Below, in pieces: positions 1-42,276 of a stretch of DNA of 42,276 nt. The notes under the pieces were generated by a model that saw nothing but the letters and a program-made list of their open reading frames with translations, was not told where the DNA came from and did no database searches. Within the stretch, counting starts at the first letter, position 1. Every line of letters starts with the position of its first letter. Position numbers and translations under genes: made by a program. Source of the DNA: a virus; the IMG/VR virus record IMGVR_UViG_3300045993_000119, positions 1 to 42,276 of that record. The stretch is one strand, 5' to 3'.

Positions 1-127
1 CCTTGCAGTTAGTTGTGCAAAATACGGGCTAGAAACTTGTGAAGTTGGAGGCTCGTAACCAAACGTAATTGAATCGCCAACGAACAAAGTGCTTTGAAAA
101 GCATCTTGAAATGTGCGACCTATGGCA
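1..127. repeat. Exact 127-bp terminal direct repeat (left copy)
   Basis: Identical base for base to 42150-42276. It lies inside the tail-fibre reading frame, and joining the two copies keeps that frame open, so it most likely marks an assembler-closed circular molecule rather than a biological end. The length of 127 equals a common maximum assembly k-mer, which supports the artefact reading. A short packaged terminal redundancy cannot be excluded from sequence alone. Confidence 0.95.
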
Positions 128-951
128 GCTTGAAATGTATTCCAGATACCAGCCAAAACTAAATGCTCGGCAGCAGATAAAGCGCGAGGTAACACAAACC
201 AACCGCCATAATAAGCAGCATCACTATTAGGGAAATAGAGGGTATTACTATTAAAAGTTCCTGTTACCCCCGCTTTGCTTGATAGCCCGTAGCCATTGCG
301 ATAATGAGCCACCGTAGATCCGCCACTACCAGCAAGAAACCCACTGTTATTAGCTTCTATTAAAGATGAACTACTATCTAAGAAAGCGCTAACATAACCA
401 CCTCTATTATTAAAAGTTTGTCTGGTAAACCCTAGGTCAGTCAACGCGCCATTTACACCGCAAATATTAGCAGCATTAGCCCCAAATCCTTTGGCGGGGG
501 ATTCAACGCGAAAAGTGCCAATAGTTACATTATTTTTTTGGAATTGATTAGCATTTACACCAACATCAACCTTTGCGCCGCTACCAGCAAAGGTTTCGCT
601 AAGTCCCAAAAAGGAGTAATTACCAGAATTAAATACAGTGCTAGTTGCCAACAATGTACTGCTGGAGTGACATCGTAGTTTAACAAGGCACGATGAGAAT
701 CCACCCATGATTAAGCCAATATCAGCATCGTTCCAAAAGTTATTTGCTTTGAGGTCAGTAATTAAAGGAAGGAGTGCTGCTTGTTCGCCAGCAGTTATAG
801 TCCCACCTTGAGCAGCAGCCCTACTTACGAAGTCAGCAATGTCAGCAGGTGTCGTATCAGGTGGTGTTCCTGACACATTTCTTACGACCATTGCAGACCG
901 TCTTGACAAACGACTTAACAGTTTTCTAGTGTAGACATCTTGTAAATCCAC
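1..951 (-). CDS. Tail fibre/spike protein, N-terminal part (continues across the contig junction)
   Basis: Reading leftward from GTG at 951 (AGAGG about 8 bases upstream, one base past the stop of the preceding gene) the frame is open to base 1 and continues in frame at 42149 down to 41130, giving a protein of about 656 residues. The N-terminus carries LQDVYTRKLLSRLSR, a motif also present twice in the 61-residue protein just upstream, and may dock the fibre on the virion. Roughly residues 70-270 are Gly/Ser/Asn-rich and beta-like and end in a segment resembling the LSAAE...L..I...F..AIGR stretch often found after LamG/concanavalin-type lectin domains in phage adhesins. The SGNH hydrolase domain begins with FVGDSITFGYE at base 87. 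An internal ATG at codon 21 is an alternative start with a poorer ribosome site. Confidence 0.8.
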   Translation of the reverse strand, partial: MDLQDVYTRKLLSRLSRRSAMVVRNVSGTPPDTTPADIADFVSRAAAQGGTITAGEQAALLPLITDLKANNFWNDADIGLIMGGFSSCLVKLRCHSSSTLLATSTVFNSGNYSFLGLSETFAGSGAKVDVGVNANQFQKNNVTIGTFRVESPAKGFGANAANICGVNGALTDLGFTRQTFNNRGGYVSAFLDSSSSLIEANNSGFLAGSGGSTVAHYRNGYGLSSKAGVTGTFNSNTLYFPNSDAAYYGGWFVLPRALSAAEHLVLAGIWNTFQAAIGRTFQDAFQSTLFVGDSITFGYEPPTSQVSSPYFAQLTAR

Positions 952-952
952 G

Positions 953-1138
953 TTATACCTCTACTGTGACGATTGCTGCTTTTGCAGACAAACGTGTTTG
1001 TATTTTTAAGGCATACAACTCTTGCAGTGTAGTTGGTTTAGTGATTGTTGGTGTAGCGGCAGATTGCACCACCAATGCGGTACTACCTGTTTCGCGCGTA
1101 ACTACTTTTCGTGAGTATATTTCTTGTGCTGTTGCCAT
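953..1138 (-). CDS. Small virion-associated protein with two copies of the fibre N-terminal motif
   Basis: A 61-residue protein, unknown family. It holds two copies of a motif of the form Q-E-[IL]-Y-x-x-K-x-x-T-R at about residues 5-15 and 39-49. The next gene downstream, the tail fibre, begins with a third copy (LQDVYTRKLLSRLSR). The shared peptide suggests both proteins bind the same virion surface, for instance a tail tubular protein, but that is inference. ATG at 1138 was chosen because the longer frame upstream runs through a terminator hairpin. There is no clear ribosome site. Translation stops one base before the GTG of the fibre gene, so the two are probably translationally coupled. 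Confidence 0.7.
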   Translation of the reverse strand: MATAQEIYSRKVVTRETGSTALVVQSAATPTITKPTTLQELYALKIQTRLSAKAAIVTVEV

Positions 1139-1166
1139 AAAAGAAAGGCGGTACAGACGCACCGCC
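1139..1166 (-). terminator. Rho-independent terminator within the late arm
   Basis: On the leftward strand GGCGGT and ACCGCC pair around an 8-base loop (arms 1161-1166 and 1147-1152) and are followed directly by TTTCTTTT. It sits between the 162-residue protein and the 61-residue protein, ahead of the fibre, terminase and capsid genes. It could be a partial terminator that lowers distal transcription, as in T7 after gene 10. Confidence 0.65.
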
Positions 1167-1176
1167 ATAAGGTTTA

Positions 1177-1665
1177 TTAGATTGCAAGAGTGATGTATTC
1201 GGTGATGCGCACTCTCCATTGAATGACTTTAGCGGCAACACCTGTAACAGTTGGAATAATCGACTTGCTTGTGTTGTTATAAGTGAAAACCACACCAGCA
1301 GAGGCACTCCCAACAAAGTATTGTGAAAAAGGATTGGCGTCAGTTGATGCTGCATCCCATTCTAGAGTTGTACCACTGGCGGCGACCGTATCTGCAATGT
1401 TTGTTAACGACAGTGCAAAACGTCCACTTGCGTGAACACTACCATCCGTTACGTTATATGCGACGAATAAACCTTGCGCAATTATAACTATACCTTTTGG
1501 AACAATCAGTCGGTTGTCTGAATTTGCACCTCCATCAATGAAGATTTCAGTAGCGGTTGCGTCAGTTGTTTTACCTGACCATGTGATGTTAGCGAAGTTG
1601 CGCTGGCGTAGTGCATCACCTAAAAGTGCACCCTTCTTCTCTTGTAGTGTACTAGGGACTGTCAT
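1177..1665 (-). CDS. Putative structural protein, beta-rich (decoration or tail accessory)
   Basis: A 162-residue protein. ATG at 1665 is preceded by a strong AAGGAG site at 5-base spacing. The sequence is Ala/Thr/Ser/Val-rich with alternating hydrophobics, one Cys-free beta-type domain, and ends with VIQWRVRITEYI, a pattern common at the end of small phage head-decoration and fibre proteins. Its neighbours are virion genes and a terminator follows directly, an arrangement that would favour high expression. No specific family was recognised; a decoration protein, a fibre accessory or a head-fibre protein are all possible. It overlaps the end of the upstream gene by 14 bases. Confidence 0.7.
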   Translation of the reverse strand: MTVPSTLQEKKGALLGDALRQRNFANITWSGKTTDATATEIFIDGGANSDNRLIVPKGIVIIAQGLFVAYNVTDGSVHASGRFALSLTNIADTVAASGTTLEWDAASTDANPFSQYFVGSASAGVVFTYNNTSKSIIPTVTGVAAKVIQWRVRITEYITLAI

Positions 1666-2080
1666 ACATGCTCCTTGTGCGTGTTAATTGACTTATTAAG
1701 TTTGTGCGTGATGCATCTGTCATAGCAGTGTTGCGCTTCTGTTTTTCTTTGTTGGTGTTAGCAACGTTGTCGGTAAGCGCCGACTGTTGTTGTTGAACAC
1801 CACCAAACAGGGAAGCTTCATTCTGTGCCGCCGCAGTGTTGGCGCGCTCAAGTAAAGATGACCGCCGTCCAGCGTTGTCAGCGATTTGCGTCTCTCGCTG
1901 TTGGGAGGAAAGTTGTCTATTTTGCGCCTCTTTTTGGAGCTCGAACTGGCGGTCTTGTAGCGCCATCTGTTGTTGCTGGCTTTCCTTCTGTAACGCTGTC
2001 GTCACGTCGAATTGCTTCTGTCTCTGGTCTAACTCCGCTTGAGTCGGACCACTCACTACTGGTGCTGGCGCTGAACCCAT
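1652..2080 (-). CDS. Gln-rich coiled-coil protein, probable virion or assembly protein
   Basis: A 142-residue protein that starts at ATG 2080 behind a strong AGGAG site. After a short Pro/Ala N-terminus, about residues 15-110 are extremely rich in Gln, Arg, Glu and Ala in heptad-like spacing (runs such as ESQQQQ and VQQQQS), which predicts a long coiled coil. There are no membrane segments or enzymatic motifs. Composition resembles the helical internal virion protein encoded at 29925-30983, so a structural or ejection role is possible. The first 164 bases overlap the preceding gene in another frame. Small terminase subunits are also small and helical, but nothing specific supports that. Confidence 0.65.
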   Translation of the reverse strand: MGSAPAPVVSGPTQAELDQRQKQFDVTTALQKESQQQQMALQDRQFELQKEAQNRQLSSQQRETQIADNAGRRSSLLERANTAAAQNEASLFGGVQQQQSALTDNVANTNKEKQKRNTAMTDASRTNLISQLTRTRSMYDSP

Positions 2081-2243
2081 TGTCTTTCTCCTCTAAGGTA
2101 GGGTGTCTTGTACGTCCGTAAATATGTCCTTGGCGCGACTTCTTCAACATCATTCGCACCTCATCGCGGTTGACTTCATCAACTGCTTCTTCAGGCGGAG
2201 TTTGGCTGCGCAACTTCATATAGATGTCATTTGCGTCTCTCAT
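1917..2243 (-). CDS. Unknown small protein with long out-of-frame overlap
   Basis: The ATG at 2243 overlaps the stop of the Tad2-like gene (ATGA) and has GGAG upstream. The first 55 residues look like an ordinary folded segment (acidic and basic helices, with DEVNRDEVRMMLKKS). From about residue 55 onward the frame runs inside the 142-residue gene and becomes a Ser/Pro/Arg/Thr-rich low-complexity tail. A stop (TAG) lies directly upstream of the 142-residue gene in its own frame, so a frameshift fusion of the two is not supported. The N-terminal half is probably the functional part; the tail may be tolerated overlap. Confidence 0.55.
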   Translation of the reverse strand: MRDANDIYMKLRSQTPPEEAVDEVNRDEVRMMLKKSRQGHIYGRTRHPTLEEKDNGFSASTSSEWSDSSGVRPETEAIRRDDSVTEGKPATTDGATRPPVRAPKRGAK

Positions 2244-2440
2244 CGTAATATACTCCAATCCTCTGCTAGTAAATCAACTTGCGCGACTAACCACTGAGTT
2301 GGCTTCTGTCGCAATGTCATCATAGCAATGTGTGGCACATCATCACCAGTAAGGTAGATGTACACCCCATTCCAACCAACGCGCGCAACTTTGTCACCAA
2401 GTTTCATCATGTGCAGCGCTTGTGAGAAATCCATCATCAT
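2240..2440 (-). CDS. tad2: Tad2-like anti-Thoeris protein (DUF2829)
   Basis: A 66-residue protein with the DUF2829 layout: MDFSQALHMMKLGDKVARVGWNG at the start (the FxxALxxLKxGxKVxRxGWNG pattern), a central YIYLTGDD...I strand pair, and W...QVDLLAEDWSIL at the end (the W.PSQ.DLLAEDW pattern). Proteins of this family (Tad2) sequester the cyclic-ADPR-type signal of Thoeris defence, and some bind other cyclic nucleotides; that function is inferred from family resemblance. It is the first gene of the leftward arm, next to the divergent non-coding region. There is no visible ribosome site before the ATG triplet at 2440, 2437 and 2434, so the exact start among these is uncertain. Confidence 0.8.
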   Translation of the reverse strand: MMMDFSQALHMMKLGDKVARVGWNGVYIYLTGDDVPHIAMMTLRQKPTQWLVAQVDLLAEDWSILR

Positions 2441-2551
2441 TATTAATTGAACGCGTACGTCTGCGACATAGTATTTGACACCTCCCAGAGCCTCTTATAT
2501 AAGATGGTACTAAGTCAAAAGAAAAGCGGAGCGCTATTAATATAATATAAT

Positions 2552-2588
2552 AAAGAGTAGTGCACAATTTATACGCTACTCTTTCTTT
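2552..2588. terminator. Terminator-like hairpin in the divergent region
   Basis: AAAGAGTAG (2552-2560) and CTACTCTTT (2576-2584) form a perfect 9-bp stem with a 15-base loop. On the plus strand it is followed by CTTTG, on the minus strand by an AT-rich run (ATTATATTATATT). It may insulate the arms or end a short transcript. Confidence 0.5.
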
Positions 2589-2730
2589 GTTGAGGTGTAG
2601 TATTGTGAGCGATACCGCATATATTTTTAATGGTGTAAATAAGATGTGCAAATTTCGCATAAATTTTGAATGAACTTAGTAAAGTAAAGTAAAAGTCATC
2701 GTTCCCCCTACAGCTTTTACACCACTTACA

Positions 2731-2754
2731 CGCATACACATGAGGGTGTATGCG
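2731..2754. other. Strong inverted repeat in the divergent region
   Basis: CGCATACAC (2731-2739) and GTGTATGCG (2746-2754) form a perfect 9-bp stem with a 6-base loop. There is no T run, so a terminator is unlikely. It could be a protein-binding site or part of an origin. Seen directly; function unknown. Confidence 0.6.
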
Positions 2755-3020
2755 CGTAAGCGCACGTAAAGCAGGCGCACACGATACGCGTACGCATAGA
2801 CGCGCGCACAAGCTTAAGCACAGCGTCTGAGGGAGTGTAAGACGTCTGAAACACTGTGAGGGTATAGAGTAACGATGCAATAAATTATCCACTACGTACA
2901 CACATCACACACACGCATGATATAAACTACACACACACGCAATTACCTACACAAAAGCCAACAACATGAGAAATAGATAGTAGACTAGGAGCGCGTTGCA
3001 GACTTTCTTTTACAAAACGC

Positions 3021-3049
3021 TTGACAATACCAGCAATTAGAGTTAACTT
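3021..3049 (+). promoter_or_regulatory. Host-type promoter for the rightward early arm
   Basis: A perfect TTGACA (-35, 3021-3026) is followed after 17 bases by TAACTT (-10, 3044-3049). It lies about 30 bases before the chosen ATG of the first early gene. The same TTG could be read as a start codon of a longer frame, but the promoter reading fits better. The -10 is a moderate match. Confidence 0.6.
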
Positions 3050-3080
3050 AGGTACATCGAACAACACAGGACACAACGAC

Positions 3081-3548
3081 ATGAACGCACTACATCTTCT
3101 TTCACTACGCTACATCGCACTACTCGAACTACTTGCACTTGAGCGTATTACGTCTCGCTTGCGTTGCTTCTCTGATGACTACTGCACAATTAACAACAAC
3201 ATTGTTCATGCCATTACGACAGGTTACGACAAGCTCTACTACTCTAACCGTACCTACTGGTTAGAGTGTCGCAAAGCATTGTCTGAGTGGTACGCTGAGA
3301 CATACCTGATAGAAGGCGATAACGAGTTTGTATTTGACTTTGTTGCAGTACGTAAACTGACTTTGCGTTCTATCCAAATTGTGCTACAAACGCACTCTAT
3401 TCTAGATGACAACAGCTACCACGAACTTGCTAACCTGCTTGACGACATCCTTGTAGGGTATAAGTCAGCTACACACAAAACCAAGAAACTGTATCCAGTG
3501 CGTAGTAAGCATCGTATGGTTAAAATGTACTCACAAGAAGTAGTATAG
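3081..3548 (+). CDS. Unknown early protein (155 aa)
   Basis: First gene of the rightward arm. ATG at 3081 is preceded by AGGA at 9-base spacing and gives 155 residues; a longer frame from TTG 3021 would start inside the promoter. The protein is mostly helical and Leu/Tyr-rich (HLLSLRYIALLELLALER near the start), with a basic C-terminus (KTKKLYPVRSKHRMVKMY). No family was recognised. Position suggests a host-takeover role, which is inference only. Confidence 0.65.
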   Translation: MNALHLLSLRYIALLELLALERITSRLRCFSDDYCTINNNIVHAITTGYDKLYYSNRTYWLECRKALSEWYAETYLIEGDNEFVFDFVAVRKLTLRSIQIVLQTHSILDDNSYHELANLLDDILVGYKSATHKTKKLYPVRSKHRMVKMYSQEVV

Positions 3549-3553
3549 ACTAC

Positions 3554-3584
3554 TTGACAACGCGCTCTCATTCTGATTTACTAT
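3554..3584 (+). promoter_or_regulatory. Possible promoter before the paralogue pair
   Basis: A perfect TTGACA at 3554-3559 is followed after 19 bases by TACTAT (3579-3584). The spacer is two bases longer than ideal, so this is a weak candidate. It lies 28 bases before the next gene. Confidence 0.35.
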
Positions 3585-3611
3585 TCACATACACTTTCAA
3601 GGTAATAACAA

Positions 3612-3866
3612 ATGAAACCAATTAACTATTACATTCAGTTGTCTGACGAAGCATCTAGTCACATTGATGCACTAGACAAGCGCTCACTTCTAGCGATGGC
3701 ACGCGAAGCACTAGACTGTGAGATGCAGCTTATTGACAACGACACACTAAAAGATGTAGGTCACACTACAATTTTCCCTATCAATGGTTATCACGTCACG
3801 GAGTCACTGACAGCTACACAATTGGCTACGTTAGCATACGGCTGTCTAGCCCGCGCTACATTCTAG
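3612..3866 (+). CDS. Unknown early protein, paralogue 1 of a tandem pair
   Basis: An 84-residue protein. It begins with Y-Y-I-Q-L-S-D-E-A-S-S-H-I-D-A-L-D-K and ends with LATLAYGCLARATF. The next gene shows the same layout (TYVSLPDNAADTINGMDKEQL and ALLLAHGCLSKA), so the two arose by tandem duplication. No enzyme motif is visible; family unknown. AAGG lies about 9 bases before the ATG. The intergenic segment after it also resembles that after its paralogue. Confidence 0.7.
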   Translation: MKPINYYIQLSDEASSHIDALDKRSLLAMAREALDCEMQLIDNDTLKDVGHTTIFPINGYHVTESLTATQLATLAYGCLARATF

Positions 3867-3870
3867 TTTC

Positions 3871-3940
3871 CACATCCGCTAACGTGACAGGTTAGCGTCA
3901 TGTGTACACTACAGTATACTCTATCGCGCCATTACAGCGC
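3871..3940 (+). other. Triple-hairpin leader, copy 1
   Basis: Three successive hairpins lie between the paralogues: CGCTAAC/GTTAGCG (3877-3883, 3891-3897); GTGTAC/GTATAC with one G-U pair (3902-3907, 3914-3919) and loop ACTACA; GCGC/GCGC (3926-3929, 3937-3940) with loop CATTACA. The last two recur at 4208-4249 with the same or nearly the same loops but different stem sequences, which points to a conserved RNA fold upstream of the next gene. Confidence 0.6.
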
Positions 3941-3947
3941 TAAATAA

Positions 3948-4169
3948 ATGAATAGTATTACAACTTATGTCAGCTTACCAGACAATGCAGCAGACACTAT
4001 TAACGGTATGGATAAAGAGCAACTTATTGGTATGGCTACGCACATCCTCAATCTGATGTACTCTAACGATAAGAAAGTGTTACGGGTGTATATGAATTTA
4101 TACTGGTTTGATATACAGCGCGGTGAAGCTTTGTTACTAGCACACGGGTGCTTATCTAAAGCTATTTAG
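3948..4169 (+). CDS. Unknown early protein, paralogue 2 of a tandem pair
   Basis: A 73-residue protein related to the gene at 3612-3866 along its whole length: a Y-[IV]-x-L-[SP]-D-x-A start, an L-D-K or M-D-K turn, an LxxMAxxxL helix and a C-terminal L-A-[YH]-G-C-L-[AS]-[RK]-A signature. The middle differs and is shorter. No ribosome site is seen before the ATG, where a hairpin ends 8 bases upstream. Function unknown. Confidence 0.7.
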   Translation: MNSITTYVSLPDNAADTINGMDKEQLIGMATHILNLMYSNDKKVLRVYMNLYWFDIQRGEALLLAHGCLSKAI

Positions 4170-4179
4170 TCTAGTCCTT

Positions 4180-4249
4180 ACAGCGTGCTTATGATAGTGC
4201 GCTGTTAAGACTACACTACAGTAGTCTAATAATGTGCCATTAATGCACA
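4180..4249 (+). other. Triple-hairpin leader, copy 2
   Basis: Hairpins: ACAGCG/CGCTGT (4180-4185, 4200-4205); AGACTAC/GTAGTCT (4208-4214, 4221-4227) with loop ACTACA; TGTGC/GCACA (4233-4237, 4245-4249) with loop CATTAAT. The 12-base string TACACTACAGTA is shared exactly with 3905-3916. Stems differ from copy 1 but remain paired. The ribosome site AGGA follows directly, so folding could affect translation of the 4262 gene. Confidence 0.6.
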
Positions 4250-4261
4250 GGAAATACCACC

Positions 4262-5149
4262 ATGTCTGAGTTAAACTTGTCTGAATCATTCGCCGCCTAC
4301 TCTAAAGAGCAACAGGAAGCTATCGCCGCCGAGTGTGCGAGTATGTCCCGCGACTTCACACCTTATCAGGTAGACTTTCAATCTGATTTAATGTCACTCG
4401 CTGACATTATCGAAGCGATGGACAATGTTAAGGCGTTAGGTATGCAAGCACCTATTGTAGAATCTAAGGTGGTATCCATCTTGTTTGATACCACTACAGG
4501 TTTTCTCAATTCGTGCATCATGCAGCAACCTATCTACATCGCTACCTTTGATGGTATAAATTATGGTGTGTCGGGTAGACATCGTACATCTGCATTAGAG
4601 GCTTTAACCAAGTTCGGGTTGTCTCTTGACACAATGATACAGATTGTAGTGTTCACACCTTCTTCTATGGCAGTGGCAATGTCTATGGTTATGACTTCCA
4701 ATGGTAGCCGCGCGGTTACTAAAGGAGAGGCTAACGGTTTTAGACTAGCACGTTATGGAGTGTTGCCCGAAGTCAATGATTGCTTGCGTGCGGGGCGCGA
4801 TGGTACTCTATCGCAGTCTGACGCTTTCTGCAACGCTGGTTGGTTTAGCTACCACGAGCAGTCTATCGGCACTCGCAATAACTCTACTGTGCAGTCTATC
4901 TGCAAGTCTTTTTACACTGCTTGCAAGAAGCTTAACTATTCTTATGAGGATACAGTTAAGCTGTTAGATGATTGCCTGTTTAACATTGAAGAAGCATCCG
5001 AATTATCAGGGCGCACAGATGTGGCGCGAGGTGGTGCGACTATCGCTGAAAACATTGTAGAGATCCTTGGCTTACAAGCCAAGGAAAAGGCGACAAAGAA
5101 ACAAGCCAAGCGTAACGTGAGCGCTACCTTGTTTACTCGCAAGCTATAG
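4262..5149 (+). CDS. ParB/sulfiredoxin-like domain protein A
   Basis: A 295-residue protein. Residues about 90-115 contain QPIYIATFDGINYGVSGRHR followed by TSALEAL, matching the ParB/Srx-fold signature (QP-I-hydrophobic...G-x-x-R-x-x-A-L). A later T-S-N-G-S-R...KGEA...LARYGV stretch (about 148-170) is shared in spacing with the protein at 5649-6785 (D-N-A-S-R...GEKASFKLNALGV). Both also end in LF-x-R/K-K/S-L, so they are paralogues. In this fold the motif binds nucleotides or DNA; whether this protein is a nuclease, a DNA-binding protein or a nucleotide-binding modifier is unknown. AGGA lies 10 bases before the ATG. Confidence 0.6.
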   Translation: MSELNLSESFAAYSKEQQEAIAAECASMSRDFTPYQVDFQSDLMSLADIIEAMDNVKALGMQAPIVESKVVSILFDTTTGFLNSCIMQQPIYIATFDGINYGVSGRHRTSALEALTKFGLSLDTMIQIVVFTPSSMAVAMSMVMTSNGSRAVTKGEANGFRLARYGVLPEVNDCLRAGRDGTLSQSDAFCNAGWFSYHEQSIGTRNNSTVQSICKSFYTACKKLNYSYEDTVKLLDDCLFNIEEASELSGRTDVARGGATIAENIVEILGLQAKEKATKKQAKRNVSATLFTRKL

Positions 5150-5159
5150 CGCAGAATGG

Positions 5160-5199
5160 TGATAAGTAACACCCTTATCAGTTAGCCGCTAAACGGCTA
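5160..5199 (+). other. Covarying leader hairpin, copy 1 (TAACACC loop)
   Basis: TGATAAG (5160-5166) pairs with CTTATCA (5174-5180) around loop TAACACC; a second hairpin TAGCCG/CGGCTA follows (5183-5188, 5194-5199). The first hairpin and the downstream GTTAG-Y-CGCTAAA string recur at 13844-13877 with two compensatory base-pair changes in the stem. It lies in the leader of the 5231 gene. Confidence 0.6.
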
Positions 5200-5230
5200 C
5201 ACACTCAACCAATTACAGGTTATAACAATT

Positions 5231-5473
5231 ATGTTCAATCTAAACTTAACTCTAGACAATGGCAAAAATTTCACACTGAGAGTAGATAGAATTGCAACCG
5301 CTAAAGGTTGTAGCAACTACATTCAAAAAGGCGGTAGACTGGGTGTAACTTATATCATGTATGTAGTTACAAAGGTTCGCAAACGTGGAAGGTGTGTAGA
5401 TCGTATCTGTCTATCTTCCTACGGTAAAGGTCTTAAGCATCACACTGTAGCATTAGTAACAGCAATCAACTAA
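5231..5473 (+). CDS. Unknown small basic protein (80 aa)
   Basis: An 80-residue protein, Lys/Arg-rich with alternating hydrophobic strands (FNLNLTLDNGKNFTLRVDRI) and a basic middle (VVTKVRKRGRCVDRICLSSYGKG). No family was recognised; the composition would fit a small nucleic-acid-binding protein, which is inference. It is the last gene before a terminator (5483-5511) and is preceded by a structured leader. Confidence 0.6.
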   Translation: MFNLNLTLDNGKNFTLRVDRIATAKGCSNYIQKGGRLGVTYIMYVVTKVRKRGRCVDRICLSSYGKGLKHHTVALVTAIN

Positions 5474-5482
5474 CAACGAACC

Positions 5483-5511
5483 AACCTAGCTTAATCGTTA
5501 GGTTTTTTTTT
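5483..5511 (+). terminator. Rho-independent terminator closing the first early block
   Basis: AACCTA (5483-5488) and TAGGTT (5499-5504) form a stem with a 10-base loop, followed by nine T residues (5503-5511). A second perfect hairpin without a T run (ACCCGAA/TTCGGGT, 5524-5540) lies just beyond. Confidence 0.8.
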
Positions 5512-5570
5512 GTCTGGACGCGCACCCGAAAGTTTCGGGTACTGACTAACAAAACACTATCATCAACCTG

Positions 5571-5599
5571 TTGACAAGTACTTTACTTTGCGCTATAGT
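5571..5599 (+). promoter_or_regulatory. Near-consensus host-type promoter for the second rightward block
   Basis: TTGACA at 5571-5576, exactly 17 bases of spacer, then TATAGT at 5594-5599. This is the best promoter in the window. It directly follows a terminator and drives the gene at 5649, marking the boundary between two transcription units. Confidence 0.8.
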
Positions 5600-5648
5600 A
5601 GTAAGGTGTTAAAAGACACAGCAAATTTATTAATGAGGAACACCTCCA

Positions 5649-6785
5649 ATGCCTGAAGAGTACATCGAAGAAATCACTGAACTTGAAGAGTACGATGACG
5701 AAGCAGAAAACACTGACTTTGACGAAGAAGGTGACGAAGAAGAGACTGAAATCGACACCACATACGTTCAGTCTCTTTTTGTTGATGACACACAGTTCGC
5801 CAATCTGTTGTCTGGCTTGTCCAGCAAAGCGCGCGACTTGGTTCAAGCGTATGAAAAAGACGACAGCGCGACCGTCTTCTTTGATGGTGTTCTTAACGAC
5901 ACCAAGTTCGTGTACAACCAGTTTCAATCGGCGATTACGCGCGAATTTCGTTTTGTGACCATCCGTGAATTGTATGCAGCAGTTGACGCCTCTGATTCCT
6001 ACGGGACACAGGCAGAGATTAACACCACTTCTATCAGTGGTATTCTTTCTGACCCTCACATTGGCATCTTCAAGCTTCAACAACTTCTCACTGCACCTCA
6101 CCTAACAGAGCGCGTTGACATCCGCGACAACACTCTTGAATATGTTGGTGTTGGTCTACGCCACCGCGTTGTCACACTCACACTTCTTGCCTTTATGAGT
6201 GGTGTAGATGTTATGAGCGATGCTTGGTTAGACCAAGAAGTTGAGTGTCAAGTCTCTTCATCTATCAACTCTGAGGGTGTAGAAGATACTGAATTGTCTG
6301 GCGCTCTTGTTCTCGCTGACAATGCAAGCCGTAAGGCTTACGCTGGTGAAAAAGCTAGCTTCAAGCTTAATGCATTGGGAGTATCATTTGACGAAGAGTC
6401 TCTTACTGCTGCTGCATTCTCTGGACGTATTCAAGCTGGCGAAGCGTTTGGTACAATCTTGTCCATGTTCAGTGGTGACCTACAACGTAACCCTACTACA
6501 CTCCTTTCTCTTGGTAAAGCTTTCTATGCCAAGGCGAAGAAGTATGTCAACTCCAAGGCTGATTTTGTATCGGCATACACTTGGATTGCTGACAACTACC
6601 TTGTACTCGACAAACGTTTTATTGCTGGTAACGACAGCAAAAACGTTGCGCGCAGTGCAAGCAAATTCTCCACTGAGGTGCTTGAAGCTTGGAAGTCCGC
6701 GAATAAAATCGTGGAGCCTCTGAAGGCTACCAAGAACAAGAAGACTAACTCCAAGTCTCCTAAACTTTTCCGCAAGTCTTTGTAA
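5649..6785 (+). CDS. ParB/sulfiredoxin-like domain protein B, acidic N-terminus
   Basis: A 378-residue protein. The first 40 residues are almost entirely Glu/Asp with Thr and Tyr. Further in, DNTLEYVGVGLRHRVVTLTL matches the G-x-x-HR ParB-like segment of the 4262 protein, and ADNASRKAYAGEKASFKLNA matches its N-G-S-R region; both proteins end in LF-x-R/K-K/S-L. The C-terminal 40 residues are Lys-rich. Expected to be abundant, given its strong promoter, GAGGAA ribosome site and following terminator. The acidic head could mimic DNA or bind a basic partner; function unknown. Confidence 0.6.
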   Translation: MPEEYIEEITELEEYDDEAENTDFDEEGDEEETEIDTTYVQSLFVDDTQFANLLSGLSSKARDLVQAYEKDDSATVFFDGVLNDTKFVYNQFQSAITREFRFVTIRELYAAVDASDSYGTQAEINTTSISGILSDPHIGIFKLQQLLTAPHLTERVDIRDNTLEYVGVGLRHRVVTLTLLAFMSGVDVMSDAWLDQEVECQVSSSINSEGVEDTELSGALVLADNASRKAYAGEKASFKLNALGVSFDEESLTAAAFSGRIQAGEAFGTILSMFSGDLQRNPTTLLSLGKAFYAKAKKYVNSKADFVSAYTWIADNYLVLDKRFIAGNDSKNVARSASKFSTEVLEAWKSANKIVEPLKATKNKKTNSKSPKLFRKSL

Positions 6786-6796
6786 ACAATATCAAC

Positions 6797-6825
6797 AGGC
6801 GGGTGTGAAAGCATCCGCCTTTCTT
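6797..6825 (+). terminator. Rho-independent terminator after ParB-like protein B
   Basis: AGGCGGGTG (6797-6805) pairs with CATCCGCCT (6812-6820) with one G-U pair and a 6-base loop, followed by TTCTT. It would make the strongly promoted 5649 gene nearly monocistronic, with read-through into the genes beyond. Confidence 0.7.
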
Positions 6826-6831
6826 GTACCA

Positions 6832-7017
6832 ATGGATAAACCATCTCAACTTTTAATACAAGCGGCTGAAGTGTATACTCATGTACGCCTTATTGCAGCA
6901 GACATCACAGATGAAGAACACAAAATGGTTAGCGACCTGTTTGAGTGTATTCTTCAATTCCCTATCGTTAAAAACAACAGTGAAAATACCACGCGGGAAG
7001 AAACTTCTGATAACTAA
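6832..7017 (+). CDS. Unknown small protein (61 aa)
   Basis: Starts at ATG 6832 (MDKPSQLLIQAAEVYTH); an upstream GTG at 6805 would lie inside the terminator hairpin and was not chosen. The protein is helical and acidic toward the end (NNSENTTREETSDN). No ribosome site is clear and no family was recognised. Confidence 0.5.
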   Translation: MDKPSQLLIQAAEVYTHVRLIAADITDEEHKMVSDLFECILQFPIVKNNSENTTREETSDN

Positions 7018-7039
7018 AGAATCACGGTTGCGCGACCAT

Positions 7040-7639
7040 ATGTGTCGTGGACGAGAAGGGTATAATGACCTTGAGTGGTTGATGCCTTTTGTGATTCTTG
7101 GTGGACAACTGCATGAAACTGAAAGAGCGCGACTTTGGGATGAGGTGTATGGCTTCGTGCGTAAAGTAGAGCGCAATCACTTTCATCGCAGATTTCAAGT
7201 CAACAAGGATTACACTGACCAACGTGTAATCCTTTTTTATGACTTGTGCAGATGGAAATGGGAGCGCAACATAAGTTGGTGTTGCAAAACATTCATACAA
7301 GCGTTCCCACATTTGGAGTGTATCCTGATGCTCCGCCGTTGGGGTGTAGGTGGCGTAGAGCTGCAAGACTACACCAAATGGGGAGTAAAAGCTATTGTCA
7401 CTTACCTATCACTTTACAGGTACAAAGAAACTTATGAACAGTTCTGGATTAGAAAGTACGGAAGACCGCCTAACCAAGTTGCGCTCGACCACTGGTATTG
7501 GAAAAGTAGGTGGGTGGAAACGCTTATTGGCGACCACTTACTTACCCAATTCATTGAAGGTGTGCGGGATGAATGTGAACACCAAGCATACTTGGATAAT
7601 GAAGTTATTCTTGATGTTGGCGGGGAAGACTTGGTATAG
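7040..7639 (+). CDS. Unknown Trp/Tyr/Arg-rich protein
   Basis: About 199 residues from ATG 7040; alternative starts in the same frame are TTG 7028 and CTG 7005 (the latter behind GGGAAG), so the N-terminus is unsure. The protein is rich in Trp, Tyr and Arg (CRWKWERNISWCC, DHWYWKSRWVE), with no membrane segment. No family was recognised. It sits among small unknown genes between the early block and the replication genes and overlaps the next gene by 41 bases. Confidence 0.55.
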   Translation: MCRGREGYNDLEWLMPFVILGGQLHETERARLWDEVYGFVRKVERNHFHRRFQVNKDYTDQRVILFYDLCRWKWERNISWCCKTFIQAFPHLECILMLRRWGVGGVELQDYTKWGVKAIVTYLSLYRYKETYEQFWIRKYGRPPNQVALDHWYWKSRWVETLIGDHLLTQFIEGVRDECEHQAYLDNEVILDVGGEDLV

Positions 7640-7967
7640 TACACACGTTGTTGTGCTTATAAACGACACCCTCATCCACTATACTTGGGGAGGTGTAATA
7701 TTTTGTAAGCAAGACTACCTTGTTGAACCTGCTTGGGTTGTAGACATACACCTCTCAGAGTTAGAGTATATAAACGTCATCGACCGCGCTCTTACTCTTA
7801 AAGAGGCACTCCCTAGAGGGTTTGGGCATTGGTGGTTCAAAGCCTTCTGTTGGTTGTTTAACCGCAACCAATATCTTTGCACCAACTTCGTGGTATCTGT
7901 CCTTGGGTATACTATGAAACAAGGGATTACACCTGATGAACTGTATACTTGGTTAAGTCGTGCATGA
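7599..7967 (+). CDS. Possible permuted papain-fold (YiiX/NlpC-like) protein
   Basis: About 122 residues from ATG 7599; the start is uncertain because no ribosome site stands out. The order of motifs recalls circularly permuted NlpC/P60-type peptidases: an early TW-Y-STHVVVLINDTL segment (His in a hydrophobic strand), GGVIF after it, and a later CTNFVVSVLGY segment (Cys heading a helix). If correct it would be a cysteine hydrolase acting on peptide or amide bonds, possibly in lysis. The match is by eye and may be chance; otherwise the protein is unknown. Confidence 0.4.
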   Translation: MKLFLMLAGKTWYSTHVVVLINDTLIHYTWGGVIFCKQDYLVEPAWVVDIHLSELEYINVIDRALTLKEALPRGFGHWWFKAFCWLFNRNQYLCTNFVVSVLGYTMKQGITPDELYTWLSRA

Positions 7968-8274
7968 ATTTTTTCTACCACTACCACTAGACGCGCCGCC
8001 TACTTACAAACGAGTACGCGGCGCTTCTATTACGCGGCGAAACTTCACTACCTCTGGTAAGTTTGTCGCAGTTAAAGAATACACTTATATCAAAGTCGCC
8101 AAATGTATCGGCGAAACACAAGTAGGTATAAACTTGTTCTATCTAGTTGACAACAACACTATTATCGGTTATCGTAAGGATGACCACTATTTCCTACGGG
8201 AAGGTGCAAAGAAAAATGTTACCAAAATCCAAGCGCGCAAAAAGAAGAAACCGTCATTGGCAGCGAAGCATTAA
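7960..8274 (+). CDS. Unknown basic protein (104 aa)
   Basis: Starts at GTG 7960, overlapping the end of the preceding gene by 8 bases. The C-terminus is strongly basic (KIQARKKKKPSLAAKH), the middle beta-like (FVAVKEYTYIKVAKCIGETQ). A nucleic-acid-binding role is possible from charge alone. No family was recognised. Confidence 0.5.
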   Translation: MHEFFLPLPLDAPPTYKRVRGASITRRNFTTSGKFVAVKEYTYIKVAKCIGETQVGINLFYLVDNNTIIGYRKDDHYFLREGAKKNVTKIQARKKKKPSLAAKH

Positions 8275-8422
8275 CGGGTATGTTTTGTATCGTTGGTTCC
8301 GTTATTATGAACATGACACCGAAGTGACCAATGTTTCTGTGAGATGTCACCACTTGAAAATACTCTCTCATTTTGCACCATCAAAAGTAACAATGGTTGG
8401 AGGCATCGTAAAGCATGGCTAA
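8216..8422 (+). CDS. Unknown small basic protein (68 aa)
   Basis: Starts at ATG 8216 with GGAAGG about 11 bases upstream; a longer frame begins inside the previous gene and was not used. The N-terminus is very basic (LPKSKRAKRRNRHWQRS), the rest carries Tyr, His and Cys. It overlaps the previous gene by 59 bases and the primase start by 8. The long overlap lowers confidence. Confidence 0.4.
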   Translation: MLPKSKRAKRRNRHWQRSINGYVLYRWFRYYEHDTEVTNVSVRCHHLKILSHFAPSKVTMVGGIVKHG

Positions 8423-10031
8423 TGCAGTCATTTCTAAAACTACTTGCCCACAATGTAGAAAGAAAGGTGGTGACACCTCAGGCGACAACCTTGTGAACTA
8501 CTCTGATGGTGGTTCACATTGTTTTGCTTGCAGCTACAGTATTCGTGGTGCATCAGGTAGACACGGAGATAAAGGTATTACACCTCCAATGCCAAGTATG
8601 CCGCTTAATATTATGGAGATACCTTCATTGAAAGGCGGATTGATAACAAATGCGACACTCCTCAAATATGAGGTGTTCCAACTAGAAGAGAACGGCAAAC
8701 CAACTTATGTTGCGGTCTATCCGTATTACGACCTTGAAGGTAATTTGTTTGGTGTAAAATACCGTGACTTTGTTGCAGAGCAGCGTGACGGTAAGCACCA
8801 CAAATGGTTTCACGGTAGCTTTCACAGCTTTTTTGGTTCGCGTAACCGTAATACAATGAGCGACACCCTTATCATATGTGAAGGCGAGAGCGACACGATG
8901 GCAGCATCACAAGTTTTTGTTAATGAAACCTGTGTTGGTATAAGCGGCGCAAGCAGTATGGAGAAATCGCTTCGTGCTGCTGCTACATGGATTCGCTCAT
9001 TCAAGCGGATATATGTCTGCATGGACAACGACAACGCTGGCAAAGAAGCTCTTGCTATAGCGATGGAGTTGCTTCCTAAGTGGCGCACGTTTGCAATGGT
9101 GCTGCCGCCAAAGAAGAAAGACATTTGCGAGTGCAACGTAGCAGAATTGAAGAAGGCGTTCGCGTCTGCTACAAACATGACATCTACCGACATTATCACT
9201 GGTACAAATCTAGTTACGGATTTTTACAAGTGGAAGAACTCGATGGGTGCTGCTGGTGGTATCTCTACAGGTTTTGACGGCATAGACCGTATGGTTGGTG
9301 GCGGTGGTATTCAAGCAGGTGAGTTCATGGTTCTTGTCGCACACACTGGACGCGGCAAGTCAACGCTTGGTTGTTGTGTTGCCTACAACATGATAAAGAA
9401 TGGTGTGAAGTGTATGTGGGTAGGTACAGAAATGCTACCTAACCAGATGCTCATCAAGTTTATTGAGCGACACACTCAATACCCTTATCGTGATGAGTTT
9501 GGACAAATTTCTATTGCAGCACAGCGTGAGAAAGATGCACTAGATTTTATCAGCACCAACATGACATTTTACAACAACCTGTTAGGTGATGCTGACAAAG
9601 TTATCGAAGCGTGTGTAAACGCCATCATGACGAATGGTGTAGAAGTTATCTTTATAGATGTTCTACAAGACATCGATATGAACTTCGGTGGTAAGTACGC
9701 TGTAGCTGGAGAGATTTGTAAGAAGCTTGTTAACCTGTCCCAAGGCAACCCTGATGAAAGACAACCTCCTGTTGTCATCATCGCTATACAACACACTGTA
9801 TCTGATGGCACTAAAGAATCTGCTAAAGTCTCTCTTGGAGAGATAAGAGGAGGAGGTGCTATCAAACAATCGGCTACACTTATTTTAGCAATGAATGGTG
9901 TAGTTCAAGACAACCTACGTTACATCGAAGTTATCAAAAGAAGTCGTATGCGTGACTCTTTGCAGTTTGAGTGTACCCTCTCATACGACACTATCACGAA
10001 GACATACACGGAGATTACTTCCAATGACTAG
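8415..10031 (+). CDS. Primase-helicase, T7 gp4-like
   Basis: A 538-residue bifunctional replication protein. A zinc-ribbon primase head has C11, C14, C36 and C39. The TOPRIM core shows EGESD at 156-160 and the D-N-D motif at 204-206. The DnaB-like helicase has GFDGIDRMVGGGGI followed by Walker A HTGRGKST (310-317) and Walker B VEVIFIDVLQDI. It would lay RNA primers and unwind the fork for the phage polymerase. ATG at 8415 has GGAGG 10 bases upstream. Length is close to T7 gp4 (566 residues). Confidence 0.95.
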   Translation: MANAVISKTTCPQCRKKGGDTSGDNLVNYSDGGSHCFACSYSIRGASGRHGDKGITPPMPSMPLNIMEIPSLKGGLITNATLLKYEVFQLEENGKPTYVAVYPYYDLEGNLFGVKYRDFVAEQRDGKHHKWFHGSFHSFFGSRNRNTMSDTLIICEGESDTMAASQVFVNETCVGISGASSMEKSLRAAATWIRSFKRIYVCMDNDNAGKEALAIAMELLPKWRTFAMVLPPKKKDICECNVAELKKAFASATNMTSTDIITGTNLVTDFYKWKNSMGAAGGISTGFDGIDRMVGGGGIQAGEFMVLVAHTGRGKSTLGCCVAYNMIKNGVKCMWVGTEMLPNQMLIKFIERHTQYPYRDEFGQISIAAQREKDALDFISTNMTFYNNLLGDADKVIEACVNAIMTNGVEVIFIDVLQDIDMNFGGKYAVAGEICKKLVNLSQGNPDERQPPVVIIAIQHTVSDGTKESAKVSLGEIRGGGAIKQSATLILAMNGVVQDNLRYIEVIKRSRMRDSLQFECTLSYDTITKTYTEITSND

Positions 10032-10056
10032 CTTATTAATTATTCTTGGTTTAGTG

Positions 10057-10086
10057 TTGACTTTATCTTACTGTCTAGGGTATACT
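10057..10086 (+). promoter_or_regulatory. Host-type promoter ahead of the endonuclease-polymerase genes
   Basis: TTGACT (10057-10062), 18-base spacer, TATACT (10081-10086). It lies in the only notable gap of the replication block and about 40 bases before the next start. Confidence 0.65.
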
Positions 10087-10123
10087 TTAAATGCAACAAT
10101 AAACCTTATCTTTGGAGACTGCA

Positions 10124-10330
10124 ATGATTAAGTCATATACGAAAGAACAACGCAAGCAAATCAACATCATCATGAATGTCGATGACAGCCTCACTGATGA
10201 GGAAGATGTAGTTCGCGTTGCATTGGACTTCTTGGCGCAGATGTGCAGTCCAGAAGTGTTTGAAGGCAACGCAACGTTTTACGTTTGCAACGATGACCAA
10301 GGCAATATTAAACTGGAGATGGAAGTGTGA
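10124..10330 (+). CDS. Unknown small acidic protein (68 aa)
   Basis: ATG 10124 is chosen because GGAG lies 6 bases upstream; an in-frame TTG at 10112 overlaps that site. Acidic, helical (DDSLTDEEDVVRVALDFL) with a short beta end (NATFYVCNDDQGNIKLEM). The stop overlaps the next start by 4 bases, so translation is coupled to the endonuclease. No family was recognised. Confidence 0.6.
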   Translation: MIKSYTKEQRKQINIIMNVDDSLTDEEDVVRVALDFLAQMCSPEVFEGNATFYVCNDDQGNIKLEMEV

Positions 10331-10815
10331 GAAGCAAATTTGAAGAAGCTTTCATTAAGAAGTATACTCTCCCGTATGAAGAACTGTCTCTTCCTTACAT
10401 CCGCAATTATGTACCCGACTTCCACACAGACAAGTACATATTGGAATTGAAGGGTGTTCTTGAAAGAGATGACGCGCAGAAGATTTCGTCCACTGTGTCA
10501 TTCCTTCGCACCGACCAAGTGTATATTATTTGTGGTGGTAAGTTCAAACACCGTGAAGAACTTGCTGAGGTTACTAAACACTTCAACCCAACTGTGTTCA
10601 ACTATCCAGATTTGGAGTATGTTCTTGCACCTCAGATGACGTATGCGCAACTAGCTGGTCATCGCTTATCTCGCGGTAAGTGTACTTGGCATGAGCGTTT
10701 CCCTTTAACTGGCTCAGGTATTGTTGCGTGGGCTAACAAGATGCACATTCCTGCACTTCCAATGTCATACACAGACCATCGCGAGTGGGAGAAGTATCAT
10801 GCTAATTTTCTGTGA
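10327..10815 (+). CDS. Endonuclease I / Holliday junction resolvase, T7 gp3-like
   Basis: The catalytic core matches T7 endonuclease I: VPDF at about residues 29-32, then ILELKG with the E-x-K pair, then the E-R-D-D stretch (T7: TPDF, VETKG, WESDD). In T7 this enzyme resolves branched DNA and helps degrade host DNA. The protein is 162 residues; the C-terminal ~60 residues beyond the T7-like core are extra and of unknown role. Start is GTG 10327, overlapping the previous gene. The end overlaps the polymerase start by 17 bases. Confidence 0.85.
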   Translation: MRSKFEEAFIKKYTLPYEELSLPYIRNYVPDFHTDKYILELKGVLERDDAQKISSTVSFLRTDQVYIICGGKFKHREELAEVTKHFNPTVFNYPDLEYVLAPQMTYAQLAGHRLSRGKCTWHERFPLTGSGIVAWANKMHIPALPMSYTDHREWEKYHANFL

Positions 10816-12637
10816 CATCGAAACCGAAGGGTTAGACAGCACCTTCGACCCTTCTGTAAAGATTACTCGTATTGGTATCGCTATTGATGACGAACCTGCT
10901 GTGTCATTTGACTACAGCGACCCAGAAGAAGGCGAACAGATTACTTTCTTATTGGAAAAGTACACCAACAATGGTGACACCTTCATCTTCCACAATGCAG
11001 CGTTTGACGTAACAACTTTACGTCTTAACGGCTTCAACATTGTGAATTACCATGATACCATGTGTATGAGTTACTGTCTAAATCCTGCACCTCTTCAATA
11101 CCACTCTTTAGCTAACCTCGCTGCGTTAGCTGGAGGTGAGAAGACACACTTCGACTTCTCCGCAGATGCAGAAGATTACGAAGGTAAGGATGATGAGTTA
11201 ACAGCATACAACATCAACGATGTAGAAATCACTCGTAAGGTGTATCAGTATTTGCACGAACAACTTGTGAAAGACCATGAGTTGTGTGACTATTATCTTG
11301 GTGTCGAATTACCTTATATTGAATGTATCATTGATATGCTTCGTAACGGTGTGTCGATGGATATACCAACACTGGATCGTATGCATATCGGTCTTACGAC
11401 AGACCGTGAATTGATGGTGCGCAACCTTGAATTGTACGGTGGTTTACTACCTGACAAAGAGGTACTGTACAGCAAGAACGTCTTGTTCTCTGCGCGTCCT
11501 TTACAGCTTGTAGGGTATAACAAGCGCGACGGTGTCATGACTTACGACCATTGCACCATCAAACCATTCAACCCGAATAGCGGTACTCAAATTGAAGAGG
11601 TGTTCTTGCGTGAAGGTTACACCGACTTTCCAAACTACACCTCATCAGGCAAGCCATCATTTAACCGTGAGTCGTTAGAGGAAATTCCACACCCTTTAGC
11701 GCGCAAAATCATTGAGCTTAAAGACCTCGATGCTGTATTAAAATTCGTTCCGCCCTTAATGGAGGTGTCATTCGATGGAAGATTACGAACACATTTCAAA
11801 CAGTTCAACACCGTCACAGGGCGGCTATCGTCTGCAAGTCCCAACTTACAGAACATGCCAGCCCAAAAGAAAGAGACAGATGTTTACTCGTACAGGGCGG
11901 ACGATGCCTACAACATCCGTAAGTGTTTCATTGCACCTGATGGTTATTCTTTGGTCGTTGGTGACCTTAACCGTATTGAGCTTGTCGTGCTTGCTTATTA
12001 CTTGGAACTTGTACTTGGCTTCACAGGTATGAGTGACGCGGTTCGTGCTGGTGAGGACTTGCACCAAACCAATGCGGACTTGTGGCAGTGTGAGCGCCGC
12101 GTTGCCAAGACGGTTATCTTCTGTCTGGTGTATGGTGGTGGTGCAAACAAGATTGCACACATCACAGGTATCAGCGTCAAAGAAGCAAAGCAAGTCATTA
12201 AACGTATCTATGATACGACACCTATCCAAGAGCTTAAAGAGAAACTTATATCTCATGCTCGAAAGAAGAAAGGGTGTTTCAAAGATGTGCTTGGGAGACT
12301 TCTTAAAGCAGAGGGTATTCTTTACGACAAACAATCTAAAGAGTACGCACGTGCTGAGCGTCAGTGTTTCAATTACCTTATACAAGGTAGCGCTGCAAGT
12401 ATCTTTAAGTATTTACAGAACGAAGCGCACTTCCAGTATGGGTACAAACAACTGCTTCAGGTGCATGATGAGGTGGTTTACGAAGTTCCAGAAAATGTTG
12501 CTGAAGATGCGTGTAAACTGTTGACAAGCACCTTCACTAATGATACTATACTCTCAACTGAAGATTTCAGAGTGCCTATCACTTGTGAGTTTCAGTTTGC
12601 ACAAAATTGGTATGACGCCAAGGAAAAGAAATCATGA
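10799..12637 (+). CDS. DNA polymerase, family A, T7 gp5-like
   Basis: 612 residues from ATG 10799 (GGGAGAAG upstream); an upstream in-frame start lies inside the endonuclease gene. The 3'-5' exonuclease motifs are present: CDIETEGLD (Exo I), HNAAFD (Exo II), YNINDVEIT (Exo III). Polymerase motif A reads VVGDLNRIEL, motif B RRVAKTVIFCLVYGGG, motif C QVHDEVVYE. At the position of T7 Tyr526 (AKTFIY) this enzyme has Phe (AKTVIF), as in E. coli Pol I, a residue that disfavours dideoxynucleotides. About 90 residues shorter than T7 gp5. It works with the primase-helicase just upstream. Confidence 0.95.
   Translation: MLIFCDIETEGLDSTFDPSVKITRIGIAIDDEPAVSFDYSDPEEGEQITFLLEKYTNNGDTFIFHNAAFDVTTLRLNGFNIVNYHDTMCMSYCLNPAPLQYHSLANLAALAGGEKTHFDFSADAEDYEGKDDELTAYNINDVEITRKVYQYLHEQLVKDHELCDYYLGVELPYIECIIDMLRNGVSMDIPTLDRMHIGLTTDRELMVRNLELYGGLLPDKEVLYSKNVLFSARPLQLVGYNKRDGVMTYDHCTIKPFNPNSGTQIEEVFLREGYTDFPNYTSSGKPSFNRESLEEIPHPLARKIIELKDLDAVLKFVPPLMEVSFDGRLRTHFKQFNTVTGRLSSASPNLQNMPAQKKETDVYSYRADDAYNIRKCFIAPDGYSLVVGDLNRIELVVLAYYLELVLGFTGMSDAVRAGEDLHQTNADLWQCERRVAKTVIFCLVYGGGANKIAHITGISVKEAKQVIKRIYDTTPIQELKEKLISHARKKKGCFKDVLGRLLKAEGILYDKQSKEYARAERQCFNYLIQGSAASIFKYLQNEAHFQYGYKQLLQVHDEVVYEVPENVAEDACKLLTSTFTNDTILSTEDFRVPITCEFQFAQNWYDAKEKKS
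12521..12549 (+). promoter_or_regulatory. Possible intragenic promoter at the end of the polymerase gene
   Basis: TTGACA (12521-12526), 17-base spacer, TACTAT (12544-12549), about 85 bases ahead of the 12634 gene. It lies in coding sequence, so the match could be chance. Confidence 0.4.
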
Positions 12638-12840
12638 AACTGTTTGACAAACCGATTAACGTAACCAACTGGGACAACCCAACACCTATGCCTAAAAGTC
12701 GTGAAGAGTTGTTTGATGAGTGGTTGCGTAAACAACCCAACTACCACATTGTTTCGACAGACATTATACTAGACACAATTCTAGCAGCGTTTGAGTACGG
12801 AGTTAAAGTCGGAGAAAATAATAATGATGATGTTACCTAA
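12634..12840 (+). CDS. Unknown small protein (68 aa)
   Basis: The ATG overlaps the polymerase stop (ATGA) with AAGGAAAAG upstream. Contains PKSREELFDEWLRKQPNYH and a hydrophobic helix (TDIILDTILAAFEYGVKVG). No family was recognised. It overlaps the ligase start by 17 bases, so the three genes form one translational unit. Confidence 0.6.
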   Translation: MKLFDKPINVTNWDNPTPMPKSREELFDEWLRKQPNYHIVSTDIILDTILAAFEYGVKVGENNNDDVT

Positions 12841-13627
12841 GTTAATGCTGGCAGACCACACACTAGATGGCGGTATGAACCAAGACAAAATCACATTCCC
12901 TAAACTTGTACTTCCTAAGTATGACGGTATTAGGGTGTGTATTCAAGGCGGTCGCGCTTACAACCGTTCTGGTAAACTTGTCCCTAATAGTTGGCTACAC
13001 ACCCAACTAGCAAGTTTACCTGATGGTGTAGAAGGTGAGGTTGTTGTCAACGGTAACTTCGCTGACACCACTTCAGCGTTGCGCTCATTCGATAAGCGCG
13101 ATTATGATTTCAAGTTTTACCTGTTCGACAATCTGGTTCTTGATAATGGGTACTTATTAAGGCACATGTGGCTATACGACACACTCACTAACTACAAAGA
13201 CACCAGATTTCTTGTTGCAGAAATCTATATGGTTTCAAATCTCGATGAGCTATTACAGCTTGAAAGTGATTATGTTTCGCAAGGTATGGAAGGTGTAATT
13301 CTTCGTGACCCTAACGCAAAGTACAAACACGGACGCGCCACATTCAAAGAACAGTCGTATCTGTCTATGAAGCGCTCAATGACTGACACCGCACTCATCA
13401 TCGGTTACAAATGTAAACTTGAAGATGGCGCACCTGTTGACACACTCGGCGCTCTTGAGTTAGAGTGTAATGGTATCACTTTTCATTGCGGCTCTGGACT
13501 TGATGATGTCACTCGTTCTATTTTATGGGCGCAGCAAGACAACCTCATCGGAAAGTCTGTTGAGTTCAAGTACCAGAAGTCAGAGCAGACTGCTCCACGT
13601 TTCCCTGTATTTTTGAGGTTGGTATAA
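12824..13627 (+). CDS. ATP-dependent DNA ligase
   Basis: 267 residues from ATG 12824 (GGAG 9 bases upstream), the first of three consecutive ATG codons. Nucleotidyltransferase motifs are clear: motif I KYDGIR with the adenylated lysine, motif IV GMEGVILRDP, motif V YLSMKR. It seals nicks during replication and recombination. It is shorter than T7 ligase (359 residues), but nucleotidyltransferase and a short OB domain (about residues 190-267) both appear present. Confidence 0.9.
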   Translation: MMMLPKLMLADHTLDGGMNQDKITFPKLVLPKYDGIRVCIQGGRAYNRSGKLVPNSWLHTQLASLPDGVEGEVVVNGNFADTTSALRSFDKRDYDFKFYLFDNLVLDNGYLLRHMWLYDTLTNYKDTRFLVAEIYMVSNLDELLQLESDYVSQGMEGVILRDPNAKYKHGRATFKEQSYLSMKRSMTDTALIIGYKCKLEDGAPVDTLGALELECNGITFHCGSGLDDVTRSILWAQQDNLIGKSVEFKYQKSEQTAPRFPVFLRLV

Positions 13628-13833
13628 TGAGTAACTACAAACAAGCGCGCCCACTTTCTACGCCTACCAATGACAAAGAACGTATTCTTAAGCTGATGTG
13701 TAGGTTTGACAACTCTATTTCTGATGTGTGCAAGCTCTTAGACATTACAGAATCTACATTTATTAGTTGGATGACTGGTGATGTACCTGATGAAGCTGCA
13801 AACGAGCTAGAGAATGTAATCTATTATAAGTAG
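13627..13833 (+). CDS. Small helical protein, possible DNA-binding
   Basis: 68 residues; ATG shares a base with the ligase stop (TAATG) and GAGG lies 8 bases upstream. The middle reads RILKLMCRFDNSISDVCKLL then ITESTFISWMTGDVPDE, which looks like a helix-turn-helix of the type that reads DNA (S-x-x-x-V-C-x-L-L-x-I-T-E-S-T-F-x-x-W). This is a visual resemblance only. A structured leader follows it. Confidence 0.55.
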   Translation: MSNYKQARPLSTPTNDKERILKLMCRFDNSISDVCKLLDITESTFISWMTGDVPDEAANELENVIYYK

Positions 13834-13843
13834 CATGTACTGG

Positions 13844-13877
13844 TGACGAGTAACACCCTCGTCAGTTAGTCGCTAAA
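13844..13877 (+). other. Covarying leader hairpin, copy 2 (TAACACC loop)
   Basis: TGACGAG (13844-13850) pairs with CTCGTCA (13858-13864) around loop TAACACC, followed by GTTAGTCGCTAAA (13865-13877). Compared with 5160-5193, the loop is identical, the tail differs at one base, and the stem differs at two base pairs, both compensated. It sits in the leader of the annealing-protein gene. Confidence 0.6.
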
Positions 13878-13902
13878 AGATGTCCTTTACTATTTAACAA
13901 CT

Positions 13903-14607
13903 ATGACTTACCTTTCTATTGACGCGCAAACGTTTAAAGACAACTACAATTTAGACATCACACCATTTGTCAAGAAATACCCAAAAGGCAACCTAGACTA
14001 TATCCCTTGGAGTGCTGCACTATATTTAATGCGCGAACACCACCCAACATTTGAGTTTGAAGTACAGACAATGCCAGACGGACTGCCTTGCAACATGCTT
14101 TCAACTGGTACTGGATTTGTGTCTGTCGTAATCGTTGACACTGTTTCAGGTGTCAAGAGCGCACCATCTTACTTCCCTGTTATGAAAGGGTTCAACCACA
14201 ATGCAGAGATAGACCCTGACTCTCGCGCTGTGTCAGACTCTATCCAGCGCGCTAAAGTTAAAGCTCTTGCTGAACTTACAGGTATCGGTCTCAAACTCTG
14301 GTTGCGTCTAGAAGAAGAAGACATCACACCAGCAACACCTATTAATGGTACTCGTGAAACCCGCGCTTCTGCACCTAGACGTTCCACACCTCCTGCACCA
14401 GTTGTAGAAGATGATGAGGAGTATTCCGATGAGGAGTACGCCGAAGAAGAAGGTGATGACGGAGTGTTTGAGACTGAAGACGCGCAACCTATAGCGCGCC
14501 GCACTCGTCCAGCCGCAACAGCAGCGCGCAAACCTGCCGCACAGTCTCGTCCAGCCGCACAATCCCGCCGACCTGCACCAAGCAGAGGAGCTAACCCTTT
14601 TGGATAA
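13903..14607 (+). CDS. Single-strand annealing protein, Sak3/DUF1071-like
   Basis: 234 residues. Residues 1-145 show the DUF1071 layout: LDYIPWSAALYLMREHHPTF near the start, a G-T-G-F-V-S-V-V strand, YFPVMKGFNHNAE, then ISDSIQRAKVKALAELTGIGL-like RAKVKALAELTGIGLKLWLR. Members of this RAD52-like group anneal complementary strands. The tail (about 146-234) has an acidic block (EDDEEYSDEEYAEEEGDDG) and then an Ala/Arg/Pro/Gln-rich basic stretch ending in ANPFG, reminiscent of a protein-binding SSB-type tip. It is encoded next to a RecB-type nuclease, as in two-component phage recombination systems. No ribosome site; a hairpin leader precedes it. Confidence 0.75.
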   Translation: MTYLSIDAQTFKDNYNLDITPFVKKYPKGNLDYIPWSAALYLMREHHPTFEFEVQTMPDGLPCNMLSTGTGFVSVVIVDTVSGVKSAPSYFPVMKGFNHNAEIDPDSRAVSDSIQRAKVKALAELTGIGLKLWLRLEEEDITPATPINGTRETRASAPRRSTPPAPVVEDDEEYSDEEYAEEEGDDGVFETEDAQPIARRTRPAATAARKPAAQSRPAAQSRRPAPSRGANPFG

Positions 14608-14893
14608 ACAGCAGCAACAGAAAGAACCTTGTGGTTGGGTGTCTCTTTGGGACGGCGATGGCGGAACTCGCCCTGCATTGAAAGGTGTAGTTAAGTTCAC
14701 TGTTGAAGACATCCAAGAAATGCTTCGTCAAGCATACGAGCAAGGTGTTGATGACTACGACCAAATGTCTATGGACATCGCGTTGTGGGAAGAAGAAGAC
14801 GGAGGTGGTAACTACCCTACTTACAAAGGTAAGCTGTCTGTTCGTAAACCAAAAGAAGAGACACCCAAAAGAGGTAGGAATACACGTAGATGA
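14600..14893 (+). CDS. Unknown small protein between annealing protein and nuclease
   Basis: 97 residues, starting at TTG 14600 inside the end of the previous gene with a strong GAGGAG site about 9 bases upstream. The core GWVSLWDGDGGTRPALKGVV resembles a small beta barrel; the C-terminus is basic (KPKEETPKRGRNTRR). A single-strand DNA-binding or recombination accessory role is suggested only by position. Confidence 0.6.
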   Translation: MDKQQQQKEPCGWVSLWDGDGGTRPALKGVVKFTVEDIQEMLRQAYEQGVDDYDQMSMDIALWEEEDGGGNYPTYKGKLSVRKPKEETPKRGRNTRR

Positions 14894-15702
14894 TTTTTAA
14901 GCGGCTTACTGAATACTGGAACACGGATGAGTGTGGTGCTTACCCAACTGACGCGGCGACTGTCGCTAAGGTTGTTGCCTTCTTTAGTAAAGGATTAGCT
15001 AGTTCTATCGCTGATGTTTTATTTAGGCAGCAAGACGGACACTACCTCAGAGTGTCCGCTATGGGTAAGCCGCTTATTCTTTTGTGTCTCGCGAAGATTG
15101 GGTATAAAGAACCAGACAACATCTCGTTTAAGTTGCGCTGGATATTCATGCTTGGTCATGTGTTTGAAGCGTTCGTGATGTGTGTCATATTTCTATTGAA
15201 GTATGACATACACTCAGCGCAAGACGAGATTGACTTTGGTAGTGTAAAAGGTCACATCGACTTTATGGTTGATGAGACTGTAGTGGAAGTGAAGACAATG
15301 AGTGACAGATACTTTACAGATTTCTGCCGCAAACAGAATGACGACAGAGGATACCTCACTCAACTTCACATCTACTGTCACGCCAAAGGTACAAAGCGCG
15401 GCGTATTCTTGGTAATCAACAAAGCCACGAACGAGTTGCGCGAATTACCTCTTGTGTGGGATGACCGATACATCACCCGCGCTCGTCTTGTCGTTGACCA
15501 TTACAACTCTTGTGACAACATTGACTACATTATCGATAACCTTAACGCACCTGAGTGCGTGCCTGAGAAGAAAGGTATGACAATGACAGGCAACTTTCTT
15601 GTACCTCCATCTATGAGGTATTCTTATTTCCGCGATGCGTTCTATCATTGGAACGGACAAACAGCGACTTACATACCACATTGGTATAGGAGTTTTGAAT
15701 GA
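14890..15702 (+). CDS. RecB/Cas4-type PD-(D/E)XK nuclease
   Basis: 270 residues. Nuclease landmarks in order: LGHVFE (the conserved His/Glu helix), GHIDFMVDET (Asp), VVEVKTM (E-x-K) and YLTQLHIY (the Q-L-x-x-Y motif typical of RecB-like and Cas4-like exonucleases). It probably resects DNA ends to load the annealing protein and may replace T7 gp6 exonuclease. No Fe-S cysteine cluster is evident. The start overlaps the previous gene by 4 bases with AGGTAGGA upstream. Confidence 0.8.
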   Translation: MIFKRLTEYWNTDECGAYPTDAATVAKVVAFFSKGLASSIADVLFRQQDGHYLRVSAMGKPLILLCLAKIGYKEPDNISFKLRWIFMLGHVFEAFVMCVIFLLKYDIHSAQDEIDFGSVKGHIDFMVDETVVEVKTMSDRYFTDFCRKQNDDRGYLTQLHIYCHAKGTKRGVFLVINKATNELRELPLVWDDRYITRARLVVDHYNSCDNIDYIIDNLNAPECVPEKKGMTMTGNFLVPPSMRYSYFRDAFYHWNGQTATYIPHWYRSFE

Positions 15703-17234
15703 CAGACGATATAAAGAAACTTCTTAAGTGGCAAGACTCTGAGGAGTGTAGAAAAATCACAGAACAGAAAGCGTCAGTGTTGTACGACAAACCTTACGTA
15801 CCACTGTACATTCCGTCCGAACACTTCAAACAACAATACTTCGGAGACTTTCAACAGCAGGAGAAGTGTGTGATTATAAAAGACGAACACATCAGCATAC
15901 TGTCAGACGATAGAAGGGCAGAAGCTTATCACGCGCTAGACAGGTTCCTTATAGGTTATAAGCCAGACCCACGCGGTCACAACTTGTCTGTAGGTGAATG
16001 GTACTTTGACAAACACCCTGTTAGTGGTGACTACTTTCTAACTTGTAGTACAAACAACACTAGAGTAATCTATGGACGTAATCGCCGCCTAGACCACCTA
16101 CCACACTACCAAGCAGCGCTCGACCTCGCTGTAAAAGAGATACAGCGCAACTTTACCACACTTGACTATTCAGTTGGTGGTGTTGCAATGCAGTTCATCA
16201 AAAACGACAACGGTGACAAAGTTCTCATCAACAGCGTACAAGAACCACTTCCTGCGCTCGACTTGACAGAAGAGGAGTATAAAGGTACTATTGAAATAGT
16301 TGATAAACACTTCTCTCACAGCCAATACAGACGTGGCGGTTTTCATAAAGTACATCTTCGCACTCAACATGTTGAACATGTTGAGGTGTGGTGTTGGGAC
16401 AACAACGGTGTCATCGAGATTTTAAACCCTTACACAGTGGAAGACACAACAGTGGATTACAACATGGCAAAATACAGACTTCGTAAATCAGACGAGCTTC
16501 TTATCAAAGTTCTCGACAGTGGTAACTCTAACGTGGCACTCCTTCTTGGAAAACCAGGCACAGGCAAGACTTTCTTCACAGACTGTTACGCCAAACGTAC
16601 AGGTGCAGATTACATCTATACCCTTTGTCATGATGGCACTAACTCAGAAGATTTGTTTTACAGCATCAATGTTGGTAAAGCAGTTTTGCGTGAAGCTAAC
16701 AGTAGCGATGAGATTTACCAAGAAGGTGTCCTTCTCCGCGCTGTTCGCGCATCCAAAACCAAACAGGTAGTGGTGTGTATTGACGAAATTGACAAAGCAT
16801 CTAAGCGCACAGAAAACTTGTTTCTCGACTTTGCGGAAACATATCGTGTACCTTTCCTTGGCACACAAGAACAAGGTGTAAAAGAAAACATCGTGCTATT
16901 CTTTACCTCTAACGGATATCGCCCACACAGCGAAGCGTTCTTGAGAAGATGTTACCGACACCACTTCGACTTTCTACCACGCGCTGTAGAGGTGCAGTTA
17001 ATCGGCGGTTCGTATGCCACAGCAATTGTGGACGCTCTTACAGCGATTCGGGAAGGAGGTGCTTCTTCTCCAAGTATTAAAGAAGGTATGTTGTTTTCAC
17101 ACAACTTACAGTTTGCCGCTAACGTAAAAGATGTTGAGTGTCTGATGTATGCACACCTGTGCAAAGAACCAGAGGATATGGAGATTCTTCAGAAAGGTAA
17201 TTTCGCTAACAAGTTTATCACGAAGGTATTTTAA
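15699..17234 (+). CDS. MoxR-type AAA+ ATPase
   Basis: 511 residues. The N-terminal ~260 residues are unrecognised. The ATPase has Walker A GKPGTGKT (284-291), Walker B VVVCIDEID (357-365), sensor 1 asparagine in FFTSNG (about 405) and paired arginines in FLRRCYRHHF (about 417-418), all typical of MoxR/CobS-like ATPases. These act as chaperones that remodel or insert metal in targets recognised by a VWA partner, and a VWA-like protein is encoded directly downstream. The stop and start between nuclease and this gene overlap by 4 bases; AGGAG precedes the ATG. Confidence 0.85.
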   Translation: MTDDIKKLLKWQDSEECRKITEQKASVLYDKPYVPLYIPSEHFKQQYFGDFQQQEKCVIIKDEHISILSDDRRAEAYHALDRFLIGYKPDPRGHNLSVGEWYFDKHPVSGDYFLTCSTNNTRVIYGRNRRLDHLPHYQAALDLAVKEIQRNFTTLDYSVGGVAMQFIKNDNGDKVLINSVQEPLPALDLTEEEYKGTIEIVDKHFSHSQYRRGGFHKVHLRTQHVEHVEVWCWDNNGVIEILNPYTVEDTTVDYNMAKYRLRKSDELLIKVLDSGNSNVALLLGKPGTGKTFFTDCYAKRTGADYIYTLCHDGTNSEDLFYSINVGKAVLREANSSDEIYQEGVLLRAVRASKTKQVVVCIDEIDKASKRTENLFLDFAETYRVPFLGTQEQGVKENIVLFFTSNGYRPHSEAFLRRCYRHHFDFLPRAVEVQLIGGSYATAIVDALTAIREGGASSPSIKEGMLFSHNLQFAANVKDVECLMYAHLCKEPEDMEILQKGNFANKFITKVF

Positions 17235-17235
17235 C

Positions 17236-18366
17236 ATGAAATATTATTACTACGTTGAAGATTTATTTTCGTGCCGTTGGGATGAGTGTGACGAAGACAT
17301 TTACCTTCAATCTCGTTCTAGAGGTGTTGCAACTAAATCAATCGATGACGAGCCTCACACTCCACTCAAAGACGCAGCACTAGAAGAGTTGCGCGACAAA
17401 GCACCTGCTATCATTAGTGAACTCTTTGACGCTCTCGTTGACGAAGAAGACCTCAAAGCAACACCTCAACAGGTGGAGTATTACATTGACGAAGAACTCA
17501 TCAACCCTGATTATAATGAGTTTGATAGCGGTGAAGAAGAGGTGTCAAACGATGTCATCGCACCTCCTGCAGCAGATAGCAGCACCAACCTCAACAGATG
17601 GTTTCCGCGCGCCGCTATTTCACTACCTGACGGAAAAGTAGACTTTAACGACATTAAGCGTATACAACGTGCCATCTACACTCTTATGGAAAGTGGTATG
17701 GTTCACGACAGCGACCAGCTTGATGGTGACAAGTTTGTGGCGCGGCTTGAGACTCACCGCGATGTCAATATCAACACTCACCAGAAAAACCGCGCCAATC
17801 CTTCTATACTCTTTCTGCCTGACTTCAGTCCTTCGTGCTGCTCTTATGCTAGTTTATACAACACCATTCTTGGAGGTGTCTCTTCTATTCGCGACGATTT
17901 TAACGTTGTGAGCGCACCTCACTTCAATGGACTACCAAAGTGGTTCGTCGTTAATGGTGTGCGCGACAAGAAAGCGATGGAGATGTACGACAGAGACTTT
18001 ATCGACGATGACCTCGGCTGGGGCAAAGTAACTGAGCGCGAAGATGCACAGAAGTTCTACGCCGCCGTACTTGGGAAGAGGTGTTCTTTATACGACATCA
18101 GCACCGTTATCGTCGCTGGTGACATGGATGGTACGTGGTGTTACAAACTGTTGCTAGACAATCCGCAGATTGAGCGCATGATTTGGGTAGACGGCTCATA
18201 CTGGGAAGGTGAAAAGCAGATGAACAACCGCACATCACAGTTGTTGTACAATCTCGACATTACTGGTGCAAAGCGCACACTTGCCAAAAGTAAATTAATT
18301 TACTGGAGTGGTGTAAAGAAGGTTGAAGATTTTGTCCGCGCTATCGAAAGGAGTAACTCATGGTAG
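17236..18366 (+). CDS. VWA-like (CobT/ViaA-type) partner of the MoxR ATPase
   Basis: 376 residues from ATG 17236 (GAAGGT upstream); a longer frame from inside the ATPase gene was not used. The N-terminal half is acidic (DEEDLKATPQ, ELINPDYNEFDSGEEE), as in CobT. The C-terminal half looks like a VWA domain: ILFLPDFSPSCCSY carries a D-x-S-x-S metal-site motif, VIVAGDMDGTW a further acidic strand, and RMIWVDGSYW a late strand. VWA domains present substrates to MoxR ATPases. It has five copies of the heptamer GAGGTGT/ACACCTC in 1.1 kb. The substrate is unknown. Confidence 0.7.
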   Translation: MKYYYYVEDLFSCRWDECDEDIYLQSRSRGVATKSIDDEPHTPLKDAALEELRDKAPAIISELFDALVDEEDLKATPQQVEYYIDEELINPDYNEFDSGEEEVSNDVIAPPAADSSTNLNRWFPRAAISLPDGKVDFNDIKRIQRAIYTLMESGMVHDSDQLDGDKFVARLETHRDVNINTHQKNRANPSILFLPDFSPSCCSYASLYNTILGGVSSIRDDFNVVSAPHFNGLPKWFVVNGVRDKKAMEMYDRDFIDDDLGWGKVTEREDAQKFYAAVLGKRCSLYDISTVIVAGDMDGTWCYKLLLDNPQIERMIWVDGSYWEGEKQMNNRTSQLLYNLDITGAKRTLAKSKLIYWSGVKKVEDFVRAIERSNSW

Positions 18367-18533
18367 GTGTAAGAATCCTTCACGTTTACGCGCACTTGAT
18401 GTTCCGCGCTGTCTTGTACGGTTTTGACGATGAGTGTATTAAACTAGGCTTGCTAAGGTACTACGACAATTATATGGTGTGGAGCATAATCTGCGTACAC
18501 CTCAACTTCTATGAACTAGATTTAATAGTGTAA
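18360..18533 (+). CDS. Small protein (57 aa) at the end of the rightward arm
   Basis: ATG 18360 overlaps the end of the VWA gene by 7 bases and has an excellent AAGGAG site 7 bases upstream. It encodes 57 residues beginning MVGVRILHVYAHLMFRAVLY, hydrophobic with Tyr/His, ending NFYELDLIV. There may be one amphipathic or membrane-associated helix. No family was recognised. It is followed after three bases by a terminator, so it is the last gene of the MoxR-VWA unit. Confidence 0.65.
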   Translation: MVGVRILHVYAHLMFRAVLYGFDDECIKLGLLRYYDNYMVWSIICVHLNFYELDLIV

Positions 18534-18536
18534 AAG

Positions 18537-18567
18537 AAAGCCGCAGTCATTACGATTGCGGCTTTTG
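18537..18567. terminator. Bidirectional terminator between the converging arms
   Basis: AAAGCCGCA (18537-18545) and TGCGGCTTT (18557-18565) form a perfect 9-bp stem with an 11-base loop. It is followed by TTTTG on the plus strand and TTTCTTTT on the minus strand, so it can stop transcription from both arms. Confidence 0.8.
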
Positions 18568-18817
18568 TATGTCATTAAATTGTATGAAATTTACACGAAT
18601 AATAGCAGAGTATTATCTATGTGAAGTTTACCTGAATAGCTCTGTTTGATTCTGTACGGCTTGAGAGTGCATGAGGCTATGTTTGTATGGTTAGTGGGTT
18701 TACGTGCCTACAGATCGATTACAGACAGCGCTGATCACGTTTATACACTGCTGATCAATCAGAGTTAAAAATAAAACCGATCGACTTTTTCAGGTGATTT
18801 TCGTATTCGTTTATCTT
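18568..18817. other. Convergent non-coding region with repeats and clustered GATC sites
   Basis: No gene seen. It holds a near-repeat of 16 bases (18586-18601 and 18623-18638, 13 identical, form GAARTTTAC..GAATA), two copies of GCTGATCA 20 bases apart (18730 and 18750), and four GATC sites at 18713, 18733, 18753 and 18779 although GATC is otherwise very rare in the genome. Function unknown; an origin, recombination site or regulator-binding array are possible. Confidence 0.6.
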
Positions 18818-19321
18818 TCATGTTTTGCGAGTAAGTTGCATCACTTCACTTTTTAAGGACTGTACTTGATTAGACAGTTCTAAAATAACACCATAACTTT
18901 CGTGACTTTGTAAAGCTAAGCTTTCTATAACTCTAGACAGTTCACGCTTAGCCTCTGTACCAGCCGACACCACTTCACGAAGGAGTGCCAACTCTTGCAC
19001 AAGCGTAGACATTAACTGAAATGACTCAGACGTAGATGACGACTGACCTGCCATCATCGTGCTATTCATCTGAGTCATTGCTTTTAGCATAGACTCTTGA
19101 GAAGCAGTTAGGGATTGGTATACACCATCGTCTCGCCGCCTTTCTGACTCTACAGTTTTTATTTTTTCTGCTGCAAACGCCTGTATTAATTTTGGTAGAC
19201 CCAATGCACCAACACCTCCAACAACAAGAGAGACAAGAACCTCAAAAGAAACTCCTGTCTGTCTAGGATAGCTCGGTTGAGCCACTGTTGGAGGTGTACC
19301 TATCTGCGCGATGTATTTCAT
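18818..19321 (-). CDS. Membrane plus coiled-coil protein, holin or spanin candidate
   Basis: 167 residues. One hydrophobic segment at about 25-50 (VLVSLVVGGVGALGLPKLIQAF) is followed by a long charged and Gln/Ser-rich coiled coil (about 55-167) with Met-rich stretches. One membrane anchor with a long helical tail, at the very end of the late arm next to the small basic protein, fits a lysis protein, but no holin family was recognised. It could instead be a membrane-anchored virion or assembly protein. It is the last gene before the convergent region. Confidence 0.6.
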   Translation of the reverse strand: MKYIAQIGTPPTVAQPSYPRQTGVSFEVLVSLVVGGVGALGLPKLIQAFAAEKIKTVESERRRDDGVYQSLTASQESMLKAMTQMNSTMMAGQSSSTSESFQLMSTLVQELALLREVVSAGTEAKRELSRVIESLALQSHESYGVILELSNQVQSLKSEVMQLTRKT

Positions 19322-19557
19322 TTAGTCTTCCTTGCTCTGTTTACGGTGGCTGGTTCAAAGCCGCTAATAACACCATTCTTATGCGAGGCATCCATACCAT
19401 CGCCGTTACCATAAGTTCCCTTCTTCCGATTATAGGCATTGAGTTCGGCTCGGTACTTCTTACGTGCGGCGCTCTTCTGGTATGCTTTGTCATAGGTATA
19501 ATCTCTCCCAGTTGCTTTGGTGCTACCTTTACGGGGTGCCTTTTTTCTTTTCGACAT
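19318..19557 (-). CDS. Small basic HNH-like phage protein
   Basis: 79 residues from ATG 19557 (MSKRKKAPRKG); a longer upstream frame lies inside the preceding gene and was not chosen. Very basic, with RDYTYDKAYQ near the start and GDGMDASHKNG plus a terminal N-R-A-R-K. The arrangement recalls small phage proteins of the form RDY..Y......RA.RN.AR....GDG.DV.H.DG..., often labelled HNH-like. A complete HNH site is not evident, so nuclease activity is unproved. Start overlaps the large gene upstream by 29 bases and the end overlaps the membrane-protein start by 4. Confidence 0.6.
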   Translation of the reverse strand: MSKRKKAPRKGSTKATGRDYTYDKAYQKSAARKKYRAELNAYNRKKGTYGNGDGMDASHKNGVISGFEPATVNRARKTK

Positions 19558-22500
19558 AGTTATATATAGAGCTTTGTCTAAAACGTAGTAGTCGGTCGGC
19601 ACTCCTCTGGATAGCAGCTTCGGAAGGGTGTACCCCCTTCTGTTGCAGTTCTGTCATGTAGCGTTCTTTCTGTTTAATTTCCTTATCTGTAAGAACACCT
19701 CTCTCATTGAGCCACATATACACCATGTCTTCATCGTACTGAAGTTGTTCGCGCGCAATGATGAGTCGCTCAATGTCTTTGAGTTTCTTATCATACTCTC
19801 CCTGTCTGAGAGTACCATCGCGCTGGTCGCGCAGCATCTCTTGAGTTTTGGTGTCAGCTTGTTTACCAACAATGTCCAGTGAGCGCGACACATCGTTGTA
19901 GGTGATTTTGTTTTGACGTGCCATGTCCACGATTTTGAGTTTGCCGCCAATAAGTGCGATAGCAGCACCGACCCACTCGTTAGCAACTTCGCGGTTGCGG
20001 ATAAGTCTACCAGTGTTATCAGGGATTGCGCCTCCAATTCCTGAAGTACCTTTCTGGATAATGTTGCCGCTATTGTCGCGGATAGTAGGCAGACCACTGA
20101 TGGCGGGTATGTCCATTCTATCGAGCGCACCAACAGCAGGTATAGCGTTGTTGATGATGGAATATAGTTCAGGAGGTGCTTCAAAGCCGAGGATTGGTAT
20201 ACCACGCCCGTCTGTGCGGCGCAACGGTTTACCAGTGCGAAGGCTTGTACCACTTGCGAGTTCGTAAGCAATCTTGTATGGAGGGTATGAGGAATTGAAT
20301 AACTTGACCAATGGGTCAAATCTTCCCTCACCTTGTAACTCTGCACGTTTATCTGACGCAGTCTTACCTATACCTGTTGCATCCTTCAAGAATGTAAACG
20401 TTTGTGTAGTAGGGTTGTAGGACTCATCCATCCAGAACACCAACTTATTGTCATCGTCTTTGACACGACCAATGTAGTAAGGCAAACCTTTCACAACTTC
20501 TGGAGGTATACCAGCTTCAGTTACAGACTCTTCTTTTGTCAGAGGTTCAGAAATAAACTGACGCAACTTCTCGTAAGCAGCATACCTCCAAGGACGGCGC
20601 GCAACATCACGCAGCACACGCGGCATCATAGACGCTTGCCATGCAAAGAACATGATACCATATTTGTTTAGTCCATAAGTGGTGCTACCAACATCACGCA
20701 TATCAGGGAAATATGCGCGAACATGTGCATTGATGTCAGCAACATTGTCGAATTGCTTGACAGATTGCGAGAACATATACGCACCAGCTTTATCAGCAAC
20801 GGCGGAAGCACCATCAATACGTTTACCGACACTCATCCAATTCGCCCATTTAGCAGATGAGTCAATTAGATTTGCGGTGTAAAAAACTGGCGATGATATA
20901 CTATCAAGTAGATTGTCGGCGTTCTTCATGAAATAGTCTACACCTCCAAGCACCCTCTCCATAGAGTTGAGCGCCTTACCTCCAGTGAGTTCACCTGTGC
21001 CGAAGGTGTACATCATCAACCTGTGCAAGAAGCCGCTGCCGTTAGATAGCAAATCTTTTGCAAAATCTACTGTACCGCTTCCTGATGGTCTACCACGCTC
21101 ACCAAATGCAGCAGAAGTAGCCGTACCGTTGTTCTCGTAAAACAGTTGGAAGTATTCTCTGTGGGTGTACTTTTTACTACCTATCTCCCAACGCTTAACG
21201 GTGTTGTCGAGTGTTTCTAAACCTCCGCGCGTTACACGAAGATGGTCTATAAAAGCAATAGGTAGATTTACTGGGTTGGTGCTTGCAGCGTGAGACACCA
21301 CAAAGTTACCGAGAGCTTGGTTAGTAAGGTATACTCCCATATTACTGGTTAACACACCTTTTGACATGGTGCTGAAGAACTTATTTACATGACCGATGAA
21401 TCCACCTAGTTGTCCAAGAAGTGCAGGAGATTTGGTAATGTCAATTAGTGCAATAACTTGGTCAGCGACTACAGGGTGCATGTAAAATTTGTTGAACTGT
21501 GCTTGTACGTCAGCAGGTAGACCAAGTCGCTGCGTCCACTCCAGCATCTTGTCTTCCATTTTGACGTAATTGGCGAACTGACGCTTTTCGACAGATAATA
21601 ACTTATCTGCCTCGTATGCACCTGTGTCTATACTCCAACCAAGTTTAGTACCTTCTTCGTCAAAGATGCGCCCTAACATCATCGAGATGTTTGCTTGGTC
21701 ACCGATAGTACGTCTGTAGTTCCCAAGGTTCTCCACAATGTCCATGTTTATCATGTCAGCCGCGCTGCTAAACGGTAGACGGTATTGTGTCATGAGGTAG
21801 TCGTACACCTCTCTGGAAGACATCGGCAGCTTCTGGAAGAAACCGAGATTGAGAAGGGTGTCGATTTGGGCAGATGCAAGATTCTTTTCAATAAACAACT
21901 TCATCTGAAGTGGGTTGTTTATTAAATTCGTCACCTCATCTTTTGTGATTTTGAAGATGTCGGTGGCAACGTCAATGTCTTGTGGTACGAGATAGTCGTA
22001 CTTGCGTAAGATGTCGAATTGGAACTTTGAGTCTTTGCCGACAGCCATTACACTGCCAGTAACTTCTTCAGGATTGACGATGCGACTTAAAAAGATATTA
22101 CCGTCAAGTGAGAAGATTCGTGTGATGTAACCCATAAACGGTTCAAGTGTGTCGATACCTACACCCATTGCGTTACCCATCACACGTACATCGTCAGCCA
22201 CTTTAGAAACTTTTACTCCCATGTTGACAAATTCGTCAATCTGTGTGATAGTGAATCCCGCATCGAGCATAGACTTTTGGTACTGCGCGTACCTGACACT
22301 CTGTACTTGCTTCACTACAGGATTATCCACATCAAAGAAGTTAAGGTAGTCTGGTATCTGTCCGCGCTCGATGGTGTCCGTCATTAGAACTTGACGTTCT
22401 TTACGAGAGATACTTAATCTATTAGCTGCTTTTCTGAAGTCATTCTGGAAGTCGATAACTGTCTTAACTTGCACCACATCACCAATGGCGTTGACAGCGT

Positions 22501-23503
22501 TCTCTGCAAGGTAACCAGCACGTTGTAAGTTGGTGCGCACACCAGCAGCAATTTCTGTACCAATCATCTCAAGAGTCCAACCAAGACGAGACACGACGAA
22601 GTCGAACACTCCTCTTCCTTTGCGCGGGTCTAGAGCGACAGCTTCACCAAGAACAATGTTGTACTCATCACGCGCTGACTTTGCAGCGTACTTGTCAGCA
22701 CGTTGTTTGTCTAGGCGTTGAGTATAGCGTTGAGCAAGAGCTTCATCTGCGTTACGATTAAGGATTGTACCATCTAGTGCGTTACGCGCTTTCTCTAACT
22801 CTTTACTGAGTTGGGTGTCAGTCTTAGAGATAGCCGCTTCCAGTTTCTTTTCTGCGCGTGTGACACGGTTGCGCGCAACACGCGAACGCTCTACTTGAGT
22901 GTTGAAGTTACGTTCTTGAATCTTCTTATTCTTGAACACCTCCTCTAACAGTTTCGCAGAACCTTTAACTTCTGCCTCCATACCGCGCTCAATTTGGCGG
23001 AGTGCCACATCAAGCTGTGCAAGCTGCTTAGGGTCTGTTGTGCCTTTTGCAAGGTTATACACCTTCTCATAGGCTTTAGCCATTTGAGGTGTAATCTCAG
23101 GATTGGCGGCGTAGTAACGGTCGTACAAATCTGTGATTGACGCTTCAATGCGTTGCTGGACTGCAAGAGATTGTTCGTATGCTTGCACCTCAGCTTTAAC
23201 TACATCTAGTTCTTTCTTTACAGCTTTGTCAGAAGCACCTAACATAGAGACGCGTTGTTCTATCTCATCAACTTTGTCTTGTGCTTTGACGACAGAGTTC
23301 TGTGCATCGGTGACACCATTCTGGAACTTCGCGTCAATCTTAGGAATGTCAGCAGTCTTCGCGCCAGTAAGATCGTCTGAATATGCAATGAACTTATCAC
23401 GCTCTGCTCTCACGTTGGCGAAACGTGCTTTGGCGGTGTCAAGCTCATTAGGAGCAAACGCTTCTTTGTCGCGTCCTTTAGGTAGAGAGCAAGGTTTTAG
23501 CAT
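19529..23503 (-). CDS. Large internal virion / DNA-ejection protein (gp16-like position)
   Basis: 1324 residues. The N-terminal ~300 residues are heptad-rich helices (VKAQDKVDEIEQRVS, RVTRAEKKLEAAIS). The middle has hydrophobic patches (SKGVLTSNMGVYLTNQALGNFVVS) and the C-terminus contains KYGIMFFAWQASMMPRVLRD. Size, position at the end of the virion genes and helical build match the largest ejection protein of T7-like phages. No transglycosylase motif is visible, that function being placed in the 27069-29921 protein. ATG at 23503 overlaps the upstream stop (ATGCTAA). Confidence 0.75.
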   Translation of the reverse strand: MLKPCSLPKGRDKEAFAPNELDTAKARFANVRAERDKFIAYSDDLTGAKTADIPKIDAKFQNGVTDAQNSVVKAQDKVDEIEQRVSMLGASDKAVKKELDVVKAEVQAYEQSLAVQQRIEASITDLYDRYYAANPEITPQMAKAYEKVYNLAKGTTDPKQLAQLDVALRQIERGMEAEVKGSAKLLEEVFKNKKIQERNFNTQVERSRVARNRVTRAEKKLEAAISKTDTQLSKELEKARNALDGTILNRNADEALAQRYTQRLDKQRADKYAAKSARDEYNIVLGEAVALDPRKGRGVFDFVVSRLGWTLEMIGTEIAAGVRTNLQRAGYLAENAVNAIGDVVQVKTVIDFQNDFRKAANRLSISRKERQVLMTDTIERGQIPDYLNFFDVDNPVVKQVQSVRYAQYQKSMLDAGFTITQIDEFVNMGVKVSKVADDVRVMGNAMGVGIDTLEPFMGYITRIFSLDGNIFLSRIVNPEEVTGSVMAVGKDSKFQFDILRKYDYLVPQDIDVATDIFKITKDEVTNLINNPLQMKLFIEKNLASAQIDTLLNLGFFQKLPMSSREVYDYLMTQYRLPFSSAADMINMDIVENLGNYRRTIGDQANISMMLGRIFDEEGTKLGWSIDTGAYEADKLLSVEKRQFANYVKMEDKMLEWTQRLGLPADVQAQFNKFYMHPVVADQVIALIDITKSPALLGQLGGFIGHVNKFFSTMSKGVLTSNMGVYLTNQALGNFVVSHAASTNPVNLPIAFIDHLRVTRGGLETLDNTVKRWEIGSKKYTHREYFQLFYENNGTATSAAFGERGRPSGSGTVDFAKDLLSNGSGFLHRLMMYTFGTGELTGGKALNSMERVLGGVDYFMKNADNLLDSISSPVFYTANLIDSSAKWANWMSVGKRIDGASAVADKAGAYMFSQSVKQFDNVADINAHVRAYFPDMRDVGSTTYGLNKYGIMFFAWQASMMPRVLRDVARRPWRYAAYEKLRQFISEPLTKEESVTEAGIPPEVVKGLPYYIGRVKDDDNKLVFWMDESYNPTTQTFTFLKDATGIGKTASDKRAELQGEGRFDPLVKLFNSSYPPYKIAYELASGTSLRTGKPLRRTDGRGIPILGFEAPPELYSIINNAIPAVGALDRMDIPAISGLPTIRDNSGNIIQKGTSGIGGAIPDNTGRLIRNREVANEWVGAAIALIGGKLKIVDMARQNKITYNDVSRSLDIVGKQADTKTQEMLRDQRDGTLRQGEYDKKLKDIERLIIAREQLQYDEDMVYMWLNERGVLTDKEIKQKERYMTELQQKGVHPSEAAIQRSADRLLRFRQSSIYNYVEKKKGTP

Positions 23504-26500
23504 GGTGTGTCGAATACTCCTTCAGGTGGTAGATGGTCGTCAATTACATTTGAACGCACGATACGCTCTAGACCTAGCTGTTCTAGGTTGTCCACATTTT
23601 TCATGATGTAGGCTTTCTGTTCTGGTGTCGCCACTTCCCATATTTGTTGAAGCATCTTACTGCTCCATTTCTGTTCAGAAGGTGTAGAGACAGATAGTTC
23701 ACGGTTTTTAATAAGTTGAGCGAGTGACTCGTCTGATACTTTACCAGTTAGCGCAATCTCCTCTGAGATGGAGTGCACCTTCATAGAAGATGCAGTGCGA
23801 CCATCAAAACCTTGTTCGCGCAATATCGCTACATGAAGCTTCTCAATAGGTATTTGTGAGTCATTAACAACTTGGTAAGCGGCTACAGTTACATCATCCA
23901 ACACACCAGCTTGAACATATTGAAGTGGTGCAGGAGTTGTAGGAGGTGTAATCTCTGTTTGCACCCTCTCCAAGCCAAGCTGCTCTATACGAGTAGCAGA
24001 CACTTTACCAAGTATAATTTCTTTCTGGTCTGGTGTAGATTTGCGCCACAAAGCGTTAAAGATACTTTTGGCGATGTCTTCAGCAGTCTCAATAGACACC
24101 TTCTGGAGTGAAGATGCGACACCCTCCACTGTCTTGTTTGATAGTTTGCCGATACCACCTTTGACCATGCGCGATAGTGCAGGAGTGTTGAGTACGTCTA
24201 TACCAAGGTCATCGACAGCGTCTAGTACCTCCTTGATTGGTGTATTGAAGTCGACACGCACAGACCATTGAGACACCTCACCAAGAGTACCAATACCTTT
24301 AGCAGCGTCTTGTAGTTGAGACACGCTAGTGATTGCGGACTCTGTGACAACTACAGGTTTATTGGTTGGTACAGGCAGCACATCGTCAAGTATGTCTAGT
24401 TGTGCGAGTAACGCAGCTTCGTTACCTGCGTCTACAATGTAAGAGTTAACAGCTTCAAATCGTGGGTCTATCTCTGAAGCTCTCTTTGCAGCAAGATACT
24501 CCAAATTACCACGTATGACTTCAAAAGTCTCAGTACCAGTACGGCGTACAACGATAGGTCTAATATTCTGACCTGACTCAAGGAATGAACGCGCTAAAGT
24601 TTCTACGGCTTCTTTATTGTAAGCACCTCCTCTAGAAGTTGTTATACTCTCAAGGTCAACAGAGTAAGGTCTGGAGTCTTCAGCTTTGTTGAATATCTTA
24701 AATGCAGATTTACCAGTAGAGGTGCTCTCAATTACAGCGTCACTTGACAGTTTCTTAACTTCCTCAAGCGCTCTCTGTTGAGATAGGTACAACTTCTCTA
24801 GTTCACTGTCTGGTTTTACAAATACAGCGCGAACCTCATAAGCATTTTTAGGGTCTAGTTCTTCTGCTCTTTTTGCTGCTAGATAAGTTAAGTTGTCACC
24901 AACAACTTCAAATTTTACTGCGTTAATCTGTCTTACAATCACAGGCTGTGTCTCACCAGACGCAATTATAGAGCGCGCTAGAGCATCTACTCTTGCTGAA
25001 CTCTGCACCAAACCTGTGTTGTCGCTTACACCACTCAGTTCAAGTAAGAAAGAAGGGTTGGGTGTAATACCGCTACCGTCTTTGTTAAGTACAGCAGGAT
25101 TTATTGCAGCAGTTGTCTGAGTCTTGCGCGGTAGTTGGCGCGTAATGTCAAACTCTAAACGTGGCACCTCTATTGGTTGCACTTCTAATCGTGGTACAAC
25201 AAAAGGAGTTTCGCGCAGCACTTCCAACTTGTCTTGCACGACAGCGCGCACCTCATCTGGAGTAGCACCCTTCAATACTGCGATGTTTGGTGTAAGTTCT
25301 CCAGTACGTCCATAATCAGCAATTTCTTGTAAGATACGATTTTGGTAAGGTATCTGTGGAACAGGTGTTTGCTCTACAACAGCGCGAAGTAAGTTTTGCG
25401 CGATAGGTAGTTCTGGTGAATTGTTAAATAGTGCAGTTACGTTGTTGTAAAGCTGTACATCTGCTGGCTCAACTTTTACTATTGCACCACCAACATACGG
25501 TTCGCGTGGTATAGGGAACTCAATTTGCGCTGGCTCATACTTAACTAAAGCCTCATAAGAAGCTGCAATCTGAGGTTGTGCTGTTTTCTCTGTTACTTGA
25601 AATGATGTTCTGTCTTGTGCAACAGTAGCATCACTTACACCTCCAAGTTGAGGTGTCTCTGATATTGGACGTTCTGTTACTTGAAACGATGTTCTGTCTG
25701 TTACAGTTGTGTTATCTGGTAGATACAATCTACCTTCACGGTTAGGTGTAATTAACACCCTCTCAGGTGTTGGTGTTCTTGGAGTAATTGGAGAGTCTAT
25801 AACACTTGGCACGTCAATCGTGCGCGCTTCTGGTAGAACACCCTTAACATTAGATGGAGGCAACTCTCTTATTGGAGACAACACCTCTGGAGTAATAGAT
25901 GGAGGTACAACAGCACTGCGTCTGAATCTACTAAATGCTTTACCTATAGGTAAATTTAAAGGGTCAAGCAGCACATCTAGACCAAGACCCACTAATGCTT
26001 GAGGTATGCTGCTGTCATCACGCACAACAGCAAAAGGATTAAATGGTTTACCTTTTTCTTGTGTCACAGCCAAAGACGAGAACTGTTCACCTAATATAGC
26101 AGCACCAGTGAAGGTACCTCCTCTAGTTGGGCGTAATGCTTCATAAGCTTTCTTAAACTCTTCAACGTCAAAACCACTACTTATACCAGCAGCAAGAGGT
26201 CGCAGCACTGTGTCTGAAGCAACACCCTTCACTAGATTAGCAGGAAAAGAAAGAACACCAAACAAGGTTTCTAGACTACCTCTATCTTCGCCTAAGAACG
26301 GTAAAAATGACTGGTTAAACGCGCGTTGAGTAGAGTAAAAACCTGTACGGTCTTTCATCTTCTGGCGAATCTGGTCTGCGCTCAAACCAGTAAAGTCTTC
26401 TGTCTCAATGACTCTTTGACCGTCTGTGTTAGTAAAACCACCAGCACTTACGTTACGTTCACCAAATCCAACATACTGTGCGCCTTTGTCGCGCAAAGAT

Positions 26501-27069
26501 TGAATGTAATCTATATACTCTCCTTTAGAAATACCTGCTGACAACGCTGCTCTGGCGTTAGGGTTTGAGAAAGCATTACGCATACCGTTAGGCAGTACAG
26601 GAGGTTCAAACGCAAGACGTTCTGCTGCATTACGCGGCTCACTCTTACTTGCAAAAGGGTTGTTCTGCGAAGTTAGTCTAGGGTCTATTTGAACTGGATT
26701 GCCGTTGCCAAGTAGTTGCTTCTGCACCTCATTAGGTTTAGGTGTTGTAGACTCGCTCAGAATCTTTTGAATGTCTTGCGCCGACTGTGCAGATAACCGC
26801 GACACCGTCTCACCTGCAGCTAACGCTGTTTCTCCAGTTGGTGTTGGAGGTGTTTCTAACAATGTAGATGGCGGCTGAATCTGTGGTTGCTCTGGAAGAG
26901 GTGTTGCTTGAGTAGGTGCAGTTGGGAAAGCAGAAGCTGGTATAGTTGGAGTAGGTACAGGCGCTGGGTCTTGTACACCCGCAGGAGGTGTAAACGCTGG
27001 AGCAATGTCAACCTTTAATGGAGGTGTTGTGTTGAGTGCTTCTTGATACTCTTTAATTACGTTAGACAT
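23497..27069 (-). CDS. Large putative virion protein with two ParB-like domains
   Basis: 1190 residues. The first ~100 are Pro/Thr/Gln-rich and probably disordered. A repeated T/Q-DRTSFQVTE occurs near 457 and 486. Two ParB/Srx-like segments follow: about 685-735 (LARSIIASGETQPVIVRQI, then FEVVGDNLTYLAAKRA) and about 815-865 (LARSFLESGQNIRPIVVRR, then FEVIRGNLEYLAAKRA). The arginines of the canonical GERR motif are replaced in both. The C-terminus has a duplicated segment (W-x-x-[SA]-T-P-[DE]-Q-K...EQLGLER at about 1025-1060 and 1145-1175). It lies between two ejection-protein genes, so it is probably injected with the DNA; function unknown. Confidence 0.65.
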   Translation of the reverse strand: MSNVIKEYQEALNTTPPLKVDIAPAFTPPAGVQDPAPVPTPTIPASAFPTAPTQATPLPEQPQIQPPSTLLETPPTPTGETALAAGETVSRLSAQSAQDIQKILSESTTPKPNEVQKQLLGNGNPVQIDPRLTSQNNPFASKSEPRNAAERLAFEPPVLPNGMRNAFSNPNARAALSAGISKGEYIDYIQSLRDKGAQYVGFGERNVSAGGFTNTDGQRVIETEDFTGLSADQIRQKMKDRTGFYSTQRAFNQSFLPFLGEDRGSLETLFGVLSFPANLVKGVASDTVLRPLAAGISSGFDVEEFKKAYEALRPTRGGTFTGAAILGEQFSSLAVTQEKGKPFNPFAVVRDDSSIPQALVGLGLDVLLDPLNLPIGKAFSRFRRSAVVPPSITPEVLSPIRELPPSNVKGVLPEARTIDVPSVIDSPITPRTPTPERVLITPNREGRLYLPDNTTVTDRTSFQVTERPISETPQLGGVSDATVAQDRTSFQVTEKTAQPQIAASYEALVKYEPAQIEFPIPREPYVGGAIVKVEPADVQLYNNVTALFNNSPELPIAQNLLRAVVEQTPVPQIPYQNRILQEIADYGRTGELTPNIAVLKGATPDEVRAVVQDKLEVLRETPFVVPRLEVQPIEVPRLEFDITRQLPRKTQTTAAINPAVLNKDGSGITPNPSFLLELSGVSDNTGLVQSSARVDALARSIIASGETQPVIVRQINAVKFEVVGDNLTYLAAKRAEELDPKNAYEVRAVFVKPDSELEKLYLSQQRALEEVKKLSSDAVIESTSTGKSAFKIFNKAEDSRPYSVDLESITTSRGGAYNKEAVETLARSFLESGQNIRPIVVRRTGTETFEVIRGNLEYLAAKRASEIDPRFEAVNSYIVDAGNEAALLAQLDILDDVLPVPTNKPVVVTESAITSVSQLQDAAKGIGTLGEVSQWSVRVDFNTPIKEVLDAVDDLGIDVLNTPALSRMVKGGIGKLSNKTVEGVASSLQKVSIETAEDIAKSIFNALWRKSTPDQKEIILGKVSATRIEQLGLERVQTEITPPTTPAPLQYVQAGVLDDVTVAAYQVVNDSQIPIEKLHVAILREQGFDGRTASSMKVHSISEEIALTGKVSDESLAQLIKNRELSVSTPSEQKWSSKMLQQIWEVATPEQKAYIMKNVDNLEQLGLERIVRSNVIDDHLPPEGVFDTPC

Positions 27070-29921
27070 TAAGGTGCCTCATGTGCTATAAATCCCATAC
27101 TTGCTCTTTGTAATCCTTGACACGTTGCACAAGCAGCGCGATATGAAGTGTGAACTGGTCTAATTTTATCATCATAAGAAGTCTGGTATTTTCTACCAGC
27201 GTGTTCACCTAAACGTTTGACATAATCTGCAAATCTTGTGTCACCATCTGTTTGGTTACGAACAGATTGAGGGTCGCGCACATAATTCTTAATATCTTCT
27301 ACACCTCCCCATATTCCTATAATGATGGCTTCTGGTTTGTCATACTTAAGACCGTAAGCATCACTTCTCATTTTGAGAAACTTCTCAACATACTTAAGCT
27401 GTTCAGTGTTAGTCATCTGCGCCAACTCATATTTGGTTGTGCCAACATCTTTTGCGGCTGCGTCTCCAAACTGTATAAGCCCAGTATACCCTAATCTGTT
27501 GGTGACGCTTGCGCCAAAAGTACCACCAGTCTCAAACGCCATCGCATCAGCAAGCCATTGAGTAGGTGTATTTAGTGTGCGCGACACTCTGTAAATCTCT
27601 TTACGAAACGATGCATTTTGCGCCAACTCTTGGTAGCCGTAGTTTTTGTCTGGTGATGACACATACTTTGACTTATCTGCTGGAAGAGGTATGTCGCGGA
27701 TAGGGTTACGATTATTGTATGAGGGTGTTCCAGAAGTACCATCACTTCGCACAATCTTTCCATTAAGAAGGTATGCACCCATTAAAGGTACTGCGTTAGG
27801 AGGAACACCCTCTGGAGTGTTTGCACCTGCACGAACGCGCAACCCTCTGTTTGCATTGTTGATGTTTTTCACACTCCAAGCAATTGGGTCTTCTGTTTTT
27901 TCTACACCACCATAAAGGTCGTTACGTACTTCCATATGAAGGTGCGCACCAGTTGAACGTCCTGTGTTACCAGTTACGCCAAGTACTTGACCAGCCAGTA
28001 CTTGTTGACCTTCGCGCACATTCATCGTGTTGAGGTGCGCGTAACGAACGTATTTACCGTCAGGTGTGCGAATATCAATGAAGTTACCGTAACCAGCGTC
28101 AGTTTGCGCCGAAGAAATTATACCACCAATAGGTGATATTAGTGGAGTGTTTTCTGGTACAGAGATGTCGATACCAGCATGAGTGTGGCTACCTCTATCA
28201 GTACCGTAATCTCCACTGTAAGATGATTGTGTACCTGCTTTGAAAGGAAGTGGAAACTTAACATCCCCAACCTGCAATTCAGCAAGTTGGGGCATATTAA
28301 AATTTTGATTTTGTCCTCGCAAAGTAGATTGTCGCGCTTGCTCTGCTTGAGTGTTTAAATTCTGTGTTGTCTCTCTAAAACGTGTAAGTGCAGTCTCTAT
28401 TTTAGCAGGGTCTTTCAATAAAGCATCGAGAGGTTGCCAGATAGAGTTCACTCTCTTCATATCCTCACGCACGAAATTTGCTCTGTCTTTAACAGCGTCA
28501 AGCGCAATCTTGTTGAATTTCTCTACTTCTTGTTGAGCTTTCTGTACCTCTGCTGGAGTACCTTGTGCAAGAGATTTAGTGTAGTTCTTAACAGCTTCTT
28601 GGAACTCTTGCGCGACACTTATGTTGAGAGATAAGCTTGGAAGTTTAAAAGCGTCTTGCACCCAACTCAGTCTCTCTTTTGCATCACTCTTTCCAAGACC
28701 TGCGATGGTACTTGCTAAAGCTCTGCTTTCACCCTCTAGAGTAGATAACTTGTTTTTGTCTTTATCGTAATTATCAGCAGCTTCAACAACAGCCATTAAC
28801 GCTGGAACACCTTCCCATTCTGCTTTGTAAGCGGCTCTGGTAGTACCATCAGCTTTAAGGTAGATAGCAGTCATAGATTGGGTATAATCTGCTGTAATCC
28901 TAAATGCTTTACGAGCGTCAATAGTACCTTGTTTTGCAGCGTTGTCTAACTCACGTTGGTCACGCGCCATTTGTGCGTCTTCCCTTCTTCGCGCAGCAGG
29001 GTCAAGTATGTCGTTGTACGCTTTAGCTATCTGAGGAGGGAGTGTCGCAAGCCTGTTAAGCCTGAGGGTGTTCTTCTGCTCTACTGGCATATTTTCAGTT
29101 TCTTGAATAAGGAGATTGGTGTCGTTGATAGTGCGAACTGCGCTAAATAACTCACCTCTGACTTTTGCACCAGCAGAAGAAGATTTACCAATAGCTGTTA
29201 CAACACCGTTAATGAAGATTTGTTTATCACCTTCATCAAACTTACCGTTTACGAGAGTATCTGTTAAAACTTTGTAAACGTTATCAACTCTAGACTGAGC
29301 TTTAGTAGAATCTGTCTCGTTTGCTAAATCAGCGAGTTGAGTGTCTAATGTGATGATTTGCTGAGTTATTTTTGTCTGTACGTTTGTATCTCGTATCTTC
29401 TTTCCTTCTTCTCGAAGTCTTGTAATGTCTTGCTCTTGGTACTGCTGAATAGGAGAATACATCCTCAGAGACTGTGTCTGCAACATACTCGCATCAACAC
29501 TACCTTTGTAACGTGCGTTAAGTTCTTCAATCTTTCTTTGATACCCAACACTCCCTTCGTTAGTTTTGTTGATGTAGTCAGGTGCGCTAGCAGCAAGTTT
29601 ATTTGCTTCAAGTATATACTCCTTCTCAGCAGCAGCAGCTTCAGCTTTCTTCTGATTATCGATGTACTTTACACCAACCTCAGCTAGACCAACTAAAGCA
29701 CCAGCAAATCCGCCGCCTTCTTTCTGCTGCACCACTACCTTACGTCCAGCAGCTTCAGCATCAGCGTTAGAGGCGGCGCTGTTTATTCTTTGCACCTCTC
29801 CAATAGACTGTCTAATGCTGTTAGCAGAAGCATCAGCAAGCTTAGGTAAGTCTAATAACTTACCATCCTGCATACCACTCTCTAGAGGCTTTGTTTGAAA
29901 ATCAGAACCTATAAATTCCAT
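27069..29921 (-). CDS. Internal virion protein with M23 peptidase and transglycosylase-like domains
   Basis: 950 residues. About 1-540 are helical and Ala/Gln/Lys-rich. An M23 (LytM) endopeptidase follows: H581-x-x-x-D585 in THAGID and H660-L-H-M-E, the zinc ligands and catalytic His. The C-terminus (about 775-870) looks like a soluble lytic transglycosylase: AMAFETGGTF with Glu797, then GYTGLIQFGDAA. The protein would cut both peptide and glycan parts of peptidoglycan during entry, like the muralytic ejection proteins of other podoviruses. The start codon follows the gp14-like gene after 3 bases. Confidence 0.85.
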   Translation of the reverse strand: MEFIGSDFQTKPLESGMQDGKLLDLPKLADASANSIRQSIGEVQRINSAASNADAEAAGRKVVVQQKEGGGFAGALVGLAEVGVKYIDNQKKAEAAAAEKEYILEANKLAASAPDYINKTNEGSVGYQRKIEELNARYKGSVDASMLQTQSLRMYSPIQQYQEQDITRLREEGKKIRDTNVQTKITQQIITLDTQLADLANETDSTKAQSRVDNVYKVLTDTLVNGKFDEGDKQIFINGVVTAIGKSSSAGAKVRGELFSAVRTINDTNLLIQETENMPVEQKNTLRLNRLATLPPQIAKAYNDILDPAARRREDAQMARDQRELDNAAKQGTIDARKAFRITADYTQSMTAIYLKADGTTRAAYKAEWEGVPALMAVVEAADNYDKDKNKLSTLEGESRALASTIAGLGKSDAKERLSWVQDAFKLPSLSLNISVAQEFQEAVKNYTKSLAQGTPAEVQKAQQEVEKFNKIALDAVKDRANFVREDMKRVNSIWQPLDALLKDPAKIETALTRFRETTQNLNTQAEQARQSTLRGQNQNFNMPQLAELQVGDVKFPLPFKAGTQSSYSGDYGTDRGSHTHAGIDISVPENTPLISPIGGIISSAQTDAGYGNFIDIRTPDGKYVRYAHLNTMNVREGQQVLAGQVLGVTGNTGRSTGAHLHMEVRNDLYGGVEKTEDPIAWSVKNINNANRGLRVRAGANTPEGVPPNAVPLMGAYLLNGKIVRSDGTSGTPSYNNRNPIRDIPLPADKSKYVSSPDKNYGYQELAQNASFRKEIYRVSRTLNTPTQWLADAMAFETGGTFGASVTNRLGYTGLIQFGDAAAKDVGTTKYELAQMTNTEQLKYVEKFLKMRSDAYGLKYDKPEAIIIGIWGGVEDIKNYVRDPQSVRNQTDGDTRFADYVKRLGEHAGRKYQTSYDDKIRPVHTSYRAACATCQGLQRASMGFIAHEAP

Positions 29922-29924
29922 AAT

Positions 29925-30983
29925 TTAACCAAAGTAATCTTGTCGTCCTGTGTAGTTGATGTCGTAACGAGAATCTGACACGCGCGGCGCTTGTGGTAGT
30001 TGAGGTGTTTGCGGTTGCTGCTGTGAACCAAAAGAATTAAACAGACTTACACCTGCACCAACAATAGATGGTAGAGAGTCAAACAGTGAGTAATTTCTGT
30101 TGTTGCGCGACACCTCTGCATTTTTAGCTGATGTGGCACTCCTTATGTTGTTCTCTTGTGAACCAGCAAGATTTTCACCAGCAATGAGTTTACGATACGC
30201 ACCCAACTGGTCTATCTTTGAAGCGTTAACACCCATCTCTTGATTTACACCAAACATGGAGTCGTTAGTCTGGAAAGCGTTTTGCTGCATCGCGTCAGTT
30301 GCGTTAAGAGCATTTTTCGCTGAAGCAAATTGATAACTTGTTGCAACATCACCTGTCTCTTTCGTAACGTTGGCGAAGTTCTTAATTAGGTCGCCGTACT
30401 GTTGCGCGTAATCTACTTGTACGTTCTGGTCACCTTCTGCATTACGGAGGGTGTCGAATTGAGAAAGTAGCGCGCTGTCTTCTCCAGTGCGGTATAAGTC
30501 TGCCATGCGCGGGTTAAGCGCTGCGTAAATAGCTGCACGTTGAGTTAAGACGTTCTGTGACAGCTTCTCATAAGGTATGTTTTGAGTATCTATACCTCTA
30601 GATTTAGCCGCTTGAGCCAACATGTTTTCTTGTTGATTTTCTCTACCAACACCTGCTTTAATGTTATTGACATCAAGCGCTGAGTTGGCGGTGTTAATTT
30701 GTGCGCTTTGTATTGCACGTTGAGTGCTGTTGTCTAGTCGTGCAATGTCGGCGCTAGTGAGTGCTGCTGCAAGAGCCGCTACACGTTGTTGTGATGACAC
30801 CTCAAAATCTAGATAATTAGACTGACGCTGTGCTTCCACATCCATCAGTCTAATACTCTCTTCGCGGCGGTTAGCTTCTATCTGCATCGCGTTAGCTGAG
30901 TTCTGCGCTGACGCAGCATTCGCGCTTGATATCGCACCTCCTACAGCGGATATGACACCAACCACTGGTGCAATAAATCCCAT
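29925..30983 (-). CDS. Internal virion protein, gp14-like
   Basis: 352 residues. A hydrophobic, Gly/Ala-rich N-terminus (FIAPVVGVISAVGGAISSANAA) precedes a long Ala/Gln/Asn-rich helical body. The N-terminus fits insertion in the host outer membrane, as proposed for T7 gp14. The C-terminal 40 residues are Pro/Gln-rich (QQQPQTPQLPQAPR). Its position between tail tubular protein B and the muralytic ejection protein matches the T7 order. Confidence 0.75.
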   Translation of the reverse strand: MGFIAPVVGVISAVGGAISSANAASAQNSANAMQIEANRREESIRLMDVEAQRQSNYLDFEVSSQQRVAALAAALTSADIARLDNSTQRAIQSAQINTANSALDVNNIKAGVGRENQQENMLAQAAKSRGIDTQNIPYEKLSQNVLTQRAAIYAALNPRMADLYRTGEDSALLSQFDTLRNAEGDQNVQVDYAQQYGDLIKNFANVTKETGDVATSYQFASAKNALNATDAMQQNAFQTNDSMFGVNQEMGVNASKIDQLGAYRKLIAGENLAGSQENNIRSATSAKNAEVSRNNRNYSLFDSLPSIVGAGVSLFNSFGSQQQPQTPQLPQAPRVSDSRYDINYTGRQDYFG

Positions 30984-30984
30984 G

Positions 30985-31467
30985 TTATGTACTCCCTGAT
31001 AAGTATCTCTTACCTTTTAATCTAGTCTCAACGTCAATGGCGGTAAGAGAGAAGGTGCCACTTGTCTTATTCCATACACAGATTTGGTGAGTGTACCCAA
31101 TCCCCTGCAACTGTTCTTTGAACACCCAATAATCATCTTCTTGACTTTCAATGTAAGAAAACACATCTTCAGCAGTGATGTTGTTTTCTTTATGTTGAAG
31201 TATAAGAGTGATGTTTACATCCATCGCATTTTTGTACTTACCAACCAAGTCGGAGTACGTCTGCGTTAGAAGGTTTACGTCTGAAGCAATGTACCGCTTC
31301 TTGTCAGAACGGTCGATGACAACGTAAACATATTTTATACCCTTCAATCTTTGTAACTGCATTACACCTTGCTGTGCCGCATCTTCTACAGTTAAGGGTG
31401 TAATATACCAAGTAGGGAAGGTATAACCTACAACTATCTTTTCATTTGTCGCTACTGTAACCGTCAT
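30985..31467 (-). CDS. Unknown protein between tail and internal virion genes
   Basis: 160 residues, no membrane segment, with VVGYTFPTWYITPLTVEDAAQ at the start and several aromatic residues. No family was recognised. In T7-like phages this slot can hold an assembly protein such as gp13; that is position-based inference only. The start overlaps the tail tubular B stop by 4 bases. Confidence 0.6.
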   Translation of the reverse strand: MTVTVATNEKIVVGYTFPTWYITPLTVEDAAQQGVMQLQRLKGIKYVYVVIDRSDKKRYIASDVNLLTQTYSDLVGKYKNAMDVNITLILQHKENNITAEDVFSYIESQEDDYWVFKEQLQGIGYTHQICVWNKTSGTFSLTAIDVETRLKGKRYLSGST

Positions 31468-34400
31468 GATGTTCGCACTCCACCTGTATACACAATATCT
31501 GGATAAGTACCAGTTGACTCAGGTATGTATAAGTTAGAGCCGTTGTAAGCAGAGTTTCCAGTTCCTAAAGGAATAGAGAAACCAACAAGAGTATTTCTCT
31601 TGTACAGACCATTCGCTTGAAGTGTACCTGTAACTGTTCTATCTGCCGCGTTACCGCCAGCAAGAGTGAACACCTGCACAGGGTCGTTTGTGTTGGCAAA
31701 TAGACCAGATGGGTTTGCACCAACAAACAAGCCTACTCTGTTAAGTGGTATGGTTTCAGTCTTAGACCACAACTCGATAACCAGCGCCAATGTAGTGGTG
31801 TTGTTTGTAATAGCGTTAGATACTAAAGAAATGTCAACTCTAAAAGCACCTGCTGGAACAGAGTTGTCTGAAGCAGATGTCACTAGTGATGCTGTAGAAA
31901 TACCATCAGTAAACGATACTTCCTGTATACTGCTAGAGATGCCGTCAGCTACAAAAGCAGAGTAACCTGCTGTGTCGGTGAACGCCACAGAATAAACAGA
32001 AGCGTCTGTGTAAGTAGTCGAGAAGCTTATATAAGCGCGTACATCGCTTGCCAGAGAAGCGGCACTCCTTCCAAGATACACTGATGGAAGACCATCATCT
32101 TTACCGCCAACGACAACAGCACCGTTATAAGGTGTGTACGCACAGACGTTAGTAGGAAGTATAAGACCTAAAGAAGCACCATTCAAAGGAAAGTCTTCTT
32201 TGTCTTTAAACAACACAGCACCATTGAATGTGTCACTCAACCTGTAAAAGAAACGGAGTGTGCCGTTTACAGGATTCTCCACATAGATTTTGTTGTCTGG
32301 AAGTTTGCGCCACGCTTCTGCAAACACTATTCGTACGCCATTCTGTAGCACATGAGCGTCTTGCTCATCCAGAACAGGTGTCATCACAATAGGAGATTCG
32401 TAAACATTTACACCAACATATGATGGTATAGATGCTGAGCATGGTTGGACGTACACCTCACCAGAAGTAAACTCCTTTGCAAAGTCGATACACTTCTCAT
32501 ACTCAGTTCTGACAAGCTGAAAGTCGCACAAATTCTTACAGCACAACAGAACAAACTCTCGCCAGAATAAGAACGATGAGATGTCCCAAGGCAGTACAGC
32601 GCGGTATTCACTCCACACCTTCTGGTCTGTGAAATACACCATCAGTCGTTTATTGTACACATACAACTTATTATTGAAGGTGTCGTATACAATCTTGGAA
32701 TCAGCGCCGAAGTCTTTAATGATGTTGCGAATTGGTAGTGAAATCTCGCTAGCGCGGTACTCTCCTTGTGTGACTATTCCAAGGTCAAACACGCCATTCT
32801 CAGACAAAAAGAACATCGTGCTTTCTGTAGTTTCTACACTGTCTCTTCCTATACACCCTACATTAGCTGTTAACGTAAGTGTTGGAGTGTTGACGTTAAA
32901 CTGGCTATTGTTATCTACTGTGGTTTTATATACGCTGGTGCGCGTAAACACAAACAAGAACTGTTGCCACTGCTTCATTGCGAGAACAGTGTCAGATTGA
33001 GAGAAAGGTACTCTAATTTTAAATGGGTCTATTGTAGGGTTTGATAAGTCATCAGTTACTTGGAAGTATCTATAAGGTGCTTCGTCTATAATTTTGTCGT
33101 AAACACCACTAACCAATATTGAAGCGCCAACACCTGCAAGGCATAAACGCGACTGATATAATGCACCAAACGTTGGAAAAATACCTTCATCGTAGTTAGC
33201 ATAATCACCTAAACCGTAAGCTGGAACGTAAGAGCCATTGTCAAAATTGTATTGAGTGTCTAACGCAGCAGAGCCGCACCATTTACGCTCAGTGTTAACT
33301 AAAGTGACGTACTCGTCTTTGCGTACACCTACTGGAGTGCTTGCGGTAAAAGATACAAATTTCTGTACTGTGGAACTGCCTGTATATGGTGTAAGAGATT
33401 CTGTTTCGTGAGTGTAATATTTTAGCGTGGACGACACTGTTGAGATTACACTTCTAACAATCTCATCTTTACCAACAAAAACATCGAGGTTAGTGTTTAG
33501 TACTCCCTTTTTATTATTGAAGCGCAACTGACGTAGGCGTACAAAAGAAACTGAGTCATAGGCAACTCTTTCCAGAGTAGTTGTTAAACCATCTGCAATT
33601 ACTGTGTGTACACCACCATCAAGGTATAAGAAGATGTCTCCAGTTAATCCAGTGTAGTTAGGTACAACAGTAGTAAGAGCGCTGTCACTGTATAATTTAA
33701 TAGCATTAGCAGTTAGAACCAGAACGTAGTAAACAGAGGTTGCGTTGAGAGTGCCTGATAACGTACCGTTAGTTGTCTTTACTCTGACAGCATCACCAGT
33801 GAATAACTTGTGCTGTGCGATAGTGAGTATATCACCAGACACAGCAGTGTTGTCAAAGAACAACTCAGACCTATAAACGAAAATAACTTTCTTGCGCAGG
33901 TTCTGGTCAAAGAACACCTCAAATGCATTAGCCGATAATGACTTTGCGTAATACGTTGTTGTCTCAACCAACCCTATCGGGAGAGTGTTAGTAGAGGTGT
34001 AACGAATTGGTTGCGCGTCAACAAAACCATGTGCTGTAATGGCGATAAAGTTATCGGTGTAATCTACACCCAAATCAGTAAAAGTCTTTGTGTTGCGTGT
34101 ACCTATAGTGACGATAGTTGTTAGCGCTGCATCACTGTACAACTCAATAACGTCTTCAGTAATTTCTTTGACATAATAAGATGCAGAGTCAGACAAGTTA
34201 ACAGGTAAATCACCTTCTGTATTTGACACATTAATGATGTCAAAACTTTTAAGTTTATGCTTTAAGATTGTTATCTGATTTCCAGAAACATTCTTGTCTG
34301 TGAATGTGCGCGTGTTGACGTTTGTTATGTCACCGAACGTTATATAAAATTTTGAAGGACTTGTGAAAGCAGTTGCAGATGGGGTATAGTTAGAACCATC

Positions 34401-35222
34401 AGAGAAAGAATATTCTAATGAAATCTGCGGCTGGTTATTAGGTTTGTAAGTATAAGCATTACCGAACGCGTCGTTGATATATGCAAACACACCGTAATTA
34501 GAACTATCTGGTATCTCATCTGTTACAATACTGTTAGGTACTTGAACATGTTTGTCTTCTTCAGAAACACCAAACCTAGAGATGCGCTGATAGAAGTTAT
34601 CACCAAACCAAATCAATGACTCAGCCCACCATTGCCAAGAGAAGGTACAGACGTAAACCATTGCACCAACAACAATAGCTGATGATGTTATAGTCAAATT
34701 ACCAGAAGAGTATGATAATGTTCGCGCAACACGTACACCGTTAACATAAACAGCACAATCTGAGAAGGTGTTAACCCAAGAAGCGCCAACATTAACAATT
34801 ATTAAGTTATCTGCCGTAGCAACTGCCGCCACCTCTTCAAACCTTACTTGGATGGGTGCTTGCATTTCACACAGCAGCAAGTTAAAATTGTCATCGAGTG
34901 GTATGCTGAATGGTAGCGATGCAGCACTCTTAAATACGTTGTCGCGCTCCCACAGAATTGTGACTTTGTCATTTTGTAAATCAGACACTCTTAATTTGGT
35001 GTTGAATTTAGAAATGATAAACTCATAACCTGCTGTAGTCACAAATCTGCTAACAAATACTGGGTTGGGTGTAGCGACGTCTTTAAACAGTGTAAGTGTT
35101 CCATTACGTTTTCTTACACTTCCACCAATATCAAAATCTACATTAAGTAAAGAAGGAGACGAATCTTTTGGTAGTGCCAACTCTCCGCTTACTGTATTAA
35201 GTCCTTCAAACTTTGTTCTCAC
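31464..35222 (-). CDS. Tail tubular protein B, gp12-like, enlarged
   Basis: 1252 residues, well above T7 gp12 (794). The N-terminal FEGLNTVSGELALPKDSSPSL...NVDF...RKRNGT pattern is typical of this tail nozzle family. An insertion at about residues 305-520 holds three tandem copies of a 65-75-residue beta module (consensus: FTD..V..D.I.I..H.L...D...., then YY.K.L....I.LY.D.ALTT.V). Beyond that the beta-propeller-like body resumes (AVLPWDISSFLFWREFVLLCC). It forms the distal tail tube to which fibres attach. Confidence 0.85.
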   Translation of the reverse strand: MRTKFEGLNTVSGELALPKDSSPSLLNVDFDIGGSVRKRNGTLTLFKDVATPNPVFVSRFVTTAGYEFIISKFNTKLRVSDLQNDKVTILWERDNVFKSAASLPFSIPLDDNFNLLLCEMQAPIQVRFEEVAAVATADNLIIVNVGASWVNTFSDCAVYVNGVRVARTLSYSSGNLTITSSAIVVGAMVYVCTFSWQWWAESLIWFGDNFYQRISRFGVSEEDKHVQVPNSIVTDEIPDSSNYGVFAYINDAFGNAYTYKPNNQPQISLEYSFSDGSNYTPSATAFTSPSKFYITFGDITNVNTRTFTDKNVSGNQITILKHKLKSFDIINVSNTEGDLPVNLSDSASYYVKEITEDVIELYSDAALTTIVTIGTRNTKTFTDLGVDYTDNFIAITAHGFVDAQPIRYTSTNTLPIGLVETTTYYAKSLSANAFEVFFDQNLRKKVIFVYRSELFFDNTAVSGDILTIAQHKLFTGDAVRVKTTNGTLSGTLNATSVYYVLVLTANAIKLYSDSALTTVVPNYTGLTGDIFLYLDGGVHTVIADGLTTTLERVAYDSVSFVRLRQLRFNNKKGVLNTNLDVFVGKDEIVRSVISTVSSTLKYYTHETESLTPYTGSSTVQKFVSFTASTPVGVRKDEYVTLVNTERKWCGSAALDTQYNFDNGSYVPAYGLGDYANYDEGIFPTFGALYQSRLCLAGVGASILVSGVYDKIIDEAPYRYFQVTDDLSNPTIDPFKIRVPFSQSDTVLAMKQWQQFLFVFTRTSVYKTTVDNNSQFNVNTPTLTLTANVGCIGRDSVETTESTMFFLSENGVFDLGIVTQGEYRASEISLPIRNIIKDFGADSKIVYDTFNNKLYVYNKRLMVYFTDQKVWSEYRAVLPWDISSFLFWREFVLLCCKNLCDFQLVRTEYEKCIDFAKEFTSGEVYVQPCSASIPSYVGVNVYESPIVMTPVLDEQDAHVLQNGVRIVFAEAWRKLPDNKIYVENPVNGTLRFFYRLSDTFNGAVLFKDKEDFPLNGASLGLILPTNVCAYTPYNGAVVVGGKDDGLPSVYLGRSAASLASDVRAYISFSTTYTDASVYSVAFTDTAGYSAFVADGISSSIQEVSFTDGISTASLVTSASDNSVPAGAFRVDISLVSNAITNNTTTLALVIELWSKTETIPLNRVGLFVGANPSGLFANTNDPVQVFTLAGGNAADRTVTGTLQANGLYKRNTLVGFSIPLGTGNSAYNGSNLYIPESTGTYPDIVYTGGVRTS

Positions 35223-35851
35223 AATCTTCCACCTCTGAACATATTAGGACGAGAACGTGTGATACGTTGGTCTTTCTGAATTGCTTTGCCGAGACGTACA
35301 CCGTACTCGCGCATAAATGATTGATAACCTCCTTGGTCGTCAAGCATCTGCAAACAAAGTTTTGCTTGCATTAGATTTTCCATGACGTTAACAAAATCGT
35401 ATGTGAATGGTATAACAGCATTAGAGTCGTAAGTTGGTAGTAACAACTCTTCCACATACTGAAACCTAATTTGAGCTTTGTCTGTTGTTGAAGGTTTGTT
35501 GTAGAAAGAAACAGTTGTGTTATCTTGCAAACAGAAGTAGATTACGTGTCCTTCGTTACCTTGGTTTAACCTAAGAAGTTCTGTATTGAAGATTGGTGTA
35601 AGTTTTCGTTCACCGACTACAACTGAAATCATCTGCTGGTATTGTGGAACTGTCGCCACATTAACAGACCATGAAGTTGCGCCACCAACCTTATTTAAAA
35701 AGCTCCACACACATTCGTGAGTGAAGCTTGTAAAAGTGTCTTTAAATATTTTGTAAGCGCGGCGTTGAGGAGCACTAGTGAGAGTGCCTGTCATGAAGTC
35801 ACGCTCACCTACAGCAAGTAAACAACCGTTTATGAAGTCTATCTGCTTCAC
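35219..35851 (-). CDS. Tail tubular protein A, gp11-like (gatekeeper)
   Basis: 210 residues with the family start (DFINGCLLAVGE...), RAYKIFKDTFTSFTHECVWSFL in the middle and a C-terminal helix with LMQAKLCLQMLDDQGG. It would join portal to nozzle. Overlaps both neighbours by 4 bases. Length is close to T7 gp11 (196). Confidence 0.85.
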   Translation of the reverse strand: MKQIDFINGCLLAVGERDFMTGTLTSAPQRRAYKIFKDTFTSFTHECVWSFLNKVGGATSWSVNVATVPQYQQMISVVVGERKLTPIFNTELLRLNQGNEGHVIYFCLQDNTTVSFYNKPSTTDKAQIRFQYVEELLLPTYDSNAVIPFTYDFVNVMENLMQAKLCLQMLDDQGGYQSFMREYGVRLGKAIQKDQRITRSRPNMFRGGRL

Positions 35852-36057
35852 AGCTTTATACCTTCAAATTTGTTTTTAATAAATGTAGCGAAGAAGTGTC
35901 CTTTGCTTTTCGACTGACGAAACTTAAGTGCAGTTGCAGGTGCGACTGCCCTGTATTCGTACACACCACCTGAGATGAACTCAACCTCCAGAGTTCTGGA
36001 AGCTGAGTCATACCCGACAGCCGCAATGTTGCTAGACTTGACAGGTGTTCTTTTCAT
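35848..36057 (-). CDS. KTSC-domain protein
   Basis: 69 residues matching the KTSC family along its length: VKSSNIAAVGYDSASRTLEV, then EFISGGVYEYRAV, then SKSKGHFFATFIKNKFEG. The family is widespread in phages and bacteria; its role is not established. The start shares a base with the capsid stop, and the end overlaps the tail tubular A start by 4 bases, so it is fully embedded in the structural operon. Confidence 0.85.
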   Translation of the reverse strand: MKRTPVKSSNIAAVGYDSASRTLEVEFISGGVYEYRAVAPATALKFRQSKSKGHFFATFIKNKFEGIKL

Positions 36058-37082
36058 TAGGGTGCAGTGTGGATAAGAACGCAGTGGTCGGTACGGTAGA
36101 CGCGCATACCGTAAACTTGAGTGTTTACAAGTACGTCAGCTTGATACAAATTCTCACGGCTCATTTCAGATGAGGGTGTTTTTTGCATAGCGTAACGCGC
36201 CCAGTCTTTTTGCACCAACATACAAGTTGCAAAAGGTGATGCGACTTCAGCGCCAGTTTTGCCGCGAGGTAGACCGCCAGACACCAAACCAACAGGAGTG
36301 TCTTGTGTTGGTAAGTAAGGGCTTCCAACAACCCCAGGAGTTGGCTCTCCAATAGCACCTTCACCATTGATGTAACCATCTAAAGTGTTGGCGCCGATTT
36401 GAGTTGTCGCGATAACAGGAATACCGTACAATGTGCCAATGACACCAGTAGTGGTTGGAGCGCCGTTAATGAAGTCTCTGCTGGTGAACTTGGTGATACC
36501 CAACAAATCAGTGTATTGTCCAACAGCTACAATCCAGTGACGGTCGCGCTGAGGAACGTTCGCTTCATCCAAACGCTGCATTGCTGCGCGTACAGCAGCA
36601 TCATCAAGTGGAGTAGGGTCTCCAGCAATTGTACCAGTGCTGGAAGCAACGATTTGTTGTGTAGTTGGGATAGAAGCACGAAGTCCAAGAAGAGAGTTAT
36701 CAATGTCACGCGCCATCGCGTAAGCTGCTTCTGAAATGTAAGGAACGCGCATAGAGAAGTTGGCTTGTAAATCGAGAATGTCTTCAATCATGAAGGACAC
36801 CTCTTTGTACTTATCAACCTTCATTTCAAAGTTTTCACCAGGAAATGATTGCAAACGAACTTGAGTTTCAGGCAACTTATCAAAAACACCCATTCTTTTG
36901 ATAAGAGGAATTTTGATGGTGTCTCCCTTCTTACCCATGAAGTTGACCATCGTTGATGCTTGCGTAAGCACAAAGTTTGCGTCAAGTTCTTTCTTTAACT
37001 CCGTCTCCCATATCTGTGGTATGAACGCGGCGTTTGCTTGTAGTGTATTTGCACTACCATTATAAGGTGCTGCTAAAGCCAT
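36057..37082 (-). CDS. Major capsid protein
   Basis: 341 residues. The N-terminus has FIPQIWETELKKELDANFVL and GKKGDTIKIPLIKRMGVFDKL, a typical HK97-fold N-arm to E-loop layout of podovirus capsids; FMIEDILDLQANFSM and YAMARDIDNSLLGL match the spine helix region. Comparable in length to T7 gp10A (345). It directly follows the scaffold gene. A GGTGTC-type helicity is not seen; there is no second frame extending the protein. Confidence 0.9.
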   Translation of the reverse strand: MALAAPYNGSANTLQANAAFIPQIWETELKKELDANFVLTQASTMVNFMGKKGDTIKIPLIKRMGVFDKLPETQVRLQSFPGENFEMKVDKYKEVSFMIEDILDLQANFSMRVPYISEAAYAMARDIDNSLLGLRASIPTTQQIVASSTGTIAGDPTPLDDAAVRAAMQRLDEANVPQRDRHWIVAVGQYTDLLGITKFTSRDFINGAPTTTGVIGTLYGIPVIATTQIGANTLDGYINGEGAIGEPTPGVVGSPYLPTQDTPVGLVSGGLPRGKTGAEVASPFATCMLVQKDWARYAMQKTPSSEMSRENLYQADVLVNTQVYGMRVYRTDHCVLIHTAP

Positions 37083-37083
37083 G

Positions 37084-37818
37084 TTATTCTCCTACGAGTC
37101 CATTATTGTAAGCGTGTGTAATTTTGTCAGCATTGGCTCGATATTCCTCAATAGGCATCGCATCAATCTGTGCCTGTGAGAAAAGGTAACGAGCGCCACG
37201 GCTGTTTGGGCTGCTCTTTGCTGATTTCGTCTTAGTACTATCAGCTTGTAGACTGCGCCAGAGAACGTCAGCACCTTTAGGGTTGTCATACAAAGCTTTG
37301 TCAGCTTTAGATAGCTTGTTGAAGTAAGGTTTGATTTCTGTCAAACGCGCTTGTGTTTCTTTAACATCTACACCCCATAAGGTAGCAAGCTCGTCTTGCT
37401 TTGCGACGATTTGTTGCGCGATGCGGACGTTTTTAAGTTCCGCTAAACCTTCTTTTAATCCTGCTGCACCGCCAACTTCTTTGAAAACGTCACGTACTGC
37501 CATGACAATTTCAGCGAACTCTTTGGCTTCAACACCAGTTTGTCCAGTAAAATAATCAGTGAACTTCTCGTCTAGCGTCAGAGGTTTGTCGTCTTCTTCC
37601 TCTTCTGGAAGAGGCACCTCATCTGGAGTTTCCTCTTCAGAGTCGATGTCTGGCAGTTCGATAAGGTCTGTATCCACTGGTGTTGGTGCATCAGGGTTTA
37701 CATACACCTCGTTACCATTTTCATCCAGTTGGGTTGCCGACTTGTCCGAGATTGGGGTCAAGCTGGGCGCTGGCGACGTTGGGCTCTGTTGGGGTTGGGT
37801 TGGTTGCTGGTTGACCAT
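37084..37818 (-). CDS. Scaffolding protein
   Basis: 244 residues. Pro/Gln/Ser-rich start, an acidic middle (LPEEEEDDKPLTLDEKF) and helical rest with a charged C-terminus. Position between portal and capsid, size and charge pattern match T7-like scaffolds that guide capsid assembly and then leave. The first 98 bases overlap the portal gene in another frame. Confidence 0.85.
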   Translation of the reverse strand: MVNQQPTQPQQSPTSPAPSLTPISDKSATQLDENGNEVYVNPDAPTPVDTDLIELPDIDSEEETPDEVPLPEEEEDDKPLTLDEKFTDYFTGQTGVEAKEFAEIVMAVRDVFKEVGGAAGLKEGLAELKNVRIAQQIVAKQDELATLWGVDVKETQARLTEIKPYFNKLSKADKALYDNPKGADVLWRSLQADSTKTKSAKSSPNSRGARYLFSQAQIDAMPIEEYRANADKITHAYNNGLVGE

Positions 37819-39580
37819 AACTATCCTTTAATTGATTTAGTAGTTGATTGCCGCCATCTGTTTGCATCTGCTGTTTAATGGCATTAACAGCGCTCTGTCC
37901 ACCCATCTGTGCGACAGGATTGACAGCTTCTGTTTTAGTTTTGAGAAATTCTTGAGGGTCATCGAATGGAAGGTGTCTCATCACTCGGCGTAGTATTGCC
38001 TCTTTGTCGATGAGCGCCGCCATCTCAGGGTCTTGGTTAACAGCAGCAAGAAAATCGTAAATGTCTTGGAGTGCTTTACGTTTTTCAATAACATGGTCGC
38101 TACCTTTTGCATTTACGCGCAACTCTATCAAGTCTGAACGTCTAATTTTTGCATAATCAAACTTACCAGCTTCGTTACCAGCGTAACGAACGATAGCAGA
38201 CTTCTTCATGTATTGACTATAGATGTCAAATATTTTGTCTATGGCTCTTGTAAGTCCGCGCTTCTCAAGTCTGCGGTGTACACCACTCAGACGGTTACCA
38301 CCAGCTTCGCGCACTGCTGCGATTTCTGCTGCTGTCACTCGTTCGCCGCTTCTTCCCATACCTGCACCAATCAGAGGTCCTGTTGCAGCATTTTTATCAA
38401 TAGACACCTCCATATAATTAGCTTCTTCATAAGAGGTGTTGATATTCCACTGTGACGGAGGCATAGGTCTCAAGTCATCATGGTCGTCAACTTCAAAGAT
38501 TTTTCCTGGTTCTGTGAAAATATCTGCTGCATCGAGCGTAGAAGTCGGCTTTTTAGTCCACATTGGGTTAGTTGTTAGTTCTATACCATCCAAGCGTTGG
38601 TTTGTGAGGATGTTAAGAACGTGAATCATACCGAGTGAAGACTGGAGCGCACCGATACCGTAAACCATATCCACAACAGGAATATAGTTACAGTAAATCA
38701 TTGGAGTGCCGCTTTTATAAGAGTTTGGTTGTATGCTGAGTATCAAGTTGGTTGCAAATGTGACAACAACATCTTCGTATTCACAGTCGTCAACAATAAT
38801 TGTACCCCAATATTCGTAAATCTCACAAAATTCGTCTACAGAGTTACGCTCAGCCGACTGCAATCCTTGAAATTGACGTACTTTATCGAACTTGTTGTAG
38901 TTACGCGTACCGTGCACCTTCACAACTTCATACTCATCAGTTAAAGAATACTCACCATTCATGGCTTTCTCTTTAACTTCTGCGCGCGTCATCACCACAC
39001 GTCGCACAACGTTCGTGTCAGATGGGTCTTTTCCAGCAGCGTCTAGCCAAAAATCAAACACATTAACGAGTTCAATTTCTACAGAGTCGTCGTCTTCGTC
39101 CCAAGGAAAGAATAAACAACTGTTTCCAGTGATAATAAGTTGACGCACAAAGTCATCAAACTTAATATCAAACTCCAAGTCTTTCAACTCATCGCGCATA
39201 AACTTTCGGAGCACCCTCAATAGGTCAGTGTCTGCAGGATTGCGCGGCTCAATATCAAACCAGTTTTCATTTGGAAATAATGCACCCATCAAGTAAGCGT
39301 GGATTGTTTCTACAATTTCAAACGCTTTACCTCTGTCAATTCTGTGGCGCCAGTCTACATTTATGTTACCGACAGTCTTTTGTTGCTGTGAACGAAGCTC
39401 ATATTGCGCTTCTGGAGTTGCAAGGTACTGCGCCCAACTCTCTATCCATGTATTCTCAACTGCAACTCTACTGTTTTGCATATCAGTTAGTTTACTGTTG
39501 ACGTAATTAAGGACAGCACCTTTGTCAATTTTCTCTAAAGACTTCCGCCGTACTTCGTGTTTATCGCCAGATGTCGACAT
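37721..39580 (-). CDS. Portal protein, gp8-like
   Basis: 619 residues. RVAVENTWIESWAQYLATPE, NINVDWRHRIDRGKAFEIVE and HAYLMGALFPNENWFDIEP match the podovirus head-tail connector, followed by FVRQLIITGNSCLFFPWDE. The C-terminus is Gln/Asn/Pro-rich. It forms the ring for DNA packaging and ejection. It overlaps the terminase gene by 46 bases upstream and the scaffold by 98 bases downstream. Confidence 0.9.
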   Translation of the reverse strand: MSTSGDKHEVRRKSLEKIDKGAVLNYVNSKLTDMQNSRVAVENTWIESWAQYLATPEAQYELRSQQQKTVGNINVDWRHRIDRGKAFEIVETIHAYLMGALFPNENWFDIEPRNPADTDLLRVLRKFMRDELKDLEFDIKFDDFVRQLIITGNSCLFFPWDEDDDSVEIELVNVFDFWLDAAGKDPSDTNVVRRVVMTRAEVKEKAMNGEYSLTDEYEVVKVHGTRNYNKFDKVRQFQGLQSAERNSVDEFCEIYEYWGTIIVDDCEYEDVVVTFATNLILSIQPNSYKSGTPMIYCNYIPVVDMVYGIGALQSSLGMIHVLNILTNQRLDGIELTTNPMWTKKPTSTLDAADIFTEPGKIFEVDDHDDLRPMPPSQWNINTSYEEANYMEVSIDKNAATGPLIGAGMGRSGERVTAAEIAAVREAGGNRLSGVHRRLEKRGLTRAIDKIFDIYSQYMKKSAIVRYAGNEAGKFDYAKIRRSDLIELRVNAKGSDHVIEKRKALQDIYDFLAAVNQDPEMAALIDKEAILRRVMRHLPFDDPQEFLKTKTEAVNPVAQMGGQSAVNAIKQQMQTDGGNQLLNQLKDSYGQPATNPTPTEPNVASAQLDPNLGQVGNPTG

Positions 39581-41130
39581 CTAACTTCTCCTCTCTTATT
39601 TACTTTCTGACGTGTTGGTTGTGAAAGCTGCACAATAGCAGACACCACATCCAAACAGTTATCTTCGCTACCTTCTGGATGTTGCCGTAGCTCTTTCACG
39701 AATGGAGTGTTAATTTGCACCCAACTTACTACAAACAACTTGTTAGTTTTTATAAGCGGCTGAAGCGCGTTAGTAATACGCACCTTTTTGTTACCAGTTT
39801 CAGAAATTGTTTTAGTTACGAGCACCTTCCCATATGTGGCGCGTTCTCTTTGTATGGCGTGGGGTAATAATTCACCCACACCTCTAACAAGAATGTTAAC
39901 AACAGTGATGCCGTAATCCGTCGCAAGTTTATAGATACTTTCAATGGTTTCTGAGGTTAGTGTTTTCTTAGACTGTAGATACACCACATACATGTTCAAC
40001 AGTTCGTCTTGTCCGCCAACACCAATAGCAGTCTTGTCTACGCGACCAACTTGTTTACCAGATGCAGGGTCAACAACAAGATGGAGGCGTATTCTTTTTT
40101 GAACACCTCCTCCAACATTAATAATTGCATACCCATCCTTAGTAAAACAAATTTGTGGCGGCGCTATCCAACTGACAGCACCTTCATCAAGGATTACATC
40201 ATCGTCTGAGATGTGTTTGAGTAGGTATTGCGCAAAGAATTTCTTGCGCGACATACGACCCATAAGAGATTCGATGTACGCATCGTTGAACTTCTCTGGG
40301 TAGGTGTATCCGTCAACGTTATCTACACCATTCAAGTAGACGTTCGCCTCGAAGGTGCAGAATTTTAATGTTTGCGCGTTTGCTTCAATGTAACTGTAGT
40401 AATCCCACGGATAATAAGGTGTGCCGATAACGTACATACTGTTACCAACCCACTCACCGAAGGTAGTTGTAACTTGGTCATAAGATGGAGGGTCGAGTAC
40501 GCTGAACGCGTCCATTGCCCAGTCTTTGATTTTGTCCGCCTTTTCTTCGTTGTCACTGTTCTGAAAATCTACCGCATCATCGTTGATAATTAAGTCGTAA
40601 TGCTCTCCAGTGTTGGTGCTTAAAACAGAACCTGCAACAAGTGTAGGTTCTTTAAGTTTCTTTGGGCGTAACACTTGAATTGCTTCGCGCGACCATATTA
40701 TTTTCTTATCCTCCGCTTCAGTGTCTTCGCGGCTGATATTTCTTTTTCTACGTGATGCTGCATCAAGTGACGGCACAAGATTTCCAGAGATATGTTCGCG
40801 TATGTTCCAAACCGCTTCTTGCAATTCTACACTCTCCAAGTATTGTCGCACTTCTCTAATGAACATGCGCGACAAGTCTTTGGTGTTAGTAGAGTATAAG
40901 ATGCGAATATTAGGGTTACGATAAATGCGCCAAAGGATATAAAGTACAAGTAACGTGGACTTTAAATGTCCGCGCGACACCTTCATATACTTTGACGCAT
41001 AAGAGTAATATTCTAATTGCGGTGAACATAACTCGTCCATCATCTCAAAGTGAATCGCAGAGAAATTCTGCGACCCACCCTTGTACTTCAGAGCATCACA
41101 CAACTCCCAAGGGTTATATAGTATACTCAT
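39535..41130 (-). CDS. Terminase large subunit, gp19-like
   Basis: 531 residues. Walker A-type KVSRGHLKSTLL near residue 50-60, Walker B-type YDLIINDDAV (DD in place of DE), coupling-motif region YVIGTPYYPWDYY and nuclease-domain Asp in HLVVDPASGKQ. ATPase that pumps DNA and cuts the concatemer. No small subunit was recognised. The start shares one base with the tail-fibre stop. Slightly shorter than T7 gp19 (586). Confidence 0.9.
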   Translation of the reverse strand: MSILYNPWELCDALKYKGGSQNFSAIHFEMMDELCSPQLEYYSYASKYMKVSRGHLKSTLLVLYILWRIYRNPNIRILYSTNTKDLSRMFIREVRQYLESVELQEAVWNIREHISGNLVPSLDAASRRKRNISREDTEAEDKKIIWSREAIQVLRPKKLKEPTLVAGSVLSTNTGEHYDLIINDDAVDFQNSDNEEKADKIKDWAMDAFSVLDPPSYDQVTTTFGEWVGNSMYVIGTPYYPWDYYSYIEANAQTLKFCTFEANVYLNGVDNVDGYTYPEKFNDAYIESLMGRMSRKKFFAQYLLKHISDDDVILDEGAVSWIAPPQICFTKDGYAIINVGGGVQKRIRLHLVVDPASGKQVGRVDKTAIGVGGQDELLNMYVVYLQSKKTLTSETIESIYKLATDYGITVVNILVRGVGELLPHAIQRERATYGKVLVTKTISETGNKKVRITNALQPLIKTNKLFVVSWVQINTPFVKELRQHPEGSEDNCLDVVSAIVQLSQPTRQKVNKRGEVRCRHLAINTKYGGSL

Positions 41131-42276
41131 TAAAAAGTTTTGTAGTACAAACCTAAAGAATCAAAGCAAACTTGAGCAGAATTAGCAACTAACTGAATCC
41201 CAATTTGCTGCCCGTTATAAGCAGGATTTAATCGAGTATCAAAAGTTGCTCTTGCATAAATAAAATTGGCGGCTGGAGGGGAGGGGGTAATAGTTGAGGC
41301 AATGACTGTAGAGCCAGCAAGTATATTTATTGAATAAGCAACAGGACTTGCAGTAAGGTTAGATTCAGCACAAACAAAAACATAGAAGTCATATATGGTA
41401 TTTGCAAGAATTGTTGCTAAATTTATTTGAGATAATGAACCGCCAGACTGAATATAACCAACTTTTGTACCATTTGGGATTGAAATAAATACTAAATTAC
41501 TAGCCGCATAAACGCCTCTACCGCCAGAGCCAGCATAGGTATAGCCTGATGGTGTAGTAATGGAATAAGATCCAAATGCACCAGCGTCCAAAGGTGTTGC
41601 ATCAGCTTCAAAGCTTGGGTTAGCAATCGTAATGCTATTTAATACTGGTTCGCTTGCAGTAATACAGTCATAGAAAGCATCAGAAATGGAAGTTAGCCCT
41701 GCATTTGTAGGATGTATGCCGTCAAAAAAGTAAGTTGTGTTGTTAGGATTTGAGAGATTGGCTTTATTATCTATTCGTGCTATACCATCGGCTAAAATAC
41801 CATTTGTAAATCTAGCATCAGCTAAAATAGCTGTGGTTAGTAACGGAGCTTGCACATTGTAATTTGCGAGAGATGAAAAAGATGCATAGCTCGATGAAGG
41901 AATCATCGTGCCAACATATACCCTAAATCCTTTGGCTTTTAATGCTGTACAGATACCGATAATACTCGCTAGAACTGTCGCAGCAGAATAACCATAATTT
42001 CCTAAATCATTTGTACCGATAAATAGAAGCACTCTATTATCACGAACAATGGGATAGTACCTCATCAAATACTGGTCAATATTTGCCAACACCTCAAATG
42101 CAGCTTGCCCGATAACCCCAAGCATATAGCGATTTTCACCAAGATAAAGCCTTGCAGTTAGTTGTGCAAAATACGGGCTAGAAACTTGTGAAGTTGGAGG
42201 CTCGTAACCAAACGTAATTGAATCGCCAACGAACAAAGTGCTTTGAAAAGCATCTTGAAATGTGCGACCTATGGCA
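41130..42276 (-). CDS. Tail fibre/spike protein, C-terminal part with SGNH hydrolase domain
   Basis: The frame is open to 42276 and continues, through the terminal repeat, into 1-951. All SGNH blocks are intact: FVGDSITFGYE (catalytic Ser), FIGTNDLG (Asn) and FDGIHPTNAG (Asp and His). Such domains in phage adhesins usually remove acetyl groups from surface polysaccharide. The last ~170 residues begin ITIANPSFEADATPLDAG and end in FDSLGLYYKTF, resembling a galactose-binding-like beta sandwich (NPSFE start). Codon and oligonucleotide use is more AT-rich than in the neighbouring terminase gene, suggesting exchange of the host-recognition module. Confidence 0.85.
   Translation of the reverse strand, partial: AIGRTFQDAFQSTLFVGDSITFGYEPPTSQVSSPYFAQLTARLYLGENRYMLGVIGQAAFEVLANIDQYLMRYYPIVRDNRVLLFIGTNDLGNYGYSAATVLASIIGICTALKAKGFRVYVGTMIPSSSYASFSSLANYNVQAPLLTTAILADARFTNGILADGIARIDNKANLSNPNNTTYFFDGIHPTNAGLTSISDAFYDCITASEPVLNSITIANPSFEADATPLDAGAFGSYSITTPSGYTYAGSGGRGVYAASNLVFISIPNGTKVGYIQSGGSLSQINLATILANTIYDFYVFVCAESNLTASPVAYSINILAGSTVIASTITPSPPAANFIYARATFDTRLNPAYNGQQIGIQLVANSAQVCFDSLGLYYKTF
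42150..42276. repeat. Exact 127-bp terminal direct repeat (right copy)
   Basis: Identical to 1-127. Removing one copy gives a circle of 42,149 bp and restores a single tail-fibre gene. Confidence 0.95.

Follow-up and report, generated by a model that had tools for sequence, protein, structure and literature searches.

A two-gene unit encoding a predicted MoxR-clade AAA+ ATPase and an acidic partner protein is conserved in two lineages of tailed phages, one of them represented by the window analysed here (the whole stretch of 42,276 nt). We tentatively read this pair as a phage-specific remodelling machine of the MoxR-VWA type that most likely acts on a phage protein, with a slight preference for virion morphogenesis, an interpretation that as a whole falls a little short of an even chance. 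The pairing itself is beyond chance, since purifying selection and a linkage recurring in two phage lineages both support it.

The window represents an uncultured lineage, which is colinear with the Saffermanviridae cyanophages and follows the T7-like plan originally predicted. Three open reading frames, for the ATPase, the partner and a 57-aa protein, were confirmed (Table 1). Genes for a Sak annealing protein, a ligase, a polymerase and a primase-helicase lie upstream of the pair, which is part of the replication-recombination operon. The stop codon of the Cas4-like exonuclease gene and the start codon of the ATPase gene share 4 nt (ATGA), an overlap present in most relatives, and the Cas4-like gene immediately precedes the ATPase gene in L002, L003, L007, L008 and L009. 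In the cultured Saffermanviridae A-4L, Pf-WMP3 and LPP-2, the Cas4-like gene is the last of the plus-strand operon. The pair is absent from the two complete cultured genomes of the Saffermanviridae comparison, and other cultured relatives have no pair at the corresponding site. The partner measures 376 aa from its own ATG, or 405 aa from an in-frame ATG further upstream, and its stop codon is overlapped by 7 nt by the 57-aa gene. This tight overlap and the closing terminator had both been anticipated; L002 and L009 likewise have a hairpin downstream of the partner gene. A promoter scan gave no excess over shuffled sequences.

Table 1. Features of the ATPase-partner locus in the window.
Feature	Position	Strand	Evidence or remark
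Cas4-like exonuclease gene	14890..15702	+	phrog_1990, 8.3e-22; directly upstream of the ATPase gene
MoxR-clade (CoxD/NorQ-like) AAA+ ATPase (predicted), 511 aa	15699..17234	+	AAA_5, 6.8e-18
ATPase N-terminal region (residues 1-255)	15699..16463	+	Variable in sequence and length
VWA-like partner, 376 aa	17236..18366	+	Acidic N-terminal half and C-terminal MIDAS-like domain
Partner C-terminal VWA-like domain (residues 175-376)	17758..18363	+	AlphaFold2 model, alignment
57-aa gene, accessory	18360..18533	+	Homologue in L007 alone (67% identity)
Intrinsic terminator hairpin, closing the plus-strand operon	~18536..18566	+	-20.7 kcal/mol, fold z -6.4

Its sequence places the 511-aa protein among the MoxR-clade AAA+ ATPases, on the CoxD/NorQ side. 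The core elements of this clade, which the original prediction had recognised, are all in place: Walker A (GKPGTGKT, 284), Walker B (VVVCIDEI, 357), sensor 1 (TSN, 403) and the arginine finger (FLRRC, 414). Alignment with CoxD-type ATPases also revealed matching segments that may correspond to the helix-2 insert and the pre-sensor-1 hairpin. A profile covering both phage lineages (A7) found NorQ as its best PDB match, over the full length (4.1e-9). HMMs of CoxD and of the ternary systems scored 47-56 bits on the ATPase, compared with 5-8 for AAA_3 MoxR and about 0 for RavA, and tree and HMM scores together group it with CoxD, ternary and VMAP ATPases. The phage ATPase shares the TSN...FLRRC motif with the CoxD and ternary enzymes, while forming a separate and very long branch in the tree. 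Assignment to MoxR proper (AAA_3, MRP) or to RavA was rejected on the low scores and on their position across a 95/91 branch, and an N4-type identity because the hhalign similarity to N4 does not extend beyond the P-loop. Acinetobacter phage MD-2021a gave the nearest ATPase match in the phage collection, but this match sits amid bacterial housekeeping genes and was discounted.

Comparison with related contigs showed that the ATPase-partner linkage is kept in all of them, and that the conserved unit comprises two genes rather than the three originally proposed. With this linkage in other phages, the original proposal withstands the refutation test set out for it. The ATPase core (about residues 255-511) is 72-93% identical among relatives; set beside the N-terminal region, which shows 26-57% identity in its aligned parts, the core range is 73-93%. 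Relative to L002, dN/dS is 0.36 for the N-terminal region, 0.08 for the ATPase core and 0.12 for the C-terminal half of the partner; the core and this half are under purifying selection. The 57-aa frame is a genuine gene under constraint, yet accessory and dispensable. It is missing from L001-L003 and L009, with an apparent deletion remnant in L002/L003, and occurs among relatives only in L007, there behind another gene (dN/dS about 0.09 against the window copy, with dS near saturation). The site is variable, different small genes following the partner gene in L007 and L008.

The partner is acidic, as first described, with 67 D+E against 43 K+R overall and 24 against 4 in residues 38-120. It also carries the expected D-x-S-x-S site (DFSPS, 196-200), which reads as a MIDAS-like D196-F-S198-P-S200-C201 with a second aspartate, D296, after strand 4. 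Alignment and model place the motif at the end of strand 1 and the aspartate at the end of strand 4, and D-x-S-P-S-C and D296 are invariant over both phage lineages. Within the small-phage lineage the C-terminal tail, E-R-[SC]-N-[SN]-W, is likewise invariant. An AlphaFold2 model of the C-terminal domain (pLDDT 75.9, pTM 0.78) shows, with moderate confidence, the VWA order of strands and helices; the full-length model reached pLDDT 53 and its fold search was uninformative. VWA/I domains, NorD included, account for 12 of the best 50 PDB fold matches, and 11 of the best 50 viral matches are named VWFA/VWA, among them ATV ORF892. No match reached E<=0.001, the TM scores are at or below about 0.5 (query-normalised), and many other Rossmann folds appear among the matches. 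By sequence, the partner matched no family, VWA included, in Pfam, NCBIfam, PHROG, HMM or hhalign searches. The CobT-like character originally ascribed to it was not borne out, as neither CobT (Pfam/NCBIfam) nor ViaA (hhalign) was matched, and profile comparison with CoxE, N4 gp25 and a halovirus VWA protein was also negative, so that membership in the CobT, ViaA, CoxE or N4 gp25 families was rejected. No partner relatives were found in bacterial genomes. Taken together, the MIDAS-like site, the strand order and the VWA-rich fold matches make the predicted VWA fold likely but unproven. A different Rossmann-like family, with a chance D-x-S-x-S and a way of working with the ATPase unlike NorQD, would account for the missing sequence match and for the other Rossmann folds; it is decidedly improbable given that the MIDAS residues are correctly positioned at the ends of strands, and given the VWA enrichment and the constant pairing with a MoxR-clade ATPase.

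The second lineage consists of large tailed phages, in which a homologous pair was found at 13 loci, adjacent in 12 of the 12 complete loci and in the one incomplete locus. Their ATPases (274-295 aa) lack the N-terminal region of the window ATPase. An HMM built from the large-phage partners recovered the small-phage partners at 2.7e-9 to 1.8e-5, against 0.16 for the best of 2000 shuffles and nothing better than 0.26 for other window proteins, which shows that the partner is homologous across both lineages. In the one large-phage neighbourhood annotated (G206), a head-protein-like gene (a weak match, 7.8e-4) lies upstream of the pair and a tail sheath gene downstream, away from recognisable replication genes.

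By analogy with its family, the ATPase would assemble into a ring on which the C-terminal VWA-like domain of the partner would dock in the manner of NorD on NorQ: a loop of this domain would probably enter the pore, and the conserved C-terminal tail would touch the post-sensor-1 loop of the ATPase. ATP turnover may twist the partner. The client would be held and remodelled by the partner's MIDAS site and its acidic N-terminal half, perhaps with help from the variable ATPase N-terminal region. The likeliest client would be a phage protein matured during infection. Because head and tail genes surround the homologous pair in a large tailed phage, we lean slightly towards virion morphogenesis; a host or defence target is a little less favoured than a virion-assembly client. 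Against it, the window-lineage pair is outside the virion operon. Recognisable virion genes are the same in the cultured relatives that lack the pair, which means that no virion component common to both can depend on it.

A host-directed or anti-defence role is unlikely. The pair would then remodel or sequester a host complex, possibly the cyanobacterial MoxR-vWA ternary systems, by imitating either the ATPase or the vWA component of these systems. Its location at the variable end of an early/middle operon, its absence from cultured relatives and the much faster divergence of the ATPase N-terminal region than of the core would fit such a role, as would the grouping with CoxD, ternary and VMAP ATPases, since such pairs occur in cyanobacterial genomes and conflict systems are on record (PMC7159879). 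However, the very long phage branch shows no particular closeness to cyanobacterial sequences, PADLOC gave no match of note, the large-phage pair sits amid virion genes and dN/dS is below 1 throughout. An early cyanobacterial signal was suggestive because the search pattern, an exact GKPGTGKT, favoured VMAP ATPases. A wider search ranked CoxD-type pairs first with an equally good Saprospiraceae match and so left no host-specific signal; origin from cyanobacterial conflict systems was rejected.

Action on the exonuclease, annealing or replisome proteins of the same operon is suggested by the invariant place right after the overlapping exonuclease gene and by the replication genes upstream. It is quite improbable, as cultured relatives lack the pair but keep both the exonuclease and the replication genes, and the annotated large-phage pair is remote from such genes. 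Metal loading of a phage or host enzyme, in the manner of NorQD or CoxDE, draws on NorQ as best solved match and on the CoxD/NorQ branch, but is highly improbable: other MoxR-VWA pairs act without metal insertion too, and the scanned window proteins include no metalloenzyme client. Inspection of the window exonuclease showed that the Cas4 C-terminal cysteine cluster is absent, and Fe-S loading of this enzyme was therefore rejected. The specific targets first suggested (cofactor metabolism, ribonucleotide reductase or a defence complex) are unsupported.

The pair is small, and among genomes of the same plan some have it while others do not, offering a clean comparison for finding the targets of phage MoxR-VWA machines; LPDxSPSC also provides a signature for a partner family missed by current libraries. 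It is possible, although doubtful, that cyanophage-like short-tailed and large sheathed-tail phages share an unrecognised family of remodelling machines whose VWA partner, of the LPDxSPSC type, has diverged strongly, and which acts in both groups on a single client type, either as a dedicated chaperone or in host takeover.

No published description of the pair was found in the literature searched, as originally supposed, although this kind of machine is already known from N4-like phages, jumbo phages, an archaeal two-tailed virus and haloviruses; it is the family that is new. N4-like gp24-gp25 are likewise a phage ATPase and VWA pair of adjacent genes (about 350 and 380 aa), and they are core genes of those phages (PMC4193335). 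However, hhalign showed no similarity to the window pair past the P-loop, and the gp25 family is annotated as metallopeptidase or VWA-like, whereas the window partner lacks HExxH. The MoxR-VWA proteins of ATV/SMV1 (Bicaudaviridae) and group 2.2 jumbo phages are linked to or proposed for virion assembly, viral precedents for the assembly reading (PMC7824862, which refers to the archaeal two-tailed virus). The SMV1 ATPase clusters with RavA, apart from the window branch, and its VWA protein is larger, with a classical D-x-S-G-S instead of D-x-S-P-S-C. In the haloviruses HHTV-2/HCTV-2, an AAA_5 ATPase is related to the large-phage ATPase (5e-5), and a VWA gene lies in the same genome region, yet the two are non-adjacent.

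Among cellular systems, CoxD-CoxE and the ternary conflict-system pairs, the latter common in multicellular cyanobacteria (PMC7159879), share the ATPase branch, the TSN...FLRRC motif and the arrangement of two adjacent genes of similar size. Unlike them, the phage pair occupies its own long branch, its partner is not recognisably CoxE, and no VMAP/iSTAND third protein, other third conserved component or effector domain on the vWA protein was found in the window or its relatives. NorQ-NorD and CbbQ-CbbO also combine a MoxR-clade ATPase with a VWA protein whose C-terminus is conserved, and in NorQD an ATPase ring drives the VWA adaptor to remodel a bound protein (PMC13036017). The phage partner differs in lacking sequence similarity to these adaptors, in being phage-encoded and in having no NOR or rubisco client. 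By these comparisons, the pair appears to represent a variant of the known MoxR-VWA chaperones that is specific to phages and has no name as yet, and it probably acts in a NorQD-like manner.

The three open reading frames of the original prediction are present in the window, and their claimed features were located. The 511-aa protein is a MoxR-clade AAA+ ATPase (Pfam AAA_5, 6.8e-18); Walker A, Walker B, sensor 1 and the arginine-finger motif FLRRC lie at residues 284, 357, 403 and 414, respectively. The 376-aa partner is acidic in its N-terminal half and carries the expected D-x-S-x-S as DFSPS at residues 196-200, while the 57-aa gene overlaps the partner gene by 7 nt and precedes a strong terminator hairpin, as proposed there.

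Coordinates of the features discussed
Feature	Sequence	Position	Strand	Observation
Cas4-like exonuclease	window	14890-15702	+	directly upstream of ATPase
ATPase, 511 aa	window	15699-17234	+	
ATPase N-terminal region	window	15699-16463	+	no family match; strong variation in sequence and length among relatives
Partner, 376 aa	window	17236-18366	+	
57-aa gene	window	18360-18533	+	
Lipase/esterase-like protein	window	41130-42236	-	phrog_6102, 5.9e-13; no match in G208, G209, Pf-WMP3 or A-4L
Short overlapping ORFs	window	1-3600	both	mostly unmatched in relatives
ORF	window	1177-1665	-	common to window, G208 and G209
ORF	window	1652-2080	-	common to window, G208 and G209
132-aa gene	L007	10540-10938		between partner and 57-aa gene; no NCBIfam match
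Remnant of 57-aa gene start	L002	11194-11217		

IMG/VR scans yielded six related contigs beyond the window. The order exonuclease-ATPase-partner is complete in five of them (L002, L003, L007, L008 and L009), and the sixth, L001, starts within the ATPase. A homologue of the 57-aa gene occurs in L007 only, behind a 132-aa gene whose product presumably resembles DUF3310/T7 gp1.7-type proteins. Directly 3' of the partner gene, L002 and L003 keep ATGGTAGGTGTAA, a remnant of the 57-aa gene start that continues towards the terminator and looks like the trace of a deletion. Because of this distribution, the proposed three-gene unit does not hold; what is conserved is the ATPase-partner pair, preceded by the exonuclease and followed by a variable slot. 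In L007, the ATPase N-terminal region either begins in a different frame or is shortened by use of a later start.

The 42,276-base record has the gene order of Pf-WMP3 and A-4L, in which a plus-strand operon (primase-helicase, DNA polymerase, ssDNA-annealing protein, Cas4-like exonuclease) converges on a minus-strand operon of virion genes. Its terminase is 35-38% identical to those of Leptolyngbya, Phormidium, Arthronema and Anabaena phages (Saffermanviridae group) and its DNA polymerase 28-31% identical to those of the same group; these kin only suggest a filamentous cyanobacterium as host. The exonuclease is the last plus-strand gene in Pf-WMP3, A-4L and LPP-2, and is followed by one short gene in Arthronema virus TR020. 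Neither ATPase nor partner had a tblastn match in the complete Pf-WMP3 or A-4L genomes, which do match most of the window's replication and virion genes. Since the pair is also missing at this site in LPP-2 and TR020, for which the neighbourhood was read (the Mastigocladus phage CHP58 record is unannotated), and the partner had no match across the whole phage collection, the pair is a lineage trait sited at the operon end.

A profile scan of viral contigs revealed a second lineage, represented by 13 loci whose contigs measure 40-205 kb and whose ATPases are 31-35% identical over the entire core. In 12, the very next gene encodes a protein of 450-524 aa that bears [FI]LPD-x-SPSC ... PHxNG ... 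GD ... W as its signature; the 13th contig stops early within this gene. Thus, the linkage in other phages that the original prediction had asked about exists for the ATPase-partner pair, intact in five relatives and 12 large-phage loci. An HMM of the large-phage partners retrieves those of the window lineage at 2.7e-9 to 1.8e-5, the best of 2000 shuffles reaching 0.16, and, among the window's own proteins, the partner at 1.9e-10 (runner-up, 0.26). Residues invariant across both lineages include D196, S198, P199, S200, C201, N231, G232, D296, R314 and W317.

The VWA identity of the partner could not be demonstrated from sequence (Pfam, PHROGs, NCBIfam, HMM, hhalign), and a fold search with its C-terminal domain gave no match at E 0.001. 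The model of this domain (pLDDT 75.9, pTM 0.78) alternates strands with helices in VWA order, placing D196 immediately past strand 1 and D296/D298 immediately past a later strand at domain residues 114-120. VWA or integrin I domains make up 12 of the best 50 PDB fold matches, with NorD represented by two complexes; of the best 50 viral matches, 11 are VWA-named, ATV ORF892 among them. The claimed VWA nature of the partner is likely on these grounds.

Against group HMMs, the phage ATPase cores scored highest with the CoxD and ternary-system ATPases (47-56 bits), followed by VMAP (38-44), SMV1 (13-21) and MoxR proper (5-8), whereas RavA gave about 0. In the tree, a 95/91 branch places the phage clade on the CoxD/ternary/VMAP side; the stem of the clade is very long, and no sister is resolved. 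Cyanobacterial matches are CoxD-CoxE-like and conflict-system pairs, and a Saprospiraceae genome matches equally well. Conflict-system-style operons adjoin the ATPase in Brasilonema (L025) and Drouetiella (L026), with downstream proteins bearing GUN4+EVE and CHAT+AAA_35 domains. The record named Acinetobacter phage MD-2021a (L140, CAKLQH020000018.1), where aroC, prmB and trpB-like genes adjoin a CoxD-CoxE-like pair, looks like bacterial chromosome. Many N4 gp25 homologues in phage records are labelled HNH endonuclease, probably a spread misannotation, and others metallopeptidase or VWA-like.

Comparison of the window with L002 gives dN/dS values of 0.08 for the AAA core and 0.36 for the ATPase N-terminal region, 0.12 and 0.25 for the partner's C- and N-terminal halves, and 0.06 for the exonuclease; values against L007 are rough, as synonymous sites approach saturation. 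Region-by-region identities among relatives follow the same trend: the AAA core is strictly kept and the outer regions of the pair are changing.

As to the client, a virion-assembly protein is slightly favoured, because the pair lies among virion genes in G206, the one large phage with annotated context (40 kb), flanked by a head-protein-like gene (phrog_2522, 7.8e-4) on one side and a tail-sheath gene (phrog_279, 1.8e-8) on the other, and because other MoxR-VWA pairs of viruses have been proposed to act in assembly (PMC7824862). Targets in the host or its defences stay plausible as the alternative, given the middle-operon position, the lack of the pair in cultured kin that share the recognisable virion genes, and the fast divergence of the N-terminal region.

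The phage ATPase is of the NorQ type, and NorQ is the top solved structure for the two-lineage profile (4.1e-9, full length). In NorQ-NorD, a VWA-domain finger of NorD enters the ring pore, the NorD C-terminus binds the NorQ post-sensor-1 loop, and NorD is twisted as ATP is turned over (PMC13036017). By analogy, the partner would dock on the ATPase ring with a pore finger and its C-terminal tail on the post-sensor-1 loop, and would be twisted by ATP turnover. Its final residues, E-R-[SC]-N-[SN]-W, do not vary among window-lineage partners but are not conserved in large-phage ones, so this mode of docking is predicted solely for the window lineage. In the open-licence papers searched, abstracts and the passages searched contained no description of this pair, and to that extent the view of an undescribed system stands; viral MoxR-VWA pairs as such are already known, and the window's pair is therefore a new variant of them rather than a new kind.
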